A DNA stretch of 64,000 bases from an uncultured Candidatus Saccharibacteria bacterium (lineage in GTDB: Bacteria > Patescibacteriota > Saccharimonadia > Saccharimonadales > Saccharimonadaceae), in contig CANDYU010000002.1 in NCBI GenBank assembly GCA_947425245.1, positions 1 through 64,000 of the forward strand. Direction: 5' to 3'. Under the pieces are notes generated by a model, which was given only the letters and a program-made list of their open reading frames with translations, did no database searches and was not told the origin of the DNA. The translations under genes and the position numbers were made by a program. Below are positions 1-64,000 of the stretch, piece after piece; the first letter of the stretch is position 1; the number at the start of each line of letters is the position of its first letter.

Positions 1-5
1 AAGAA

Positions 6-117
6 TGTCTAGAACAGATTCAGAGTATTAATTTAATCCTAATATTGGGCTAATGTTTTTTTAGTTAGGGATTAAATCTCTGAACATGTTCTAGACAAAC
101 ATTTTTAACGTTAGCCC
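6..117 (+). promoter_or_regulatory. Interleaved inverted repeats (possible leader RNA)
   Basis: Arm TGTCTAGAACA (6-16) is the reverse complement of 87-97, and the pairing continues inward as an imperfect hairpin over about 20-80. A second arm in its loop, GGGCTAATGTT (47-57), complements AACGTTAGCCC (107-117) with one mismatch. The order A-B-A'-B' means the two stems form a pseudoknot or compete. A strong Shine-Dalgarno (GGGGAGGAG) and a 12-codon ORF follow. The repeats are seen directly; regulatory function is inferred. The left side may continue outside the window. Confidence 0.4.
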
Positions 118-141
118 ATTTTTGATGGGGAGGAGAGTTTA

Positions 142-180
142 ATGAAAGGACCAGCTAAGGTTTTACTGGTGCCACATTGA
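142..180 (+). CDS. Possible 12-residue leader peptide
   Basis: This ATG is preceded at good spacing by a strong Shine-Dalgarno (GGGGAGGAG, 127-135) and followed by twelve codons (MKGPAKVLLVPH) and TGA. It lies between the interleaved hairpins and lectin cassette A. It may be a translated leader peptide, or the start of a gene whose body was lost when the cassette was placed here. The only support is the ribosome binding site. Confidence 0.3.
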   Translation: MKGPAKVLLVPH

Positions 181-249
181 TTGGTTAGGTACGGGTATAG
201 CATGTAGCCAATTCCCTAGAACATTGCACCCAATTTTAATGTATTAATC

Positions 250-462
250 GTCCGTAGCGGGAACATCAATCGCCTCAACGGCTCTGCCCGTGGCTTTGGC
301 GTCGGTAGCTACCTTTGGTCTACTACCTCCTCCCCAGTTTACGGCTCTGGATCAGTTGGCTTAGCGGGTTACAACCTCTATTTCGCTGCTAGTAGTATCA
401 ACCCGTCAACCGGCCCAAGCTTTCGCTGGAACGCTTTCCCCATCCGTTGTCTGGCGTACTAG
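250..462 (+). pseudogene. FISUMP-like lectin cassette A (start-less C-terminal module)
   Basis: This is a 71-codon open segment from VRSGN to PIRCLAY and TAG. The same frame is closed by a TAG at 217-219 and no ATG lies between, so it cannot be an independent gene. The pattern VRSG...GSAR...WS..SPV...GY.L.F...P..GP..R..A.PIRC matches the C-terminal part of FISUMP (Fibrobacter succinogenes major paralogous domain) surface proteins, from my memory of the family. It is one of four copies of identical length in the window. The last bases and the tail after the stop (AGGTTAGATAAGAGCAACTT) are shared with copy B. Its interior has more third-position changes than B and D, so it is an older copy. Likely a silent donor cassette or gene relic. 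Confidence 0.6.
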
Positions 463-481
463 GTTAGATAAGAGCAACTTC

Positions 482-512
482 TTGACTCTCACCATACGTC
501 ATAGGGTATCAT
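482..512 (+). promoter_or_regulatory. MerR-type promoter with 19-bp spacer
   Basis: TTGACT (482-487) and TATCAT (507-512) are separated by 19 bp, longer than the usual 17. An over-long spacer is the hallmark of promoters remodelled by MerR-family activators, and the downstream gene encodes a MerR-type protein, so autoregulation is likely. The spacer has an imperfect dyad (ACCATA...TAGGGT). The sequence is seen directly; the regulatory link is inferred. Confidence 0.45.
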
Positions 513-561
513 ATTATTAATATAATTAACTAGAAAGGAACTATTACGTAACGTCATAGTT

Positions 562-1569
562 ATGAAAACAATCAAAGAAGCCTCAAAGCTTAGTGGTGCC
601 AGCGTCCGCACGCTACAGTACTACGACAATATTAACCTACTAAGCCCCAGCGATCGCACTCAATCTAGCTACCGACTATATAGTGACGAAGATATTACAA
701 AATTAAAGCAAATTCTCTTTTTGAAGGAATTGGGTTTTTCACTCCGAGAGATTCGTTACATCATTAACCATCCCACCCTCGACCAAAGCTCAATCTTTCA
801 CCAACAAAAAGAGCTCCTGCGGGCCAAAAGTCAAAAAACTCACCACATTATCAAGGTGCTCGAACGCCTCGAAAACGGTGCTACCCTTGACGATTGCCAA
901 GAAGACATTAATTCTATTTCACAGGAGTCAAAACTTATGAAACATCACTCGAGATTATTACTGCTTATTTCACTCAGCCTAGGAGTAGGAGCCTTTGGCG
1001 TTTATCAATATCTCCAAATTCACCCATCCACCGACCAAACACCAGCCACATTGCCTTCTCCAATTACTGACACTATCCATACCAACCCCGTCATAAGCGA
1101 CTCAGCAACTAATTGTCTCGATGTACATGCGGGACCAATCGATCTTGCCTCTCTACCAGCCGAATCTCCCAAACTAGACCAAATCGCCTTCCCCGACGAC
1201 CTCCAGTCCAACCCTCAAATTCAGGCCCTCTACTCCCGCCCCGACCTTGATACTCACGAATACAGCCAACTCATCAACTATGTCATCAGCAAGTCCGACG
1301 GTGCTACTCGCTACGCACAAATTAGCTTTTCCGCCGATCATCAGCCCATTCGCGAAATGTACGCACCCGACGGGGAACCATCCACTATCAATGGCCATAA
1401 CGTACTCATCGGCCATTACACTGGTCAAGTATACAACGAACAGTCCAAAAATCTCGAGCCTATCGAAAAATACTACATTGATTTCACTACCAACAACCTC
1501 ATTTACAGCATCGAAACTCAAGGCCTTAGTGAAACTGAAGTTCTTCGACTCATTAAGTCTCTCCTATAG
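562..1569 (+). CDS. Membrane-anchored MerR-family regulator
   Basis: This is a 335-residue protein. Residues 1-70 form a MerR winged helix (IKEASKLSGASVRTLQYYDNINLL, then the KELGFSLREI helix), and 75-110 a likely dimerisation helix. A single hydrophobic segment at about 131-150 (LLLLISLSLGVGAFGVYQYL) would place the remaining 180 residues outside the cell. The outer part is rich in P, T, S and D and I recognise no domain in it. The design suggests a one-component transmembrane sensor. It has its own promoter with a 19-bp spacer and a Shine-Dalgarno (AAAGGAAC) near 534. It ends about 110 bases before trpS. MerR identity is confident; the ligand is unknown. Confidence 0.85.
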   Translation: MKTIKEASKLSGASVRTLQYYDNINLLSPSDRTQSSYRLYSDEDITKLKQILFLKELGFSLREIRYIINHPTLDQSSIFHQQKELLRAKSQKTHHIIKVLERLENGATLDDCQEDINSISQESKLMKHHSRLLLLISLSLGVGAFGVYQYLQIHPSTDQTPATLPSPITDTIHTNPVISDSATNCLDVHAGPIDLASLPAESPKLDQIAFPDDLQSNPQIQALYSRPDLDTHEYSQLINYVISKSDGATRYAQISFSADHQPIREMYAPDGEPSTINGHNVLIGHYTGQVYNEQSKNLEPIEKYYIDFTTNNLIYSIETQGLSETEVLRLIKSLL

Positions 1570-1680
1570 TTCCACCAAACTAGCCAAATCCCTTTTCTTC
1601 TATTATAATAGACCCATGAGATATAAATTTCGGTAGCGTCTGTCATAATCTTAATCCATAAAATTAACCTTAGGAGAATT

Positions 1681-2700
1681 ATGACTAAAACCCCAACCAT
1701 CTTAACCGGCATTCGAGCTAACAGTGAGCTAACTCTTGGCAATTTTCTTGGTGCCCTTATACCCATGGTTCGCCTCGCCAACCAGCATAGCGAGACCGCC
1801 CATATCAATATCTTTGTTCCAGACTTGCACTCTATCATTTCCGAAGTTGATGGCGAGCTCCAACAAAATATCATCAAGCCCCTCAAAAACTACCTTGCGG
1901 CCGGCCTGAGTCTTAACGAGCATGTGCATTTTTACCGTCAATCCCATGTCCCGGCCCATTCCGAGCTCTGCTGGATACTCAATTGTGTCGCTAGCATGGG
2001 CGATCTTAATCGCATGACACAATTTAAGGATAAGAGCGAAGGGAAGGAGAGTGTCAATGTCGGTATCTTTGATTATCCCGTACTCATGGCAGCCGACATC
2101 CTGCTCTATGATGCGGAATATGTTCCCGTTGGCGAGGACCAGTTCCAGCATCTCGAGCTAACCCGTCGTATTGCCGAAAAGTTCAACAAACAATACGCTG
2201 ATATTTTTACCCTACCAGCCGAACCAAAACAACAAGTCGCCTTCATGCAAGTCGGCGAAGCAATCCGCATCCGCGATCTCCAGAACCCCGAAAAGAAAAT
2301 GAGCAAATCTTCCCAATCCGCAAACAGTAAAATCATGCTTTCCGACACTCCCGAACAGGCCAAAAAGAAAATCATGTCCGCCACTACCGACTCCGTCGGC
2401 AAAATCAGCTTCGACATGTTTAATCAACCCGGAATCAGCAACCTCCTCCAAATCGACGCCCTAGTCAACAACGCTCCTCTACAAGAAATAGTCTCGACCT
2501 GGGCTGGCGAAACTCACTATGGCGATCTGAAACAAAAAGTCGCCGAAGATGTCGCTGTCTTCCTCTGTGATTTTCAACGCAAATTAGCTACCATCTCCGA
2601 CCAAGAAGTCCTCGAACAACTCAAAATCGGAGAAGAATATGCCAACAAGATCGCTAACGCTAAACTCCTCGAAGCTCAAAAAGCTTTCCATTTGAGGTAA
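1681..2700 (+). CDS. trpS: Tryptophan--tRNA ligase
   Basis: This class I aminoacyl-tRNA synthetase of 339 residues charges tRNA-Trp with tryptophan in the cytosol. The N-terminus TILTGIRANSELTLGNFLGAL is the TrpRS nucleotide-binding start, with TLGN in place of HIGH. The second signature KMSKSS is at about residues 204-209. DYPVLMAADILLYDAEYVPVGEDQFQHLELTR is the typical TrpRS core around residues 123-154. Length is normal for bacterial TrpRS. Start ATG follows AGGAG. The pseudouridine synthase begins 3 bases after the stop, so the two are probably cotranscribed. Confidence 0.96.
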   Translation: MTKTPTILTGIRANSELTLGNFLGALIPMVRLANQHSETAHINIFVPDLHSIISEVDGELQQNIIKPLKNYLAAGLSLNEHVHFYRQSHVPAHSELCWILNCVASMGDLNRMTQFKDKSEGKESVNVGIFDYPVLMAADILLYDAEYVPVGEDQFQHLELTRRIAEKFNKQYADIFTLPAEPKQQVAFMQVGEAIRIRDLQNPEKKMSKSSQSANSKIMLSDTPEQAKKKIMSATTDSVGKISFDMFNQPGISNLLQIDALVNNAPLQEIVSTWAGETHYGDLKQKVAEDVAVFLCDFQRKLATISDQEVLEQLKIGEEYANKIANAKLLEAQKAFHLR

Positions 2701-2703
2701 TAT

Positions 2704-3645
2704 ATGATTATTACTGGCAAAAAGTTCAGCAAACCCGACCTCTCCCGCGTCATTAACGGCGATACCACTCTCGCCACTCCCGACGAAGCTCCCGAAAAAG
2801 TCCGCCTCGACCACCTCCTCGTCGAGCGTCACCCCGAATACAATCGTTCCAGCCTCCAAACTTTCATTAAATCCGGCTTCGTTTTGGTCGATGGTCAAGT
2901 CATTAAAAAACCCAACGCCAAGTTCCTCCCCGAAGCCAGCATCAGCCTCCAGCTCCCAGAACAAACAACCCCAAAACCAAACCTCCCCATCATCTACGAG
3001 GACCAGAATGTTCTAGTGCTCGATAAGCCCCAAGGTTTACTTAGCATGGCTAAAGGTGAATACTGTGCCGAACCCACCCTCGAAGATTACGGCCTCCTTG
3101 TTCATCGTCTCGATCGCGACACTAGCGGCGTCGTAATTTTAGCTAAAAATCCCGAAACCCAAAAAATGCTTCGCAAACAGTTCCAAGACCGCAAAACCCA
3201 CAAAACCTACAACGCCATCGTCGTAGGTCACCCCAAACTTCCAGAAGCAATGATCGATTTGCCCATCGCCCGCAATCTTAAACGCCCGACCACCTTCCAA
3301 GTCAGCCAAAATGGCAAACCTTCCCAAACCCATTACAAAATCATCCGACAAACTAAGCATCACAACGCCGACTACTCTTTACTAGAGTTAAAGCCAACAA
3401 CCGGTCGCACCCACCAGCTTCGTGTTCACCTAAAATACCTCGGCACCCCAATCCTCGGCGATTCCGTCTATGGCGAGTCTTCGACGCCCAAGGACCTCAC
3501 CCCTCGACTCTATCTCCACGCCAGAGAACTAGAAATCACCATTCCAGACCCCGAAAACCCTACTCAAAAAATCCGCAAAACCTTCACCTCACCACTACCT
3601 CCCGATTTTTCCCGCCTTTTTATCAACCAGCTACCTAACGACTAA
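2704..3645 (+). CDS. RluA-family 23S rRNA pseudouridine synthase
   Basis: This 313-residue enzyme isomerises uridine to pseudouridine in rRNA. An S4-like RNA-binding domain covers about 35-75 (RLDHLLVERHPEYNRSSLQTFIKSGFVLVDG). The catalytic RluA motif VHRLDRDTSGVVIL lies near 133-146 with the expected aspartate, followed by the family C-terminal motif LKPTTGRTHQLRVHL. Architecture (S4 plus PseudoU_synth_2) fits RluD/RluA. It follows trpS almost without a gap. The exact target uridine cannot be told from sequence. Confidence 0.9.
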   Translation: MIITGKKFSKPDLSRVINGDTTLATPDEAPEKVRLDHLLVERHPEYNRSSLQTFIKSGFVLVDGQVIKKPNAKFLPEASISLQLPEQTTPKPNLPIIYEDQNVLVLDKPQGLLSMAKGEYCAEPTLEDYGLLVHRLDRDTSGVVILAKNPETQKMLRKQFQDRKTHKTYNAIVVGHPKLPEAMIDLPIARNLKRPTTFQVSQNGKPSQTHYKIIRQTKHHNADYSLLELKPTTGRTHQLRVHLKYLGTPILGDSVYGESSTPKDLTPRLYLHARELEITIPDPENPTQKIRKTFTSPLPPDFSRLFINQLPND

Positions 3646-3729
3646 TTTTCAGGACCAGAACGATGGGCTTATTTATTTCATTATATCACACTCTATCAAA
3701 AAAGTCAATACTAAACACCTTTTCACGTC

Positions 3730-4401
3730 ATGTTTTTTGAAAAAAATCAGCAAATTCCCCAAATAATCCAGCATACCGAGTGCAGCATCTTTGCCCTTCC
3801 ACCCGATGTCAAGCTTAAACTGCCCCACGCCATCTATCTCCGACCCAGCGACGACAAAAAGACCCCTATTATCTCCGTCGAGCAGATTCGTGATTTTTGT
3901 ACTTTAACTACCAACCGGGAAACTCGAGATCGTTTTTTTGTCATCACCCCTGCTGACGCTATGAACGAAGCTGCCCAAAACGCTTTTCTCAAGACCCTTG
4001 AAGAGCCACACCCCTTTTGCCATTTTGTCCTCATCACGACTCAGCCCAACCTGCTCCTCCCCACCATCCAGTCTCGTTCTCAAATCTTCTACCCGCATCT
4101 TCAGGACACCCTTGAGCAACCCCCTAATTTTAAGCCTAAAACACTCGGCCTCGCCAAAAAACTCATTGCCGCCACCCCAGCTCAGCTTGTTGATTTAGCC
4201 AACGAACTCACAAAGTCAAAAACTCAAGCCCGAGAATCGACCCTAGAAGCCGTTTCAGCCGCTATCGAGCTTCTCTATAAATCATATTTCAAGACCGGTA
4301 ACCAGAAGTTTCTCACTAAACTAAACAACTTCCTTACCCTTCACAAGAACCTCAGTCAAAACGGCCATATTAAGCTCCACCTCGTCGCCGATCTTCTTTA
4401 A
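3730..4401 (+). CDS. holB: DNA polymerase III delta'-like protein (short form)
   Basis: This 223-residue protein resembles the AAA+ lid-proximal half of clamp-loader subunits delta'/gamma. ISVEQIRDF, ITPADAMNEAAQNAFLKTLEEPHPFCHFVLITTQPNLLLPTIQSRSQ contains the conserved NALLKTLEEP helix, sensor 1 and the SRC-like arginine region. The Walker A region is missing, as in delta' proteins, and the C-terminal collar is short compared with the usual 300 or more residues. Role inferred: loading of the sliding clamp. The gene has its own promoter region in 3650-3725 and is convergent with the CAP-domain gene, only 6 bases away. Confidence 0.75.
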   Translation: MFFEKNQQIPQIIQHTECSIFALPPDVKLKLPHAIYLRPSDDKKTPIISVEQIRDFCTLTTNRETRDRFFVITPADAMNEAAQNAFLKTLEEPHPFCHFVLITTQPNLLLPTIQSRSQIFYPHLQDTLEQPPNFKPKTLGLAKKLIAATPAQLVDLANELTKSKTQARESTLEAVSAAIELLYKSYFKTGNQKFLTKLNNFLTLHKNLSQNGHIKLHLVADLL

Positions 4402-4407
4402 AGCGGT

Positions 4408-5427
4408 CTAATATGTAGTAAAATATTGGCTCCAGTATGTCTTATAAGCCGAATTCGGATCAAACACAAACCCCACCGAAACATACTTAAAATCCGGATC
4501 CAGGATATTCTTACGATGCTCCGGTGAATTCATCCAAGAAGCAACTACTGTTTCAGGCGACACGGCTGCATTACCTGCATTTAGGTTCTCGCCACTCTTA
4601 CCACCAGTCTCCGGAATCGGACAAGTCGTCGCCCAACTCGACCCGTCTGGCCGCGTATGAGAATAACTTGTCATAATTTCTCTTGCCCGTGTATTAGCCG
4701 CACCTTCGCATGTCGTACCCCAGGCTAACGCTGACAATCCATTTTTTGCCCGCTCTCGATTTACTAGATTCAGGACATCTCGTTTCCACTGCTCAACCGG
4801 CGGAGCAATCACCGTCACCGTTAACTTATCATAGCGTCGTCCATCATAAGTACCTGCCGTCACCACCGTCGTCCCAGTTCCCACGATAGCTGGATAGCGA
4901 CAGCTTTCCGAGCTATACCCTAACCATGTTCGAGCTGCATTATAGAATCCCGAAATCACCGCTGGATTACTTGATTGCCAATACATATCCCCCAACCCCG
5001 TCAATCCACCACCTACGCAGATATCAAAATCGGCTGTCTGATAAATTACGATTGCATCCTCATTCCATAACTGGCCATTCGCTACTGCCGCAGAGCTCAC
5101 CCCGCCACTACTCATCGTACTGCTACCAGTCGACACATAGCCTCCACCCGACGATCCAGAACTACTCCCGCCACTAGCACCTGGTAAGGTAACCGAATTA
5201 CCGCCCACATTTACCACTGGCGTAAACTCATCCGTCACCGGATCCACTAAGCCTAGCTCATCTAGAGAATCCCCCACGATATCACTTCGCTCTGCCACTA
5301 CCTTAAACTCAATACCACCATTCAAATTAATCGCACTAAAAATCATCACCCCCACAATCAGTATTGCCACCGCATTCAATGATAACAAGATCATCATCTT
5401 CGTTTGGTGCATTAGTTTGGCTGTCAT
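4408..5427 (-). CDS. Secreted or membrane-anchored CAP/SCP domain protein
   Basis: This 339-residue protein has an N-terminal hydrophobic helix at about 10-32 that acts as signal or anchor. A low-complexity Gly/Ser linker follows at about 78-110. The C-terminal 120 residues form a CAP domain (PF00188): VLNLVNRERAKNGLSAL, the SHTRPDGSSW motif, GENLNAG and SWMNSPEHRKNILDPDFKYVSVGF. The histidine and glutamate residues of the CAP cavity are present. Such extracellular proteins are common in Gram-positive cell envelopes; the substrate is unknown. It sits 14 bases downstream of the 7TM protein gene, probably in one operon. Confidence 0.85.
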   Translation of the reverse strand: MTAKLMHQTKMMILLSLNAVAILIVGVMIFSAINLNGGIEFKVVAERSDIVGDSLDELGLVDPVTDEFTPVVNVGGNSVTLPGASGGSSSGSSGGGYVSTGSSTMSSGGVSSAAVANGQLWNEDAIVIYQTADFDICVGGGLTGLGDMYWQSSNPAVISGFYNAARTWLGYSSESCRYPAIVGTGTTVVTAGTYDGRRYDKLTVTVIAPPVEQWKRDVLNLVNRERAKNGLSALAWGTTCEGAANTRAREIMTSYSHTRPDGSSWATTCPIPETGGKSGENLNAGNAAVSPETVVASWMNSPEHRKNILDPDFKYVSVGFVFDPNSAYKTYWSQYFTTY

Positions 5428-5441
5428 ATTTCAAAAATCCC

Positions 5442-6791
5442 TTAAGCTCGAATATGCTTTTCCGAGTCAATCACTGTCGCCACAAGATTAATAATCATCT
5501 CAAGCTGAATCAAGTCTCGACGCTCAAAGCTCGACTTACCTACCGGCTTTCCGACCACTAACTGACCAAAAGCCTTACCTTTTGCATTCCTTAATTCTGC
5601 TACCGCTTTTAAATCCAACTCATCCAAGATTTTCTTCACCGACTTATTCGGCTCTTGCCACACTCCGCCACCCGACGCAGACTTCATCTTAGAAATCTGT
5701 GTAATCTCTTCTGTCGACATCGCCAAAGCTTTCGATCCATAAAGCCGTCCATTAATAATGAAACCAATATAAGCAAAGTGTAAATGGTCTGCCAAAAACC
5801 CAGCCAAATCCCTTAAGTCAACATTCCTTGTCGCAATACGATTTAATTTCTTCACAACATACGCCAAGTCTACCTGCCCGACCGAAATCATCGACTTAAT
5901 AACTGAATTTAATTCATTAATTACGGGCATTAGAATAAGTACAATCACAACCATCAAGAAATTCAAAACCAACACAGAGGCCGATGGATTCGGGATTTTG
6001 AACAGGGAAGTAAACACAATATAAAACAACAACATGTATGCCATAACCCCCATCAAAATCGTCACACCATACGCCATCACTTGCATCCATCTTACCTGGA
6101 TCGAGATAATTCGATAGCGTAGAGATGCATAGAAATAACTTACCAAAACCAAGCTAAAAGAAAGCGGACCAACCCAAATCAAGCTATAATTAGAAACTGG
6201 CAAGATCAAATTAAATACCAAACTCAAGACAGAACAGAGTACAATCCCTACTAACAAGAAATAATTTCCACGCTTAATATTACGCGAACGAGCACCCGAC
6301 GCATTCAGATACTGCATTATCATCATTCCGCCCAAAGTAACAATATAAAACGCAACATACAGAACATAGTACCACCCCCAATACAAGGGAACAGAATTAC
6401 CAGCCACGCTTAACTTTATTGCACCGTCATATAAAATACTCTGATCGTGAATAAGCAAGACAGCCAACACCAATGCCCATAATCCACAAAATATGCAAAA
6501 CGCTTTGCTAAAAGTTGATCGCCACCAAGCAGCATAAACCAACATCGAATATGCAATCAAAAGCCCTCCGATATAAATCCCCATCAAAGGAAGCACTGCA
6601 AAATCATATGCTTCCGGCGGCAAAACTAAAAATACTCCGCATCCGCCAGTCCACATCGCACAACCAATGTTCGCGAGCATGAACCAGACTCCCCGACCAC
6701 GATCTGACTTTGACGAACCCATCATGGCAATCACACCAATCACTAAACCCAAAACTGTCATAGTAATGAGTAGGATAGAAGTTAGACTCAC
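5442..6791 (-). CDS. Seven-helix membrane sensor with cytoplasmic GAF-like region, no kinase domain
   Basis: This 449-residue protein has about eight hydrophobic helices in its first 290 residues, laid out like the 7TM sensor region of some histidine kinases. The remaining 150 residues are soluble and resemble a GAF-like fold (LNRIATRNVDLRDLAGFLADHLHFAYIGFIINGRLYG). There is no DHp or ATPase domain: no H-box, N-box or GxG motifs. GTG is taken as the start because AAGGAGG sits 4 bases upstream. The CAP-protein gene follows 14 bases later. It may be an orphan sensor that signals through a separate partner. Function is unknown. Confidence 0.75.
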   Translation of the reverse strand: MSLTSILLITMTVLGLVIGVIAMMGSSKSDRGRGVWFMLANIGCAMWTGGCGVFLVLPPEAYDFAVLPLMGIYIGGLLIAYSMLVYAAWWRSTFSKAFCIFCGLWALVLAVLLIHDQSILYDGAIKLSVAGNSVPLYWGWYYVLYVAFYIVTLGGMMIMQYLNASGARSRNIKRGNYFLLVGIVLCSVLSLVFNLILPVSNYSLIWVGPLSFSLVLVSYFYASLRYRIISIQVRWMQVMAYGVTILMGVMAYMLLFYIVFTSLFKIPNPSASVLVLNFLMVVIVLILMPVINELNSVIKSMISVGQVDLAYVVKKLNRIATRNVDLRDLAGFLADHLHFAYIGFIINGRLYGSKALAMSTEEITQISKMKSASGGGVWQEPNKSVKKILDELDLKAVAELRNAKGKAFGQLVVGKPVGKSSFERRDLIQLEMIINLVATVIDSEKHIRA

Positions 6792-6894
6792 ATTACCTCC
6801 TTCATATAATTACACTCAGTTTAGCATAAACTTTCACCATGTTCAAGCAAAAACCGCCTCCTAAGAGACGGTTGCTATTGCATAATAGACTAGG

Positions 6895-8064
6895 CTAATG
6901 TCGATGGCTCACCATGGCTGGCTTGTACAGGACAAAATTTATCCCGGCAGCATGTCTCAAATACTCGCTGCGGCTATATTTCATCTTGACCCCCAATTTC
7001 CGGCAAATCTTCTTCATACGCCGAATCGCCGTCCATGCACACCAATCAGGGAACAGGTTGGATTTCCAGCCCATTGAGTATGCACATCTCAGTAAATGCG
7101 GCTCCATCAGCTGCAAATCACAACTTAGCCTACCGCCAGGAGCTACCGCCTTCAGAAAATCCCTCAAAAGGGCTTCTGTCTGCCCGCCCCAGCGATAGTA
7201 TGACAGCATCCCCAGTGCCTCCACGAAAGGATACTTATTCGCATTCTTCGGATCGTTACAGTAGTCCCTTGCATCCATGAACAAGTACTGAACGCCATAT
7301 TCCTCAATATCCTTATCATACACAAGCTTGAGGTTTGTGAGATTCCTCTTGTCCATATCTATGGCTGTGATTTTCAACGACATTTGAGCCGCCGGAAAAC
7401 CATTCGTCCTCAACTGCGGCAACAAGCCAGCCCCACAAAACAAGACTTCCAAATCCCCCTCGCTACCGTCAGCCTTAAACTTCTGATAAGCCTTAAGCAA
7501 GTGCTGCTGTGAAAACTTATTCCGCTCGTACATCACAAGAGAAATAGGTTCCCAAACGATCATCTCAATCATGGCATCGTCATAGGGAATATACTCAAAA
7601 TCCCCCGATACGCTCTTCGTTCGACCGCTATGAAACAGTTCTAAAAGCACAGCCTGTGCACCTACCAAAATCGCTCTGGGCAAAAACCGTGAACGATAGG
7701 CATAATCGTTCACCATCTGTGCCATGCCATAGTTACCCCGCATGGTCTCGCTCAGCTCTGGCCACACCTCATTTTCGAAGCCCTTAAGATCCCTCTTTAA
7801 CCTCTGAGGATCATCTTTGTTGACTTCGTTCAGATAAGCCAGAATCTTACTTCGTACCTGATCAATCAAGTATTCGGGCGTCCTACACCCAAGCTTCTCC
7901 GAAGCTAACGATAATAATATATATCGCCAAGCGTCACCCCAAGCCCTTCGCTTAGGAAAATACTTCATGGCATCTCGTGGATGCACATCTTTCGTCGTTT
8001 TACCTTTTAAACATTCCGGCAAAACCTCAGGCATACTCGGATAAACATATTGTTTTTTCTTCAA
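6895..8064 (-). CDS. Class I SAM-dependent methyltransferase-like protein
   Basis: The central part contains a Rossmann-type methyltransferase core: DLEVLFCGAGLLPQLR (motif I, glycine-rich), KITAIDMDKRNL (acidic loop), YLFMDARDY, and a later EALGMLSYYRWGGQTEALLRDFLKAVAPGGRLSCDLQL. The N-terminal 180 residues are helical and unrecognised. I prefer TTG at 8064 (389 residues) because AGGAGG lies 8 bases upstream; an in-frame GTG at 8073 overlaps that site. The strong Shine-Dalgarno and balanced base use differ from the neighbouring leaderless genes. The substrate is unknown; a small molecule or protein is equally possible. Confidence 0.7.
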   Translation of the reverse strand: MKKKQYVYPSMPEVLPECLKGKTTKDVHPRDAMKYFPKRRAWGDAWRYILLSLASEKLGCRTPEYLIDQVRSKILAYLNEVNKDDPQRLKRDLKGFENEVWPELSETMRGNYGMAQMVNDYAYRSRFLPRAILVGAQAVLLELFHSGRTKSVSGDFEYIPYDDAMIEMIVWEPISLVMYERNKFSQQHLLKAYQKFKADGSEGDLEVLFCGAGLLPQLRTNGFPAAQMSLKITAIDMDKRNLTNLKLVYDKDIEEYGVQYLFMDARDYCNDPKNANKYPFVEALGMLSYYRWGGQTEALLRDFLKAVAPGGRLSCDLQLMEPHLLRCAYSMGWKSNLFPDWCAWTAIRRMKKICRKLGVKMKYSRSEYLRHAAGINFVLYKPAMVSHRH

Positions 8065-8222
8065 TTCTCGCACCTCCTATTTTTGCTTTACTCCGAGTTA
8101 CAAAGAGAACAGCACACCAATAGCCTAAAACCGATAAGGTTCAAGAGAGCCTAATCTATAGTCTCTCTTCTCGCCACATTATACCACAACTTATACCAGA
8201 TACAAAAATATTCTCATCCCGC

Positions 8223-8251
8223 TTGACCTTTTTCATAAAAAGTCCTAAACT
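8223..8251 (+). promoter_or_regulatory. Probable sigma-70 promoter of the fibro-slime protein
   Basis: TTGACC (8223-8228), a 17-bp spacer and TAAACT (8246-8251) lie about 50 bases before the ATG at 8301. This makes an in-frame TTG at 8223 unlikely as the translation start. Confidence 0.45.
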
Positions 8252-8300
8252 AAACTTAAAGCATAAATATAAATTAATATTAAACAGGGTTAACAATTAT

Positions 8301-10754
8301 ATGCCAACTAAAAAATATAAGCAGAAGCTTGTGAAACATCACATCTGTGCTATGGCTCGCATTGTAGCTTGCGTCTCTTTCTTAGTTCTGACCATCATCG
8401 GCGTTTCCTCGATCGTCCGAGCCATGTCACTCGAGAGCATCGCCAACGAAAATGGCATTCCGGCAATTTGGAATACCGCCTCACTCGGCAATCCAGACAC
8501 AATCACCATCCCTATTAGTTACTGGGACCAACGCCAAGATGATTGTGACTCCGCAAACCAACAGTTCGAATGGTCGCTTTGTCGCCTCTATGCAAAAGGG
8601 ATCATTCCCAATGTCGTCAAAAGTCAGCTCGGTAGCGATGGTCTTCCAGTTCCAACTTACAACAACACCGCTGACGCTTGGAACGCTTATCATGACATCT
8701 TTACTACCAACGTAATTGGCCATGATCCTGTCCTACCCACCGACAACTTCTATCGTTGGTTCCACGAAACCTATGATGAAAACGGCAAGCAACTTTCTAA
8801 ACTCTATGAACGCGAAGTTACCTTCCATCGCTCTGGCAACAACACCTACGAATATGGTAGCAAGGGAACATTCCCACTTGATAACGTTACCTTTTCCAAT
8901 GACGACTCTGCCACCGCTACCGGCCACAATTTCCATTTCACTGCCCACATGCGGATACCAATGAAAATCAGTGCCAATGGCACCGAAGAGTTCTGGTTCA
9001 GCGGCGACGACGATGTTTGGGTCTTTTTGAACGGTCAACTCGTTCTTGACCTCGGTGGGCTTCACATGGATACCCAAGGCTACTTCATTATCGATCAAAA
9101 CGGCAACGTTGTCTCCACTATCGACAATGTCAACGTAGACCAAGCCTGCCGTCAAAGTATCCCTAGCCCACAGGTAGTAGGCTACGACATTTACAACAGC
9201 CAGCTAGAAAGCAAATGTACCCGCACTACTCAAACCAAAACCCTCAACACCAACCTAAAGCCTGGAGACGTCGTCAACCTCGATTTCTTCTATGCCGAAC
9301 GCAGTACATCAGAATCAAACACCCGCATCACTATTTCCAACATGAACTGGCCTATCTCCGCTGACAGTAATCTCAGTGCCAAAATTGTCGGTAAGATTCC
9401 GGACACCGAAAGCAACCTTGTTGAGTTTGTTTCCAGTATCACCAACCGCGACCCCGAAAATCCTCTTGATCTTGAACGCCTCGCCGCCTTTATCCATGAA
9501 GATAGTCTCAAGGATGGTCAAACCATTAGCTCTGAAGGCTACTTGCCGCTTGACTCAACTACCCTCCTCTACACTACAACGCCCGACGATCCAACATCCT
9601 GGAAGCCAGTTGACATTAGTGCACCCAGTAACACCGAATCCGGTTTTAATCTCACCACTCCAATCCGCATGTCACCAAACGGCACTCCTGGCGACACCCT
9701 CTACTTCCGCTACTATGGCGAAACGGCCGAAACTTCTGGCACCCTTACCAGCCAGGTGAACTTCTATACATCACTCAACGGAGCAACCGGAGTAACCTAC
9801 GACTACGACAGCGTTAGCTACACCGTAACAGAAAAACCCGTCGACCCTGAACCAACCTACAGCGTTACCGTTACCTATCTCTACGATGATCAAACTACCG
9901 CCGCAGAACCATACGTTAAAGCTTTCCAAACCGGAGAATCATTTGAAGTACCTTCGCCATTCATCGACGGCTACAAGCCCGACCTCGATCTCATCACTGG
10001 TACCATCGTAGATTCCGACCTCAATTACGTGGTCTACTACTCTAAAGTACCACCAGTAACACCTCCAGATCCAGTTGATCCCGCACCTACCCCTCACCGT
10101 GTTACCATTCACTATGTCTACGAAGATGGTACCCAAGCTGCCAGCTCTCATATCGAAGAGCTCTATCCTGGTGACAGTTTCTCCGTTACTTCGCCAACCA
10201 TCTCCGATCACACCCCAGACCAACCAATTATCAACGGCACTGTCGACGAAAACGATCTTGAGTTTACCGTCGTCTACACCAAAAATCCAACCCCCCCAAC
10301 CAACCCCGACCAACCCACCGAGCCAATCGAACCTGAAGAGCCTACCATTCCAGTCGTTCCTGATATCCCCAGCTCCGATATCATCCCTGGTGACCTCACC
10401 TACCTTGGTCCACTCGGTCAAGTTGCTTATGTCCCAAACACCGGTATCGTTTCCGACGTTGTCTCAAGCATCTTCGAACAAGGTTTCGCCGAAGTCGTCC
10501 TCTCTCAAGCCTTCGTTATGATCATGCTCCTTACCTTTGCTGGCTCCTTTGCGATTTACTTCTCTCTACGCAGCTATCTCAGCCTAGATCTCGCACCTGC
10601 CACTCGCAACAATATGCCAACCAAAACCTCCCGCAGTATCCACACGATGAATAACCGCAAAGCCAAAACTATGCCAAAATCCCTCCATAATTCGTCCAAA
10701 AAATCCCTCACTTCCAAAAAAGTTGCCCGAAAATCCAACTCCAAAAAGGCCTAA
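8301..10754 (+). CDS. Cell-surface fibro-slime/MucBP adhesin-like protein
   Basis: This 817-residue surface protein opens with a signal peptide (ARIVACVSFLVLTIIGVSSIVRA, about 17-39). A fibro-slime/PA14-like domain covers about 60-350, with the hallmark WFSGDDDVWVFLNGQLVLDLGGLH around 232-255. A middle beta-rich region follows, then two MucBP-like repeats at about 515-575 (VTVTYLYDDQTTAAEPY) and 595-655 (VTIHYVYEDGTQAASSH). A Pro-rich stalk, a transmembrane helix at about 735-760 and a Lys/Arg tail complete it. MucBP repeats bind mucin-like glycans in other bacteria, so a host or substrate adhesin is likely. Start ATG at 8301 is chosen over TTG 8223. A terminator follows. Confidence 0.85.
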   Translation: MPTKKYKQKLVKHHICAMARIVACVSFLVLTIIGVSSIVRAMSLESIANENGIPAIWNTASLGNPDTITIPISYWDQRQDDCDSANQQFEWSLCRLYAKGIIPNVVKSQLGSDGLPVPTYNNTADAWNAYHDIFTTNVIGHDPVLPTDNFYRWFHETYDENGKQLSKLYEREVTFHRSGNNTYEYGSKGTFPLDNVTFSNDDSATATGHNFHFTAHMRIPMKISANGTEEFWFSGDDDVWVFLNGQLVLDLGGLHMDTQGYFIIDQNGNVVSTIDNVNVDQACRQSIPSPQVVGYDIYNSQLESKCTRTTQTKTLNTNLKPGDVVNLDFFYAERSTSESNTRITISNMNWPISADSNLSAKIVGKIPDTESNLVEFVSSITNRDPENPLDLERLAAFIHEDSLKDGQTISSEGYLPLDSTTLLYTTTPDDPTSWKPVDISAPSNTESGFNLTTPIRMSPNGTPGDTLYFRYYGETAETSGTLTSQVNFYTSLNGATGVTYDYDSVSYTVTEKPVDPEPTYSVTVTYLYDDQTTAAEPYVKAFQTGESFEVPSPFIDGYKPDLDLITGTIVDSDLNYVVYYSKVPPVTPPDPVDPAPTPHRVTIHYVYEDGTQAASSHIEELYPGDSFSVTSPTISDHTPDQPIINGTVDENDLEFTVVYTKNPTPPTNPDQPTEPIEPEEPTIPVVPDIPSSDIIPGDLTYLGPLGQVAYVPNTGIVSDVVSSIFEQGFAEVVLSQAFVMIMLLTFAGSFAIYFSLRSYLSLDLAPATRNNMPTKTSRSIHTMNNRKAKTMPKSLHNSSKKSLTSKKVARKSNSKKA

Positions 10755-10775
10755 ATTACCCGAACCAGAGCTCGA

Positions 10776-10798
10776 GAACCCCCGCTAGGGGGTTCTTT
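10776..10798 (+). terminator. Rho-independent terminator
   Basis: GAACCCCC (10776-10783) pairs with GGGGGTTC (10788-10795), followed by TTT. It closes the surface-protein gene. Confidence 0.75.
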
Positions 10799-10870
10799 GC
10801 TGTTCTAGGTTTATTTAACTAACCAACCATAACATCCATAGCTGAATCCGCATATGCATATAGGCTACAC

Positions 10871-10899
10871 TTGCCAAAAACACCACTCTTTGCTAGAAT
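10871..10899 (+). promoter_or_regulatory. Promoter of the 31-residue basic ORF
   Basis: TTGCCA (10871-10876), a 17-bp spacer and an extended -10, TGCTAGAAT with TAGAAT at 10894-10899. The leader of about 75 bases contains a small hairpin (CGTCT...AGACG, about 10929-10944). Confidence 0.6.
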
Positions 10900-10979
10900 G
10901 ATTAAAGTTGTTCGCCGAGTAGGTCGATCGTCTTTATCTAGACGCTTATCGCGAATAGCAGTATTTAAACAGGAGAATT

Positions 10980-11075
10980 ATGCGTATCAAGCAAAAGCGT
11001 AATCGCGTGCGTCGAGAGCCGGAGTTTCCTCCTGCATCTTGGCAAGAGTTTATCGAGATTAAGCCCAAACTTTAA
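10980..11075 (+). CDS. Small basic protein of 31 residues, unknown
   Basis: A complete small transcription unit surrounds this ORF: a good promoter, an AGGAG Shine-Dalgarno 4 bases before the ATG, 31 codons and a strong terminator. The peptide begins MRIKQKRNRVRREPEF and ends EIKPKL; the first 13 residues are strongly basic. Codon positions look coding but the length prevents statistics. It could be a nucleic-acid-binding small protein, or a small RNA that also carries an ORF. I do not recognise a family. Confidence 0.55.
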   Translation: MRIKQKRNRVRREPEFPPASWQEFIEIKPKL

Positions 11076-11103
11076 TCCCCGTGGGAGAAAACAGTACGCA
11101 CTA

Positions 11104-11137
11104 GCCTCAAACACTAACCAGTTTGAGGCTTTTTGTT
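11104..11137 (+). terminator. Rho-independent terminator
   Basis: GCCTCAAAC (11104-11112) pairs with GTTTGAGGC (11121-11129), then five T. It ends the small-ORF transcript. Confidence 0.85.
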
Positions 11138-11144
11138 TGCCAAA

Positions 11145-11170
11145 TTACCCACCGGCTAACCGGTGGGTAA
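11145..11170 (-). terminator. Hairpin terminator for the DsbA-like gene
   Basis: A perfect 11-bp stem, TTACCCACCGG with its complement around CTAA, lies just beyond the 3' end of the minus-strand gene. The T tract on the minus strand is short, so termination may be weak. Confidence 0.5.
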
Positions 11171-11200
11171 TACTTTAATGCTTGTCGCTTGTTGCTTCTA

Positions 11201-11947
11201 CTACTTCACGCCCTTCTTTTCTAGCTCTGCATCAATCAATTCCCGCATCGTATCCATGAACGAATTATTCATCTGCTCACGCTGTACCAATGTATCACCT
11301 ACATAAATCGTCGGTGTCCAATCCAAATTCACTTTCTCAGCCATCCCACGATCAAAAGCGATTTTCTGTGCCACCGCATCACTCTGCATATCAGTCCGGA
11401 ACTTCTGCATATCACCTTTACCATCCGTCACTTCCTCAAAGTATTTCTCAAACAGCTCCTGTCGTCGCCTTGCACTTGCCGAATACCAATCATCTTGGTT
11501 CGTATACAATAAATTAGAATATTCACGCCAATACCCCTGTATTCCAGCCGCATTTGCCGCCGAAGCTGATGCTAATCCATTCTGATGATAGGACATAATA
11601 TAGGTTCTAAACACCAACGCTATCTTACCCTTATACTCCTCCAGCAATTTGTTCATATACGGATTCCAAGCTGCACACCCCTCACACTGATAGTCAGCAT
11701 ACTCAAAAATCAACACTGGGGCATCAGGATTACCCTCAATATTCTCTTCCAGACCACCAGTAAATTTATCCGCTTTCACAATCTGATTTACTGGATACGT
11801 ACTATAATCAACCTCCAGCAACTCGTGATCAATTTCGTCAACATTAACAAAATCATTCTTGCCACTACTTTGCCAAACGCTAATTCCAATCACCGCAGCA
11901 AAAACCACCACGATAACACCAATAATCCCCAAGGTTTTCTTGTCCAT
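11201..11947 (-). CDS. DsbA-like thiol-disulfide oxidoreductase, membrane-anchored
   Basis: This 248-residue protein has one N-terminal helix (about 7-25, IGVIVVVFAAVIGISVW) followed by an extracytoplasmic thioredoxin fold. The core reads NPDAPVLIFEYADYQCEGCAAW, with active-site CEGC at about 92-95. A helical insertion and DWTPTIYVGDTLV (the cis-Pro loop) follow near 212-224. This is the DsbA/Thioredoxin_4 layout, expected to introduce or shuffle disulfides in exported proteins such as the cysteine-containing surface proteins here. It is divergent from the CBS-domain gene. Confidence 0.85.
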   Translation of the reverse strand: MDKKTLGIIGVIVVVFAAVIGISVWQSSGKNDFVNVDEIDHELLEVDYSTYPVNQIVKADKFTGGLEENIEGNPDAPVLIFEYADYQCEGCAAWNPYMNKLLEEYKGKIALVFRTYIMSYHQNGLASASAANAAGIQGYWREYSNLLYTNQDDWYSASARRRQELFEKYFEEVTDGKGDMQKFRTDMQSDAVAQKIAFDRGMAEKVNLDWTPTIYVGDTLVQREQMNNSFMDTMRELIDAELEKKGVK

Positions 11948-11977
11948 TCCGCCTCCAAACTAAAAGTTTATTTATGC

Positions 11978-11983
11978 TATAAT
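11978..11983 (+). promoter_or_regulatory. Extended -10 of a leaderless transcript (CBS gene)
   Basis: TGCTATAAT with TATAAT at 11978-11983 stands exactly 6 bases before the ATG at 11990, which puts the expected transcription start on or next to the start codon. Confidence 0.6.
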
Positions 11984-11989
11984 TATACC

Positions 11990-12940
11990 ATGGAACCAGT
12001 CAAAGAAACACCTAGAAATCCTGCCTCCGATCCGAATCTTCAAGCTCAAAGCTTCTTCACCCGTCTCCTCCAGAAAATTCGCCATTTTTTTCGACATATC
12101 GGCTCAACTCTTAAACGCCTCAAAAACTCTTTTTTGCGAGCACTTGCTCGCTTCTTCGTCCCACGACTAGCTCCATATTACCACTCCCTCCCGGACAAAA
12201 CCGACCAAACACCTCAAGATTCTACCAATCAAGACCCCGAACATCCCAATTTTATCCCAATTTCTTCCACTGACGATAATTTTCGTCCGAAACTTTCTGA
12301 AACCGAATCTGACCCCTGTCAAACTTTTCCTCAAACCGCCCAAAATCAACCCTACGGTAGTAATGAAAAGCCCGAAATCTTTGAAGTTAATCCATTCACT
12401 CCATCTTCGCTCACTGAATTTCTCAACGTCATTAAGCGTACTCCGTACTCCGTGCTCAGCCAACGCGAACGCCAAGTTATCGCTACTGCCATGAGCTTTG
12501 CTCACACCAAAGTCGAAGATATTATGCTCCCACCTCAACGTATTACCTATGTCCACGATACTGAGCTAATCGGACCACTCACCCTCGACCGCCTCTACCG
12601 CTCCGGTCATCAGCATTTCCCCGTTCTCGACTCCCGAAACAAAATTGTCGGGGTTATCCATACTACTTCGCTCAACAATCTCGAGATTAAAGAAAGCAGT
12701 CGTGCCGACGAAATCCTCGATCGCAAAGTTTACTATCTCCGGGCTGATTATACCATCACCCAAGCCCTTGCCGCTTTCTTGCGTACTAATTGCTATTTCT
12801 TCCTAGTTGTCGATCGCTTTGAACGTATTGTTGGCATGGTCACTTACCAAACATTCGTTAAATATCTATTTGGCGAAATCCCTACCGACGACTTTGAACG
12901 CGATTCTGATCGTTTCGCTGTCGCTAAGCGTAAACTCTAA
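11990..12940 (+). CDS. CBS-pair protein (CorC/hemolysin C-like regulatory domain)
   Basis: The gene encodes 316 residues. A basic amphipathic N-terminus (about 20-65) could touch the membrane, followed by a polar linker. Residues about 145-310 contain a tandem CBS pair as in CorC/CNNM proteins: TKVEDIMLPPQRITYV, HFPVLDSRNKIVGVIHTTSL, then ILDRKVYYLRADYTITQALAAFLRTNCYFFLVVDRFERIVGMVT. There is no DUF21 transmembrane domain or CorC_HlyC C-terminal domain, so it is a stand-alone adenosyl-ligand sensor. ATG at 11990 is chosen because the -10 box lies 6 bases upstream. Confidence 0.8.
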   Translation: MEPVKETPRNPASDPNLQAQSFFTRLLQKIRHFFRHIGSTLKRLKNSFLRALARFFVPRLAPYYHSLPDKTDQTPQDSTNQDPEHPNFIPISSTDDNFRPKLSETESDPCQTFPQTAQNQPYGSNEKPEIFEVNPFTPSSLTEFLNVIKRTPYSVLSQRERQVIATAMSFAHTKVEDIMLPPQRITYVHDTELIGPLTLDRLYRSGHQHFPVLDSRNKIVGVIHTTSLNNLEIKESSRADEILDRKVYYLRADYTITQALAAFLRTNCYFFLVVDRFERIVGMVTYQTFVKYLFGEIPTDDFERDSDRFAVAKRKL

Positions 12941-12953
12941 ACTTAAAGTATGA

Positions 12954-12959
12954 TACAAT
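12954..12959 (+). promoter_or_regulatory. Extended -10 of a leaderless transcript (radA)
   Basis: TGATACAAT with TACAAT at 12954-12959 is 6 bases before the ATG at 12966. The spacing is identical to those upstream of 11990, 20109 and 48498. Confidence 0.6.
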
Positions 12960-12965
12960 TTAGCT

Positions 12966-14321
12966 ATGGTTAAATCTCATATCATGTTTTCCTGTCAGCA
13001 ATGCGGTGCCACCTATAAAAACTGGACTGGTCGCTGCAATCAATGCGGTGCTTGGAGCTCGCTCATCCAACAATTCGACGACGAAAGCCGCGACGAGAAA
13101 TCTGCCATTGGTCGCGGCCAAATGTCCGGCCGCAACCTCGAATTTGTCTCTATCAAGGACCTTGAAACCGCCGACGAACGAGGTCGTCTCTCGACTGGGT
13201 TTCCCGATCTCGACACTGTCCTTGGTGGCGGTATTCTTCTTGGCTCAGTCTCTGTCCTTGCTGGACAACCCGGCATTGGTAAATCCACCATCCTTATGCA
13301 AATTTGTGCCGAAATTGCTAAATCCCGTCCTGTACTTTATGTATCAGGTGAGGAATCCGCCGGCCAAGTCAAACTTCGTGCTATGCGTCTTGGGGCCGAC
13401 TCGGATAATCTGAAGTTCGCCAGCTCCACCAGTGCCAACGATATCGCCAAAACTATCGAAAGCGGCGATTTTGACCTCGTCATTGTCGACTCTATTCAGA
13501 CCCTCACACTTGCCGAAATTGCTTCCGCTCCCGGCGGCGTCTCTCAAGTCACCAACTGTGGCAATCTCATCATCCGTGCCGCTAAACACTCCGAAACTGC
13601 CGTAATTATCGTTGGCCATGTCACCAAAGAGGGGACTTTGGCCGGACCTAAAGTCCTCGAACATCTCGTTGACGTCGTCCTTAATTTTGAAGGTGACCGC
13701 TACGGTGGATTTAAAATCATCCGAGCCGTAAAAAACCGCTTCGGATCTACCACCGAAGCCGCCATTTTTGAGATGAATCAACAAGGCCTCGCCGAAGTCG
13801 AAAACCCCTCTGCCGCCCTTCTCTCCGAACGCCAAAACACCGATGGCTCAATTATCCTTGCCACTCTAGAGGGAACTCGACCCATCCTCGTCGAAATCCA
13901 AGCCCTTGCTACTCCGACCAACTTCGGCTACCCTAAACGAGCCGCCTCCGGCTTCGATCTTAATCGTCTTAACCTTCTCATCGCCGTCATTGAACGCCGC
14001 ACTAAACTCAAACTCAACGATAAAGACATCTATATTAACGTCGTTGGTGGCCTTAAAATCCGCGATTCAGCCGCCGACCTCGCGGTTTGTCTCGCTATTG
14101 CTTCCGCTATCGCCGGCCGTAAACTCGCCGAAGATTTCGTCGTTTTTGGCGAAGTTGGACTTGGCGGGGAAATACGCTCCGCCTTTCGCCCTGACCAACG
14201 CATTTCCGAAGCCAAAAAACTCGGTTTTGCCCATGCTATCGCTCCTGTTACCGTCCACGACGAATTCGTGATCCCCGTCCGCGACCTGCGTACAACTTTA
14301 ATCGAATATGTGAACGAATAG
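12966..14321 (+). CDS. radA: DNA repair protein RadA
   Basis: This 451-residue RecA-like ATPase acts in branch migration during recombinational repair. A zinc finger C-x2-C-x8-C-x2-C lies near residues 10-26 (CQQCG...CNQCG). Walker A GQPGIGKST is at about 100-108, the RadA-specific KNRFG motif near 257-261, and a Lon-like C-terminal domain (YINVVGGLKIRDSAADLAV) follows. Length is normal. The ATG at 12966 fits the -10 spacing. The stop overlaps the GTG of ruvC, so radA-ruvC are translationally coupled. Confidence 0.97.
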   Translation: MVKSHIMFSCQQCGATYKNWTGRCNQCGAWSSLIQQFDDESRDEKSAIGRGQMSGRNLEFVSIKDLETADERGRLSTGFPDLDTVLGGGILLGSVSVLAGQPGIGKSTILMQICAEIAKSRPVLYVSGEESAGQVKLRAMRLGADSDNLKFASSTSANDIAKTIESGDFDLVIVDSIQTLTLAEIASAPGGVSQVTNCGNLIIRAAKHSETAVIIVGHVTKEGTLAGPKVLEHLVDVVLNFEGDRYGGFKIIRAVKNRFGSTTEAAIFEMNQQGLAEVENPSAALLSERQNTDGSIILATLEGTRPILVEIQALATPTNFGYPKRAASGFDLNRLNLLIAVIERRTKLKLNDKDIYINVVGGLKIRDSAADLAVCLAIASAIAGRKLAEDFVVFGEVGLGGEIRSAFRPDQRISEAKKLGFAHAIAPVTVHDEFVIPVRDLRTTLIEYVNE

Positions 14322-14788
14322 TGCGAATTCTTGGCATCGATCCCGGTACTGGTATTTGTGGCTTCGGCGTCATCGACAGTCGCACCGCCATAGACTATGG
14401 CGTCATCTCTACGCCGCCCCACACTCCTCTCGCCGACCGCCTTGAAGACATTTATAACTCCCTGCACGAAATCATCGACCAAACCCACCCCGCCGTCATG
14501 GCCATCGAAAAACTCTTTTTTAAACAAAATATTACTACTGGCATCTCTGTTGCTGAGGCTCGTGGCATTTGCCTTCTCGTTGCTAAGCAATGCGATCTCC
14601 CCATCTTCGAATATGCCCCCAACGAAATCAAAATGTCCCTCTCCGGTGACGGTCATGCCCATAAGAAACAAATGCAAGAAATGGTTAGGCTGCATCTTGG
14701 CCTTGCCACTGCCCCTAAACCAGATGATGCCGCAGACGCCCTAGCCGTTGCTATTATGCACTCTTTTGTCGCCCGTACTAATATTTAA
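14321..14788 (+). CDS. ruvC: Crossover junction endodeoxyribonuclease RuvC
   Basis: RuvC resolves Holliday junctions by paired nicks. The 155-residue protein shows the RNase H-fold catalytic acidic residues: D in ILGIDPGT (residue 6), E in AIEKLFFKQN (about 65), and the C-terminal KPDDAADALAVA with the last two aspartates. GTG start overlaps the radA stop by one base. RuvA follows after one membrane-protein gene, making a recombination cluster; ruvB is not in the window. Confidence 0.95.
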   Translation: MRILGIDPGTGICGFGVIDSRTAIDYGVISTPPHTPLADRLEDIYNSLHEIIDQTHPAVMAIEKLFFKQNITTGISVAEARGICLLVAKQCDLPIFEYAPNEIKMSLSGDGHAHKKQMQEMVRLHLGLATAPKPDDAADALAVAIMHSFVARTNI

Positions 14789-14842
14789 TCATTATTTCTT
14801 CTACTTTTTGTGTTACAATAAATTCAATATTCAAGGAGGTTT

Positions 14843-15433
14843 ATGAATAAAAAACATGTCTTTGCCACTCTTTTGGCAGTTAGCTACCTTTTTTGGCACT
14901 TTCTCGCCATAACACCCGTCTATGCTGCTAACGAAGGTCAAATTGCTATCGACGAAGTCAACAATACTATTACTCCTAGTGACGCCACTAATTACGACGA
15001 TCAAATCATGCCATTAACCGACGATTATGACCAAATCGATGCTTATGACACCACCGCCATCATCGAATGTAGCGGCAATGCCTTTTCTACTGTTTGTAGC
15101 AATGATTATCAATGCGAGAACTCCCAAAATGGCGAAGAGAACTGCCAGTATGTCCCTTTTTCTGAAATTGAATACGATTGTGGAGAACCCGACGAAAAGG
15201 GAATGAGGATCTGCCGCAAACGCACTGCCGAAGAAATCGCCAACATTGAACATAATGGCACCTCCGGCGAAGCTGAGGTCATCTGTGCCGACGAAAATGA
15301 ACCAGACTGCACGCCAGAAAACGAAGCAGAAACCGAACCCGAACTCTGGCCTCTCATCCTTTCTTTATCAGCTCTAGGCTTCACCATCGTTTTTGTCATC
15401 ATCATTAACCTTATCGGACGCCGCAAGAAATGA
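14843..15433 (+). CDS. Cysteine-containing acidic exported protein with C-terminal anchor
   Basis: This 196-residue protein has a signal peptide (about 6-27, FATLLAVSYLFWHFLAITPVYA), an acidic ectodomain with about eight cysteines (CSGNAFSTVCSNDYQCENSQ and later), and a C-terminal helix (about 168-189) followed by GRRKK. The cysteine pattern suggests disulfides formed outside the cell, perhaps by the DsbA-like protein upstream. It follows AAGGAGG and lies between ruvC and ruvA, with its TGA overlapping the ruvA ATG (ATGA). I do not recognise the family. Its place inside a DNA-repair operon is probably incidental. Confidence 0.8.
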   Translation: MNKKHVFATLLAVSYLFWHFLAITPVYAANEGQIAIDEVNNTITPSDATNYDDQIMPLTDDYDQIDAYDTTAIIECSGNAFSTVCSNDYQCENSQNGEENCQYVPFSEIEYDCGEPDEKGMRICRKRTAEEIANIEHNGTSGEAEVICADENEPDCTPENEAETEPELWPLILSLSALGFTIVFVIIINLIGRRKK

Positions 15434-16014
15434 TTGCGCACCTCTTCGGGGTAATTACCGAAAAGTTCCAAAACTCCGTCATCATCGATGTCAACGGCGT
15501 TGGTTATGAGCTTACCATTTCTGCACCCGATGTCGAACAAACCAACCTCGACGATAAAATCAAGTTCTACACTTATCATGCTATCCGCGAGAACTCCGAA
15601 GAGCTCTACGGCTTCTCTAGCTTAGCCGCTAAAAAACTTTTCGAGATGCTCATCTCAGTCAACGGTGTTGGACCGAAAGCCGCTATCAGCATCCTTAGTC
15701 TTGGCACGCCTGAAGAAGTCCGCAACGCCATCGCTAATACCGACGCCGCCTTCGTCGCTAAGGCTTCCGGAATTGGCAAGAAATCCGCCGAACGCATCAT
15801 CGTCGATCTCCGCGACAAGGTCGGAGCTCCCAGCCACTACGGAGCCACCGAGACTTCCTTCACCCTCCAACCCGCCGCTGGACCAGCCGACGAAGCCCTT
15901 GATGCACTCATTGCTCTCGGCTTCCCACTCAAAGAAGCCACCGCCGCCCTGGCTAGTGTTAACCCTAGTCTATCCGTCGAGGAACGCATCAAACTCGCTC
16001 TCAAAAATAGATAG
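15430..16014 (+). CDS. ruvA: Holliday junction DNA helicase subunit RuvA
   Basis: RuvA binds four-way junctions and recruits the RuvB motor. The 194-residue sequence has the N-terminal OB fold (MIAHLFGVITEKFQNSVIIDVNGVGYEL), two helix-hairpin-helix motifs (LISVNGVGPKAAISIL and ASGIGKKSAERIIVDLRDK), and a C-terminal UBA-like domain (DEALDALIALGFPLKEATAAL) that contacts RuvB. The start overlaps the preceding stop as ATGA. A gap of 140 bases to rplS contains its promoter. Confidence 0.95.
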   Translation: MIAHLFGVITEKFQNSVIIDVNGVGYELTISAPDVEQTNLDDKIKFYTYHAIRENSEELYGFSSLAAKKLFEMLISVNGVGPKAAISILSLGTPEEVRNAIANTDAAFVAKASGIGKKSAERIIVDLRDKVGAPSHYGATETSFTLQPAAGPADEALDALIALGFPLKEATAALASVNPSLSVEERIKLALKNR

Positions 16015-16154
16015 CCGTTTTACCTCCATCCCACCCCTTTACATCATTACCATCCCCCTATCTAACTTTTTTCGTCCATTCCTAATCAACCCCCTTTTCA
16101 AATTTCTCAAACTGTGCTAAAATAAGACCCAGTTGTAATATAAAAGGTTAAAAT

Positions 16155-16670
16155 ATGAGTTTTATAAGTTTAAAGAAGATTGGTGACGCACAGAAAAAAC
16201 CAGCTGTCGTAGATGTTCGCTCGGGTGATACGGTTCGAGTGACTCAGAAGATTAAAGAAGGCGAGAAGTTCCGTTCTCAGATGTTTGAGGGCGTCGTCAT
16301 TCGCACCGACCGCAAGAGCTCCCACACCGCTCGCATTACCGTCCGCAAGGTTACCTCTGGGGTCGGCGTTGAAAAATCATTCCTAATTCATAGCCCACTA
16401 GTCGAAAAAATCGAAATTGTCCACCGTGCTAAGGTCCGTCGCAAGAACCTCTCCTTCCTCCGTGAGCGTTCCGGTAAATCCGCCCGCCTTACCAACAAGG
16501 CTTTTGATCGCAACGCCGTGAACAATCCGGTCGCTACACCAGCTACTGAGACTGAAGCTGAGACTGAGGCTAAAACCGAAGCCGAAACAGTTCTCGCCAC
16601 TGAAAGCGTTGATCCAGAAACCCAAGCTGAAAAGCTCAACCATAAGGGTGCTGGTGAGCCAGAAGAATAG
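16155..16670 (+). CDS. rplS: 50S ribosomal protein L19
   Basis: The first 110 of 171 residues are bL19: DVRSGDTVRVTQKIKEGEKFRSQMFEGVVI and RKVTSGVGVEKSFLIHSPLVEKIEIVHRAKVRRKNLSFLRERSGKSARL. The extra 55 residues are a Glu/Thr/Ala-rich tail with ETEAETEAKTEAE repeats, which usual L19 lacks. A TGCTAAAAT extended -10 lies near 16116. The RNase HII fusion gene begins 8 bases after the stop. Confidence 0.95.
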   Translation: MSFISLKKIGDAQKKPAVVDVRSGDTVRVTQKIKEGEKFRSQMFEGVVIRTDRKSSHTARITVRKVTSGVGVEKSFLIHSPLVEKIEIVHRAKVRRKNLSFLRERSGKSARLTNKAFDRNAVNNPVATPATETEAETEAKTEAETVLATESVDPETQAEKLNHKGAGEPEE

Positions 16671-16678
16671 ACACGACT

Positions 16679-17827
16679 TTGACTCAAGAAATCATTTTAG
16701 GCATCGATGAAGTCGGACGCGGTCCCTGGGCGGGGCCGCTTGTTGTTGGTGCGGTAATTCTTAAAAGACCAGTCGACTCAATTGTTGATACAACGAGCTT
16801 AAAAATATCTACCGACGACCCCTGGCAAGACCTCAACGACTCCAAAAAGCTCACAGCCAAACGTCGCACCGAACTAGACCAAACTATCCGTAAATACGCT
16901 TCAGCTTATGCGATTGGCTGGGTTAGTGCTACTGAACTCGACCAGTATGGTCTTTCTGCCGCCCTTAAACTTGCCACTCGACGTGCCGTAAAACAAATCC
17001 TCGCCCAAAAAGCCCTTTTTACCAGCATCATCATCGATGGTACCGTCAATTTTCTCAAAAACACGCCGCTTGAAGGCCGTGTCTCTACGCTCGCTAAAGC
17101 CGATGGACTCATCCCCGAAGTCTCCGCCGCCTCCATCATCGCTAAAGTCGCCCGAGATGCCTATATGACCAAACTTACTACTAAATACCCCAGCTACGGT
17201 TTCGAAAAGCATGTTGGTTACGGCACAAAACTCCACCGTGACTCCCTCGAAAAATACGGCATTTGCCCTGAACACCGCCTATCTTTTCGTCCAGTAGCCA
17301 AAATTGCTCAAGCTTACCCTGATCGCACTTTTAACTCAGACGCCTCTCAAAACGCCTCCAACCCCCAAAAAACAGCATTTTCACCAAATTTGGCCTCCAA
17401 AGTCACTCCGCGAAATCCCCCAAATCCAGCTAGAAGCCTCCCCAAAGCCCCAAGCACCACCTCTAAAGGCCAACACGCCGAACAGTGTGTCGCTCAGTAT
17501 CTTGAAAGCCTAGGTCACCTTATCATAGCCCAAAACTTCAAAACTAAGACCTACGAAATCGACCTCATCTCTATAAAAACAGATAAAATCTACTTCACCG
17601 AGGTCAAATATCGCAAAAACAGCCGCCATAGCTCCGCTCTCGACCAAATTACCTCCGCGAAACAACGCCAAATGCACTATGCCGCCGAAAAGTTCATTAG
17701 CGACCGTTTTCAACTCGTCACGCCCCACATCAGCCCTCTGACGCCCCAAAATCTCCAACCCCTCCTCGCCGTAGCCAGCGTCTCCGGACCAAACTACACT
17801 ATCGAAGATTGGTTCGTGCTAGAATAA
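16679..17827 (+). CDS. rnhB: RNase HII fused to a YraN-family (UPF0102) nuclease-like domain
   Basis: Residues 1-220 are ribonuclease HII, which removes ribonucleotides from DNA: ILGIDEVGRGPWAGPLVVGAVIL with the catalytic DE pair, DSKKLTAKRR, IIDGTVNF and EVSAASIIAKVARDAYM. A Pro/Ser/Asn-rich linker covers about 222-258. Residues 260-375 match YraN/UPF0102 (KGQHAEQCVAQYLESLGHLIIAQNFK, YEIDLISIKTDKIYFTEVKYRKNSRHSSA), with the E-x-K nuclease-like core. In other bacteria these are two adjacent genes, so this is a natural fusion. Start TTG is assigned because it directly precedes the conserved N-terminus. Confidence 0.92.
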   Translation: MTQEIILGIDEVGRGPWAGPLVVGAVILKRPVDSIVDTTSLKISTDDPWQDLNDSKKLTAKRRTELDQTIRKYASAYAIGWVSATELDQYGLSAALKLATRRAVKQILAQKALFTSIIIDGTVNFLKNTPLEGRVSTLAKADGLIPEVSAASIIAKVARDAYMTKLTTKYPSYGFEKHVGYGTKLHRDSLEKYGICPEHRLSFRPVAKIAQAYPDRTFNSDASQNASNPQKTAFSPNLASKVTPRNPPNPARSLPKAPSTTSKGQHAEQCVAQYLESLGHLIIAQNFKTKTYEIDLISIKTDKIYFTEVKYRKNSRHSSALDQITSAKQRQMHYAAEKFISDRFQLVTPHISPLTPQNLQPLLAVASVSGPNYTIEDWFVLE

Positions 17828-17844
17828 CCGAACCACTTCACTTC

Positions 17845-18057
17845 GTCCGTAGCGGAAACGTCAATCGCAACTACGGCTCTGCCCGGGATCTTGGCATCTA
17901 TAGCTACAATTGGTCCACTACGGCTTCGCCCGTTTACCGCGATGGGTCTGCTGGTTTGACAGGTTACTTCCTCGCTTTCACTGCTAGTGGCGTCAGCCCG
18001 TCGGGCGGCCCGTACCCTCGTTGGGACGCTCTCCCCATCCGTTGTCTGGCGTACTAG
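17845..18057 (+). pseudogene. FISUMP-like lectin cassette B (start-less)
   Basis: A 71-codon cassette from VRSGN to PIRCLAY and TAG, lying 17 bases after the RNase HII fusion gene. The frame runs open upstream into the end of that gene but has no ATG or Shine-Dalgarno. It shares the border TTCGTCCGTAGCGG and the 3' end CCCATCCGTTGTCTGGCGTA and AGGTTAGATAAGAGCAACTT with copy A. The interior is closest to copy D. Likely a silent donor cassette or inserted variable-region copy. Confidence 0.65.
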
Positions 18058-18130
18058 GTTAGATAAGAGCAACTTTGTCATATCAAAAATGCAAACGACA
18101 ATCTATAATCAAAGACCTCCAGCATGTACC

Positions 18131-18141
18131 AGGTTAGATAA
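18131..18141 (+). repeat. Extra copy of the cassette 3' tail
   Basis: TACC AGGTTAGATAA repeats the tail that follows the stop of each lectin cassette, 75 bases downstream of cassette B, without a cassette in front. It suggests a past insertion or deletion of another copy. Confidence 0.4.
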
Positions 18142-18258
18142 AGTAAAACTTTTATGCTTGCCAATCCACACCCAGTCATGCAATAATACCTCTATGCTAT
18201 TTGAAGCCATTGCTTCATGTAACTTAAAAACCGATTAGAAGAAAGGAGGAATGACTAT

Positions 18259-18900
18259 ATGCCTATCATTCACTCACGACCGATTATCGTGCCGGCACCG
18301 CCCAAGATCGAGGACCTTTACGTCGTCTTCGACCTTGATGATACACTCTGGCCTCTGCTTGTCCGTGCCTTCCGCAATACACCGTACAGCATCGACATGA
18401 TGGATACTTTTTCTATCACTGAGAACAAAGCCTTCTCCACCGAAGATGCAATCAAGATCCTCAAGCTTTTCGAGGATCCAGCCAACTTCACGGACATAGA
18501 GTTCTATCCTGCAGTCCGAAAGATTGAGCTTCTTCATAACCTTGGCGTTCGAATCGACATCAACACCACTTCGCTCTCCGAAGCCGTCGCCAAGGTGAAA
18601 CTACCACAGTTACGACGGGCTTTTCCTTATCTAGACGAAAAGAGCTTCATGCTTACCGTTAAAGGGCATGACCGCGTGGCTACTGGTAAGCAAATCGACG
18701 AAACTGTCACCTTTTTCGTTGACGACAATCCACTTAACATCGTCAGGTCAAAGGCCTACATCGACCTAGTTCCGGCCCAGCCCTACAACTGCTCACCCGG
18801 AGAAATCCGACGCATGAAAAAGCGACCTTACTATCTTATGAAGAATCTCGATGTCATTCTCGACACCATCCTACTCAGTGTCAAATCTTGGCAATTCTAA
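18259..18900 (+). CDS. HAD-superfamily 5'(3')-deoxyribonucleotidase-like phosphatase
   Basis: This 213-residue protein has HAD motif I FDLDDTLWP at about 24-32, a helical cap, INTTS as motif II-like (about 96-100), a lysine (VKGHDR) and motif IV FFVDDNPLNIVRSK at about 153-166. It resembles the NT5C group, which removes phosphate from deoxynucleotides, but substrate prediction is uncertain. It has a strong Shine-Dalgarno (AAAGGAGG) and is a single-gene unit closed by a clear terminator. Confidence 0.7.
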   Translation: MPIIHSRPIIVPAPPKIEDLYVVFDLDDTLWPLLVRAFRNTPYSIDMMDTFSITENKAFSTEDAIKILKLFEDPANFTDIEFYPAVRKIELLHNLGVRIDINTTSLSEAVAKVKLPQLRRAFPYLDEKSFMLTVKGHDRVATGKQIDETVTFFVDDNPLNIVRSKAYIDLVPAQPYNCSPGEIRRMKKRPYYLMKNLDVILDTILLSVKSWQF

Positions 18901-18929
18901 CATCGCCGTCGCTCCTAGTCTTCTAAAAC

Positions 18930-18957
18930 ATCCCCGCTATCACTAGCGGGGATTTCT
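18930..18957 (+). terminator. Rho-independent terminator
   Basis: ATCCCCGCT (18930-18938) pairs with AGCGGGGAT (18945-18953), followed by TTTCTC. It separates the HAD gene from convergent ychF. Confidence 0.75.
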
Positions 18958-18972
18958 CATCTAGCCATTACA

Positions 18973-19959
18973 CTATTTCGACACATTAAACCGAAACTCT
19001 ACGATATCCCCCTCTTGCATCACATAAGTTTTACCTTCCGTCCGCAACTTGCCCGCCGCTTTCACAGCCTGCTCGCTCCCCAATTCCTTCAAATCATCAT
19101 ACTTCATCACCTCCGCCGCAATAAACCCTCGCTCAAAGTCCGTATGAATCGCCCCCGCCGCCTCTGGTGCCGTAGCTCCCCGCTTAATCGTCCATGCCCG
19201 TACCTCTTTCTTGCCCGCCGTCAAGAAGCTCTGCAATCCCAGCGTTTCGTACGCCGCTCGCACCAATTCCGCCAAGGCATCCTCCTCAATTCCGTATTCC
19301 CGCAAGAACTCCTTCCGCTCCTCCTTCGACATACCCGACATCTCTGCCTCAAGCTTGGCGTTAACAAACACTGACCGACTTGGCTGCACCATCTCCGCCA
19401 AACTTCGACGCAGACCCTCATTCTTCAACTCCTGCTCATCCACATTGAACATATAAATCACTGGCTTCTCGGTCAAATAGGGGATGATTGATCCCGCATC
19501 GTCTTTACCGCCTTTTTTCCGCTTCGCCTCAACCTTCTCTCGCGTCTCCAAATCAGCTAACTCTAACTCCGTCATAATTACGTCAATATCATTCTTCGGA
19601 TCTTTCGAGCCCTCCGCCCGAATCACATCTGCATCCTCAAACACCCGCACTACATGACAAATCACCTGGCACTCTCGGATATGGGCCAGAAACTTATTGC
19701 CCAGCCCCTCGCCCTTCGACGCCCCCTCCACTAGACCCGCAATATCCACAAACTCTACCGTCGCTGGCACCACCTTCTCCGCATCATACATCCTTGCCAA
19801 CACACCTAATCGTTCGTCCGGCACTGGCACAATTCCTACATTTGGTTCAATCGTCGCAAACGGATAGTTCGCCGCGAGTGCCCCCGCATTGGTCAACGCA
19901 TTAAACAAAGTCGACTTTCCAACATTCGGTAACCCCACAATTCCAATCTTTAAGTTCAT
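18973..19959 (-). CDS. ychF: Redox-regulated ATPase/GTPase YchF
   Basis: This 328-residue Obg-family P-loop protein associates with ribosomes. Walker A GLPNVGKST is at about 9-17, followed by YPFATIEPNVGIV (switch I), DIAGLVEGASKGEGLGNKFLAHI (G3 region) and FNVDE in place of NKxD, which gives the family its ATP preference. The C-terminal TGS-like domain reads TIKRGATAPEAAGAIHTDFERGFIAAEVM. On the minus strand TATAAT (plus 19967-19972) is 7 bases before the ATG, so the mRNA is probably leaderless. A hairpin followed by six T precedes that promoter. Confidence 0.95.
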   Translation of the reverse strand: MNLKIGIVGLPNVGKSTLFNALTNAGALAANYPFATIEPNVGIVPVPDERLGVLARMYDAEKVVPATVEFVDIAGLVEGASKGEGLGNKFLAHIRECQVICHVVRVFEDADVIRAEGSKDPKNDIDVIMTELELADLETREKVEAKRKKGGKDDAGSIIPYLTEKPVIYMFNVDEQELKNEGLRRSLAEMVQPSRSVFVNAKLEAEMSGMSKEERKEFLREYGIEEDALAELVRAAYETLGLQSFLTAGKKEVRAWTIKRGATAPEAAGAIHTDFERGFIAAEVMKYDDLKELGSEQAVKAAGKLRTEGKTYVMQEGDIVEFRFNVSK

Positions 19960-20096
19960 ATCCTATATTATACCATAAAAAAGACCGCCGTTAGCGACGA
20001 TCTCGATACATTCCTACCCTATACCCTCATTATAGCATGCTCACTATCAAAAGTCAAGTTAGGACGCCGAAATCGCCTATTTTTACTATTTTATGC

Positions 20097-20102
20097 TAAA
20101 AT
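20097..20102 (+). promoter_or_regulatory. Extended -10 of a leaderless transcript (TPR gene)
   Basis: TGCTAAAAT with TAAAAT at 20097-20102 ends 6 bases before the ATG at 20109. Confidence 0.6.
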
Positions 20103-20108
20103 AAGACT

Positions 20109-20927
20109 ATGTTAGGAATCCTCGTCCTCGCTATCCTGTCGGTTTGGCTAGCTTTTTTGTACCCCATTCTCCGCCCGAAAACCGCCGATGAGCCCCGCAG
20201 CGAACGTTATGACATGCAAATGAAAAAGCTTTGGAACGCCGCCCAAACCTCTATGGACGACCATAAACTCCTCCGAGCCGAAAAAGCCCTGCTAACCATT
20301 CTTAAATTTGACGAAAAGAACGCCGCCGCCTATAACCGTCTCGGTATCCTCTACGCTAAGGAACAAAAGTTCGACGAAGCGATTGAATGTTTCGAAATCG
20401 CCCAATCGCTCGACAACAATCCTTCATCGCTACACAATGTTGGTCTCATCTATCTTGAAACCGGAGCCTATGAAAAAGCCGTCATGGCCTTTGAACAGGC
20501 TATTGAACTCGAAAATACCGTTCCCGCCCGCTACATCGCTCTAGCTAAGGCTAAAGAACGCCTCGGCCAAACCAAATCCGCCATTGAAGCCCTAGAGAAC
20601 GCCTATGCCCTAGACCACAGCACCAACACCCTACGCCAAATCCTGGCGATTTACGAAGCTACTGGCGACGCTGAAGCCCTTGCTGATACGACCGCCCGCA
20701 TTGAAGCTCAAATCGCTGTCACCAGCACGAAATCCTCCCGGCGGCCCAGCCGTCTTTCTCGAACCAGTACTCGCAGCACTGCGGCAACGCGTACGACCGC
20801 TAGAACCCTCCCCGCTTCACGCCCCACTGCTCGTGCCCGCACCCTGCCGCCCAGCCAAACCGCCCGAGCTCGCCGTCTCGCCGCTTCCTCTCCTAGCTCC
20901 AGAACCCCTCGCCGAAAATCGCTCTAA
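20109..20927 (+). CDS. Membrane-anchored TPR protein with basic Ser/Arg-rich tail
   Basis: This 272-residue protein has an N-terminal helix (about 2-18). At least three TPR repeats lie between about 45 and 195 (NAAAYNRLGILYAKEQKFDEAIECFEIAQSLD, PSSLHNVGLIYLETGAYEKAVMAFEQAIELE and following). The C-terminal 65 residues consist mostly of Arg, Thr, Ser, Ala and Pro. TPRs mediate protein contacts. The tail may bind nucleic acid or wall polymers, or be disordered. The core genome ends after it. Confidence 0.8.
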   Translation: MLGILVLAILSVWLAFLYPILRPKTADEPRSERYDMQMKKLWNAAQTSMDDHKLLRAEKALLTILKFDEKNAAAYNRLGILYAKEQKFDEAIECFEIAQSLDNNPSSLHNVGLIYLETGAYEKAVMAFEQAIELENTVPARYIALAKAKERLGQTKSAIEALENAYALDHSTNTLRQILAIYEATGDAEALADTTARIEAQIAVTSTKSSRRPSRLSRTSTRSTAATRTTARTLPASRPTARARTLPPSQTARARRLAASSPSSRTPRRKSL

Positions 20928-20992
20928 CAACAATAATCGAAAATAACTTACTCCAAGATAGTAAAAAGTCATAGCTAAATAGCCATAGTTTG

Positions 20993-21124
20993 CTAAATAT
21001 TGACTTGAATACAATCAAACAAATCAAACATACCTTCCAAATCTTTTTCTAGTTTACTGTCAAAAACAGGGAAACCGTAAAGAATGCTGGCTACATCTTC
21101 GCTCTTACATTTTGGACACTTCAT
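20993..21124 (-). pseudogene. Truncated small zinc-ribbon protein
   Basis: 43 codons from ATG at 21124 start MKCPKCKSEDVASILYGFPV, resembling a small CPxC zinc-ribbon family whose longer members end in a second cysteine pair (recalled, not searched). Here the second pair is missing and the tail (MFDLFDCIQVNI) looks out of register. Probably a truncated relic lying downstream of the GmrSD-like gene. Confidence 0.45.
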
Positions 21125-21138
21125 ATTTATGCATTAAT

Positions 21139-23607
21139 CTACTCAACATTGATGCCTCGGTCTTTTAGCCAATCTTGAATCCAGGGTATAATATAACCTT
21201 TCTCTTTTCTATATAGGTAGTTTTGTTTTATTGCCTCAATAGCGTTTTGCCTGAACTCCTCACCAAAGTCCTCTGCAATTTTATTAACATAGTAGTTAAT
21301 GGCAGCTCTTGAAATATCTCTCTTATAGCACTCACCCTCCATCATATGACTAAAGCAATCCAAGTACATCCAAGCACTTGAGGTATTCATTCCCATCTCT
21401 TCAAGTTCCGAAATAGCATCTTGCATATCTAGATTAGAACTATAGACGTTTTTTGCTAAATCATACGATCTTTCAATCATATCTTCAGTTATTGAGCGTT
21501 GTTTTCTCTTCGACTGCATGGAATCTTCATCCTCCACTGGCTCATTATGGTCTTCAGACTCTTCCGCCATGAATTCAAGACCGAGCAGACGAAACATATC
21601 GTAATCGTTCTTAAACTTAAATCCCCATCTGTCAGCCATAAAGATTAACATCTTTTTACCTCGTTCTAGAATATTTTCTGGAGTCCAGTCTTTGTAGCGG
21701 CTTACCTCAACTTCGCTATGAGAACCGTCTTTATATCTCTCTTTTTTCTGATAGAATGGATTATTTTGTAAGCGCTTATTAATTGCTAATGAAAGAGGTA
21801 ATAAGTTACCCAATGAACCATTCAGATATTTCTTCTGTTTGTCGTCATAACCGTCAAAATTGTTAATCCAGTAATCATCCGTTGGAGTTTGAGGATATAC
21901 GTGCTCGATAGACACTTTGTCTTTGCCGTCCTTCCTAAAAATGTCTTTAGGATAAAGCGTCTTTGGTGCTTCATTTTCATTTGCAATGTATGTTTCGTAC
22001 TCGTATAGGAAATATCTAATAATTGACCAGTCGTAGTACCCTTTATAGTTCCTAAAGAGTCTTTGAATATTATTGATAACGGCATCAATAGGAAGAACGC
22101 CATTCTTACCAATGTAATCAATTTTGTCCAACTCGTTCAGGATTTGATTAATATCTTTATTTCTATGATACAAGTCGTAGGCTAATCTATAATATACAGA
22201 GTTTCTGTAGGTAGATATATAACTGGAAAGACGGAAATGTAGGAAGATAAACCGCTCGACCTTTTTCAAGTATTCTACCTTGTCTTCATCGGAAATATCC
22301 TCTCTCGAAAGAACTACGGTAGTTAATGGTTTGAAGTAGACGAAACCAATTCTATTTATGCGATCCAGCCAAGTTTTTATTTCTTCCGCTAAGTCAGTTT
22401 TATCGGGGAAATTTATTCTGTACCAAAATGGAACAAGATTTTTCATACTATCGACATAGTCACCAATATCAGCAATGGTAAGTTTGTTCTTATCTTTTAA
22501 CTCTGGTTCTTGTTCGACAACCTCTTCAATTTCATTATCACCATCGCCATCGAGAGGTATTTCATCTTCAAGTACTTCTTCCTGAGCATCTTTTGTTTCT
22601 ATTTTCTCCAGCATACGTTTTTGAGTAAACTGTTTATTGAGAAGAAAATTTGCATAATTATCCTTCGCATTTCGATTATACCCAAAATAGATAATCCAAT
22701 GAGCCTGAAGATACTCATCATCATTCAATGCTTTTTCTTTGTTTTTTCCAAGGCAACCATATACTGTCTTCCAGGAATCATTTATTTTATTCCTTACAGA
22801 AACCTTTACGTCCTCTTCTGCTGCAAACAAGGTGGAAAGATAAATCAGGCGATTCTTAAGTAATTCAAGATTTGATAGTTTTTTACCACGGTTATTCATT
22901 GTTTCAAAAGCAACAAACACGTTAAAATCATCATCGATGTTGTAAATATTGAACTTTAGTCGTTGGGTTAGCTTAATATACAATCTACTGATTTCTTCTA
23001 GACCATATTTCTTATAAACATCCTCGATGGCGTTTTTGAAGAATTTCTTTGCATTCTCCAAGTTTAAAGTGTAAAACGTCTCTTGAATGTCACCTGAGTT
23101 GGATTCTCCTAATATTCTGCTCTTGAAGAATTCATAACTTGGGTTATCCACCTCATAACCAAATTTATAGGTCTTAAGTTGACCTTCAGAATCTGGTTTA
23201 GTAATACATAAGTAATCTTCACGGATTTTACTTAATGGGACACTATTTACAAATACCTCATTCTCATTTTTACCCTGATTATCTTCAAGGTTCTTATAGA
23301 AATTAACTAACTCATTTATAAGAATTATAAAAGTGGTAAGACGTTGTTGCCCATCAACTATATGAAATGCATCATACCCCCAATCGTTAAGCAACCATTT
23401 TTCATCATTCCAGGAGGTGAGGGTGTTTTTATCAAGTTTTCGAAGCGAAATCATTCCTGTATAATGGTCTTTATCTATAGGCAAGTTAATAATGTCTTCC
23501 CAAAACTCTGTGAGTTGTTGGTTTGTCCAGGAATATCCACGCTGATAATCTGGTATCCTAAATAGTCTTTTTATAAATAAATCTTGAAGTGATTTCAAAT
23601 CGTCCAT
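21139..23607 (-). CDS. GmrSD-like DUF262/DUF1524 protein (putative modification-dependent restriction)
   Basis: This 822-residue protein begins with a DUF262 domain: IPDYQRGYSW and FHIVDGQQRLTTFIILINEL, the DGQQR motif that binds and hydrolyses nucleotide in GmrS-type proteins. A DUF1524 region follows with the HNH-like SIEHVYPQTP at about 575-584 and NLLPLSLAINKRLQNNPF. The last 120 residues are an extra helical domain. Single-chain GmrSD enzymes cut modified phage DNA. Here it starts 9 bases after a decayed cytosine-5 methyltransferase, with AAGGAG overlapping that gene's stop. AT-rich composition contrasts with the core and suggests transfer. Family call firm; defence role from family knowledge. 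Confidence 0.85.
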   Translation of the reverse strand: MDDLKSLQDLFIKRLFRIPDYQRGYSWTNQQLTEFWEDIINLPIDKDHYTGMISLRKLDKNTLTSWNDEKWLLNDWGYDAFHIVDGQQRLTTFIILINELVNFYKNLEDNQGKNENEVFVNSVPLSKIREDYLCITKPDSEGQLKTYKFGYEVDNPSYEFFKSRILGESNSGDIQETFYTLNLENAKKFFKNAIEDVYKKYGLEEISRLYIKLTQRLKFNIYNIDDDFNVFVAFETMNNRGKKLSNLELLKNRLIYLSTLFAAEEDVKVSVRNKINDSWKTVYGCLGKNKEKALNDDEYLQAHWIIYFGYNRNAKDNYANFLLNKQFTQKRMLEKIETKDAQEEVLEDEIPLDGDGDNEIEEVVEQEPELKDKNKLTIADIGDYVDSMKNLVPFWYRINFPDKTDLAEEIKTWLDRINRIGFVYFKPLTTVVLSREDISDEDKVEYLKKVERFIFLHFRLSSYISTYRNSVYYRLAYDLYHRNKDINQILNELDKIDYIGKNGVLPIDAVINNIQRLFRNYKGYYDWSIIRYFLYEYETYIANENEAPKTLYPKDIFRKDGKDKVSIEHVYPQTPTDDYWINNFDGYDDKQKKYLNGSLGNLLPLSLAINKRLQNNPFYQKKERYKDGSHSEVEVSRYKDWTPENILERGKKMLIFMADRWGFKFKNDYDMFRLLGLEFMAEESEDHNEPVEDEDSMQSKRKQRSITEDMIERSYDLAKNVYSSNLDMQDAISELEEMGMNTSSAWMYLDCFSHMMEGECYKRDISRAAINYYVNKIAEDFGEEFRQNAIEAIKQNYLYRKEKGYIIPWIQDWLKDRGINVE

Positions 23608-23616
23608 GTTAGCTCC

Positions 23617-24118
23617 TTAATTATTATAGAACCGTCTCTTCAATTCGTTTGCTATTCGTTCTATTAGTGGTATCACAAGTGCGTTTCCCATCATAAAGCG
23701 TCTCTGCTTCTCTGACATATCTGTTTTTTGTCCGGTTATCAAGAAACCCATTGACGCACTCACACCCTACTAGTGTTAATTGTCTCAATTTCTTTGTTTT
23801 AGGTATTCTATGATGTATGTACTTCGATTAAGCGAGCTTTCGTATGTCCACTCTTCCATCTTGTCTTCGGGAATGAAATAGTGCTCGTCCACTCCATCTT
23901 TTTCGACGATTTCAGAAAGTTTAGTAGACTCTTCATAAACTGGAATTGTTTCGATAGACGATATCTTACCATTTACCACAGTATCAACATTGTTTAATTG
24001 CACTGAAAATTATCAGTCAAATCTACCAAATCTTTATAAACAGAGACATCTACCTCTTGCTCCAATTGCTTATATAATTTAGCTCCTTTTTATCTAACAC
24101 AAATTTCCTCCACTTTAA
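23617..24118 (-). pseudogene. Relic of a cytosine-5 DNA methyltransferase
   Basis: Three pieces remain. About 24118-24005 reads KLYKQLEQEVDVSVYKDLVDLTDNFQ. A shifted frame at 24003-23785 reads NNVDTVVNGKISSIETIPVYEES and EHYFIPEDKMEEWTY. After several stops, 23770-23617 reads GVSASMGFLITGQKTDMSEKQRRFMMGNALVIPLIERI. The last two match the C-terminal half of Dcm-type methyltransferases (FIPE...W, and SEKQRRFMMGNALV before the end). The catalytic PCQ and ENV motifs are absent. The gene has lost its N-terminus and about 30-40 middle residues. It once preceded the GmrSD-like gene. Confidence 0.7.
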
Positions 24119-24286
24119 TTACTATCCCTATTGTATCGCGTAATTAGCTAAAATCCACCTCACCATACGTATCTTTAATGCTACTTATAGTATGTAGACT
24201 TAAAATATATCAAGTAAAATTGCTTTTCCCTGTTAAATACTTACTTCCAATCCAAAAAGACGTCTCTAAAACCGAAGAGGTTAAAG

Positions 24287-24337
24287 AAACGGCTCGAACC
24301 TGCGATTTACAGAGGTCGAATGACCTCAAACGCACCT
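24287..24337 (-). other. tRNA-like remnant
   Basis: On the minus strand the segment contains CTCTGTAAATCGCAGGTTCGAGCC, split here as an anticodon-loop-like CTGTAAAT and a T-arm-like GGTTCGAGCC. Both resemble parts of the neighbouring tRNA-Tyr. No complete cloverleaf can be drawn. It may be a decayed partial duplication made during insertion of the adjacent patch. Confidence 0.25.
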
Positions 24338-24348
24338 TAATTTCTACT

Positions 24349-24433
24349 TGGTGCTGGAAGTAGGACTCGAACCTACGAAGGCCGAAGCCGAGAGATTTAC
24401 AGTCTCTTGTCATTGCCACTAGACGATTCCAGC
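24349..24433 (-). tRNA. tRNA-Tyr (GTA)
   Basis: An 85-base class II tRNA on the minus strand. Acceptor GCTGGAA/TTCCAGC, anticodon loop CTGTAAA with GTA, a long variable arm, T-loop TTCGAGT, discriminator A and encoded CCA. All arms pair. Confidence 0.95.
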
Positions 24434-24534
24434 GTGGTGGAGCTTCATAAAGAAGCCCCATGTGGCCATAACGGCTGTTTTTATTGTAGCAGACCTTGCG
24501 ATTTTTGGCAAGATTTGGTAAACTGGAGGTAGTT

Positions 24535-24610
24535 GCCGTGTTAGCTCAGTTAGTAGAGCAGCCGCCTTGTAAGCGGCAGGTCGTCGGGGCAGAGCCGACA
24601 CACGGCTCCA
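24535..24610 (+). tRNA. tRNA-Thr (TGT) with non-canonical D- and T-loops
   Basis: A 76-base cloverleaf with acceptor GCCGTGT/ACACGGC, D-stem GCTC/GAGC, anticodon stem GCCGC/GCGGC around CTTGTAA (TGT), T-stem GTCGG/CCGAC and encoded CCA. The T-loop reads GGCAGAG instead of TTCRANY, and the D-loop AGTTAGTA lacks the usual GG. All stems pair, so it looks functional. Confidence 0.9.
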
Positions 24611-24695
24611 TTTTTTTATTGCAAAGACTTCTAATACTCGCACTCCTTAAATTGTATTTACAACCCCAAATATTTGTGATAGAATAGAAACTATT

Positions 24696-24905
24696 ATGGC
24701 AAAGAAGAGTAATACAAAACGCAAGCTAGTTGGCCTCGTCTCCGAAGAATCTGGTATTCGGGCCTACTACACGAAGAAAAACACCATGAATACTCCCGAC
24801 AAGCTTAGTTTGCGGAAGTATGACCCGGTTCTTCGCAAGCATGTTGTTTTTGTCGAAACTAAGAAAAACCTCGGACGTAACGAAGTTAAAGAAAAGAAAC
24901 GCTAA
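24696..24905 (+). CDS. rpmG: 50S ribosomal protein L33
   Basis: The 69-residue product matches bL33: [22 protein letters not shown], then [24 protein letters not shown]. It is slightly longer than the 50-55 of E. coli because of an extended basic C-terminus. The zinc-binding CxxC pairs are absent, so this is the zinc-free form. A TAGAAT box lies 10 bases before the ATG. A hairpin follows the gene. Confidence 0.93.
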
Positions 24906-24930
24906 TATTCGTCTTTATTGATACCCGAGC

Positions 24931-24960
24931 AAACAGGACGGTTTTACGACCGCCCTGTTT
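24931..24960 (+). terminator. Hairpin downstream of rpmG
   Basis: AAACAGGaCGG pairs with CCGcCCTGTTT across 24931-24960 with one mismatch. Only a short T-rich stretch follows, so it is a probable but imperfect terminator between convergent genes. Confidence 0.55.
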
Positions 24961-24997
24961 GGTTTGTAACTGCACCACTATCTACCCCATCCAACCA

Positions 24998-26641
24998 CTA
25001 CTCAATTACTAACCGTTTAATAATCTTGCGAATTGTATGTTTCTTCGCAACACCAGCTTGCTCTTTTTCAGCTTGTCGCCCAGAAACGTCACTATCAGCT
25101 ACTGTTCCAACCTCAACTAGCCCCTCCTGTACACCCGAAACTTCCTCACCGACTCCTCTATCCGCCAAAATCCTATGCACCGCCACATGCTCACCCTCCG
25201 CCTCCGGCATTTTCACCAAAATCTCATCCGGAGCTTTATGGACTGCACGGCTCTCCATTCCTGGTCGCGACAACCGCGTTGCAAACACCACTTTCACCGG
25301 ACCAGAATTGCTCTTTTCTTCAGATTTCGCTGGATGACGATCTCGCTCCGCCCCACCCCGATCACGCCGCTTAGTATAGGCTCGCGAAATCTCTACCGCC
25401 TGCGACTTCTTTACCTCCACGGCCCTCTGTTTTAATCCATCGCGAATCCTCTCCAGAAGCCCTATCTTATCCGACCCAAGCTCCACAATATAATCTAACG
25501 CCATCAAACGCCGAAAATCCGCAATCAAGACAGCATCCTCGCTCGCCATAATCTCCCGAAGCAAACCATACAGCTCATCCTGCACGGCTTTTCGCTTTTC
25601 GTTCCTTAGCCAAAGCGGCAACTCACTTTTTACGGCCGACTTTAAAACCAGCCCACTTTCTTGAATCTTCTCACCAGCTACCACCACATCGGCCACTGGT
25701 CGCTCCAATTCCAAATCTCCCCGAGCAATTATCCGCTCCACTGAAAGTTCCATCTTTGGTTCTTCCACTACGCAAGCTTCTGCCGCCCCCACCATCCGAT
25801 CGCCTTTCTTACCCGAATTGAGCAATTCGACCAGATCATCCAAAAAGCCAATCAGCCCTTTATCTCTTTGTTCCGCAAAAATCTTTGAATCCCAATATAA
25901 ATTCACTAGTCCACCCCTTAGAACTGCCAAATCCAGTTGCTTTACAAACTTTTCCAAAGCAAACATCTTCTTCGTAGTCATTTTCCCGTCATCAGCTCCC
26001 ACTTCTTTTTCTACTAAAATAGATTCATCGCCTCTCGCCACGAGCCTAGACAGCTTCTCGTTCACTAATAGTAATCTTAAATACTCACAACCTGCCGCCT
26101 CATAAACATGGTTAGAATTCCGCCAGTCCAACACTCTCTGCTCCCCAGCAATCAACATTCCAGCAAAACCGTTTTTCTCCGCCCATTGCCCCACCATGTT
26201 ATCATACAACAGGTCCGGCATCGTCAAAACTCTACCCTTTACACCAAACAACTGGTCAATCTTTTCGCGATACATCCGCACCTGCTCGGTTGCCTCTTCT
26301 TTATCCCAAAAATAAGCCAGGGAATCATAATACAGCCCACCCACCACTTCAACTCGCTCAGCCTTAACCAGCTTTTTCAGTCGCTGAACCAACGTTACAT
26401 CATATCGCTCCGCCAATTCCAACCAAGTTCCAGAAATCTGCAATGATACTCTAAAATCTCTGTATTTCTGCGTATTACGTTCCAAAAAAGCCAACAGCGG
26501 CTGGTAAATCTTCTCATCTGCCTCCCGAAAAGTCTTCTCTGTTTCTGGATAATCACCACCAGCCGTCCCAAGCTCCCGTCTATCAAAATCAGCCAACTCA
26601 TACGGCTCATGTAACCGAAAACAAATCTGGACTATTCGCAT
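24998..26641 (-). CDS. Glycoside hydrolase family 57-like protein with long C-terminal extension
   Basis: This 547-residue protein has an N-terminal 280 residues resembling the GH57 barrel: IVQICFRLHEPYEL with the family H-x-P-Y start, FRVSLQISGTWLELAERY, VEVVGGLYYDSLAYF and GRVLTMPDLLYDNMVGQWAEKNGFAGML. GH57 enzymes act on alpha-glucans. The catalytic glutamate (usually in GxxE) is not obvious; VVGGLYYDSL has Y where E is expected, so activity is doubtful. The C-terminal half is charged, with short helices, and unrecognised. No signal peptide, so cytosolic. Confidence 0.65.
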   Translation of the reverse strand: MRIVQICFRLHEPYELADFDRRELGTAGGDYPETEKTFREADEKIYQPLLAFLERNTQKYRDFRVSLQISGTWLELAERYDVTLVQRLKKLVKAERVEVVGGLYYDSLAYFWDKEEATEQVRMYREKIDQLFGVKGRVLTMPDLLYDNMVGQWAEKNGFAGMLIAGEQRVLDWRNSNHVYEAAGCEYLRLLLVNEKLSRLVARGDESILVEKEVGADDGKMTTKKMFALEKFVKQLDLAVLRGGLVNLYWDSKIFAEQRDKGLIGFLDDLVELLNSGKKGDRMVGAAEACVVEEPKMELSVERIIARGDLELERPVADVVVAGEKIQESGLVLKSAVKSELPLWLRNEKRKAVQDELYGLLREIMASEDAVLIADFRRLMALDYIVELGSDKIGLLERIRDGLKQRAVEVKKSQAVEISRAYTKRRDRGGAERDRHPAKSEEKSNSGPVKVVFATRLSRPGMESRAVHKAPDEILVKMPEAEGEHVAVHRILADRGVGEEVSGVQEGLVEVGTVADSDVSGRQAEKEQAGVAKKHTIRKIIKRLVIE

Positions 26642-26754
26642 GATACTTGCTCCTACCTCAACTCACAACTTTATTCCATTATAGCATAAACTATTTGTTT
26701 TATGTTATTTTACATCTACCAACCTCCAGAAAGACATGATAAAATAAAAGAGCT

Positions 26755-26829
26755 AGGGGTGTAGTACAACGGTTAGTATAGCGGTCTCCAAAACCGTAGA
26801 TCATGGTTCGATTCCGTGCACCCCTGCCA
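26755..26829 (+). tRNA. tRNA-Trp (CCA), apparent integration site
   Basis: 75 bases with acceptor AGGGGTG/CACCCCT, anticodon loop CTCCAAA (CCA), canonical T-loop TTCGATT, discriminator G and encoded CCA. The serine recombinase on the opposite strand terminates inside the tRNA (stop at 26773-26775), the pattern expected when an element has integrated at the 3' part of a tRNA gene. A hairpin at about 26853-26877 may end its transcript. Confidence 0.95.
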
Positions 26830-28419
26830 TACAGAACTTCGTTTTTTGAGGAAGAGCCCTGCAAGGGGCTCTTTCAGGGTATAAGTGAGGTTTTCACCGT
26901 CAAAATAGAGGTTCGATAGTAGCATACTCAGGATTTGGCGTTTCTCGTTCGAGTTCGCAACCTTAAAGATGTCGGCAGCGTGCTCAAAGAGATTGAGCAG
27001 GTATTCTACGGTTACATAGTAGCCTTGATCCATACTATCCAGCCTCTGCTGCTGCCTTTCGATCTCAGCCAACCCCTCAGCATAGCGTGACATATTCTCG
27101 TCATAGAACTCTTGTGTAATACCCACGGCAGCGCCTGTGCCATCACTATCCATATATTTATCAAATAAGTTACGTTGACGGCGTTGAATTTGTTGTTTTG
27201 CCGTTTCCAGCTCAGCACGGCGTATGTCGTAATACTTGTTTTTCTCGGTATGAGCCTTAGAAAGCATTTTGCGAAGCTCTGATAGGCGTTCTTTCGGTGG
27301 CTTTAGATGCCTCAATAAATCCTCGATAATGGCATCCACCTTGCGTTCTTCGATACTATGCACCTTATCCCGATGTTCATCTTTGCTGTTGGTGCAGTGG
27401 TAGTAGACATAGTGATGAACATTGCCGTTCTTCTGCTTTTTGGTTTTAGTATCTGGAGTGACACTACACCCACAGACAGAACAGGTAATTAGACCTTTGT
27501 AGGTTGCTCCACTCCCAAAGTAGCGTTGACGACGATGGCTATGCCCAGCTAGCACCTCTTGGTTGCGATCATACAACTCACGAGTAATCATCGGCTAATA
27601 GATGTGAGGATATTCGATATCAGTCCGAGGATCAACGAGCACGCCATAGTAGAACTTGTTCGTTAGCACGCGATAAATCCCATCCTTCACCAATTTTACG
27701 CCAAACTCATCTTCGATCTCCTTCGATAGCGATTTAACGGAATACATACCCGTCGAGTAGCGACGTAGAATCTCCTTGGCAACCTTACCCTTAGTTGGGT
27801 GTTCAATTACTGTGCGTGTTCCGTTTGGTAATTTTGTATGCATATAGCCGAACGGAGCAGACCAGGGTAATTCACCTTTTTGGAGCTTGGATAACTTCGA
27901 GTTTTGTCCGTCTTCCTTCACTCGTTCGAGATACTGACGGGCAATCAAAACTTTCATATCCCACTGCAAAATATCGTTGCTTTTACTAGATTTGTCCAAA
28001 ATAAAGTTGTCGTCGATGAAGTGAATGCGTTTGTCGTATTTTGACCGTAAGTCGTCTACAACCACGGCATCTTGGAAGTTACGAGTGATGCGATCAACTC
28101 GAAACGCGATCACGTCCGTTACGCCTTTATTCTTCTTGACGTAATCAATCATCTCAGCGAACTTCTTTCGGATCTTATACTGCCCGCCAGTTTCGCTAAC
28201 CGAGAAGATCTTGTCAATCTCCAAGCCATTTCTCTTTGCATACTCCTCAGCACGAGGAATCTGGATCTCAGTGAGCGATAGCCCCTCTTTTTCTTGCCGT
28301 GCCGTAGAAACACGAGCAAAGACCACTGCCTTTCGTGCCGATGGCGCTTTTGATTTTTTGCTTAGTTTCGTATTCGGTTTACTTGCAGATTTTGCATCTG
28401 CCATTACTTTTATTGCCAT
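26773..28419 (-). pseudogene. Large serine recombinase split by an in-frame amber codon
   Basis: Residues 1-274 (28419-27598) hold the resolvase domain (VVFARVSTARQEKEGLSLTEIQIPRAEEYA with catalytic Ser, and AFRVDRITRNF) and the Recombinase domain. TAG at 27597-27595 interrupts YPHIY/PMITRELYDRNQ in the same frame, where the family normally reads through. The second part (27591-26773) has the zinc ribbon (CSVCGCSV...CTNS) and coiled coil. One base change would restore an ORF of about 548 codons. The last residues (CTESNHDLRFWRPLY) are encoded antisense to tRNA-Trp. SD GAGGAAG precedes the start. Likely the island integrase, now inactive unless the amber is suppressed. Confidence 0.8.
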
Positions 28420-28434
28420 ATTTTCTTCCTCTAA

Positions 28435-29604
28435 TTATACCACTTTACCCCTGTAATCATCAAGGTTAAGTAGTTTGAATTGGTTGATTTGTTTTCGCAT
28501 TTCCGCAAAATAGTTTATTTTTGATTGTGGCAAAGTGTAACCTTTAATCCTTTTCTTCAAGTCACACCATTGCCGACTTGTGCAGCCTAATGCTCTTCTT
28601 GTAGCGTTTACTCCAACCTCCTCGGTCGCCATATACTCGCCAAGTAGCATTAGGACATTTGCTGGAGTAATATCAGGGTTCAACCTTCTTACCTCAGCAA
28701 GATACTCATCGGGAGGCTCTCTGCCACCTACTGATGATGGCATCGCGACCTCCAACTCAGCCAAATCGCTTAGCAAGATTGCTTTTGCAACTTTCAGATC
28801 ATATAAGTCCTTCAATTTGGGTCGATCAGGCACACTAATTCCTAAGCTGCGCAATGACTTTACGATCGTTTCTCGCTTGAGTAGCCTCGCTTCGATGCGC
28901 AACACCTCAAACGTATTGGGCGTAGTAAGTAGGAACTCCTTCACATAGTTTTGTTGGCACCAACTATCTCTTTCAAGGTTGCCTTTCTCGGTCTTTCGAG
29001 CCTTTTCAAGTTCCTTCAACTTATCATATACACATAATCCACGTGAGCTAGTGTAGATGTGCAGAGCATCGCCACCGTTGAGATACTTCGTTTCGCAAGT
29101 TTTCTTACGCAAGCTCACCTCGGCTTTCTTCAAGTATGAGATTACGCTAGTTGGTTTAGTTCCATCCATAAAGATGATGTTTTTAGCATAATGGACGGTT
29201 TTCACTTCGGCATAACGCAACTGATTCGGTGATAAATGCACGCCTTTTTTCGCCAACGATTTGCTCAAAACATCGCAGAGGTTACTGTAATCCGACACGC
29301 CAATCTCAGTAAAGTTGTTGCCATAAATCAGTTTCGGAGCAGAGAACTCAATATAAAGTAAACGGCGATACCCACCACTTACACGCTGCACATATAAAGT
29401 GAGACGTGGCGTGTAGATACCGAGCTTCTTATCTATCTTGGTCGTATTAAGTCGATATGATGCGCTATTGCCGTTGATTTTGGCAAACGGTGGCACGAAA
29501 GCACCCCTGAGTGACGGCGACCAATCATCAAAACTTGATTTAGCGATAACCTTTTGGAGTTTCGGATCTCCGATTCTGATTACTAAGACCATTGTATCCA
29601 GCAC
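28435..29604 (-). CDS. Rolling-circle replication initiator (phage gene II/RstA-like Rep)
   Basis: This 389-residue protein resembles replication initiators of filamentous phages and small plasmids (gene II/X, RstA). LRYAEVKTVHYAKNIIF and LHIYTSSRGLCVYDKLKELEKA include the YDK motif, preceded by an HUH-like neighbourhood. A C-terminal helical region follows. These enzymes nick DNA at an origin and stay covalently bound through tyrosine. GTG start follows AAGGAAG and overlaps the SpoVG-like gene by 65 bases. It lies between the recombinase and small regulators, consistent with an integrated plasmid- or inovirus-like element. The catalytic tyrosine was not placed with certainty. Confidence 0.65.
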   Translation of the reverse strand: MLDTMVLVIRIGDPKLQKVIAKSSFDDWSPSLRGAFVPPFAKINGNSASYRLNTTKIDKKLGIYTPRLTLYVQRVSGGYRRLLYIEFSAPKLIYGNNFTEIGVSDYSNLCDVLSKSLAKKGVHLSPNQLRYAEVKTVHYAKNIIFMDGTKPTSVISYLKKAEVSLRKKTCETKYLNGGDALHIYTSSRGLCVYDKLKELEKARKTEKGNLERDSWCQQNYVKEFLLTTPNTFEVLRIEARLLKRETIVKSLRSLGISVPDRPKLKDLYDLKVAKAILLSDLAELEVAMPSSVGGREPPDEYLAEVRRLNPDITPANVLMLLGEYMATEEVGVNATRRALGCTSRQWCDLKKRIKGYTLPQSKINYFAEMRKQINQFKLLNLDDYRGKVV

Positions 29605-29872
29605 AGCGACTTCCTTTCGTTACTTCTTCATATTTTTTGATTACTTCTTCCTCAACCGCCGAGCCTACCTTATGGGTGATCGGGTAGAAGATGCTCATAA
29701 CTCGACTACCGACCTTTTTGGTCGGATACACGAGCCGATAGCCGCCGCTCGGTCGGGTCATAATCGCAACAGAGGAACAACGGAAAATGCCATATAGTGT
29801 AAAACTAGTGAATGCCACGAGCCCATCCTTGGGTTGCACTGGCACAATTTCAATCTCACTAAGCAGCTTCAT
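29540..29872 (-). CDS. SpoVG-like DNA-binding protein
   Basis: In this 110-residue protein, residues 15-85 follow the SpoVG pattern: LVAFTSFTLYGIFRCSSVAIMTRPSGGYRLVYPTKKVGSRVMSIFYPITHKVGSAVEEEVIKKYEEV. SpoVG-like proteins bind DNA or RNA and are often found with Rep genes on mobile elements. The last 25 residues overlap the Rep start in another frame. It begins inside the end of the upstream 52-residue ORF, so the genes are coupled. Confidence 0.6.
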   Translation of the reverse strand: MKLLSEIEIVPVQPKDGLVAFTSFTLYGIFRCSSVAIMTRPSGGYRLVYPTKKVGSRVMSIFYPITHKVGSAVEEEVIKKYEEVTKGSRCAGYNGLSNQNRRSETPKGYR

Positions 29873-30017
29873 CGCCTTGCTCCTTTTTCTCGTCTTCCTT
29901 CGTTGGTGTTTTAACTACCTTGTAGCGACGATTGAGCTCATCAAGAATCGAAACTAGCCCAAACGCACCATCAGTGATATCTTGCTCGGTCTGGTTTGTC
30001 TTCTTTGATTCGTTCAT
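29859..30017 (-). CDS. Small acidic/basic ORF upstream of the SpoVG-like gene
   Basis: 52 codons from ATG at 30017, starting MNESKKTNQTEQDITDGAFG. A short helix (AFGLVSILDELNRRYKVV) is followed by a K/E-rich tail. A longer reading from 30059 would begin inside the palindrome at 30041-30060 and is less likely. No family recognised. Probably the first gene of the replication operon. Confidence 0.45.
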   Translation of the reverse strand: MNESKKTNQTEQDITDGAFGLVSILDELNRRYKVVKTPTKEDEKKEQGDEAA

Positions 30018-30040
30018 ACGCCCGATTTTACTCAGACGTG

Positions 30041-30060
30041 TGTGCACGCCAGCGTGCACA
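30041..30060. promoter_or_regulatory. Perfect palindrome, candidate operator or replication origin
   Basis: TGTGCACGC, CA, GCGTGCACA: 9-bp arms with a 2-base spacer, just upstream of the Rep operon. Such a dyad can be an operator for a small repressor or the nicking hairpin of a rolling-circle origin. The sequence is seen; the role is inferred. Confidence 0.45.
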
Positions 30061-30079
30061 GGGGTAGAGCATCAAAAAA

Positions 30080-30097
30080 AGCGACCATATGGTCGCT
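30080..30097. terminator. Bidirectional hairpin terminator
   Basis: The 18-base palindrome AGCGACCATATGGTCGCT is flanked by A7 on the left and A5 on the right of the plus strand. On the minus strand it is followed by T7, suiting termination of the 30122-31207 gene. Confidence 0.7.
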
Positions 30098-30121
30098 AAA
30101 AATATCCTTAAAACCCCGAGA

Positions 30122-31207
30122 TTAAAGTAGTCTGTGATCGATTGCAATGCCAGCATCCACAGACACCAAGGCTTTAATTGCGCCCAAACCAAGCATTGCA
30201 CCTAGTCGATAATTCAACTGCCGCATTCGTTGTTTGTAATCCTTAATAAAAGCATCCCGTTCTTTCTTGCCTAAGTCTAGCCATTTCCTACCTGCGAATT
30301 GTGCCATTTCGTCATCCGAGGCATTCTTGCCTTCTAGCGTTTCGAAAATTTCTTCGTAAGTTACTGTCTCAGCAAGATCCCTCGGTTGCCCGAAAAGAAT
30401 CTCCGCAAGATTAGCCTCCTTAGTCGCCGTATCGCCATCAAATGGCATAATATACTCATCCAACACCAGCCGTGGCTGCCCGTCACCAATGTAACGTATT
30501 CCTTTAATGGAGCTTGGTAATAGTTTTCTATTTCGATCTTTGAGTAGTAAAGCGAGTTCATTATCACTTAATTCGCTTATTCTATCCTTATTCTGCCTTG
30601 ATAAGAAAGCAGTCAAGATAACCTCAGCTTCATTCTTTTTGAAGGTAAAGAAACGGGGATAAGCCGCATCCATTGACATATCGGTTGAAAATTTCTGAAT
30701 GCCACTCTCAACTCGAACAGATCTTATCGTAATGTGTGCGTGCACGAAAATTCGCAAATCAAAAAATTCGTCATAATCTTCGAGCATCTTGGAATAGAGA
30801 CCAGAACATTGAGCAGTAACAGTCTCCGCTACCCGTTCGTAGCTCGATAATATCTTATCGGTTGCAATATCAATAACTTCAAGCCAAAAATCTCCAAGAT
30901 TAGCTTCAAATTTAATCCTCATTTTTGTCTCGCGTGCACCAAAGTAATTCATAGCTTGCGCATTACTTAGTGTCTGTTTGACTGCGCTTTCTAAATCCAT
31001 AAGCTCCGTGCCATCACGAAATACCACCCCCCATTTAGCGGTGGGGTCAATCACTGGTTTGTTGCGATCCGAAAAGCTCAGCCTATGGTCGCATATTTGA
31101 ATATTATCTATGCAAAGGTTTTTGGGAACTTCCCACTCAGTATCAAAAAACTGCTTAGGTAAGCATTCCGCATCTACTGTTTGTGCTCTAGGTGTTACGT
31201 CTTCCAT
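30122..31207 (-). CDS. Unknown 361-residue island protein, possible winged-helix C-terminus
   Basis: I do not recognise this protein. It has no signal peptide or membrane helix. The N-terminal two thirds alternate strands and helices. The last 50 residues (WLDLGKKERDAFIKDYKQRMRQLNYRL and IDHRLL) resemble a DNA-binding winged helix seen at the ends of regulators. It has its own terminator (30080-30097) and is followed by the replication operon in the same direction. It may be a regulator or a structural gene of the element. Confidence 0.5.
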   Translation of the reverse strand: MEDVTPRAQTVDAECLPKQFFDTEWEVPKNLCIDNIQICDHRLSFSDRNKPVIDPTAKWGVVFRDGTELMDLESAVKQTLSNAQAMNYFGARETKMRIKFEANLGDFWLEVIDIATDKILSSYERVAETVTAQCSGLYSKMLEDYDEFFDLRIFVHAHITIRSVRVESGIQKFSTDMSMDAAYPRFFTFKKNEAEVILTAFLSRQNKDRISELSDNELALLLKDRNRKLLPSSIKGIRYIGDGQPRLVLDEYIMPFDGDTATKEANLAEILFGQPRDLAETVTYEEIFETLEGKNASDDEMAQFAGRKWLDLGKKERDAFIKDYKQRMRQLNYRLGAMLGLGAIKALVSVDAGIAIDHRLL

Positions 31208-31348
31208 TTTTACATCTTCATCTAGGGCTAGTCGCTAGTCTGACCGACCCATTTTTTCAGATTATACACTATTTTAGAATAAAGTCAATTAAGCTATTCG
31301 TCATCCACACCTGTCAACTACCACACTAACAGTTTATTGTGAATACTA

Positions 31349-31810
31349 TTACTTCTTGCGATCCCTAATTACGTCCGCTGGTGGATATTTTTTATACCAC
31401 GGTATATTGGGATCATCTGCTGGCTTTTCTAGGGTATTATCGGGTTTTAGATGCTCAATAACTTTCATTATTATTCCCGCAACACTCATCACGGCTACAA
31501 AACCAATTCCACCCCAAAACGCAACCCGCCAAATCCACGGGAACCACCAGCTTCCGCTGCATCCACTCACCCACAGTAGCAGTAAAATCACTCCAACCCA
31601 GCACCAGCCAAACAATGTCAACCCGATTGAGCCGCCAATCATTGCCATCAGCGTTGACGGCTCCTTGTCATATGAATTACCATCTATTGCGTGCTTGATG
31701 CGGTTGCGTTCAGCTTGTGCGCCTTCTTCGTAGCCTCGGTCATATGCCGTGCCACTACCAAACCAATACCCGTCCTGCCAACCATCGTTGTAATTATTAT
31801 CTTTTGACAT
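31349..31810 (-). CDS. Small membrane protein with leader shared with the methyltransferase
   Basis: This 153-residue protein has a polar Gly/Tyr-rich N-terminus (NYNDGWQDGYWFGSGTAYDRGYEEG) and two hydrophobic segments at about 55-82 and 90-115, followed by a charged tail. I know no family. The sequence over its start (TTGCGAAACTATG) is the same as that over the start of the divergent methyltransferase at 32063-32074, so both may obey the same regulator. Confidence 0.55.
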   Translation of the reverse strand: MSKDNNYNDGWQDGYWFGSGTAYDRGYEEGAQAERNRIKHAIDGNSYDKEPSTLMAMIGGSIGLTLFGWCWVGVILLLLWVSGCSGSWWFPWIWRVAFWGGIGFVAVMSVAGIIMKVIEHLKPDNTLEKPADDPNIPWYKKYPPADVIRDRKK

Positions 31811-31896
31811 AGTTTCGCAACTTTCTCTTAGCTAATTATATCATAAACCCCCATTATTGTGAATTGACAAGGCTTTATTCGTGGGCTATTTCGTGA

Positions 31897-32073
31897 TATA
31901 ATTAGAATGCGAAACTATAATTCAATAATTCTCCATTGAAGGAGCAGGTCAAGCGACCACTTACCGTTCTCCTTCGTGGATGAATTATAGTTTCGCAACT
32001 AGAGTAAGTGGTCGCTAATTTGTGTTTTTAGTCTCGAATTAGCAACCAGAATAACGAAAGGTTGCGAAACTAT
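31897..32073 (+). promoter_or_regulatory. Methyltransferase leader with interleaved inverted repeats
   Basis: An extended -10 (TGATATAAT, TATAAT at 31897-31902) would start RNA near 31908. Arm A TGCGAAACTATAATTCA (31908-31924) pairs perfectly with A' 31981-31997. Arm B AGCGACCACTTAC (31952-31964), in the loop, pairs perfectly with B' 32004-32016, which is followed by GTGTTTTTA like a terminator. Part of A (TGCGAAACTAT) recurs at 32063-32073 over the ATG and, on the minus strand, at 31819-31809 over the start of the divergent gene. A' could therefore bind either mRNA start. Repeats are seen; the switch is inferred. Confidence 0.6.
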
Positions 32074-33098
32074 GGCTAACACATCATTAGACAAGGCTAA
32101 GAAAGCCAAGGATAACGAGTTTTACACTCGTTATGACGACATTCAAGCAGAATTGAACCATTACCGAGAGCAGTTTCGGGGAAAGGTCGTATATTGCAAC
32201 TGCGACGATCCAGCCGAAAGTGCATTCTCGGATTTTTTTTAAGTTAAACTTTGACCATTATGGGTTGAAGAAGCTCATCTGCACTCGCTACATAAAATCT
32301 GACCTCTTTACGAAAGCGTGGCTAGACCCGATGCACCGAGTGGGCTATCGCATCGAGATTACGGGCAAGGATAGATGTGAGAAGATAGACCTTCAGGAAG
32401 GCGGTGATTTTCGGAGTGAGGAGTGCATCGAGCTGCTAAAGGAGGCGGATATAGTCTGCACTAACCCGCCTTTCTCGCTTTTTCGTGAGTATATCCAGCA
32501 GCTAATGCAATACCATAAGAAGTTTTTAGTCATTGGCAACAAGAACGCTATCACCTATAAGGAGGTGTTTCCGCTTTTGGCAAACAACGAGGTGTGGCTG
32601 GGCTACACTGTGCCAAATAAGTTTATCAGACCAGACGGCACCGAAACTACCAATATGTCCGGGCTCTGTCGCTGGTGGACTAATCTTGACACTACCAAAC
32701 GCCACGAAGATATGATCTTGTATGAAAACTATGCCCCCGAGAAGTTCCCGCGCTATGACAACTATGATGCTATCGAGGTCAACAAGGTAAAGTCCATTCC
32801 GAAGGATTATTTTGGGGTAATGGGCGTGCCAATTACGTTTTTTGATAGCTACAACCCTAAGCAATTTGAGATTATAGGAATTACTAAAACGTGGTTTGGT
32901 AGCACGACAAGAAAATATCCACCACAAATACAGGTTAGTCCTAGGGGCAAGAAGGAGGAATTAGTGTCGAAGCTTAATGATGGAGCGGCGCTAGAACGTC
33001 AATTTGACCCTACGAAAGCTACATATTACATCGTGGACGGCAAAGAATATGTGCAAGAGTATGCGCGGATACTTATAAAGCGAAAGGAGAACAAGTGA
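32072..33098 (+). pseudogene. EcoRI-family adenine DNA methyltransferase, off-frame at a T8 tract
   Basis: The N-terminal piece reads EFYTRYDDIQAELNHYREQFRGKVVYCNCDDPAESAFSDFF, then TAA at 32240-32242. The reading frame that continues as KLNFDHYGLKKLICTRY is reached only if the T8 run (32233-32240) loses one T. The second part carries the catalytic NPPF (TNPPFSLFREYI), followed by KNAITYKEVFPLL. This is the MT_EcoRI family, which methylates adenine in DNA. A homopolymer at the break suggests phase variation or transcriptional slippage, not simple decay. The stop overlaps the GTG of the DUF262-HNH gene. Confidence 0.8.
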
Positions 33099-34222
33099 AA
33101 ACGACTAGGCAAAATATCACCATCAGGCAACTGTTTGAAGGCTATCAAGATCGCGACTGGGACGGTGTAGTTGGCTTTGACGGTAAACTCGATATACGAC
33201 CAAAATACCAGCGTGAGTTCATCTATGACGACGAACGTCAACGCAAGGTTGTTGACACGATAATGCACGAACGACCGCTCAACATTATGTATTGGGTCAT
33301 CAACGGTGATCACTTCGACCTACTTGACGGGCAACAACGCACCCTTTCAATTTGTCGCTATCTCGACCATAAGTTCGCCATCATTAACCAGAATGGCGAG
33401 AAAATGTATTTTGACACTCTGCCAGAAGATGAAGGCGAACGCATCTTAGACTACCCGCTCGAAGTATGTATCTGTGATGGCACGGAGAACGAGATCTACG
33501 ACTGGTTCCGCACCATCAACATTAACGGTATAGCCCTCAATGAGCAAGAAATGCTTAACGCCACCTACACAGGGGAGTGGTTGACTGATGCGCGCCGATA
33601 TTTTAGTAAACCAAATTGTGCTGCTTATGGCTTAGGCAAGGACTATATGAAGGGGTCAGTTGAACGGCAGGATTATCTAGCCAGAGTGATAAAATGGACT
33701 AGTAAGGGAGATGTAAAGGGATATATGGCGGAGCATCGGCGGGACGCCGATGCTGGCGAACTTTGGCATTATTTTGAAAACGTTATTGCTTGGATTAGGT
33801 CAGTGTTTCCCGTTTATCGCTCCGAAATGAAGGGGCTGGATTGGGGTGGGTTTTATAATGATTTCAAAGATCAGACTTTTGATGCTGGCAGTTTGGAGGA
33901 ACAAGTAAAAGTTCTGATGGCAGACGATGAAGTTCAATCAAAATCAGGCATCTATGAGTATGTGCTATATGGTCAGGAAAAGTCTCTCAATCTGTGCACT
34001 TTCGATAACGCCACCAGACGCACGGTATATGAGCGGCAAGGCGGACACTGCCCATACTGCAACCAAGAGCAAGACGGGCAGCACAAAGGTGAAAAATATG
34101 AGATTGCAGAGATGGAAGCTGATCACATCATACCTTGGAGCAAGGGAGGCAAAACTGTCATAGAGAACTGCCAGATGCTTTGCAAGAGACATAATTTAAT
34201 GAAAACTAATCACCTGCTCTAA
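33095..34222 (+). CDS. DUF262-HNH endonuclease, probable partner of the methyltransferase
   Basis: This 375-residue protein has an N-terminal DUF262 domain (IRPKYQREFIYDDERQRKVVDTIM and FDLLDGQQRTLSICRYL with the DGQQR motif). A C-terminal HNH nuclease follows: HCPYCNQEQDG, then EADHIIPWSKGGKTVIENCQMLCKRHN, with two CxxC-type zinc ligand pairs and the HNH histidines at about 345-370. GTG start overlaps the methyltransferase stop, which points to coupled expression. A restriction role is inferred from this pairing; nucleotide-gated cleavage is known for GmrSD relatives. Confidence 0.82.
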   Translation: MKTTRQNITIRQLFEGYQDRDWDGVVGFDGKLDIRPKYQREFIYDDERQRKVVDTIMHERPLNIMYWVINGDHFDLLDGQQRTLSICRYLDHKFAIINQNGEKMYFDTLPEDEGERILDYPLEVCICDGTENEIYDWFRTININGIALNEQEMLNATYTGEWLTDARRYFSKPNCAAYGLGKDYMKGSVERQDYLARVIKWTSKGDVKGYMAEHRRDADAGELWHYFENVIAWIRSVFPVYRSEMKGLDWGGFYNDFKDQTFDAGSLEEQVKVLMADDEVQSKSGIYEYVLYGQEKSLNLCTFDNATRRTVYERQGGHCPYCNQEQDGQHKGEKYEIAEMEADHIIPWSKGGKTVIENCQMLCKRHNLMKTNHLL

Positions 34223-34224
34223 AA

Positions 34225-34752
34225 CTAGATAACTGTGCCTAAGAACAGCCCATCGTTACAGTGCAGATATTTGTGCCGCCAAGTCCTAACCGACATTGAT
34301 TGCAAAATACCATCACGAGTAAAGCACTCTACTCGCTTCGTATTGCCGTTGTAGTAATAGTCGGATGGTCGGGTTTCTGGATAAGTAAATCTTACCGGTA
34401 GTTCTAAATATGTCTTAGGTTGCTCCTGATGCTCGCCCGTCGTTACATTATGCGCTTGTGGCACATTTAGAGCCTTTGCGAGTGGTCTTTCCGGCTGGGC
34501 AAGATATTTATGGGGAATTTTACGTTTATAGCCTCTATAATGATATTTAGCGAGTGCTTCAGCGTTGCTCCAGCTACCTTCCGTCGCTTCGTTGATTAGT
34601 TTATCAAACTCCAGATCCTTAGCACGGAGACGGTTGAAGGTTGATGGAGAAATACCAACACCATAGCAGGCATCTTTAATAGTTAAGCCAGAGCGAATAA
34701 AATCCGCCAGCTTTAGCTTCTTCTCATCAGTAATCTTTGTTGGTCGTGCCAT
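34225..34752 (-). CDS. Helix-turn-helix protein, possibly terminase small subunit-like
   Basis: 175 residues from ATG at 34752. The start MARPTKITDEKKLKLADFIRSGLTIKDACYGVGISPSTFNRL contains a homeodomain-like HTH similar to phage terminase small subunits and transposase-type HTHs. The C-terminal half is basic with aromatic patches (RPSDYYYNGNTK). No terminase large subunit is near, so a regulatory role is as likely. It is convergent with the DUF262-HNH gene, 2 bases apart. Confidence 0.55.
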   Translation of the reverse strand: MARPTKITDEKKLKLADFIRSGLTIKDACYGVGISPSTFNRLRAKDLEFDKLINEATEGSWSNAEALAKYHYRGYKRKIPHKYLAQPERPLAKALNVPQAHNVTTGEHQEQPKTYLELPVRFTYPETRPSDYYYNGNTKRVECFTRDGILQSMSVRTWRHKYLHCNDGLFLGTVI

Positions 34753-35240
34753 AATCTCATTATATCGTGGTAGTGAAAATATTTTTTGCAGAAAAAGAAA
34801 ACCAGCACAGAAACCGCCATTGTGACGCAAAACACGCAAAACATCAAAACCCTGTCACTCTTTTTAGGATATTGAAAAGCGGTGCAAAATACCAGGAGGT
34901 TTCGAAGTTACACCATTCTTAGTCCAGAAAGTGCACCGTGTTCGGCTAGTTTGCTATTTGGACAGGTCGATTAGTTTTGGTATCATAAGCCTAAAACTAA
35001 TCATTATCCCTACTATTAGACTGGAATATTAGCTAAGAACAATACGGCAACGTTTGTGTTTAGGGCAGATTACAGATCGTGTTAGTGTGAGAACGCAATG
35101 TATCCTTTACGACATTCGATCGAAAAATGTCGAAAATACTCAAAGTATGCTAAAATAAAAGCATAGACGTAAAAACATAAAAATAAAAAACTAAAATAAG
35201 AAATAAAAGTATTGCTGTATTTATCATATTGTGATATAAT
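34753..35240. other. Intergenic stretch without a recognisable gene
   Basis: About 490 bases of A/T-rich sequence. No ORF with a plausible start was found. An extended -10 (TGTGATATAAT, near 35230) close to the right end probably serves the following gene pair. A TGCTAAAAT box occurs near 35150. Confidence 0.4.
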
Positions 35241-35267
35241 ATAAGCAGTTTGAAGGGATTAAACTCA

Positions 35268-35609
35268 ATGCAAGATACAGACGCACCAACTCCTCTACAA
35301 AATAGTGAAGACGCAACAAAAACGGCCCTACAGAAGAGCATGGAAAGCGCGGCGTTGTCCGCTGCCAAATATTTTGCGCAAATGATGAACGCTACTAACA
35401 CAAAGATCAAGAATATTCGTCTCGAGGAAATCGAACAATTCGAAGAGAACGGGAAAGACTTCTGGCGAGTAACTATCAGCTTTATTGACGGAAGCGCAGA
35501 CAATCCTATGCAAATTTTCTACGGTGACAATCAGGACAAAAGAATCTATAAAATCATAAACGTAACCGACAAAGATTTTGTAGCCACATCTATCAAAGAT
35601 CGTTTGTAA
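35268..35609 (+). CDS. Small protein upstream of a PIN-domain gene (possible antitoxin)
   Basis: 113 residues from ATG at 35268. The N-terminal half is helical and Ala/Gln-rich (KTALQKSMESAALSAAKYFAQMM). The C-terminal half is beta-rich and acidic (WRVTISFIDGSADNPMQIFYGD). It has its own promoter and lies one base before the PIN-domain gene. That order and spacing are typical of antitoxin-toxin pairs, but no known antitoxin domain is visible. Confidence 0.55.
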   Translation: MQDTDAPTPLQNSEDATKTALQKSMESAALSAAKYFAQMMNATNTKIKNIRLEEIEQFEENGKDFWRVTISFIDGSADNPMQIFYGDNQDKRIYKIINVTDKDFVATSIKDRL

Positions 35610-35610
35610 G

Positions 35611-36207
35611 ATGCTGTCTTCTACGCCAGTCAATGATTTTTACGAGGTTTGCAAACGTAACGGCATCCTGCTTGATACAAATATGCTGATCCTATACATA
35701 GTTGGTCAGAATGGGGAGCAGGCTATAGAAAGAGAGCCGCTATTACACTCGGAAAAGCACAGTCACTCTTGGAATGACTATAAAGTCGTTAAGCAGCTTA
35801 TCGATATTAGCGCAACCAAGCAATTCTTTTTTACTCCATTTTCGACGCCAGAAGTTTCACATCTGCTAGATATAGAACAAAATCATCAAAAATATCAAAA
35901 TTCTAAACCGCACAAATATCACGGCGGAATTATAGAGGTTCTATGCAGTGGTATGGAAATACCCAATCCTACCCGAAATATACTTCAACAGCACGAGCAC
36001 TTGTTAGAGCGATTTGGCATTGCAGACTTATCCATTATACATGCCGCATCAATTTCTACAAAGCCAATAGCGGTATTGAGTGATGATGAACCTCTGTGCG
36101 ACTTGCTTCAATACAGTAATTTACCAGCTATAAGCCTTGCACGACTAAACGCTTTGGGAATAAGCAACCAAAATTTGATAGCTAGAATGAATGCCTTTGC
36201 CATGTGA
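35611..36207 (+). CDS. PIN-domain ribonuclease-like protein (possible toxin)
   Basis: In this 198-residue protein, ILLDTNMLILYIVG (about 19-32) supplies the first PIN acidic residue, the middle part has conserved E (TPFSTPEVSHLL), and FGIADLSIIHAA and AVLSDDEPLCDLL (about 141-175) supply the later aspartates. Together these resemble the metal-binding quartet of PIN nucleases such as VapC, though the protein is longer than typical VapC (about 130). It directly follows the 113-residue gene. Toxin function is inferred. Confidence 0.65.
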   Translation: MLSSTPVNDFYEVCKRNGILLDTNMLILYIVGQNGEQAIEREPLLHSEKHSHSWNDYKVVKQLIDISATKQFFFTPFSTPEVSHLLDIEQNHQKYQNSKPHKYHGGIIEVLCSGMEIPNPTRNILQQHEHLLERFGIADLSIIHAASISTKPIAVLSDDEPLCDLLQYSNLPAISLARLNALGISNQNLIARMNAFAM

Positions 36208-36208
36208 T

Positions 36209-36530
36209 CAAGCAAATCCGTGTCGCTCCAGCACCGCCTTCGCACACTCGATATTAAACCTGTCTAGTGCTACCATATACTTAGTGGGGTTGAGGATTAA
36301 GTCCTTGAAGCCCTGCCAAGCCGAATATAAATCACTAAATTGTTCGTTTGCCCCCTGTTGAACGGACAATTTTTCTGTTAAAGCCCTGAGGGAAAAAATT
36401 TCTCCGTCTTGGTCGACAGTTTCATCTAATTCTTTAAGCCATTTATACGGTTCTACCTCTATCTTTTTGACTGTTAATGCCCTAGGTCGTTTTTGGATTA
36501 CGTACTTGCGATAGTTTACCTATTTCTTGC
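36209..36530 (-). pseudogene. Frameshifted gene remnant, unknown
   Basis: On the minus strand an ATG near 36530 opens MQEIGKLSQVRNPKTT and stops. One base over, the frame continues RALTVKKIEVEPYKWLKELDETVDQDGEIFSLRALTEKLSVQQG and ends AKAVLERHGFA at 36209. The peptide has a coherent helical character, which argues for a real gene of about 105 residues with a single indel. The family is unknown. Confidence 0.45.
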
Positions 36531-36839
36531 ATTTCCTATTTTTCGTTCTTCTTACGGTGAGGGGCGACCAGACGTTGTTGCTCGGCTTTGCATGGTTGTG
36601 GACTGGTGTATCGACCACCCCGAATACACGGCTAAGATCAAGGTTATACCTAAGAAAGACTACCCGGTACTACTAATGCCGTGCGAGTTCTGAGATATAC
36701 ATATACAGGCAAAGAGATTCGAACTTTTAGAGATTTATAGCGCTGCTAGAGCCAGAGAGGCTTAAAACAATGACAATGGAGAAAATAAAAGAAATACAAT
36801 GTCAATGGTATAATTGGTATAGATAACAAGGCAGCATCT

Positions 36840-38362
36840 ATGAATAAAAATGAACCTGCTAAAGACAAAATCTATCAGAAAAGCAGACTATCGGCCTATG
36901 ATAAGGAGAAGAAAGTATTATCTCCTCCACTACTAAGAGCTAACGAAATTGGTGGCGGCATAGCTCCATCATCATGGATCAACGATAGGTTACCAAATAT
37001 TCTTTGGGGGATTCTCTTGAGAGTACGGCGTTCGGAAGACTGGCGACAAAAATATACAGAAATAATGGACTGATTATCTGTACAAAAAGTAGACGATAAA
37101 CAGAAGCATATAACCCATACTGATATCTCCGAACTGCCGGCAATAATCAAAAAAGGCCTCATTAAAAGAATCGTCCAAATATGCGGAAGGAAAACTTTTA
37201 GACCGCTTCTTCTAATAAAGTGCTTGCCAGATTATAGTATCTGGAATGACGCTATCGGTTTAAAAGCACAAGAGAGCGATTGGCAAACTCTCGAAAAATG
37301 CATAGAGCCAATACTGAATCACCAATCACAAGAAGCTACAGATGTTAGATGGATGAAAGCCTATGTGAGAATATTCGTATCGCATGATGTCACTATCCAT
37401 GATCAGATAGATGAGTTGAAGAATTATCCTTATGAGGGTGATCAAAGGTCCGTGAGACCATCAATCCGTGCCTTGGAAATTGGGATAAGTTTAACTAACG
37501 ATAAGACTAGCAAGTGGTGTGAAGAGTTCTGGAATTATTGCTTAGTTAGTACAGAGTGCATTCCTATGTTTGATCCTGACGCCCTCTCCGAACGACTAAT
37601 AAAAGTTTCGAGCGAGAATTTCCGAACCTATAATAAAATATCAGCAACGAGACTTGCATTAATTGAACATTTTCATGATTCTATAAAAACTACTGCCATA
37701 AACCCTAAATTTGAAACAATTTTCGGAATGTCGCAATATGCAATTGATAACGCCTCAGAATGTTTATTGAACAGAACAAGTACAATGATCTCCGGAAGAA
37801 TAACCGTTCGAATATTACTTGAAATCTACATAACCTTAAAATATTTAATTAGTCACGACAAGGGGCCAGAATGCCAATTGTGGGACACCTATAGGGAGTA
37901 CGATTATGGACAGTATAGCCTTATCGACAGTAAATATAGAGAGAATGATTTTCACACCAGTACCGTATATACACCTCTGATAGAATTAATAGCCAATGAT
38001 GAAAAAAGTGTTGAATTCACACCGATTAACCTTGGACATTGGGACAATCTAAACCTAAGAAAGATGAGCGAAGAAGTCGACGAAAAACAACTTTATGACA
38101 AATACTACGATTATGTATCCGGTTTTACGCATGCTAATTGGGGCGCCATAAGGGAGCCGTCGATGCAAAATGCCTGAATCCTCTCCATAGACTTCATAAT
38201 ATCCCAGCATGGGGGTTATTAGTCCTACCAAATGTTTATGAGGATATTAACTCCTTGGTAGACAAAATAGTTGATATCGTCGAGAATCAATACTGCGGAT
38301 TACTAGCCAAGATCAATTCTTTTAAGGATAATCTAGCCAAAGAACGGCCTACCGCTTCATGA
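36840..38362 (+). pseudogene. DUF5677-like gene broken by UGA and a frameshift
   Basis: The frame from ATG 36840 runs to TGA at 37071-37073 and continues in the same frame to 38177. The sequence across the stop (RQKYTEIMD, then LSVQKVDDKQKHITHTDISELP) reads as one protein. ISGRITVRILLEIYITLKYLISHD and YDYVSGFTHANWGAIRE resemble DUF5677. After that, a one-base shift near 38160 gives the expected ending KCLNPLHRLHNIPAWGLLVLPNVYEDINSLVDKIVDIV up to 38362. Two lesions mark a pseudogene. Related proteins occur in accessory and defence-rich regions; function unknown. Confidence 0.6.
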
Positions 38363-38390
38363 GCACAACCTCTAAAGAAACGAGGCTATT

Positions 38391-38855
38391 ATGGCAAAAC
38401 GCCACACATTCAAGAAGGTAAAGCCCGGTGAACCGATACCAGTTACCGCTCGGCAACTTGAAAGTTTCATGCTCGAACATAACGGCAGATTTAATTCGTG
38501 CGAATACGATAAGTTTGAGCGTATGGAATTAATGGAATCGCCCGTTCGTGACGCGATCCATGATTTAAAGACTTATTCCCTAGAAACACTAGCACAGCGC
38601 TTTGATGTGCACCTTTTTGGGCGCGGTAAGCGCGTTTTTGCACGATTGGATGCCGAAGACGACAAATGGTACTACTTTTCCCTCGCATACATTCCACGCG
38701 CACTAAATAACCGCGACGTGAATGACGCGATAGTTCAGATGTTCTTCATTGGCAAATGGCACGTTCATAAGCTTTCGCTCTGGGCTGAGCCGGAAGATAT
38801 CAGCCATTACGGCGACGATTCTAATAAAACATTCTATCATTTAGTCAATAGATAG
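38391..38855 (+). CDS. Unknown 154-residue protein
   Basis: The ORF starts MAKRHTFKKVKPGEPIPVTARQLESFMLEHNG and has mixed alpha/beta character with many charged residues and no membrane segment. Codon use looks coding, with balanced third positions. It lies between the broken DUF5677-like gene and the type I restriction locus. I recognise no domain. Confidence 0.5.
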   Translation: MAKRHTFKKVKPGEPIPVTARQLESFMLEHNGRFNSCEYDKFERMELMESPVRDAIHDLKTYSLETLAQRFDVHLFGRGKRVFARLDAEDDKWYYFSLAYIPRALNNRDVNDAIVQMFFIGKWHVHKLSLWAEPEDISHYGDDSNKTFYHLVNR

Positions 38856-39046
38856 CATCCACTTGGACACAATCGGGTTTTGAAAGTTATTGTGCAGAAA
38901 AAAGAGGTGGGATTTTTTCTCGACCTTGAACGGTGAAATGTTGTGAAATATACGTGTGAAAAGTCGTCCGCAGGCACCGAAATGATGCCATTTATGGTAT
39001 AATATAAGTAAGAATTTTACTAATTAATTGCGGAGAAAACTCGATC

Positions 39047-40543
39047 GTGAACGGCAATATTAAAGACCTAGAAAAGACTCTCTGGGCGGCTGCTGACAAA
39101 ATGCGTGGCGGCGTATCGGTAACTAACTATAAATTCCTGATTCTAGGCTTGATATTCTTGAAATATATCTCCGATTCCTTCGACGAACGCTATAACGCGC
39201 TCAAAGAAGAAGGTCTTGGCCTTGAAGAAGACCGCGACGCCTACGCCGAGGAAAACGTATTCTTCGTACCAGAAAACGCACGTTGGCAATATCTCGTAGA
39301 CCACGCAAAAGATTACAATATCGGCGAAATCCTAGATAAAGCACTCGATTCTATTGAAAAAGAAAACCCGACGCTTAAAGGCGTACTATTCAAAGTTTAT
39401 AACGATCCAGATAACCGTAACGTCAACCTAGGCGAGATTATCGACCTATTCACAAATATCAAAGTTGGCACCAAAGAAGCCGTAGAAAAAGACCTACTTG
39501 GCCGTATTTACGAATACTTCCTTGGTGAGTTTGCCGCAAACGAACTTCAAAAAGGCGGCGAGTTCTATACCCCTGCCTGCCTCGTGCGCACGATGGTTGA
39601 AATTATCGAGCCATACGAGGGCCGCGTTTACGATCCGGCCTGTGGTTCTGGCGGTATGTTTGTCCAGTCTTTGAAGTTTATCCAGCGTCACCAAGGCAAC
39701 GTTCATAATCTCTCTATTTATGGTCAGGAAAAGAATCCTACTACCTGGAAACTTGCAAAGATGAACCTTGCGATTCGTTCTATCGATGGAAACCTTGGCA
39801 AGTTTGCTGCAGATACCTTTACTGAAGATTTACACAAAGACCTCAAGGCTGATTTTGTAATGGCTAATCCGCCATTTAACCTTTCAGACTGGGGACAAGA
39901 GAAACTCCTGAATGACTATCGCTGGAAATACGGCACTCCACCAAAAGGCAATGCAAACTATGCCTGGATTGAACATATGGTATCTAAGCTGTCGCAGAAT
40001 GGCAAAGCAGCGATTATCCTCGCGAATGGTTCTCTGGCCGCTAGTGGACAAGAAGCTGAAATTCGCAAGAAACTCATCGAGGCCGATCTTGTGGATTGTA
40101 TCATATCAATGCCAACAAATCTCTTTTACACTGTCTCTGTTCCGTGTTCAATCTGGATTCTAAATCGTGACAAGAAGCAGAAAGGTCATACATTGTTTAT
40201 CAATGCAAACGACATGGGTGTTATGGTCACGCGTAAGCTACGCGAGCTTTCCGAAGAGGATATTATGAAAATTGCTGGCGTATATCACGCGTATGTGAAT
40301 GACGATAGATATGAAGACACAGTTGGTTTTTGTAAGAAAGTCTTAACTGACAGCATTGAAGCAAACGATTGCACTCTGACACCGGAACGATATGTGGGGG
40401 TTAAAGAGAACGAATCTGATAGTGAGCCATTCGAGAAAAAGATGGGGCGTTTGTCTTTTGAGCTATCTGGGCAAATGAAAAAGTCTGCTGAGCTAGACAC
40501 TGAGATAAAAAATATTTTAGGCGAGATCGGGTATGAAATATAA
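39047..40543 (+). CDS. hsdM: Type I restriction-modification methyltransferase subunit HsdM
   Basis: HsdM, 498 residues, methylates adenine in the sequence chosen by HsdS. An N-terminal helical domain (LEKTLWAAADKMRGGVSVTNYKFLILGLIFLKYISDSF) is followed by the N6-methyltransferase core: GGEFYTPACLVRTMVEII, VYDPACGSGGMFVQS (SAM site) and FVMANPPFNLSDWG (NPPF). GTG start lies after GGAG. A TATGGTATAAT promoter is at about 38995-39005. The gene overlaps hsdS by 11 bases. It appears intact. Confidence 0.95.
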   Translation: MNGNIKDLEKTLWAAADKMRGGVSVTNYKFLILGLIFLKYISDSFDERYNALKEEGLGLEEDRDAYAEENVFFVPENARWQYLVDHAKDYNIGEILDKALDSIEKENPTLKGVLFKVYNDPDNRNVNLGEIIDLFTNIKVGTKEAVEKDLLGRIYEYFLGEFAANELQKGGEFYTPACLVRTMVEIIEPYEGRVYDPACGSGGMFVQSLKFIQRHQGNVHNLSIYGQEKNPTTWKLAKMNLAIRSIDGNLGKFAADTFTEDLHKDLKADFVMANPPFNLSDWGQEKLLNDYRWKYGTPPKGNANYAWIEHMVSKLSQNGKAAIILANGSLAASGQEAEIRKKLIEADLVDCIISMPTNLFYTVSVPCSIWILNRDKKQKGHTLFINANDMGVMVTRKLRELSEEDIMKIAGVYHAYVNDDRYEDTVGFCKKVLTDSIEANDCTLTPERYVGVKENESDSEPFEKKMGRLSFELSGQMKKSAELDTEIKNILGEIGYEI

Positions 40544-41735
40544 GCTCGGTGACATTGTCAAAGAAGCAATTGACTATCGTGGCAAAACGCCAAAGAAGTT
40601 AGGTTTTGAATGGTCTAAATCAGGAATCAGAGCATTGTCTGCTAAAAATATCAAAACTGGACAGATTGTACAGCCAGAATCTATTCGATACGTATCGAAG
40701 GAAGATTATCCAAAATGGATGAAACAAGAAGTCGAGAGAGGGACCATACTTATTACGTCTGAAGCACCTTTTGGTCAGATTTTCTATTGGAATTCTGATG
40801 AAAAAATTGTGCTAAGCCAAAGGCTATTCGCAATAAAAGTTAAGGATGAATTCGATAGCAAGTATGTATACTATCAAATGACGTCTAGTAAGTTTCAGAG
40901 TGAACTAAAGGCTCGCGCGACCGGATCCACGGTGACTGGGCTTAGGCAACCAGAATTAATGAAGTGCGAGATCGACATACCAGATTTAGAAATACAAAGA
41001 AAAATTGTCCGTATTCTCTCTGCTCTCGATCAAAAAATCGAGCTAAATAATAATGAGAGCAATACTTTGCAGTCGATTATTGATACGCAATACCGTAAAG
41101 TTTTCTCTGGAAATGAAAACAATAATAAGGTCAAGGCATCAGATCTGTTTGATTACGAAGGTGGATATTCTTATACGAGCGCCGAGCTAGCAGATGAGTC
41201 GGACATAGGTATGATGACAATTAAAAACTTCGAGCGGACTGGTGGTTTTAAGATCGACGGGTTCAAGGCGCTTAGTCCAAAGAAAGGAACAATTAAAACA
41301 GCAGCTCTATATGATATTTTCATATCTTGTACTGACGTAACTCAGAATGCGGATATTATCGGCAACGCCGTTATGTTACTGGATACCGATAAGTATGGCA
41401 CTATTACTTATTCCATGGACCTCGTAAGGATAATTCCAAAAATTAATCGCTTTGCGCTCTACGCAATATTAAGTTCAAAAGACTTCAAAAGTTTTGCTCT
41501 CGGCTATAAATCCGGAACCACCGTTCTTCATCTGAATAAAAAATGTTTAGCTGAGTATGAGATAGTTTTGCCAGACGAAAAATCATTAGATGTTTTTGGT
41601 GCAACCATAGAAAAAGCTTGTAAGAAGATAGCTATTAATCTCGCTGAAAATAGATGTTTAAGTCAAATACGAGACTCTCTTCTCCCGAAACTTATGTCTG
41701 GCGATGTTAACTTAGATAAGGTTACGAATGAGTAA
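40533..41735 (+). CDS. hsdS: Type I restriction-modification specificity subunit HsdS
   Basis: This 400-residue protein has two target recognition domains separated by conserved helices. The first runs 1-150 and ends in the helix EIQRKIVRILSALDQKIELNN. The second runs about 205-360 and ends in AIEKACKKIAINLAENRCLSQIRDSLLPKLMSGD. HsdS determines the bipartite target sequence, which cannot be predicted here. No internal repeats that would suggest shufflon inversion were seen. It overlaps hsdM and the next ORF. Confidence 0.92.
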   Translation: MKYKLGDIVKEAIDYRGKTPKKLGFEWSKSGIRALSAKNIKTGQIVQPESIRYVSKEDYPKWMKQEVERGTILITSEAPFGQIFYWNSDEKIVLSQRLFAIKVKDEFDSKYVYYQMTSSKFQSELKARATGSTVTGLRQPELMKCEIDIPDLEIQRKIVRILSALDQKIELNNNESNTLQSIIDTQYRKVFSGNENNNKVKASDLFDYEGGYSYTSAELADESDIGMMTIKNFERTGGFKIDGFKALSPKKGTIKTAALYDIFISCTDVTQNADIIGNAVMLLDTDKYGTITYSMDLVRIIPKINRFALYAILSSKDFKSFALGYKSGTTVLHLNKKCLAEYEIVLPDEKSLDVFGATIEKACKKIAINLAENRCLSQIRDSLLPKLMSGDVNLDKVTNE

Positions 41736-42299
41736 TAGGAATCAAATAAAAACTATAAATATTATCGCCAAAAATCCATATGGTGAGACTGTTTATGCTG
41801 AGTCTGTATGTTATGATCCTAAAAAGTATAAAAAACTTGAAGACATTAGCAAGTATATTAAAAAGAAGTTGAAGTGGCCCGATTGCGTAATATGTGAATA
41901 TGATAAATATACGCAGCAATCTATGTTAGTCTGTGACGCTATTTCTAAAAATGGAAGCATTAACTGGTCATTGCCTTTTTGGGAAATTGATATAAAAGAC
42001 GCTTTTGGAAAGGCGTCTGACGATATGATTTCAGTTATTGCCGTATGCTTTGAAAGAGCGCCGGGTTTAGGTGCTGGCCCGGATACGATATTGACGTTCA
42101 TAGAGTTTTTGAAAATTCTTGGTTATTTATTCTTCGCTGCATACTATTTCTTTTTCCCATATAAACTACTTCTGAAAAATATAAAGTTAATGAGATATTT
42201 GTTAAAGACACAATAAAAATACGGACGGAGTGGAATAAAGGTTTTATCTCAATTGACAATTTCCGATATAAGAATGTAATTGAGTATTCTATAATGAAA
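41728..42299 (+). pseudogene. Membrane-associated unknown protein between hsdS and hsdR, likely frameshifted
   Basis: The ORF from ATG 41728 (overlapping the hsdS end by 8 bases) gives 162 residues to TAA at 42214-42216, with a hydrophobic segment at about 130-150. One base over, the frame continues KDTIKIRTEWNKGFISIDNFRYKNVIEYSIMKKTWI to 42299, which reads as a natural extension. Its place inside an hsd operon suggests an accessory protein, but no family is recognised. Confidence 0.45.
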
Positions 42300-42393
42300 A
42301 AAACTTGGATATAAAGTGGTCGATAAAAAATGGGTAAATCATATGGTTAGTAGGTATAAATTACTCGGCGAGATTGTAAAAGGAGAATAAAAA

Positions 42394-45300
42394 ATGAATT
42401 TCAATGAAGATGCTTTAGAACAAATGATTATTGAAACCATGCGACATCAAGGCTATAAATATCAACCAGGCGAAGAAATCGAACGTGACTATCACGACGT
42501 GCTTCTTCTCCCTCATTTAGAAAACTCTCTTTCTAGACTTAACCCAAATCTACAAGAAAACACAATCTCCGAAGCGATGCGTAAAATCAAGAACCTAGAC
42601 CAGAATAATCTCATTCGCAATAACCAAGAGTTTAGCTGTATGCTTCACGAGGGAGTAAAAGTACCCGAATATACAGACCATGGCGTAGACTACAAAACCG
42701 TAAGGCTAATTGACTACAACAATATCGACAATAACGAATTCTTAGTCGTCAACCAATATACAATCATCGAGCATAGCGAAAAGCGCCCAGACATTATCAT
42801 CTTCATCAATGGTATGCCGCTCGTCGTGGTTGAACTTAAGAGCGCAACGCGTGACGAAGAAGATACAACGCCAGAAGCCGCATATAATCAGCTCAACAAC
42901 TACAAGAAAATCCATATTCCGAGCCTATTCTACTATAACCAAATTCTTATCGCTTCCGATGGCGTAACGGCAAGGGCTGGCACAATTACATGTAAATGGG
43001 AGCGTTTCTCGGACTGGAAGAAAGCCGGCATTAATGACACTCCAGAAAATCTAAATACGCTAGAGCCAATGATCCGTGGCCTACTGAAGCGCGAGACTCT
43101 GCTTGATTTGATTGGTAATTTCATACTTTATCAAGAAGACGCTAAAATCCTGCCGGCATACCATCAGTATTATGGCGTCAAAAAGGCCGTAGAACGCACT
43201 CTGACGACCGGTGACGGCCGTATTGGGGTGTTCTGGCATACACAGGGCTCTGGCAAGAGTTTCTCGATGATTTTCTATGCCGGAAACATGATTAAGTTAC
43301 TAAAAAATCCAACTATCGTTGTAGTGACGGATCGCAACGATCTAGACGACCAGCTCTATGAGACATTCGCCAAGTGTTCTAATTATCTCCGCCAAAAGCC
43401 GGAACACGTAGAAAGCCGCAAGAATCTTATCGACCGTCTGGAAAACAAGCAGGTTGGCGGAATTATCTTCACGACACTATAGAAGTTCGAAGAAGAAACT
43501 GGTTTACTATCCGATCGTGACGACATTATCGTTATCGCAGACGAAGCGCACCGCAGTCACTATGGCATCGATGCTACGACAAAACTTGATATGGAGAAAA
43601 TGATTGCCGTTGAGAAATATGGCACTGCAAAGTATCTCCATGACGCCCTTCCAAATGCTAAATATGTTGGCTTTACTGGAACGCCAATTGAAAACAAAGA
43701 CCATTCGACGTCTAACGTCTTTGGCGACATTATCGATGTCTACGATATGGCGCAAGCTATCGACGATGGCTCTACAGTTCCAATTACTTATGAAGCACGC
43801 ATGGCAAAGGTTGGTCTAAACGATAAGATTCTTCAAGAAATCGACGCCTACTACGACACAATCGAAAACGAAGGTCTAGCAGATGAAGAAAAGATCGCTC
43901 GTTCAAAGCAAATGATGACACGTATTTCGCAAGTTATTGAAGACCCAGATCGTCTAGAAATGATCGTAAAGGACATTCTAAATCACTACGAAAGCCGCAA
44001 AGACTTAGTAGCGAATAAAGCTATGATCGTAGCCTACTCTCGCAACAGTGGTTATACGATGTATCAGAAGATTCTAGAATTGTGCCCAGACCTAAAGAAT
44101 AAGGTATACATGGTCATGACGCCAAGCAATAAAGACACCGAAGAAATGGCGTTAGCTATTGGTAGCAAGAACGATAAACGTGAGCACGAGCGTCTTTTTA
44201 AGGATCCAAATTCCGAATTCAAGATCGTAATCGTAGTAGATATGTGGCTTACCGGCTTTGATGTTCCATGCCTTGGCACAATGTATGTCGATAAGCCAAT
44301 GAAAGCACATAACTTAATGCAGGCTATCGCACGCACAAACCGCGTGTACAAAGACAAGACCGGTGGTCTTATTGTTGACTATATTGGGCTTAAGAAATGG
44401 CTCATGGAAGCACTCAGCACTTACACGAAGTGCGATCAAGGCAAAATTGTAGATACAGACCAAGTAGTGAAAGTATTACGTGATAAAATCGAGCTCATTC
44501 ACAATCTACTTCATGGATTCGACTATTCTAATTACGAGAGTCTAGACAATCTTGGTAAGTATCAAATGCTTAATAGGGCAGCGAACTTCATATTGAAGGA
44601 CGAAGATACGAAGAATAAGTTCATGCGTCATAGTCGCGACGTAAAGAATCTATATGCGATTTCTACCGGCTCTATAACCTACGAAGATAGGTGGGAGTCA
44701 ATGTTTATTATTTCCGTGCACTCATTTATCAATAAGCTCACTCTGGTAGATGGTAAACTCGATGTGACGGAAATAAATCGCGACGTGGCACAGATGCTAC
44801 AACAAGCAATCCAAGACGACGAACTAATCCAGGTCGGAAAGATTAAGCATGGCCGCGCACTTAGCATGCTTAGCGACCAGGTGCTACAACGTCTAGCAAC
44901 TATGGAGAATAAGAATATTGCGGCAGAGATTTTGAGAAAAGCTCTCAAGCAATATATTAATGAGATCGCAGAAACAAACTACGTTAAGTCACAAAAGTTC
45001 TCTGAAAGATTCAAGAAGATCGTAGATGCTTACAATAGCCGCACTATGGTTACGGATATTGAGAAGATTATCGAAGATATGATTGCGCTGAAGCAAGATG
45101 TCGATAAAGAATTGATCCGTACGAACGATTTCGACCTATCTCCAGAAGAAATCGCCTTCTTCGATGCGCTTGGTGACGATCCGGAAGTACGCGAACTAAT
45201 GAAAGACGAAACGCTCGTCCAAATAGCAAAAGAGATAGTTGAGACCGTAAACAATAATATGACTGTAGACTGGGATATTAAACGCAGCTCACAAGCCCAT

Positions 45301-45420
45301 ATGCGTATGCAAATTAAACGTTTGCTTATCAAATATAATTACCCACCAAATAAGAGCACTAAGGCCGTTGAGACAGTCGTAAAGCAGGCCGAGCTAAAGT
45401 GCCAGGAAAAGGATGATTAG
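42394..45420 (+). pseudogene. hsdR: Type I restriction subunit HsdR interrupted by an amber codon
   Basis: The first part (42394-43482) has the N-terminal nuclease domain (KRPDIIIFINGMPLVVVELKSA, the D...ExK catalytic site) and helicase motif I (FWHTQGSGKSFSM). TAG at 43480-43482 interrupts IIFTTL/KFEEE, where HsdR proteins carry glutamine, so a CAG to TAG change fits. The frame stays open afterwards: DEAHRSHYG (motif II), FTGTPIE (motif III) and QAIARTNRV (motif VI), to 45420. The full frame is 1009 codons including both stops, normal for HsdR. Restriction is probably off while HsdM and HsdS remain intact. Confidence 0.88.
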
Positions 45421-46130
45421 TGGACTTTTGGAATAGCAATATAGTTGCGACCATAACTGGTGCCATAGTTGGTGGCCTTATCGCGATAGTGGCCAGTATT
45501 GTAACTTATCGTATGCAACGAAAAGACGCCGAGAAAAAGGAAAACCGCGAAAATTTCAAAAACAAGGCAGAACTGTCCATTAATGAATGGTTCAAAGACA
45601 ATGGCGACAATACTAAAGAAATATACGTAAGTCATTGTCCATATATTGCAAGGCTAAATAATGAAGGTTTTATAGATACGGAAATACCAAAAATATACTC
45701 AAATATAGAAAAACTAGAACGCGAAATTATCTATTTAGAAAATATCGGAAAGTCAGATATTAACGAATTAGAAATCGCTATTGCGGATCCAAAAAACGCC
45801 GCCATTCTTAATGCTAAAACTGCAAATGACTTCATTAAAAAGGGTCTTATTAGTTATGGCGTAAAACTTGATAGGAAAATTCGTATTGGCGAAGCAGTAG
45901 AATTAATCATCTATTACGACGAGAAAGCACCAATTGATGATGTTTTCAGTGCATCTATCGAAATATATTATCGAGATTCCATAAATAACGTTTGCGCTCA
46001 GCCATTATTCGTTAAAGAAAGAAAAATATACGAACCACGCCTAATTGATTATTCCGAATGGCACGAACAAGTAAACGTCGACAAAAATCTAGAGCACTGG
46101 AAAAGACGGCTTACCGAGCATAAGAGTTAG
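45420..46130 (+). CDS. Single-pass membrane protein, unknown
   Basis: This 236-residue protein has one N-terminal transmembrane helix (about 8-30, IVATITGAIVGGLIAIVASIVTY) and a cytoplasmic or external soluble domain of 200 residues without a recognised family. GTG start overlaps the hsdR stop (TAGTG), so it belongs to the hsd operon. Single-pass proteins of this type occur in defence loci, but there is no direct evidence of such a role. Confidence 0.6.
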   Translation: MDFWNSNIVATITGAIVGGLIAIVASIVTYRMQRKDAEKKENRENFKNKAELSINEWFKDNGDNTKEIYVSHCPYIARLNNEGFIDTEIPKIYSNIEKLEREIIYLENIGKSDINELEIAIADPKNAAILNAKTANDFIKKGLISYGVKLDRKIRIGEAVELIIYYDEKAPIDDVFSASIEIYYRDSINNVCAQPLFVKERKIYEPRLIDYSEWHEQVNVDKNLEHWKRRLTEHKS

Positions 46131-46413
46131 CGTTCTTAACATACGCTTCAACTGCTTCCGCAATTCCACATTCCGGGCAAATTTCTGTCTCATTATCTTC
46201 ACGAGATAACGCCGGATATTCCGTAAACTCTTTGCCACATTTCGGGCAACGCTGAATCCCAAATATCTTACGCGTAACGCTTTCATGCAATAAATCTAAA
46301 TCATCACGCAAAAGATCCATATCGTCATAACGTTTAGCGTCGGCAAGAAACGACGAATATTTTTGATGCGGTTTAAGCTTCTTCTCCTCCGCGTTAAAAA
46401 ACGAATAGCCCAT
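46111..46413 (-). CDS. Zinc-ribbon protein, unknown
   Basis: This 100-residue protein carries CPKCGKEF...CPECGIAE, four cysteines forming a zinc ribbon at about 56-83, with a charged N-terminal half. It overlaps the preceding convergent gene by 20 bases. It may be intact; the role is unknown. Confidence 0.5.
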   Translation of the reverse strand: MGYSFFNAEEKKLKPHQKYSSFLADAKRYDDMDLLRDDLDLLHESVTRKIFGIQRCPKCGKEFTEYPALSREDNETEICPECGIAEAVEAYVKNANSYAR

Positions 46414-46424
46414 TCTCTAGTTTG

Positions 46425-46748
46425 TTATCTACACCCGTCACAAAACCTCGGCAGCACTAAAAACTCAGCAATCGAGTGCCCAGTTTTTATCTTTTGAAGA
46501 TATTGACTTATCATCACAAACCCCATCAACTCACCAGTTTTCGACTTAACGAGATAAGCATCTCGGCCTTCATCGGTAAAATAGTTGTCAAAATACTTGT
46601 AGTCAAAACTTCCATCTTCGTTAGCCACGTTCTTGCCTGATGGACTGATTTCAAATAACAAATATTGCAACAAGTTCCAGAGTGCTTGACGAGTCGACTC
46701 AGTGAATCGCTCCAACTGAACTTCTGCTGGATTTATTTCACTTTCCAT
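46425..46748 (-). pseudogene. Truncated GNAT acetyltransferase
   Basis: 107 residues resemble the first half of a GNAT N-acetyltransferase (DAYLVKSKTGELMGFVMIS, then HSIAEFLVLPRF). The acetyl-CoA loop (R/QxxGxG/A) should follow directly but the frame ends CDGCR and stop. The second half is gone, so it is a remnant. Confidence 0.5.
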
Positions 46749-46762
46749 AATAAAATTATACT

Positions 46763-46978
46763 ATGAAAGACAACGAATTTCAAACCATCAAACAACTCAC
46801 AGGAGTATCACCAGACCAAATCAAATTGGCCAATGATGGTTTTTGGAGCTGTGGTTGCGTTATTGACAATAATCGTATTGTATTCAAGCTCAAGAAGTCA
46901 CCAAAGGTGAAGTGTAAGCTAGAAACAGCGAGGTTGGTATCATCGTTTTTAGTAAGATGTGCTATTTTGACGAACTAG
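46763..46978 (+). pseudogene. Truncated phosphotransferase-like N-terminal fragment
   Basis: 71 residues; IDNNRIVFKLKKSPKVKCKLETA resembles the N-lobe of aminoglycoside or choline phosphotransferases (the FKFPK...Y..E region). The catalytic HGD and DxD are absent and the sequence ends abruptly. Divergent from the GNAT fragment. Likely debris at the right edge of the island. Confidence 0.4.
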
Positions 46979-47085
46979 TGACTTTATGAATGCCAGTAGC
47001 GAAAAATTACGAAGTGCAATGCTAGACGTAGTAATACCGAGCAGGCGAAACAACTTGTTGCTAAGATACAACAAATCTAGAGCAG

Positions 47086-47114
47086 AAAAATCCTCGCCAG
47101 TTTCCCCAGCGAGG
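47086..47114 (-). terminator. Terminator of the DapB-like gene
   Basis: On the minus strand CCTCGC pairs with GCGAGG around an 11-base loop and is followed by ATTTTT. It lies 13 bases past the gene end. Confidence 0.7.
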
Positions 47115-47126
47115 GCGTTTTGAACA

Positions 47127-47897
47127 TCAGAGTGCCCACGATACGAGGTCATCCCAGAGTTCATCGAGGTCGTAGAGTTTGCCTTTTTTGACGGGCTTTT
47201 TCGCCATCACTTTGGCAATTTCCAGCACATCGTGTGCCAGTTCATCAAAGCCAACCGTGTGGCAATGTAAGTTGCCGATTTTCCAGTCGCAAGGCAGGTC
47301 GGTCTTGTCGAGCGTAGCAGACGAGTGGACGCCGATTGCTTTACCTGTGGCATCGCTAATTCTTCTCTGTATCACTCTGGATGTTTCACTCGGCAGACTC
47401 TTACCCTCATAGAAGTTCTCATAGAGAGTCAAATTGCCGGGTGTAGCCATCGCCAGTTTCACAGCCTCATCGATGAACTTCTTTACTTTGAAACGGAAGT
47501 TTCCACCACGGAAAATGGGGATGCGATTTGTCGCATCATAAAGTGTCGCCATCTGCCGATTCGACAGACCAGATGTGCCACTAACGAGTGGTTTACCTGT
47601 GCGAATTGCCAGTTCCAGCACCCTGTCGAACACATCGGGGCGTGAGAAATCAACAATGACATCGATTTCGGCTCGCTTTGTCAACTCAACCAGACCGTAT
47701 AGCCCAAACATACCGGTCTCATACTTAGCCCAGTTCACACCCTCAAACTTCTCACCATTGATATCAATAATGCCACTCATATCTCTGCGAGATAGCCCCA
47801 CCACAATATCCGCATCAGCCATATCTTGAGCCGCTTTGACCGCTTCGAATCCAGTTCTACCAGTCAAACCGCTCCAGAGAATCCTTGTAGTTTCCAT
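47127..47897 (-). CDS. Dihydrodipicolinate reductase-like protein
   Basis: 256 residues from ATG at 47897, chosen because AAGGAGG lies 6-7 bases upstream. The N-terminal Rossmann fold reads ILWSGLTGRTGFEAVKAA, followed by DVIVDFSRPDVFDRVLELAIRTGKPLVSGTSGL, which matches DapB (V-D-F-[ST]-x-P and GTTG). The middle reads RGGNFRFKVKKFIDEAV and the end HCHTVGFDELAHDVLEIAKVMAKKPV. DapB makes tetrahydrodipicolinate for lysine and meso-DAP. No other lysine-pathway gene is visible here, so a different oxidoreductase role is possible. Confidence 0.65.
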   Translation of the reverse strand: METTRILWSGLTGRTGFEAVKAAQDMADADIVVGLSRRDMSGIIDINGEKFEGVNWAKYETGMFGLYGLVELTKRAEIDVIVDFSRPDVFDRVLELAIRTGKPLVSGTSGLSNRQMATLYDATNRIPIFRGGNFRFKVKKFIDEAVKLAMATPGNLTLYENFYEGKSLPSETSRVIQRRISDATGKAIGVHSSATLDKTDLPCDWKIGNLHCHTVGFDELAHDVLEIAKVMAKKPVKKGKLYDLDELWDDLVSWAL

Positions 47898-47898
47898 C

Positions 47899-48384
47899 TT
47901 ACCCCTCCTTTTCCTCTTCGACCACGATGAAATAGTCCAGACCATCAGCAGTTGGATTGCTTTGCTCAATGGCGGTGATTTGCTTGTTAAATTCAACCTT
48001 TTCCAGACTAGACATTAGTGGTCTGATAGGTTCTTTGGTTGCTTTGACATAAATGCCGACCGCGGTTTTCGCTCCAAGATTTCTCAAATTCTGCACGAGT
48101 CGGTGTCGCACATTATGGTCTGCTGACTCGTTGGAATCGAGCATTATTATAAAACTTTCTCCAATGCGAAAAACGGCTTCAATGCGAGCGGTAGTTGTGC
48201 TTCGATAATAATCCCAAACCAGCCCTCTACCGAATCTTGCCAAAAATGCTTCTCTGACCTCGTTCTTAAACTCGCAGTCCGCTCCGAACAACACGATGCC
48301 GACTGGCTGAGCCATCTCCTCCTTGATTTTGTTGAAGATTCGCTCAGGTGTGCTTACCCTTCGGATTTCCCATTTCTTGTTCAT
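47899..48384 (-). CDS. Unknown 161-residue protein, cotranscribed with the DapB-like gene
   Basis: Start ATG at 48384 follows AGGAGGGG. The sequence includes PVGIVLFGADCEFKNEVREAFLARFGRGLVWDYYRST and a later KTAVGIYVKA. It looks like an alpha/beta globular protein with no membrane segment. It ends 2 bases before the DapB-like start codon, so the two form an operon. I do not recognise the family. Confidence 0.6.
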   Translation of the reverse strand: MNKKWEIRRVSTPERIFNKIKEEMAQPVGIVLFGADCEFKNEVREAFLARFGRGLVWDYYRSTTTARIEAVFRIGESFIIMLDSNESADHNVRHRLVQNLRNLGAKTAVGIYVKATKEPIRPLMSSLEKVEFNKQITAIEQSNPTADGLDYFIVVEEEKEG

Positions 48385-48485
48385 ATTAGCCCCTCCTATG
48401 AAAGATTTTAACACCATTGGGTATTCACTTTACATTATAGCACACAGTACTAAATATGTCAAGAGAAAAACAAGGCTAAATATGC

Positions 48486-48491
48486 TAAAAT
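48486..48491 (+). promoter_or_regulatory. Extended -10 of a leaderless transcript (HAD gene)
   Basis: TGCTAAAAT with TAAAAT at 48486-48491 stands 6 bases before the ATG at 48498. Confidence 0.6.
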
Positions 48492-48497
48492 AATTAC

Positions 48498-49244
48498 ATG
48501 ATTTTAGTAACCGACTTCGACAACACTCTATATTCTCATTCCGACCCCCATGTCCTAATTAACAATCTACAAGCCTCCGAAATCTTTCGTCAGAATGGCA
48601 ATAAGTTCGTATTGGCAACTGGTCGCAACATCTCAAGTTTAAATCGGGTCTTACCTAATTTCTACAAGTACTTCGATTATATTATTCTAAATAACGGTGC
48701 TATCTGCCTTCACCAAAATAGGGAAACTATATTTCAATACACTATACCGGCAAACATCACACAGAATATCTCTCACGACATTTTGCAACAGTTTAATGAT
48801 AACGCCACTTTTGTATACTATGACGGCACTAAAGAATGGCCAGTACTAGACCATGGCATCACCAAACTACGCTGTTGGATAACCAACCCGCAAATCGGGA
48901 ACGAAGTATTAAGGCTAATCAGTCAAAAATACAGCAATCGAGTTAAAAGCTTCCTCGCTAAAGAAGCCGTCATGTCAAGCGTCAACTGGATCAATAACGC
49001 CGAACGCTACCGCTCCTTTGTAGACATTATGTCCAAAGACGCCGGAAAAGAAAACGCCATCCGCCGCCTCGTCTCCAAATTTCCGGACGAAGATGTCGTT
49101 ACTATCGGTGACGACACCAATGACATCGGCATGCTAACAACATTCAATGGCTATGCGATGCAAGGTTCAGTGCCAGAAGTCCTAAAAATCACCCCACCAA
49201 GCCGTATCGTCTCAAGCGTAGCCGAGCTCATGCAGGGAATCTAA
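48498..49244 (+). CDS. Cof-type HAD-superfamily hydrolase
   Basis: This 248-residue phosphatase shows HAD motif I TDFDNTLYS at residues 5-13, motif II FVLATGRN, a C2-type cap in the middle, and motif IV VVTIGDDTNDIGML near the end, followed by the typical GYAMQGSVPEV. Cof-type enzymes hydrolyse sugar phosphates, FMN or PLP. Substrate unknown. Leaderless start. Confidence 0.88.
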   Translation: MILVTDFDNTLYSHSDPHVLINNLQASEIFRQNGNKFVLATGRNISSLNRVLPNFYKYFDYIILNNGAICLHQNRETIFQYTIPANITQNISHDILQQFNDNATFVYYDGTKEWPVLDHGITKLRCWITNPQIGNEVLRLISQKYSNRVKSFLAKEAVMSSVNWINNAERYRSFVDIMSKDAGKENAIRRLVSKFPDEDVVTIGDDTNDIGMLTTFNGYAMQGSVPEVLKITPPSRIVSSVAELMQGI

Positions 49245-49831
49245 GTTTCGTCCTTCATCCCTATATACAAAACTAAAATCGTCCCCACGAATATAGCCAA
49301 ATCAACCATCCGCCTCGCATCGAAATACCCAAAATCTCCATTAAAAGACAAAATAAACATTACACATACTATCAAGCTGCTAATAAACACTGATATTTTA
49401 TTTCTTCCCCTAATGTGCCAACAAATGAAGGCGAGTATCGGAGAAATTAAGGTCATGCCATACCATATCATCATGTACCTTTGCGGATTAAAACCGCTAA
49501 AATGTATCGTATATAAATGATAGCTTGTAGTCATTCCCAGAAAGAACAAAAACACATTTAGTCCCGCCCTTGCTGGCGTGCTACTAAATATTGATATCGC
49601 GAGTGCAATCAATAGCCAAATATTCAATTCAGAAAAAACATTTCCTAAATCCAGCACTCCAATAATATGCTGCCACCACACCGTATCATTAATACTTAAA
49701 TTATCCAGCCATTTTGAAAACACACCCAACACCACGCCCAGCAAAAGCACCAAAAAACTCGTTATAACCTTCTTCTTTAAAGACATAGTTTTATCTGGCG
49801 TCTTCATACAGCTCGACTCTTCCATAAACAA
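49241..49831 (-). CDS. Polytopic membrane protein, unknown
   Basis: A protein of up to 196 residues with about six hydrophobic helices (for example VITSFLVLLLGVVLGVFSKWL and IWLLIALAISIFSS). An internal ATG 24 bases downstream (MKTPDK) is an equally good start. It is convergent with the HAD gene, overlapping by 4 bases. No family recognised. Confidence 0.6.
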   Translation of the reverse strand: MFMEESSCMKTPDKTMSLKKKVITSFLVLLLGVVLGVFSKWLDNLSINDTVWWQHIIGVLDLGNVFSELNIWLLIALAISIFSSTPARAGLNVFLFFLGMTTSYHLYTIHFSGFNPQRYMMIWYGMTLISPILAFICWHIRGRNKISVFISSLIVCVMFILSFNGDFGYFDARRMVDLAIFVGTILVLYIGMKDET

Positions 49832-49860
49832 TATTTACACCCAAAACATCATTCTTCATA

Positions 49861-50496
49861 CTATAACATCTTAATCGGATGCCTAATAACAGTCTTTAAC
49901 TTATCTGCACTGCACTTTCTCGGATCACTTAAATAAATCTCGTGATGGTAGCGTGGGTTCTGAATATCAAGTTCGTAGCCTTCTTCTGCCATATATTCAT
50001 GCATTAGTTTTACCGTTGCTAGCTCATCATCATAAGAACCTAGATGCATGCATTGAACGCACAGCCCTTCATCATGCATCAAAAACTCCACTCTAGAAAA
50101 ATCTCGCTTCTTTTTCTTAGTAGCTTCCGTAATCGCCCAGTCAAAATCGGTTTTCTTCACGAAGTCTGGCAGTCTAATGACAGAAATAAAATTGAAGTCG
50201 TCTTTTCTACTATAATCTATGCCGTTTGCCGAATTATCTTGCCACCAAAAGCCTTCCAGTGGCGGCACGACATAATCAAAATAACCGTCAATTCTATAAT
50301 CGCCTTTCTTACTCATTTTGATAGTGTAGGCAATACCATAAAGCAACTCAATACTCTGTTTATATTCACCATCTTCGTCATTTGGATTGCCTTTACCACG
50401 CACCACAAGATAGTTCATTATCGGAACTTCTATAATGCTAGGCTTATTCTTCGGCATATAGAACTCTTTGTATTCTTTCTTGTAGTCAAAAGCCAT
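49861..50496 (-). CDS. GyrI-like small-molecule binding domain protein
   Basis: This 211-residue protein reads like a stand-alone GyrI/AraC effector-binding fold: IIEVPIMNYLVVRGKGNPND near the start, a central EGFWWQDN, VEFLMHDEGLCVQCMHLGSYDDE, and YHHEIYLSDPRKCSADKLKTVIRHPIK at the end, the last being typical of the family. Such proteins bind or hydrolyse small toxic compounds. It is a single gene. Confidence 0.8.
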   Translation of the reverse strand: MAFDYKKEYKEFYMPKNKPSIIEVPIMNYLVVRGKGNPNDEDGEYKQSIELLYGIAYTIKMSKKGDYRIDGYFDYVVPPLEGFWWQDNSANGIDYSRKDDFNFISVIRLPDFVKKTDFDWAITEATKKKKRDFSRVEFLMHDEGLCVQCMHLGSYDDELATVKLMHEYMAEEGYELDIQNPRYHHEIYLSDPRKCSADKLKTVIRHPIKML

Positions 50497-50672
50497 AAAT
50501 TATAACTCCAACCTCCTCTACCAATTATCTTTCATTATACTCTAAATCACAGCACCCACCAAAACCAACTTTAAAATTATACTTCCTCCTCGCACCAAAG
50601 ATATTTTCCAAACCATCAGCAAAGAATAAGCTAGTTTCTTAAGACTAAACTCCAAGCAACAACCACCAATGG

Positions 50673-51057
50673 TTTAGGTATTATACTTTTGCTTTAAAGA
50701 CATAGTGCAGTATTAGTATAACTCAGGGCTTAGTTGCTTGTTAGAGGAACTCTCGGAGGCTGTTGCCGTCCAGCCGTAGGAACCGAATAGATAAAGAATG
50801 CTTCGCATTCTTTATCTTGAGGTGACGCCCAGCTGGTAGCGACTTTAGTCGCGTTGGTCGTAGGTTGCGTGTCGCCCGTGACGCTTCTCCCAGGAGATGA
50901 GTGAAGCAGGAATGTGTAACATTCCTGCTTCCGAATCGACGCCCGGAGTTCTAACCTTCAGTCAGACGGGACGACACAACATCCGGTCCGAAAACAAGTA
51001 GCTAAGCCCTGAGTTATGCTAATACTGTATTGTAGCTGCAAAAGTATAATACCTAAA
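50673..51057 (+). ncRNA. Candidate large structured RNA within perfect 20-bp terminal inverted repeats
   Basis: The ends TTTAGGTATTATACTTTTGC (50673-50692) and its exact complement (51038-51057) enclose a second stem of 35 pairs, 50708-50742 with 50993-51027. The only three non-Watson-Crick positions in that stem are G-U pairs when read as plus-strand RNA (A-C on the other strand), which indicates RNA function and orientation. Inside are hairpins at about 50790-50816 (12 bp, GATAAAGAATGC), 50838-50851, and 50903-50931 (13 bp, GAAGCAGGAATGT). No ORF fits. It does not match RNase P, tmRNA, SRP or 6S as I know them. It abuts lectin cassette C. Confidence 0.65.
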
Positions 51058-51067
51058 CTTATCTAAC

Positions 51068-51280
51068 CTAGTACGCCAGACAACGGATGGGGTGAGCATT
51101 ACGACGACCATATGGACCATCAGCCACAGAAACACCTTGAATATTAAATGCTAAATAGTATCCTGCTAAATTAGCCGAATTGTTATAGAAAACAGGCGAA
51201 GCAGTAGCCGACCATTCATAGTTTTCGCTACCAGAACGTCGCAAAGAACTATCGCCAAGATAAATCTGTCCGCTACGGAC
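51068..51280 (-). pseudogene. FISUMP-like lectin cassette C (inverted copy)
   Basis: 71 codons from VRSGQ to PIRCLAY and TAG on the minus strand. The interior is A/T-rich and diverged (YLGDSSLRRSGSENYEWSATASPVF), but the border TTCGTCCGTAGCGG and the end CCCATCCGTTGTCTGGCGTA plus AGGTTAGATAAG are the same as in copies A and B. An upstream in-frame ATG or GTG without a Shine-Dalgarno gives at most a 15-residue lead, so there is no signal peptide. It lies head-to-head with copy D and next to the structured RNA element. Confidence 0.65.
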
Positions 51281-51310
51281 GAAGTGATTGAATGGTTTCG
51301 TCCGTAGCGG
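51270..51310. repeat. Inverted repeat joining cassettes C and D
   Basis: CCGCTACGGACGAA (51270-51283) and TTCGTCCGTAGCGG (51297-51310) are perfect 14-bp inverted copies around 13 bases. They are the 5' borders of the two cassettes. The outer cassette ends (51058-51092 and 51488-51523) are a second, nearly perfect inverted pair. Confidence 0.9.
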
Positions 51311-51512
51311 GTACGTCAATCTGGGCAACGGCTCTGCCCGGTATCTTGGGCATGATGGCTACGGTTGGTCCCCTACGGCTTCGCCCGTTTACAATAATGG
51401 GTCTGCTGGTTTGACAGGTTACGACCTCGGTTTCATTGCTAGTAGCGTCTTCCCGTCGAACGGTCCAGACGGTCGTTGGCTCGCTTTCCCCATTCGTTGT
51501 CTGGCGTACTAG
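51300..51512 (+). pseudogene. FISUMP-like lectin cassette D
   Basis: 71 codons from VRSGY to PIRCLAY and TAG. ATG at 51288 lies only four codons upstream and has no Shine-Dalgarno, so a secreted product is not expected. Compared with copy B there are about 39 base differences in 213 (hand count), 31 of them at codon positions 1 or 2. The tail AGGTTAGATAAAG runs into the TGCTATAAT box of the next gene. Confidence 0.65.
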
Positions 51513-51534
51513 GTTAGATAAAGAATAATCATGC

Positions 51535-51540
51535 TATAAT
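51535..51540 (+). promoter_or_regulatory. Extended -10 for the YhhN-like gene
   Basis: TGCTATAAT (TATAAT 51535-51540) begins right after the cassette D tail and is 10 bases before the ATG at 51551. Confidence 0.5.
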
Positions 51541-51550
51541 TGTATGATAT

Positions 51551-52258
51551 ATGACAACCATAAGCCAATCGCCATCCATCAGCCAAAAGCTCTTCGCCAA
51601 ACCTTGGCCCTTTATTTGGATTTCCATCTTCACCCTTATCATAATAATCGGCCTCTCTTCACCAGACAGTCATTTCCTTACCTCTATCAAACTTGGCGGC
51701 ATCATCCTCTGCCTCATATATACACTCCTCACTTTCCCTAATGATAATCTACTCCACTTCGCCCTTTTTACTACCGTCATCGCTGATATCATTCTTGCTA
51801 TTAACAATACTGCCGAACTAGGTATAATCTTGTTCTTTATGGCTCAAATCATTCATACCTTCCGGCTCAGTAGGGGAAAGCTCGACCCTCGCCTCATTGC
51901 CTTCTTTATCGCTATTGCTCTCGGTTGCACCCTTATCACCACTATTTTTCACCTAGCCCCGCCAATTTACACAATCAGTACTTTTTATGTTATTAATCTG
52001 ATTATCAATATCATTATTTGCTGGCGTTGGTCAGCTAATGATTCTAAAAACCTCCGTGCCAAACTTGGGCTCTACGGTTTTCTCTTATTCCTCTGCTGTG
52101 ATACCTGTACTGGAATTTCCTACCTCTCCTTTACCGACATTTTTCCATCTTTCCTTTATTTGCCGGCCAATTTCTTTGCTTGGTTCTTTTATTACCCCTC
52201 CCAAGTCCTAATTTCCACCAGTTCAAAGATCTCGGCTAGTAGAAACACCACGAATTAG
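51551..52258 (+). CDS. YhhN/TMEM86-like membrane protein
   Basis: This 235-residue protein has about eight hydrophobic helices. The spacing of helices and motifs such as HFALFTTVIADIIL, IILFFMAQIIHTFRL and FLLFLCCDTCTGISYL resemble YhhN family members, which include lysoplasmalogenases acting on ether lipids. Evidence is pattern-level only. The ATG at 51551 follows a promoter that begins at the end of cassette D. Confidence 0.6.
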   Translation: MTTISQSPSISQKLFAKPWPFIWISIFTLIIIIGLSSPDSHFLTSIKLGGIILCLIYTLLTFPNDNLLHFALFTTVIADIILAINNTAELGIILFFMAQIIHTFRLSRGKLDPRLIAFFIAIALGCTLITTIFHLAPPIYTISTFYVINLIINIIICWRWSANDSKNLRAKLGLYGFLLFLCCDTCTGISYLSFTDIFPSFLYLPANFFAWFFYYPSQVLISTSSKISASRNTTN

Positions 52259-52349
52259 TCAACCCATTTCTCTCTATCTTCCACTAAACTAAAAAGTATG
52301 ATACAATTACATTCAAAGAAAGGTTATTGTGCTACAATGGAGGTAGAAT

Positions 52350-52856
52350 ATGGAAGGTAAAAAAACACACTCATCACCCAGCAACGGCCAACGCGCAATC
52401 CTCGTTTTTGGTGCGCCTTGCAGCGGTAAAACGACTTTTGGTAAGCAATTTGCGACCCAATTTAATGCAACATTTTATGATCTTGACGTCCTAAAACAAG
52501 AACACAACCTTTCGCGTCAGTTCATTTTGCTTCTTGTTGAGCAAATTGCTCGCACCGGCTCGACCTTAGTTTTTGAAGGAGGGAACGACACCGAGAAAGA
52601 TCGCCGTGAACTAGCCGAAATCCTACGCTCTGCCGGCTATTCACCAACGCTCATTTGGATTCAGACCGATGTTAGTACGATTCGTACCCGCCTCAAAGCT
52701 CGCACCAAATCAGTCGAGAAAGCTAAGGTTATCTACGATTCCCGCGTTAAAGCCCTAGAAGCCCCCTCTGACGCTGAAGCTCCTATCGTTCTTTCTGGAA
52801 AACATACTTATCATACTCAGCTCAAACAAGTCCTCACTCAGCTACAAGAACGCTAA
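52350..52856 (+). CDS. P-loop kinase-like protein
   Basis: In this 168-residue protein, AILVFGAPCSGKTTFGKQFA is Walker A at about 14-33, followed by FYDLDVLKQ and STLVFEGGNDTEKDRRELAEIL. RTRLKARTKSVEKA could be a lid with basic residues. The layout is that of small nucleoside or zeta-like kinases (AAA_33). Substrate unknown. GGAGG lies 9-13 bases upstream of the ATG. Confidence 0.75.
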   Translation: MEGKKTHSSPSNGQRAILVFGAPCSGKTTFGKQFATQFNATFYDLDVLKQEHNLSRQFILLLVEQIARTGSTLVFEGGNDTEKDRRELAEILRSAGYSPTLIWIQTDVSTIRTRLKARTKSVEKAKVIYDSRVKALEAPSDAEAPIVLSGKHTYHTQLKQVLTQLQER

Positions 52857-52893
52857 GCTTCATAAATGCTATCAAACTAGCATTTTACCTGTC

Positions 52894-53439
52894 ATGATTT
52901 TGCAAGATTCAGAGTTTGGCGAGATTATCATCCGAAAAAACCCACTTTCAAAGAGTGTGCGTTTTTCAGTCTCACCATCAGGTCGACTCCAGATGTCCGT
53001 CCCTAGTCACACTAGTGACTTTCTTGTTAAACGGTTTTTAAAGGTCAACCGAGACCTCATTCGCAAAAAAATCCCCCTAAATGACCCGAAAACCCAACGT
53101 GCTCGCGACGCAAAGAAGAAAATACTTACGAAAAAAGCTAAAGAGTATTTACCTTATCGTCTAGAATATTACGCTAAGCTATATGGTTATCACTATGAAC
53201 GCTGTCGGCTCAGCCATGCTGCTACTCGATGGGGCAGCTGCTCCAGTACTGGCACAATCTCGCTTAATATTGGGCTTATGCAAGTTCCCGAGATCCTACG
53301 AGACTATGTTATTCTTCATGAACTCGCACATCTAAACCATATGGACCACTCCGCTGCTTTTTGGGCAGAAGTAGCCCTACACGACCCCCGCTACAAAGAG
53401 CATCGGAGAAAACTTAAGAGCTTCTCACCAAGTATCTGA
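52894..53439 (+). CDS. YgjP-family metallopeptidase-like protein (DUF45)
   Basis: This 181-residue protein shows the YgjP/WLM zinc site, LHELAHLNHMDHSAAFW at about 141-157 (HExxH plus a third histidine), preceded by RWGSCSSTGTISLNIGLMQVP. The N-terminal half is a beta-rich domain (IIRKNPLSKSVRFSVSPSGRLQMSVP). The family is predicted to be a zinc-dependent hydrolase. ATG follows 37 bases after the kinase gene, so the two may be cotranscribed. Confidence 0.85.
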   Translation: MILQDSEFGEIIIRKNPLSKSVRFSVSPSGRLQMSVPSHTSDFLVKRFLKVNRDLIRKKIPLNDPKTQRARDAKKKILTKKAKEYLPYRLEYYAKLYGYHYERCRLSHAATRWGSCSSTGTISLNIGLMQVPEILRDYVILHELAHLNHMDHSAAFWAEVALHDPRYKEHRRKLKSFSPSI

Positions 53440-53470
53440 TAAGACTAAGGCTAAATAGCAACAGAAATCG

Positions 53471-53647
53471 TTGCAATCTCTGAAGAAGTATGCTAAAATA
53501 GCAAGGTATAGTCAAATAAACAGGCTACGCATACTAGACGACAGGGAAGGCCTGACATCTTTTCCGTCTGGCAACGCCAGATCGATCTGATTTAAGGAAC
53601 CACTCATTAGTCTAGGTTTCGCGTTGTCTATAAGGGAAAGGAACAGG
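53471..53647 (+). promoter_or_regulatory. Promoter and long leader of the ribosomal protein operon
   Basis: TTGCAA (53471-53476), 17 bp, TGCTAAAAT with TAAAAT at 53494-53499. The transcript would have about 140 leader bases, including a TCTGGC/GCCAGA hairpin near 53567-53581. A leader this long is unusual in this window and could serve feedback regulation by a ribosomal protein. Confidence 0.55.
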
Positions 53648-54259
53648 ATGCAAGTCATCATCGGCACCAAAATTGGTATGACCCAGATCATCGGCGACGA
53701 CGGTATTGTCACTCCAGTGACAATTTTGCAAGCCGACCCCTCCACAGTGACTCAGATTAAAACCATCGAATCCGATGGCTATAACGCTGTGCAACTGGGG
53801 TATGGTCAGGGTAAGAATCTGAGCAAGTCGGTATCCGGCCATGTCAAATCCGCCGGAGTTACGCCCAAAGTTCTTCGTGAGTTTCGCGTTGAGGAAACTC
53901 CAGAACTGAAGGTCGGCGATAAAATCAGCATAGAAAGCTTCAAACTTGGAGACAAAGTCCAAGTTACCGGCATTTCTAAAGGAAAAGGCTACGCTGGTAC
54001 CGTCAAACGCTGGAACTTTAACGAGTCACGTAACACCCACGGTTTCAAGGGTAACATCCGCCGCGTCGGCTCTATCGGATCTATGTATCCACAAAAAGTC
54101 TTTAAAGGCAAAAAAATGCCAGGTCGTATGGGACATGATCAAGTAACTGTCAAGAATTTGGTAGTTGCTTTTTTGGACCTAGAAAACAACCTCATCGGTC
54201 TTAAAGGAGCAGTTCCTGGTCCGAAAAAAGGCATTGTAACCATCGAGGGAAAGGAGTAG
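53648..54259 (+). CDS. rplC: 50S ribosomal protein L3
   Basis: uL3, 203 residues from ATG at 53648 (SD GGAACAGG). The start MQVIIGTKIGMTQIIGDDG is typical, and the conserved GKGYAGTVKRWNFNESRNTHG, GSIGSMYPQKVFKGKKMPGRMG loop that reaches the peptidyl transferase centre is present. It is first in the cluster; rpsJ (S10), which usually precedes it, is absent. rplD starts one base after the stop. Confidence 0.97.
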   Translation: MQVIIGTKIGMTQIIGDDGIVTPVTILQADPSTVTQIKTIESDGYNAVQLGYGQGKNLSKSVSGHVKSAGVTPKVLREFRVEETPELKVGDKISIESFKLGDKVQVTGISKGKGYAGTVKRWNFNESRNTHGFKGNIRRVGSIGSMYPQKVFKGKKMPGRMGHDQVTVKNLVVAFLDLENNLIGLKGAVPGPKKGIVTIEGKE

Positions 54260-54260
54260 T

Positions 54261-54863
54261 ATGGCTGAACTTAACAAAGACATCTTTGGCCTCGACGTTC
54301 AAAATCACGAACTCCTCAAGACCGCTTACGATGCATATCTCGCTAATTCACGCAGCTCTCACGCAAAAACCTTAAAGCGTGGCGAAGTACGTGGTGGTGG
54401 CAAAAAGCCTTGGAAACAAAAAGGTACCGGTCGTGCTCGTTTTGGCTCCACCCGTAACCCAATCTGGCGTCATGGTGGTGTCGCCTTTGGTCGCACCGGT
54501 GAAGAAAACTTCAACAAGAAAGTCTCCAAGAACGCTAAGAAAATCGCCGTTCGTCAAGCTCTTAGCTTAAAGAATGCCAATCAAGCTATCATCATTGAAG
54601 GTGTCGCTACTACTGGGAAGACCAAAGAAGTCGCTAAGAAACTCAACGACCTTGGGTTAAATGATAAAAATGTTCTCATGGTTGTATCTGAAAAAGCCCC
54701 AGAAATCCTGCGTGCCACTAACAACCTGCCGAACCTCAAATTAGTCAGAGCTACTTACCTTAATGTCTTCGATGTCCTCAATGCCGATGTTATCATCTTT
54801 AGCGAAACCGCACTTAAAGATACTGAAAATTGGCTTTTAGATAAGGAGGCTATCAATGCGTAG
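54261..54863 (+). CDS. rplD: 50S ribosomal protein L4
   Basis: uL4, 200 residues. The extended loop GGGKKPWKQKGTGRARFGSTRNPIWRHGGVAFGRT that lines the exit tunnel is at about 46-80. In other bacteria L4 also represses its own operon through the leader, which may relate to the long leader upstream. It overlaps rplW by 8 bases. Confidence 0.97.
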   Translation: MAELNKDIFGLDVQNHELLKTAYDAYLANSRSSHAKTLKRGEVRGGGKKPWKQKGTGRARFGSTRNPIWRHGGVAFGRTGEENFNKKVSKNAKKIAVRQALSLKNANQAIIIEGVATTGKTKEVAKKLNDLGLNDKNVLMVVSEKAPEILRATNNLPNLKLVRATYLNVFDVLNADVIIFSETALKDTENWLLDKEAINA

Positions 54864-55257
54864 TGTTCAATATATTCCTCGTGCTACTGAGAAAGCCTAT
54901 GTCGCACAGACTCAAAACACCTATGTGTTCTTCGTTCCAAAAGATGCCAGCAAACAAGAGATTGCTCAAACAATTGCAGAAGTATACAAAGTTACAGTGC
55001 TTGATATTCGCACCGCAATCCGCAAGGGTAAACCAACTCGTTTCTCTCGCGGCAAACATGCTTATCCTGGTACAACTTTCCGTCGTGACCATAAAGTCGC
55101 CTATATTACTTTAAAGTCTGGCGATAAGATTCCAGTCTTCGAAGAAACTAAGACAGAAGGAGACAAGCCTGAAGACAAGGCTACCAAAAAGGCCGAGAAG
55201 AAAGTTACTAAAGCAGACAAAAAGGTCGAAAAACAAGATGAGAAGGAGGCTAAGTAA
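54856..55257 (+). CDS. rplW: 50S ribosomal protein L23
   Basis: uL23, 133 residues; the core of about 90 residues (PRATEKAYVAQTQNTYVFFVPKDASKQEIAQTIAEVYKVTVLDIRTAI) sits at the tunnel exit where trigger factor and SRP dock. The C-terminal 40 residues are a Lys/Glu/Asp repeat tail (KATKKAEKKVTKADKKVEKQ) not usual in L23. Overlaps both neighbours. Confidence 0.95.
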   Translation: MRSVQYIPRATEKAYVAQTQNTYVFFVPKDASKQEIAQTIAEVYKVTVLDIRTAIRKGKPTRFSRGKHAYPGTTFRRDHKVAYITLKSGDKIPVFEETKTEGDKPEDKATKKAEKKVTKADKKVEKQDEKEAK

Positions 55258-56093
55258 TGAGTATTAAAGCTTATCGCCCAATCACTCCCGCTCAACGTCA
55301 AAAAACCACTCAGGACTTTGATCAAATTACGACCAAAAAACCTTTGAGATCTTTGACTAAGAGTAAAAAACAGATGGCCGGCAAGAATAATCAAGGTCGC
55401 ATCACTGTCCGACATCGTGGCGGTGGCGTCAAACGCCATTACCGCATCGTAACCTACAGCTTACCGCAAAATGGTAAGTATACAATTCGAGAAATCGAAT
55501 ACGATCCAAACCGAAGTGCTCGTATTGCTCGAGTTCAAGACCAAAACGGCGTCTACTACTATGTCATCGCCGACAACAATATGCATCAAGGCATGACTTT
55601 CGAAACCGGTAAAGAAGCCGCTGTCGAAACTTCCAATCGTATGCCAATTCGCAACATCCCGGTTGGTACCTTCATCTATGCTATTGAACTTACCCCAGGA
55701 CGCGGAGCCCAAATGGTCCGCTCTGCAGGAACCAGTGCTCAGCTTATGGCTAAAGAAGACAATTACGCAACTCTCAAAATGCCATCTGGTGAAATGCGTA
55801 AAGTTCTTATTGACTGCGAAGCCAGCATCGGTACCGTTGGCAACGAACAACATCAAAACATCAAAATTGGTGCAGCTGGTCGTCGCCGTCGCAAAGGCAT
55901 CCGCCCAACTGTCCGTGGTGTCGTTATGAACGCAACCGATCACCCTCATGGTGGTGGTGACGGTGGCCGTCACGGTACTGGTAAAGCTCCTCGTACTCCA
56001 TGGGGTCAGCTCACTCTAGGTTATCGCACTCGACATAACAAGAAAACTAATAAAATGATCGTGCGCAGCCGCCACGAAGGAAAGAGGAAATAA
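55257..56093 (+). CDS. rplB: 50S ribosomal protein L2
   Basis: uL2, 278 residues, normal length. [14 protein letters not shown] at the N-terminus and the C-terminal [32 protein letters not shown], including the conserved histidine near the peptidyl transferase centre. One-base overlaps at both ends show tight coupling. Confidence 0.98.
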
Positions 56094-56380
56094 TGTCTCG
56101 AAGTCTGAAGAAAGGTCCATTCGTAGACTATAAACTCGCGAAGAAAATCGCTGCCCTCTCTGCCGAGGATCGCACCGTAATTAAGACCTGGGCTCGCCAG
56201 TCAACCATCTCTCCTGAAATGGTTGGTCGTACTATTGCCGTACACAATGGTAAAGTTCATGTTCCAGTCTTTGTCAGCGAGAATATGGTTGGACACAAAC
56301 TAGGAGAATTTGCCCCAACCCGCAAATTCAAACGCCATGGTGGCAAAAAGGCCGCCGAAGCAGCAAAGGGAGGTAAATAA
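56093..56380 (+). CDS. rpsS: 30S ribosomal protein S19
   Basis: uS19, 95 residues: [43 protein letters not shown] and [16 protein letters not shown] are all family signatures. It sits in the 30S head. Overlaps rplV by one base. Confidence 0.97.
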
Positions 56381-56769
56381 TGGCTACCCACTTTGCACAC
56401 GCTATCATTAAAGGAGTCGACAGCCAACCACGCAAGACCAGCATTGTCGCCAGTTTAGCTCGCGATCGCTATGTTAGTGACGCAGTCGTTATCCTAGAAA
56501 ACACTCCACGACGAGCCGCCAGAGCCGTCCGCAAAGCCATCGAAAGTGCCACCGCAAACCTACTTAACAACAGCAGCGTCAGCATCGATCCAAAAACCTT
56601 AAGAGTCGCACGCATTTCCGTCACCGCCGGTACTCGAATGCGTCGTTATGTTCCAGCTTCTCGTGGCCGTGCATTACCGTATGAAAAGATCTCTAGCAAT
56701 GTTTTCGTCGAAATTGCTGGTGAAGAAAAAGCTAAAAAGTCCACAAGCAATGATAAGGAGGATAAGTAA
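56380..56769 (+). CDS. rplV: 50S ribosomal protein L22
   Basis: uL22, 129 residues. ATANLLNNSSVSIDPKTLRVARISVTAGTRMRRYVPASRGRA includes the long beta-hairpin lining the exit tunnel. A short charged C-terminal extension (KAKKSTSNDKEDK) follows. Ends on the rpsC start. Confidence 0.96.
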   Translation: MATHFAHAIIKGVDSQPRKTSIVASLARDRYVSDAVVILENTPRRAARAVRKAIESATANLLNNSSVSIDPKTLRVARISVTAGTRMRRYVPASRGRALPYEKISSNVFVEIAGEEKAKKSTSNDKEDK

Positions 56770-57395
56770 TGGGTCAGAAAGTCAACCCAGTCTCTTATCG
56801 TCTTCAAATCAGCAAGGACTGGTCGTCTAAGTGGTTCACCCGCAAAGCCGACTTCCGTCATTGGCTCATAGAAGACGCTAAGATTCGCGACATTATCGAG
56901 AAACGATTCAGCAGTCGCCCAACGATTGCTCGCATCGATATTGAACGCAGTGCCAACCTTACCACAATTACCATCCTCACCGCCAAGGCCGGAGCCGTGA
57001 TTGGTAAACAAGGTGCTGGCATCAACGAACTCAAGAAAGAGCTCGAAAAGATCGTCACCGGTCCAATTCGTATCAATGTTGAAGAAGTTAAGAAACCAGA
57101 GCTTAACGCCAAGCTAGTCGCTGAGAATATTGGTTTTCAGCTCGGCAAACGTATGAATTTCCGTCGAGCCGTTAAAATGGCCTGTCAGTCAACCATGAAT
57201 GCTGGTGCAAAAGGTATCCGCGTTGAAGTCAGCGGACGCCTTAACGGTGCTGAAATGAGCCGTCGAGAAAAGTTCATTGAAGGATCTGTACCTCTACACA
57301 CCCTTCGTGCTGATGTCGACTTCCATATCTGCCATGCACCAACCATCGCTGGTATTGTTGGCGTTAAAGTTTGGATTTATAAGGGGGAGAAATAA
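56769..57395 (+). CDS. rpsC: 30S ribosomal protein S3
   Basis: uS3, 208 residues. MGQKVNPVSYRLQISKDWSSKWF opens the protein, the KH domain GAVIGKQGAGINELKKELEKI is at about 76-96, and GAKGIRVEVSGRLNGAEMSRREKFIEGSVPLHTLRADVDF forms the C-terminal part facing the mRNA entry. Normal length. Confidence 0.97.
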   Translation: MGQKVNPVSYRLQISKDWSSKWFTRKADFRHWLIEDAKIRDIIEKRFSSRPTIARIDIERSANLTTITILTAKAGAVIGKQGAGINELKKELEKIVTGPIRINVEEVKKPELNAKLVAENIGFQLGKRMNFRRAVKMACQSTMNAGAKGIRVEVSGRLNGAEMSRREKFIEGSVPLHTLRADVDFHICHAPTIAGIVGVKVWIYKGEK

Positions 57396-57397
57396 TT

Positions 57398-57817
57398 ATG
57401 GCAATCATGACACCCCGCCGCGAGGCACACCGCAAGGTTCGTAAAGGCAAAAACGAAGGCACCGCCTCTCGTTGCAACTATGTCGCTTTTGGTGACTGGG
57501 GACTGATGTCGCTCGACAACGAACGCGTCACCAGCCGCCAAATCGAAGCAGCCCGTCAGGCAATCACACGCTATGTAAAGCGTGGCGGCAAAATCTGGAT
57601 CCGCATTTTTCCACACATTCCAGTGACTAAAAAACCACTCGATGTGAAAATGGGTAGCGGTAAAGGTGAACCACAATTTTACGTCGCCAAAGTGAAAGCT
57701 GGCACCGTAATGTTCGAAATTAGCGATGTCACCGAAGAACAAGCCAAAGAGGCTTTCCGCCTTGCTGGCCACAAGCTACCAGTACGAACTAAAATTATCA
57801 AAAAAGAGGAGTTTTAA
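57398..57817 (+). CDS. rplP: 50S ribosomal protein L16
   Basis: uL16, 139 residues: [68 protein letters not shown], complete. The next gene begins 5 bases after its stop and is rpsQ, so rpmC (L29), which normally lies between, is missing here. Confidence 0.97.
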
Positions 57818-57821
57818 TATG

Positions 57822-58115
57822 GCTGGAGAATTACAAGGCATTGTGAGTTCCGCAAAACGCGATAAGACCATTACTGTCTCCATCGCCAGCCGTGAAACTC
57901 ACCCACTCTATCGTAAACAATATACTAAAACCCGCAAGTACACAGCACACGACGAAAATAACGAAGCTGGGGTAGGCGATAAAGTTCTAATCGCAACCTG
58001 CCGCCCTTACAGTAAGACCAAAACTTATAAACTAGTAAAGGTTCTTGAAAAATCTCGTGGAGCTATCGAACTAAAGGATGAGGTATTAGGCAACGATAAG
58101 GGGGAGGAGAACTAA
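57822..58115 (+). CDS. rpsQ: 30S ribosomal protein S17
   Basis: uS17, 97 residues from ATG at 57822: [74 protein letters not shown]. The OB fold and C-terminal signature are present; the acidic tail is short. An in-frame alternative start inside rplP is rejected. Confidence 0.96.
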
Positions 58116-58116
58116 T

Positions 58117-58485
58117 ATGATTCAACAGGAAACTAGATTAAAAGTCGCTGACAACAGCGGTGCCAAAGAACTTGGTGTAATCCGGGTCCTTGGTGGAACT
58201 AGAGCTCGCTACGCACGGGTTGGAGATATTGTCACCTGTAGTGTTAAAGATGCCAGCCCAACCGGCAATGTCAAAAAGAAAGCCGTCGTCAAAGCCGTCA
58301 TCGTTCGCACTCGTCAGCAAATCCGTCGCCCAGACGGTAGTACTATTCGCTTTGACGACAACGCTGCCGTTCTAGTTAACGACGACAAAACCCCAAAGGG
58401 TACCCGCGTCTTCGGTCCAGTTCCACGCGAGCTACGCGAACGCGGCTTCAACAAAATTATCAGCTTAGCACCGGAGGTACTATAA
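58117..58485 (+). CDS. rplN: 50S ribosomal protein L14
   Basis: uL14, 122 residues, one of the most conserved ribosomal proteins: [27 protein letters not shown] and [60 protein letters not shown]. Normal length. Overlaps rplX by one base. Confidence 0.98.
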
Positions 58486-58712
58486 TGGCAAAATGTCTCA
58501 AAGTAGGCGATCGCGTCAAAGTTATCGCCGGTGATCATAAGGGCGAAATCGCCAGCATCGTCAAAGTAGATAAAGCTAATCACAAAGCTTTCCTCAAAGA
58601 CATTAATATCCGCACTCGCCATATGAAAGCAACTCAATTCAATCCTAAAGGTGGCAAAAAAGATATCCATATCGGTATCGACTTTTCCAACCTACAAAAG
58701 GAGGATAAGTAA
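58485..58712 (+). CDS. rplX: 50S ribosomal protein L24 (short)
   Basis: uL24, 75 residues, shorter than the usual 100 or so. The KOW motif [44 protein letters not shown] is intact, but the C-terminal region is reduced. Overlaps rplE by one base. Confidence 0.93.
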
Positions 58713-59284
58713 TGGCTAACCAAACTACAGCCCCTCGACTCAAAACTCTCTACAATGACAAGATTAAGGAGCAACTAAAAACCGAGCTCGGACTCAAAAA
58801 TATCAATCAAGTCCCCAAGCTAGAGAAAGTTGTTATCTCTAGTGGTGTCGGCAAGAAACGCGAAGATAAACGTTTTACCGAAACCGTCGAGTTAACACTT
58901 ACCAAGATTAGTGGACAAGCCACTACTAGCCGCCTCGCCAAAAAGTCTATTGCAACATTTAAGATTCGCAAAGGTATGGGTGCACCAGTTGGCTATCTTA
59001 CCACTTTGCGTAATGATAAAATGTATGAGTTTATCGATCGACTTATCAATATCGCCTTACCACATGTACGCGACTTCCACGGCGTCTCTCGCAAAGGCTT
59101 TGATGCTCAAGGAAATTACAGCCTCGGCATCAAAGAACAAACCGTCTTCCCCGAGATTACATTTGAAGATGCCGCCGTCCTACACGGTTTGGAAATCACA
59201 TTTATTATTAAAAACGGTTCTAAAGAAGGGAGCACAAAGTTGCTAGAAGCATTCGGAATGCCGTTCGAGAAGGAGAATAAATAA
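58712..59284 (+). CDS. rplE: 50S ribosomal protein L5
   Basis: uL5, 190 residues: [97 protein letters not shown]. It binds 5S rRNA in the central protuberance. Normal length. Confidence 0.97.
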
Positions 59285-59553
59285 TGGCCAAAAAATCAGC
59301 CGTCCTTCGCGACGAAAAACGACGCAAAATGTATGAAAAATATAAGGCTAAACGTGCCGAGCTTAAAGCTGCTGGCGACCTTGAAGGTCTTCAAAAGCTT
59401 CCACGCAATGCTAGCCCTACTCGTCTCAAAAACCGCGATATGCTAGACGGTCGCCCACGTGGCTACATGCGTTACTTCGGTCTTAGCCGTATCAATTTCC
59501 GCGAAAAAGCCTCCAAGGGCGAAATCCCAGGCGTAACAAAGAGTAGCTGGTAG
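59284..59553 (+). CDS. rpsN: 30S ribosomal protein S14, zinc-free type
   Basis: uS14, 89 residues: [81 protein letters not shown]. The CxxC pairs of the zinc type are absent. It has the length of the zinc-free group. A good Shine-Dalgarno for rpsH follows. Confidence 0.96.
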
Positions 59554-59571
59554 GAAAGGAGAGAAGATTAT

Positions 59572-59973
59572 ATGTCATTACAATCAACTGATCAAATCGC
59601 TGATCTCATCACCCGCATTCGCAACGCCATTATGGTTGGTAAGACCGAGATCCGCGTTCCTACTAGCAAACTAAAAGCTGCCGTTGTCGAGGGACTCAAA
59701 AACTCTGGCTATATCGCAAGTTATGAGTTAGAAGATGCCAAACCTCGTAACATCCTTCATGTTACGATTTGCGAACCAGGACAAAATACTAAAATTACCG
59801 AAATTACTAAAGTCTCAAAACCTGGCCGTCGCATTTATGTCGGTTCCGAAGAGATTCCAGTAGTTAAGTCCGGTCGAGGTATTGTCCTCATCTCTACCTC
59901 AAAAGGTATCATGACTGGTAAAGAAGCTAAAAAACACCATCTTGGTGGTGAAATTCTAGTCAAAGTTTACTAG
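59572..59973 (+). CDS. rpsH: 30S ribosomal protein S8
   Basis: uS8, 133 residues: QIADLITRIRNAIMVGKTEIRVPTSKLKAAVVEGLKNSGYI and the C-terminal GRGIVLISTSKGIMTGKEAKKHHLGGEILVKVY. Preceded by AAAGGAG. A strong terminator 15 bases later ends this transcription unit. Confidence 0.97.
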   Translation: MSLQSTDQIADLITRIRNAIMVGKTEIRVPTSKLKAAVVEGLKNSGYIASYELEDAKPRNILHVTICEPGQNTKITEITKVSKPGRRIYVGSEEIPVVKSGRGIVLISTSKGIMTGKEAKKHHLGGEILVKVY

Positions 59974-59987
59974 AAGCAAGTGCCAGC

Positions 59988-60019
59988 AAAAAAGAACCTC
60001 AGAAATGAGGTTCTTTTTT
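59988..60019 (+). terminator. Terminator inside the spc cluster
   Basis: AAAAAAGAACCTCA, GAAA, TGAGGTTCTTTTTT: a perfect stem with a tetraloop and six T. It divides rpsH from rplF, which are usually cotranscribed. Confidence 0.9.
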
Positions 60020-60084
60020 CATTAACAACACCTTCCATTAATGTCAGTGACATCCCGAGCGACCAACTTTCATCACCTAGCTTC

Positions 60085-60113
60085 TTGCATTTTTCACCAA
60101 TACGTGATAATAT
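60085..60113 (+). promoter_or_regulatory. Promoter of rplF-rplR-rpsE-rplO
   Basis: TTGCAT (60085-60090), 17 bp, TAATAT (60108-60113) with an upstream TG. It restarts transcription after the terminator, about 30 bases before rplF. Confidence 0.65.
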
Positions 60114-60141
60114 CAAAAGAATATTAATTAAAAGGGAAATT

Positions 60142-60678
60142 ATGAGTCGTATCGGAAAACAACCCATCGAAGTTCCGGCGGGAGTGACAATTACGGTCGG
60201 CGACAAAGACATCGTTGTCGCAGGGCCTAAGGGTTCACTCACCGTTCCACTTCAGGAAAAAGTCAAAGTCTCAGTTGACGGCAATACTCTAACCATTACT
60301 CGAGATGATGACGAACCAAAATCTCGAGCCTGGCATGGTCTCCAACGTGCATTGCTCAACAATGCCGTCATTGGCGTCACAAAAGGCTTCGAGAAAAAAC
60401 TCGAAATCAACGGCGTCGGCTTCCGCCTCAGTGGTGGGCCAAAAGAAATTGAAATGGCACTCGGTTTTTCACATCCAGTGAGATATCAGGCACCTGATGG
60501 TATTGAACTTAAAACCGAAAAAATGACTATCACAGTCTCAGGTATCGACAAGCAACAAGTTGGTCAAGTTGCCGCCGAAATCCGTGCATTAAAGAAGCCT
60601 GAACCATACAAAGGCAAAGGCATTAAATATGTTGACGAAGTTATTCTTCGCAAAGCAGGAAAGGCAGGTAAAAAATAA
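60142..60678 (+). CDS. rplF: 50S ribosomal protein L6
   Basis: uL6, 178 residues from ATG 60142 (SD AAAGGG). [33 protein letters not shown] and the second repeat [33 protein letters not shown] are diagnostic. An upstream in-frame reading through the terminator is rejected. Confidence 0.97.
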
Positions 60679-61007
60679 TGAATGCCACATTTCGTGCAAA
60701 ACGCACCCGTGCTAAGATTCATGGCACCGCTGAACGCCCACGTCTGAGCGTTCATGTCAGCAATCAACATATCACCGCACAAATCATCAATGATGACAAT
60801 GGTACAACTTTAGCTTACGCTACTACAGTTGGTAGCAAGCTTACTGGCACTAAAACAGCCAAGGCTACCGAAATCGGTCAAGAAATTGCCAAGAAAGCTA
60901 AAAAAGCCAAAATTAATTCCGTTGTTTTTGATCGCGGTTCAAAATTATATGCTGGTCGGATGGCTGCACTCGCAGACGCCGCTCGCAAGGAAGGATTAGA
61001 TTTCTAG
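60678..61007 (+). CDS. rplR: 50S ribosomal protein L18
   Basis: uL18, 109 residues: [45 protein letters not shown] and [26 protein letters not shown]. It binds 5S rRNA. Slightly short at the N-terminus. One-base overlap with rplF. Confidence 0.96.
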
Positions 61008-61008
61008 T

Positions 61009-61659
61009 ATGGCCGAATCTGACAAACAGGCTCAGGTAGTCAACAAGTCTGGTACCCTCAAAATGACCGACGATGTTGCTGCTACCCGCACTCGTAAAGA
61101 TATTAACGGAAAAAATCTGCCCCGTCGCAACAATCGTCGCGACCGTAGCCGCAACCAAGACACCACCCCTAAAGAGTTTGACACCGTCACCATCAATATC
61201 GACCGTGTCTCTCGTACCGTTAAGGGTGGACGCCGCATGCGTTTCAAAGCTCTAGTTGCTATGGGCAACCACAAAAATAAAATCGGAATTGGTATTGCTA
61301 AAGGTGGCGATGTTACCAGTGCTGTCCAAAAAGCCACTGCCAAAGCCAAAAAATCCATGATTGAATTCCATATGGATGGCGAAACTATCTGTCACGAAGT
61401 TGAGACTCGTTCCACTGGTGCCGATGTACTCATGAGGCCAGCTGCTCCCGGTACTGGTATCATCGCTGGTGGTGTCGTTCGAAGCATTATCGGCCTCACC
61501 GGCATCAAAAACCTCATCTCCAAAAGCCTCGGCAGCACCAACAAGGTAAACATCGCTTATGCCGTCATCGAAGGGCTCAAACAACAAGTTCCTCGCGATG
61601 AATGGGTAGGGAATGAAGGCAAAAAGGCCAAATCCGCCGATCAAAAGGAGGAAAAATAG
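61009..61659 (+). CDS. rpsE: 30S ribosomal protein S5
   Basis: uS5, 216 residues. The core (VNIDRVSRTVKGGRRMRFKALVAMGNHKNKIGIGIAKGGDVTSAVQKATAKAKKSM and PAAPGTGIIAGGVVRSIIGLTGIKNLISKSLGS) is standard, preceded by a basic N-terminal extension of about 45 residues. It is followed directly by rplO: rpmD (L30) is absent, as is general in CPR bacteria. Confidence 0.97.
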   Translation: MAESDKQAQVVNKSGTLKMTDDVAATRTRKDINGKNLPRRNNRRDRSRNQDTTPKEFDTVTINIDRVSRTVKGGRRMRFKALVAMGNHKNKIGIGIAKGGDVTSAVQKATAKAKKSMIEFHMDGETICHEVETRSTGADVLMRPAAPGTGIIAGGVVRSIIGLTGIKNLISKSLGSTNKVNIAYAVIEGLKQQVPRDEWVGNEGKKAKSADQKEEK

Positions 61660-62127
61660 ATGAAGTACAATGATTTATCAGTTAATCGTAACACTCGACC
61701 AACTCGTGCAGGTCGCGGCATTAGTGCCGGTAAAGGAAAGACCGCTGGCCGTGGGACCAAGGGTCAGAAGGCTCGCACTGGCCACCGTAAAATGCCAGCC
61801 GGCTTCATGGGTGGTCAGCGTGCCATCATGCAGGCAATTCCGAAACTTAAAGGTTTCAAGAGCCTCCATGCCAAAGCCCAGGTTGTCTATACCGATCGCC
61901 TCAACGATTTAGCTGGAAAAGTTGACAATTTTACCCTAGCCGACAAGGGTCTCATCGAAAATCCATACGCCAGTGTTAAAGTTATTACTCGCGGCGAGCT
62001 TACTTCAAAAATCGAGCTTTCAACTCAATTTGCTAGTAAAACCGCAATCAAAGCAATCGAACAAGCAGGTGGCTCCTTTACTAAGGTAGTTGTTCCTCAA
62101 CGCATGGCAAAAAAAGTCGAAGAATAG
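61660..62127 (+). CDS. rplO: 50S ribosomal protein L15
   Basis: uL15, 155 residues: RPTRAGRGISAGKGKTAGRGTKGQKARTGHRKMPAGFMGGQRAIMQAIPKLKGF is the conserved glycine/basic N-terminus. Its ATG lies on the stop of rpsE. A terminator follows, so secY is transcribed separately. Confidence 0.97.
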   Translation: MKYNDLSVNRNTRPTRAGRGISAGKGKTAGRGTKGQKARTGHRKMPAGFMGGQRAIMQAIPKLKGFKSLHAKAQVVYTDRLNDLAGKVDNFTLADKGLIENPYASVKVITRGELTSKIELSTQFASKTAIKAIEQAGGSFTKVVVPQRMAKKVEE

Positions 62128-62147
62128 ACCTAAAAGACAACGAATAA

Positions 62148-62180
62148 ATATATCCCGCTTCAGTGGGATATATTTTTCTT
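62148..62180 (+). terminator. Terminator between rplO and secY
   Basis: ATATATCCC (62148-62156) pairs with GGGATATAT (62165-62173), followed by TTTTCTTT. Confidence 0.8.
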
Positions 62181-62222
62181 TAGTCGACATAAATAACCCT
62201 ACCCCTCTCCGTTCATCTATGC

Positions 62223-62228
62223 TATAAT
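62223..62228 (+). promoter_or_regulatory. Extended -10 of secY
   Basis: TGCTATAAT (TATAAT 62223-62228), 28 bases before the ATG, which has its own GGGAG Shine-Dalgarno. Confidence 0.6.
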
Positions 62229-62256
62229 GAGATAGATACGGAGATTACAGGGAGTT

Positions 62257-63675
62257 ATGAATTTCAAAACCATTTTCAAATCGTTCAAAAATAAAGACAT
62301 GCTAAAACGCATGCTCATTGTGCTCGGGTTATTAATTGTTTATCGTTTTTTGGCACATATCCCCGTTCCACTTGGTGAACCTACAACCTTTCAAGACGCT
62401 ATCCAAAACCTTATCTCAAGTTCCGACTTTGGTAGCTTTATTAATCTCATCTCTGGCGGCGGACTAACTCAATTTTCCATCTTACTAGTCGGCATCTCTC
62501 CATACATTACCGCTTCCATCGTAGTTCAGCTTGTCACGAAGGCTATTCCTAGCCTTGACGAGCTCTCGCAAGATGGCGAATCTGGTCGCCGTAAAATTAG
62601 CCAATGGACTCGAGTCCTAACTATACCTCTAGCCATTATTCAATCAATTGCCTACATTTTTATCCTATACCAATCGGTTCTTTCCACCAGTGGATCACTT
62701 TCCTATACACCTAGTACCGCCGACTGGATGCTCTCCGTAACATCTATGGTTACCGGCTCAGTTATCCTTATGTGGTTTGGCGAACTTATTACCGAACAGG
62801 GAATCGGCAATGGTATTTCAACTATCATCTTCACTTCTATCATTTCTCAACTACCCACTACCCTTACAAGCCTCGGTACCGCTCTCTTTGACACTTCCGC
62901 TGGCAGCCTCTCAATGTTTGGTTGGCTCAACCTCCCAGTCAACCCCAGCATCTTCTGGATTATTATTGGTTTTGCTATCGCCGTCATTATTACAATCTAC
63001 TGTCTCATCAAACTCAATGAAGCCCAACGCGTTGTCACCATTAACTATGCAAAACGAGTCCACGGCAACAGCACCTACGGCGGTATTAAGTCTATCCTAC
63101 CCTTAAAGCTCATCGCTGCCGGTGTCGTGCCAGTCATCTTTGCGACAGCATTCCTATCCCTACCTGCTCTTCTTGGTCAATTTATCCAAAGCGTTAATCC
63201 CGAAGGAACCTTTGGTACCACTTTAACTACCCTCTTTACCGCCCCTTCAGCCAATAACTTCACCACCATGTACCCAGACGGTATCACCGCACAATGGTTC
63301 TTCTATCCAACAGTTTATTTTATCTTAGTAGTCCTCTTTACCTACTTTTATACCAGCATCATCTTCAATACTAAAGAGATCGCCGACAATCTCCAAAAAC
63401 AAGGGGCTTTTATCGAAGGTGTTCGGCCTGGCATTCAAACTGCAAACTATCTCGGCAAAACTATTAATCGTCTTAACCTCTTTGGCTCACTTGCTCTAGG
63501 ATTAATTGCTATGTTACCTTTCGCCACCGACTATGTATTCATCATTATCTCCGGTGCACCACTAGGTCTCTCGCTCTCCGGTACTGGCCTCCTTATCGTT
63601 GTAACCGTCGCACTTGAAAACCTCCGTCAACTCAACTCCCGAGCCTTGATGGTTACATACGACGAATATAAATAA
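62257..63675 (+). CDS. secY: Protein translocase subunit SecY
   Basis: SecY, 472 residues, forms the channel through which proteins are exported or inserted. Ten hydrophobic helices can be placed. Signatures include YRFLAHIPVPL near the start, ISPYITASIVVQL (helix 2), GNGISTIIF and the loop VHGNSTYGGIKSILPLKLIAAGVVPVIFA. Slightly longer than E. coli SecY because of longer external loops. It would export the surface proteins found elsewhere in the window. Confidence 0.97.
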   Translation: MNFKTIFKSFKNKDMLKRMLIVLGLLIVYRFLAHIPVPLGEPTTFQDAIQNLISSSDFGSFINLISGGGLTQFSILLVGISPYITASIVVQLVTKAIPSLDELSQDGESGRRKISQWTRVLTIPLAIIQSIAYIFILYQSVLSTSGSLSYTPSTADWMLSVTSMVTGSVILMWFGELITEQGIGNGISTIIFTSIISQLPTTLTSLGTALFDTSAGSLSMFGWLNLPVNPSIFWIIIGFAIAVIITIYCLIKLNEAQRVVTINYAKRVHGNSTYGGIKSILPLKLIAAGVVPVIFATAFLSLPALLGQFIQSVNPEGTFGTTLTTLFTAPSANNFTTMYPDGITAQWFFYPTVYFILVVLFTYFYTSIIFNTKEIADNLQKQGAFIEGVRPGIQTANYLGKTINRLNLFGSLALGLIAMLPFATDYVFIIISGAPLGLSLSGTGLLIVVTVALENLRQLNSRALMVTYDEYK

Positions 63676-63695
63676 GTTTATTAATGAGGTAAGAA

Positions 63696-64000
63696 GTGGG
63701 CAACAAATCTACAAAATCAACTCAAAAATCCAACGAAGTGGCAAAACTTGAGCAAGCTGTCACTGAAGCCGAGGCTGAGCTAAACTCCAAATCTGAACCA
63801 CAGATCAAAAAACAGGCTTCCCCATCTAAAAACGATAGTAACTCTGAAGAGCCTACGTCAGACAACAAAGAAAAATCATCCAAAAAGTCCCCCAAAAAAT
63901 CCAAAATTACCAAATCGACCGCACCTATTGCATCCTCATTTAAGCCATCTTCTGCTGCACAGCTCACGCCCACAGCTATTGACCTCACACCAGCTAAATC
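63696..64000 (+). CDS. Low-complexity Lys/Ser-rich protein, partial
   Basis: GTG at 63696 follows GAGGTAAG and opens a frame that runs past the window end (at least 101 codons). The visible part (GNKSTKSTQKSNEVAKLEQAVTEAEAELNSKSEPQIKK and following) is disordered and rich in K, S, E and T, without a recognisable domain. adk commonly follows secY, but nothing here looks like adenylate kinase. It may be a disordered N-terminal extension. Confidence 0.6.
   Translation, partial: MGNKSTKSTQKSNEVAKLEQAVTEAEAELNSKSEPQIKKQASPSKNDSNSEEPTSDNKEKSSKKSPKKSKITKSTAPIASSFKPSSAAQLTPTAIDLTPAK

Follow-up and report, generated by a model that had tools for sequence, protein, structure and literature searches.

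Why should a motif that covers the start codon of an EcoRI-type DNA methyltransferase gene recur, in both orientations, in the leader that precedes this gene? The locus lies in a window of 64,000 nt, the whole stretch of DNA analysed here, from an uncultured Candidatus Saccharibacteria bacterium (GCA_947425245.1, contig CANDYU010000002.1, positions 1-64,000, forward strand). The initial annotation described two interleaved inverted pairs at this site, and both are borne out: A 31908-31924 matches A' 31981-31997 over 17 nt, and B 31952-31964 matches B' 32004-32016 over 13 nt, at 100% in each case. The four exact copies of the 11-mer TGCGAAACTAT were also found as claimed, at 31809-31819 (minus), 31908-31918 (plus), 31987-31997 (minus) and 32063-32073 (plus). 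No further exact copy is present within the 64 kb window, and the only extra one in the 882 kb genome was set aside since it lies within a coding region. The leader region folds far better than shuffled sequence, with z-scores of -6.4 and -6.3 and none of 200 shuffles as good. The pairing of A' with the methyltransferase start turned out to be longer than had been claimed, 16 bp between 31985-32000 and 32060-32075. Two elements had been overlooked, a local hairpin P3 (31995-32015) and a B-like strand B2 (32037-32048), which also pairs with B'. On balance, we take the segment 31894-32075 to be, probably, a cis-acting leader that combines transcription attenuation with a start-codon lock. Its features are as follows.

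31809-31822, minus strand: 14-nt arm-A sequence spanning the start of the divergent membrane-protein gene (gene 31349-31810), from the repeat search
31894-31902, plus strand: extended -10 promoter element TGATATAAT, hexamer at 31897-31902; the same hexamer stands 6-8 nt before P1 across the family
31909-31924, plus strand: 5' arm of P1 (A above), predicted +1 at about 31909; repeat search and compensatory changes
31981-31996, plus strand: 3' arm of P1 (A' above); repeat search and compensatory changes
31937-31944, plus strand: 5' arm of the inner stem P2; per-copy parse and covariation
31969-31976, plus strand: 3' arm of P2; per-copy parse and covariation
31952-31964, plus strand: loop strand B of P2, able to pair with B'; repeat search, per-copy parse and B:B' covariation
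31995-32015, plus strand: terminator hairpin P3, GCAACTA...TGGTCGC, with an A31997/C32013 mismatch in the window; the family P3 is GCGACTA...TAGTCGC
32004-32016, plus strand: strand B', common to the P3, B and B2 pairings; repeat search and covariation
32017-32030, plus strand: T-rich terminator tail, from the sequence
32037-32048, plus strand: B2, complementary to 32009-32020 (92%), just 5' of the Shine-Dalgarno sequence; repeat search
32056-32061, plus strand: Shine-Dalgarno sequence GAAAGG, from the sequence
32060-32075, plus strand: repeat of arm A at the start codon, GGTTGCGAAACTATGG, pairing over 16 bp with 31985-32000; repeat search and start-pairing test
32072-33098, plus strand: EcoRI-type adenine methyltransferase gene (PF13651, E 8.1e-85), frame broken by T8 at 32233-32240
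33095-34222, plus strand: GmrSD_N (DUF262)-HNH nuclease, possible cognate restriction enzyme; gene order shared with the relative L098

In the parsed copies the -10 hexamer is followed by 6 or 7 nt (8 at most) and then by GC, the first pair of P1. Because of this spacing P1 is placed at the predicted +1, in agreement with the transcript start near 31908 that the initial annotation expected. P1 has mostly 10-26 bp and is followed by a bulge on the 5' side, by P2 and by a loop of some 20-30 nt, within which B lies. P3 comes directly after A' and in most copies reads GCGACUA-AGUAAA-UAGUCGC-AUUUUU, an intrinsic terminator by sequence. B (AAUGCGGCUAUUUAC) pairs over mostly 12-17 bp with B', which consists of the P3 loop, the 3' half of P3 and the first U residues. 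B:B' had been taken for the terminator-like hairpin of the leader; the pairing is real and a T-rich tail does follow it, but the usual terminator of the family is P3, not B:B' alone. B2 lies between the U tract and the Shine-Dalgarno sequence, with its 3' end mostly 12-19 nt ahead of the start codon, and is a significant complement to B' in 50 of 85 tested copies at p<=0.05 (about 4 expected), the window copy itself being absent from the printed results. After read-through, B' can also pair, by its predicted complementarity, downstream with B2. Most of the conserved leader bases are accounted for by the P3, B:B' and B2 pairings, and the sequences of P1 and P2 vary freely. A leader peptide (ATG CGA AAC TAT at the 5' end) was considered and rejected: the ATG at 31907 is GTG, TTG, TAG, CAG or CGC in homologues and lies before the predicted +1, and no conserved short leader ORF was found among the homologues compared.

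The T8 run breaks the methyltransferase frame after 56 codons in the assembly; the gene of L098 is intact. The break may be an error of the assembly, a case of phase variation or the mark of a genuine pseudogene. Since the order of the methyltransferase and the GmrSD_N-HNH nuclease is kept in L098, the leader probably controls a restriction-modification (R-M) operon. Just 3' of the nuclease, a minus-strand gene at 34225-34839 encodes a protein that matches phage small-terminase families. The leader also adjoins a filamentous-phage-type (Phage_CRI-type) replication protein gene and a serine recombinase split into two frames (26773-29604); to judge from these genes, this is an integrated mobile element beside the R-M genes.

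A DNA search of the window's taxonomic family returned the same element in three genomes of the same genus, ahead of an EcoRI-type methyltransferase (L007), a type III Mod-like methyltransferase (L008) and an unrelated gene (L011). Short matches L009, L010 and L012-L014 were set aside as looking like chance or promoter-only similarity (L012 and L014 uninspected). Together with the window copy, these three gave a covariance model that detected the element in 47 of the 174 genomes in the genus. A second model, built from 56 copies, extended this to 81 of 394 genomes in the family, spread over 15 of its 61 genera, and more than 100 copies are now recognized in Saccharibacteria. Outside the family no copy appeared in class and phylum samples under strict filters, which must have missed some copies. 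The terminator core, sought as an exact match in 84,980 species, turned up in 18 stretches, every one from Candidatus Saccharibacteria (Ca. Nanosyncoccus alces among them), and the core pattern did not occur in viral contigs. All that Rfam 15 offered for the window leader was a miRNA match of 13.4 bits, far below the cut-off of 110, four typical copies had no Rfam match inside the leader, and no paper on structured RNAs of Saccharibacteria was found in the literature searched. The leader RNA family is apparently undescribed.

In the alignment of P1, P2 and P3, 98% of cells are paired and 21 of 28 pairs have changed on both sides; the covariation score is 0.695, vs. 0.186 in shuffled and below 0.09 in slid alignments. 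This alignment was fitted to the structure, and a per-copy parse without alignment agrees with it. B:B' is paired in 96.3% of cells, with 39 double-changed cells vs. 8.7 in shuffles (0/500). It is still paired where P3 is broken or missing (the window, L058, L062, L093 and L105), which means that B:B' is under no weaker constraint than P3. One diverged subfamily (L141-L147) shows joint changes in the 5' strand of P3, B, B' and B2 (GCACC, GGCACCGUAAGG, CCUUGCGGUGCC and GGCACCGCAA, respectively). As the initial annotation would have it, homologous leaders should preserve the pairing and the start-codon repeat: the pairing is kept, with compensatory changes, in more than 50 homologues, and the repeat co-varies with arm A' in methyltransferase leaders. 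In general, the predicted structure of the leader (P1, P2, P3, B:B' and their conservation) is well supported, and these conserved pairings support the proposal of a leader that switches in cis between rival pairings and is linked to the control of methyltransferases.

Downstream of 96 leaders, 89 proteins were collected; they are diverse and include hypothetical proteins, GIY-YIG proteins (6), type IV secretion pilins (3) and Fib_succ_major proteins (3). The DNA methyltransferases among them are four of the EcoRI type, four N6_N4, one MmeI-type and two weak N6_Mtase-like. The view of the leader as a methyltransferase regulator holds in part: the start-codon copy is specific to methyltransferases, but most leader copies precede other genes. 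Several of these proteins form recognizable groups. A large set of hypothetical proteins linked to L074, L076, L083, L085, L100 and other leaders share N-terminal motifs such as FEEHM...PEGVRDxxDYxEY, with no Pfam family apparent. Those behind L070, L102, L103, L130, L131 and L132 resemble one another (MSTIKFTSLLHLS...VKESVKTHNP...), recur in several genomes and are probably the six GIY-YIG matches of the pooled Pfam scan. The diverged subfamily L141-L147 (GGCACC core) precedes long secreted or surface-type proteins, with several copies per genome. L061 and L092, on two contigs of one genome, have different leader stems and identical downstream sequence and gene start, which suggests recent duplication or recombination around the leader.

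Pairing of the start region was assessed by matching a strand that joins the 3'-terminal 12 nt of A' to 6 nt of P3 against positions -18 to +5 in leaders with a usable start, counting perfect pairing of at least 8 bp with a score of at least 18. By this measure a leader strand pairs with the Shine-Dalgarno or start region in 9 of 11 methyltransferase leaders and in none of 79 others (Fisher 7.8e-11); the methyltransferase leaders are partly interrelated and their counts not fully independent. The nine precede EcoRI-type, type III Mod, MmeI-type, two other N6_N4-type and N6_Mtase-like genes in several genera, and represent fewer than nine independent events, L099/L093, window/L098 and L148/L149 being related pairs. 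The start copy is absent at the other two, L128 and L129. The P1 arm, A' and the start copy vary from locus to locus yet remain complementary (GCGAAAC in the window, GCUAAAC in L098 and L099, GCAAAAC in L110). The locked start of L110 is that of a 20-codon ORF, and the stop codon of this ORF runs into the ATG of the MmeI-type gene, an arrangement that would be compatible with translational coupling.

A second set consisted of loci fetched by methyltransferase family only and scanned with a model-free detector, which gave zero hits in 192 kb of shuffled sequence and misses the window copy (P3 mismatch) as well as L105 and L093 (both without P3). Many of these loci have the same leader architecture in unrelated sequence, with P1 starting GUCC or GUCU, P3 of the type GACACC/GGUGUC and B:B' of 12-18 bp. 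A' pairs with the start region beyond shuffles in 7 of 13 new leaders, at p<=0.01 each (L150, L170, L172, the G-U-rich L175, L210, L215 and L221). The remaining six reveal no significant A' start pairing, and some of them hide the Shine-Dalgarno sequence in a local hairpin instead. The EcoRI-type methyltransferases at L155, L156, L157, L168 and L177 have no ATG at the conserved N-terminus; frame and spacing suggest AUA start codons (ACG in L177) beside a hairpin that encloses the Shine-Dalgarno sequence, UGGCGC...AGGAGGCGCCA.

Fold energies were computed for 87 leaders, comparing the best structure that contains P1 with the best one in which the 5' arm is unpaired; such energies ignore pseudoknots, proteins and ribosomes. 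Seven of the nine leaders with a start copy have P1 and start-pairing energies within about 4 kcal/mol of each other, the difference (P1 minus no A) being 0.0 in the window, -1.8 in L098, +1.2 in L099, -3.7 in L110, -4.3 in L116, +1.0 in L148 and +0.2 kcal/mol in L149. L093 (-7.8) and L122 (-9.6) favour P1 despite the start copy. The median difference is -3.7 kcal/mol in start-copy leaders vs. -13.0 in the others (p 6e-5), and the start region is unpaired at 0.27 vs. 0.59, respectively (p 1.5e-4). As long as the start region has yet to be transcribed, P1 gives the window leader its best fold; at full length P1 and start pairing tie at -59.5 kcal/mol. Nascent RNA would thus favour P1 with an open start, and the finished mRNA would be near balance.

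Comparison of the copies shows that RNA beginning with the 5' arm of P1 folds as P1-P2, with the terminator P3 immediately behind. In the mechanism that we infer, most transcripts would stop there. Capture of B' by B would prevent P3 from forming and let RNA polymerase read through. At methyltransferase genes the A'-P3 strand would act as an antisense of the start region and provide a second lock: read-through mRNA would be translated only while A keeps A' in P1, the presumed open state, and if A is lost, occupied or outcompeted, A' would cover the start codon. The 5' half of the leader would then be a decoy of the start region, giving two states of nearly equal energy and tight, low methyltransferase expression. 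In favour of the attenuation part, a promoter, a leader with an intrinsic terminator and a coding sequence follow one another, as read from sequence only, and the terminator and its alternative helix are mutually exclusive and both conserved, since P3 and B:B' share B'. Against it, the partner of B is the 3' strand of the terminator, an odd arrangement for an antiterminator, and B:B' with its T residues could itself terminate.

The terminated leader might instead be a stand-alone sRNA acting in trans, which would use its A'-P3 or B/B' strands to bind start regions or the B' of other copies in the family. We consider this unlikely. The core B/B' sequence is nearly identical in many copies, and the short RNA, as predicted, begins at P1 and ends in a terminator; yet B2 and the start copies sit beside the leader in one and the same mRNA, and changes in P1, A' and the start copy go together locus by locus, as action in cis predicts. 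The divergent gene 31349-31810, which the initial annotation had proposed as a possible trans target, would be one such partner. The 14-nt identity at its start is real and by its length exceeds the chance expectation. However, A' is fully paired within P1 in the computed fold of the short RNA, and no equivalent copy was seen upstream in L007, the one relative inspected; the proposal is not supported. A wider form of the idea, in which short terminated copies would exchange B/B' strands in trans across Saccharibacteria and make one regulon of a single RNA architecture, seems to us quite improbable; if true, RNA-RNA exchange and not protein regulators would couple R-M systems, GIY-YIG proteins, secretion pilins and surface proteins.

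One leader common to many unlinked genes, with a strongly conserved B loop and terminator core and the order promoter-leader-terminator-gene, also recalls a riboswitch-type attenuator that senses a ligand or protein through P1-P2 and the B loop and uses the start copy only as a second expression platform. Such a reading is doubtful, as pairing already explains most conserved bases, P1 and P2 are free in sequence, and the downstream genes point to no single metabolite. Inverted and direct copies of one motif close to the Phage_CRI-type Rep and resolvase genes could likewise mark a DNA-level signal, that is, an operator, a recombination site or the replication origin of the mobile element. We reject this as scarcely credible: the stem sequences vary freely while their pairing persists, the distance from the -10 element, the terminator and the gene order are fixed, and copies stand beside chromosomal genes. 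Terminators and hairpins are common, and an ordinary promoter with a constitutive terminator and fortuitous hairpins of no regulatory role would be a further reading. It is very improbable given the covariation of the stems and of B:B', the enrichment of start copies at methyltransferases and the silence of the model-free detector on shuffled sequence.

The cis-acting leader with attenuation and start lock, which we prefer, has parallels among known systems. Saccharibacteria and other Patescibacteria are tiny epibionts with reduced genomes, whose gene regulation is little known; a multi-copy leader RNA with strong covariation and no Rfam match offers a concrete regulatory system to test there. 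It shares with attenuator and riboswitch leaders the 5' position, a promoter directly upstream, an intrinsic terminator before the gene and competing helices; it departs from them in that B targets the 3' half of the terminator, in the extra start-codon copy at methyltransferase genes and in the lack of an Rfam match. In the metastable hok-type mRNAs of type I toxin-antitoxin systems, the 5' end controls access to the start region by alternative long-range pairing, as it would here, but the Saccharibacteria leader has no toxin or antisense promoter, would control an enzyme and includes a terminator. C-protein systems also regulate the expression of a modification/restriction operon; the present control would be RNA based, and no C-protein gene was found in the scanned neighbourhood of the window leader. 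The R-M control known so far works through C proteins, antisense promoters or methylation-sensitive promoters.

The passages searched in reviews on such control treat C proteins, methylation, antisense RNAs and hairpins located at the start of the nuclease; a leader of the start-mimicking type is not described in those passages. In the EcoRI and Eco29kI restriction systems, a separate antisense RNA from a reverse promoter exerts the RNA control (PMC3874152, PMC12707154). RNA pairing tunes an R-M system there, as it probably does here; in contrast, the Saccharibacteria leader would mimic the start region from within the same transcript, a mechanism for the tight control of modification enzymes that recurs across several unrelated methyltransferase families.

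Follow-up and report, generated by a model that had tools for sequence, protein, structure and literature searches.

A gene-free palindromic element beside retroelement cassettes in a Saccharibacteria genome probably belongs to a new family of modular mobile DNA

We describe a palindromic element (50672..51058, no strand assigned) in a 64,000-nucleotide stretch of DNA, the window, from an uncultured Candidatus Saccharibacteria bacterium. The window is contig C2 of a source genome of 882 kb in 22 contigs. It probably represents a new family of mobile DNA in Saccharibacteria whose members are palindromic, modular, and devoid of genes; in the literature searched, elements of this kind have not been described for the group.

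The original prediction had recognized a 35-bp basal stem, formed by positions 50708..50742 and 50993..51027 (both +), with exactly three G-U pairs, and recomputation of the pairing agrees: the only non-Watson-Crick pairs are T50717-G51018, T50734-G51001, and G50736-T50999, all of which are G-U on the plus strand. What had been overlooked is the outermost feature, a perfect 21-bp inverted repeat (GTTTAGGTATTATACTTTTGC at 50672-50692 and GCAAAAGTATAATACCTAAAC at 51038-51058), with which the palindrome spans 50672-51058. The three perfect hairpins ascribed to the core are all present. Two copies of a conserved arm with tandem G-A mismatches were detected within the element by covariance model R1, which was built from 50 arms. 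The first (module M1; 50771..50835, +; 66.5 bits, E = 5e-17) is also an exact match to the arm pattern given below and has the layout CAGCC-GTAGGAACCGA-hairpin-TTGAGGTGACGCCC-AGCTG, and the second (module M2; 50886..50949, +; 39.9 bits, E = 3.5e-9) is diverged. Between them, sequence and fold reveal a small 5-bp hairpin (GCGACTTTAGTCGC; 50839..50852, +). The element folds strongly on both strands, with −194.9 kcal/mol (z = −15.1) on the plus strand and −171.9 (z = −13.7) on the minus strand, and no shuffle equals either value. As had been predicted, it holds no substantial open reading frame, the longest frame across the first arm being 75 codons, and it matches no known RNA class: a search of the Rfam covariance models gave no match at the gathering threshold and nothing credible beneath it. 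No target duplication is seen at the window copy.

The element is not a chance arrangement, since a core copy that is 96% identical lies on contig C1 and partial copies occur elsewhere in the source genome: C4 (10.5 kb) has a copy with part of the sequence deleted, and C4, C9, and C19 have shorter ones. The basal stems vary among these copies yet stay complementary; within 22 bp, eight or more two-sided changes separate the window stem from the C1 stem. When the flanks were read and folded, nearly all copies in the source genome were found directly 3′ of a short cassette that ends in the conserved CCCCATCCGTTGTCTGGCGTACTAGGTTAGATAA.

Other genomes contain sequences weakly related to the core, and these have one arm in common. 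It consists of 5′-GTAGGA, a 3-bp helix between tandem G-A mismatches, a variable hairpin, and GACGCCC-3′. The corresponding pattern (GTAGGARVNGA, an 18- to 46-nt hairpin, and GAKRYGACGCCC) is present in 75 of the 174 genomes of the genus, and the reversed pattern, used as a control, gave 0 matches in the genus genomes listed. When 380 genomes were drawn evenly from the phylum, the arm was found only in the same Saccharibacteria family, in two genera; nearly all named carriers are Candidatus Saccharibacteria metagenome-assembled genomes, mostly from the ruminant gut. A scan of genome contigs with the exact core word returned zero matches because the core is too variable, and a search of phage DNA with the element returned none. 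The pattern also matched two viral contigs, which have no paired flanks and were judged to be chance, and matches in Methylobacterium, Spirochaetes, and other phyla were left out, those inspected likewise having no paired flanks.

Compensatory change among the arms is abundant. RNAalifold found two-sided changes in 18 of 21 pairs, and 96.6% of the cells of the arm alignment are paired, compared to 71% in shuffles (0 of 500 reached the observed value) and 38 to 48% in slid controls. GTAGGA is present in 50 of 50 aligned arms, but it was required by the search pattern and is not independent evidence; that pattern makes both GTAGGA and GACGCCC invariant, whereas it does not produce the covariation of the stem. 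The middle 3-bp helix, flanked by the tandem G-A mismatches, accepts a purine-purine pair at its center. The homologs uphold one half of the original prediction, that of a real, highly structured element whose structure is conserved by compensatory changes; the other half, which took it for an RNA, is not supported.

The sites occupied by the arm were surveyed in 148 instances, 13 of which are chance matches outside Saccharibacteria. A tRNA gene precedes the arm on the same strand in 92 of the 148, typically at a distance of 75 to 90 nt past the CCA end, and the 3′ end of this adjacent tRNA (17 to 19 nt) usually recurs beyond the element. A repeat of 10 nt or more was measured in 54 cases; in 28 of them, it begins 18 nt before the CCA terminus, and in 13, it begins 19 nt before it, at about tRNA position 58/59. 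The duplication spans more than 10 kinds of tRNA. A tRNA-Ser unit of the source genome has the 18-nt tRNA end in three copies. The upstream half of the tRNA units holds a complement of the T-stem region of their own tRNA and fits this tRNA better than it fits others (6.31 nt compared to 4.58 nt; Wilcoxon P = 3e-10). The simplest units (L085, L131, L140, and L076) have the order A-X-A′-Y-A, in which A is the tRNA end. A tRNA intron was considered and rejected, since the element lies past the CCA end of an upstream tRNA that is itself intact. A retroviral-like 18-nt tRNA primer would fit in length (position 59 to CCA), yet genomes without reverse transcriptase (RT) have elements, too.

Tandem duplications of tRNA 3′ ends were observed at L137:400-760, L084, and L278:1427-1755, and some of these units have no G-A arm; such arm-less units consist of a terminator hairpin, a pseudo T-arm, and the tRNA 3′ end. 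Since the duplication also occurs in arm-less units (L137 and L084), duplication and arm insertion are possibly two processes.

Other sites are operators and protein genes. At L064, L093, L130, and L134, copies lie within the spacer of what we take to be CIRCE-like heat shock operators (TTAGCACTC...GAGTGCTAA). GCACTCTTGAC is duplicated, in whole or in part, at two of these sites, and regulation of the genes behind them may be altered. Twelve copies are located inside long open frames of conserved genes, encoding Der/EngA, RecX, PheT, lipid-kinase-like proteins (two), ValRS (two), TrmD, methyltransferases (two), a P-type ATPase, and QueA. These inserts are in frame and contribute sense codons; they are copies in relatives, and the window copy is intergenic. 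L148 has an insert at a ValRS site that is empty in L119, and L119 has its own insert at another place.

Could the element be a functional structured noncoding RNA, expressed from the plus strand and selected for RNA folding? We regard this as unlikely, although the very strong fold, the basal stem of the window copy with three G-U and zero A-C, the strong covariation together with a tandem G-A internal loop fixed on one strand, and the position of the tRNA-linked copies on the tRNA strand would all fit. In an RNA under selection, G-U is expected to outnumber A-C on the folded strand. In 135 family members, with stems defined symmetrically and wobble pairs unfavored, the motif strand has G-T and A-C at 6:10 in the outer stems and 29:30 in the inner hairpins, giving 35 G·U and 40 A·C, against 2,100 Watson-Crick pairs, for the whole family (about 2,250 pairs; G-U, <2%). 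Hence, the strand-specific tolerance of G-U that had been read as a sign of RNA selection does not extend to the family, and that reading is further weakened by the orientation of the intragenic arms, of which six are sense and six antisense. That the window copy has three G-U pairs most likely reflects small numbers; G50736-T50999 is common to all five source genome copies compared and counts once. The missing G-U excess and the 6:6 orientation in genes indicate that the palindromes are maintained, or produced, at the DNA level. Furthermore, the copies in housekeeping genes and operators, the variable sets of modules, and the empty Rfam search speak against an RNA. Neither strong covariation nor a very large fold energy proves an RNA by itself, as compensatory changes are equally expected from a palindrome that is copied or corrected at the DNA level; in the present case, it is the missing G-U excess that separates DNA palindromes from RNA.

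The hairpin loops bear on the same question. C(GNA)G loops close 42 of 58 upstream hairpins, compared to 10 of 60 tRNA terminators. Among 122 arm hairpins, 65 have a loop of the C(TT)G or T(TT)A type. Loops of these kinds make very stable DNA mini-hairpins, and the folding of the element looks like a property of DNA rather than that of an RNA gene. The fixed G-A loop suggests that one strand folds functionally, with which RNA and DNA are equally compatible; the tandem G-A arm loop would suit RNA, too, and the absent G-U excess could alternatively result from palindrome correction at the DNA level acting on an RNA gene.

Two cassettes of a diversity-generating retroelement (DGR), which account for the cassette pair named in the original prediction, lie head to head beside the element. 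The first, an orphan with an 86-aa frame that ends in the conserved CCGTTGTCTGGCGTACTAGGTTAGATAA (51059..51328, −), abuts it directly, and the second, also an orphan, is at 51288..51521 (+); further cassettes in the window are at 248-471 (+) and 17842-18066 (+), and genome-wide, they occupy about 60 places. The source genome has one RT (Pfam RVT_1; G000:C11:24172-25356), with an AAC-rich template just downstream. Comparison of 37 distinct cassettes with this template revealed differences at 43.6% of the A positions and at 5 to 12% of the C, G, and T positions, and this A bias is the mark of a DGR. The stretches read contain at least 51 distinct cassette ends, and their upstream open frame never extends beyond 135 codons; therefore, the cassettes are orphans without a host gene.

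It is imaginable that the element is a cis-acting hairpin or cruciform that marks the 3′ side of the variable repeats for retrohoming, and the DGR-type cassettes next to it, the single RT with its A-rich template repeat, and the position of nearly all source genome copies are in line with this. In known DGRs, a hairpin is located just downstream of the target. Nevertheless, we consider a function in retrohoming improbable. Most cassettes have no element or have an unrelated hairpin. Large hairpins unrelated to the element stand 3′ of other cassettes, which makes the 3′ side of a cassette a general hairpin site. Moreover, the same arm is found at tRNAs and in genes, and 28 of the 75 arm-carrying genomes have no RT match. 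Among the 174 genomes, arm and RT occur together in 47, the arm alone in 28, the RT alone in 51, and neither in 48 (Fisher P = 0.17), so the two are not associated. The link to the cassette system that had been suspected from the neighborhood thus holds for position in the source genome but is not specific to cassettes, the arm being present also at tRNAs, operators, and essential genes. The arm family is independent of the cassette system.

An attachment site, or its residue, of a site-specific system (tyrosine-recombinase or integron-like) acting at the ends of cassettes and the 3′ ends of tRNAs is similarly improbable: integrases classically target tRNA 3′ ends, the T-arm and CIRCE targets are dyads, and there are tandem units flanked by repeats of the tRNA end (L137, L084, and L278), but the duplicated 17 to 19 nt follow the adjacent tRNA across more than 10 isotypes, unlike an att core borne by the element, the units are gene-free, and unrelated open reading frames are targeted as well.

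For the family of mobile palindromes that we favor, no mobilizing enzyme was found. Spread driven by the RT was rejected on the grounds of its lacking association with the arm, and a Y1 transposase is absent from the source genome and present in only 8 of the 174 genomes of the genus; neither enzyme tracks the arm. In our model, the relevant folded form would be single-stranded DNA, the G-A arm would be recognized by some protein, and insertion would take place at short dyad-symmetric sites. The simple products may be written as A-X-A′-Y-A, where A would be the flanking target, A′ its inverted copy, and X and Y hairpin modules, as though a polymerase had turned back twice; the stems would then be partly copied from the target. 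From this order, we infer strand switching in repair or replication. In the window, the arms may have been inserted into, or have grown on, a hairpin 3′ of a DGR cassette, and we regard it as probably selfish but tolerated, with a 3′-flank position that barely harms the cassette. A tentative and rather doubtful extension is a new mode of transposition, in which a protein-recognized, folded single-stranded G-A hairpin would insert at small dyads (the T-arm/3′ end of tRNAs, operators, and hairpins) and double strand-switching repair would copy the target in inverted and direct orientation (A-X-A′-Y-A), so that the long stems would derive from host sequence at each site. The 18- to 19-nt duplication of many tRNA 3′ ends and the target-built stems point to an uncharacterized insertion mechanism.

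By structure and insertion behavior, the family resembles the Rickettsia palindromic elements (RPEs), which are known to insert in frame inside protein genes (PMC10969869). Both are dispersed palindromes of at least about 100 bp, with several copies per genome and often in frame in conserved genes, and both occur in reduced genomes and encode no mobilizer of their own. In contrast to RPEs, the elements described here belong to another phylum, have a conserved tandem G-A arm with freely varying stems that are partly complementary to the local target, and prefer tRNA 3′ ends, with an 18-nt duplication. In-frame mobile palindromes in essential genes were previously known mainly from Rickettsia, and an apparently independent family in the streamlined, host-dependent Saccharibacteria suggests that reduced genomes repeatedly come to bear such palindromes, as a burden or as a tool.

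REP hairpins follow a GTAG rule, and the dispersed hairpins of the present family also have GTAG at the 5′ foot, where it is demanded by the search pattern. However, identity with REP/RAYT was rejected because there is no cognate Y1 transposase in the source genome, and the multi-arm composite build and the tRNA and intragenic targets differ, too. Casposons insert at the tRNA 3′ end, which is duplicated and leaves the tRNA intact, and this they share, as do tRNA-targeting integrative elements, with the tRNA-linked units. Unlike in casposons, no Cas1, polymerase, or other gene lies between the repeats, the duplication is 18 to 19 nt, and many kinds of tRNA are used. DGR target hairpins, finally, are matched by the location directly 3′ of DGR-type repeats in the source genome, but not by the copies in RT-less genomes and away from any DGR cassette.

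Other hairpins accompany the cassettes. Upstream of the element, 50628..50657 (+) holds a remnant of another hairpin-element type (AAGCTAGTT...CTTAAGACTAAAC) with a 93% match to copies at L011, L012, and L015, and this type also adjoins other cassettes. A second large type (CACCTGCGTCGAAGGTGTGGTTGGGTTTTCTAGTCT...) was observed at L013:2432 to 2290 (−), L014:6360-6504 (+), and L010:4957 to 4800 (−), and a third (GGAAGCTAGTTACTTAAGAC...) stands beside other cassettes at L011, L012, and L015; both are without an exact G-A arm. The cassettes appear to belong to one DGR with some 50 to 60 scattered variable copies, whose frames of 63 to 135 codons are still open, and it looks as if the repeats of the DGR had spread in the form of mobile or silent cassettes. 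Immediately upstream of a DGR RT, L047:6100-7176 contains a 358-aa open reading frame with no Pfam or NCBIfam match, a candidate accessory protein.
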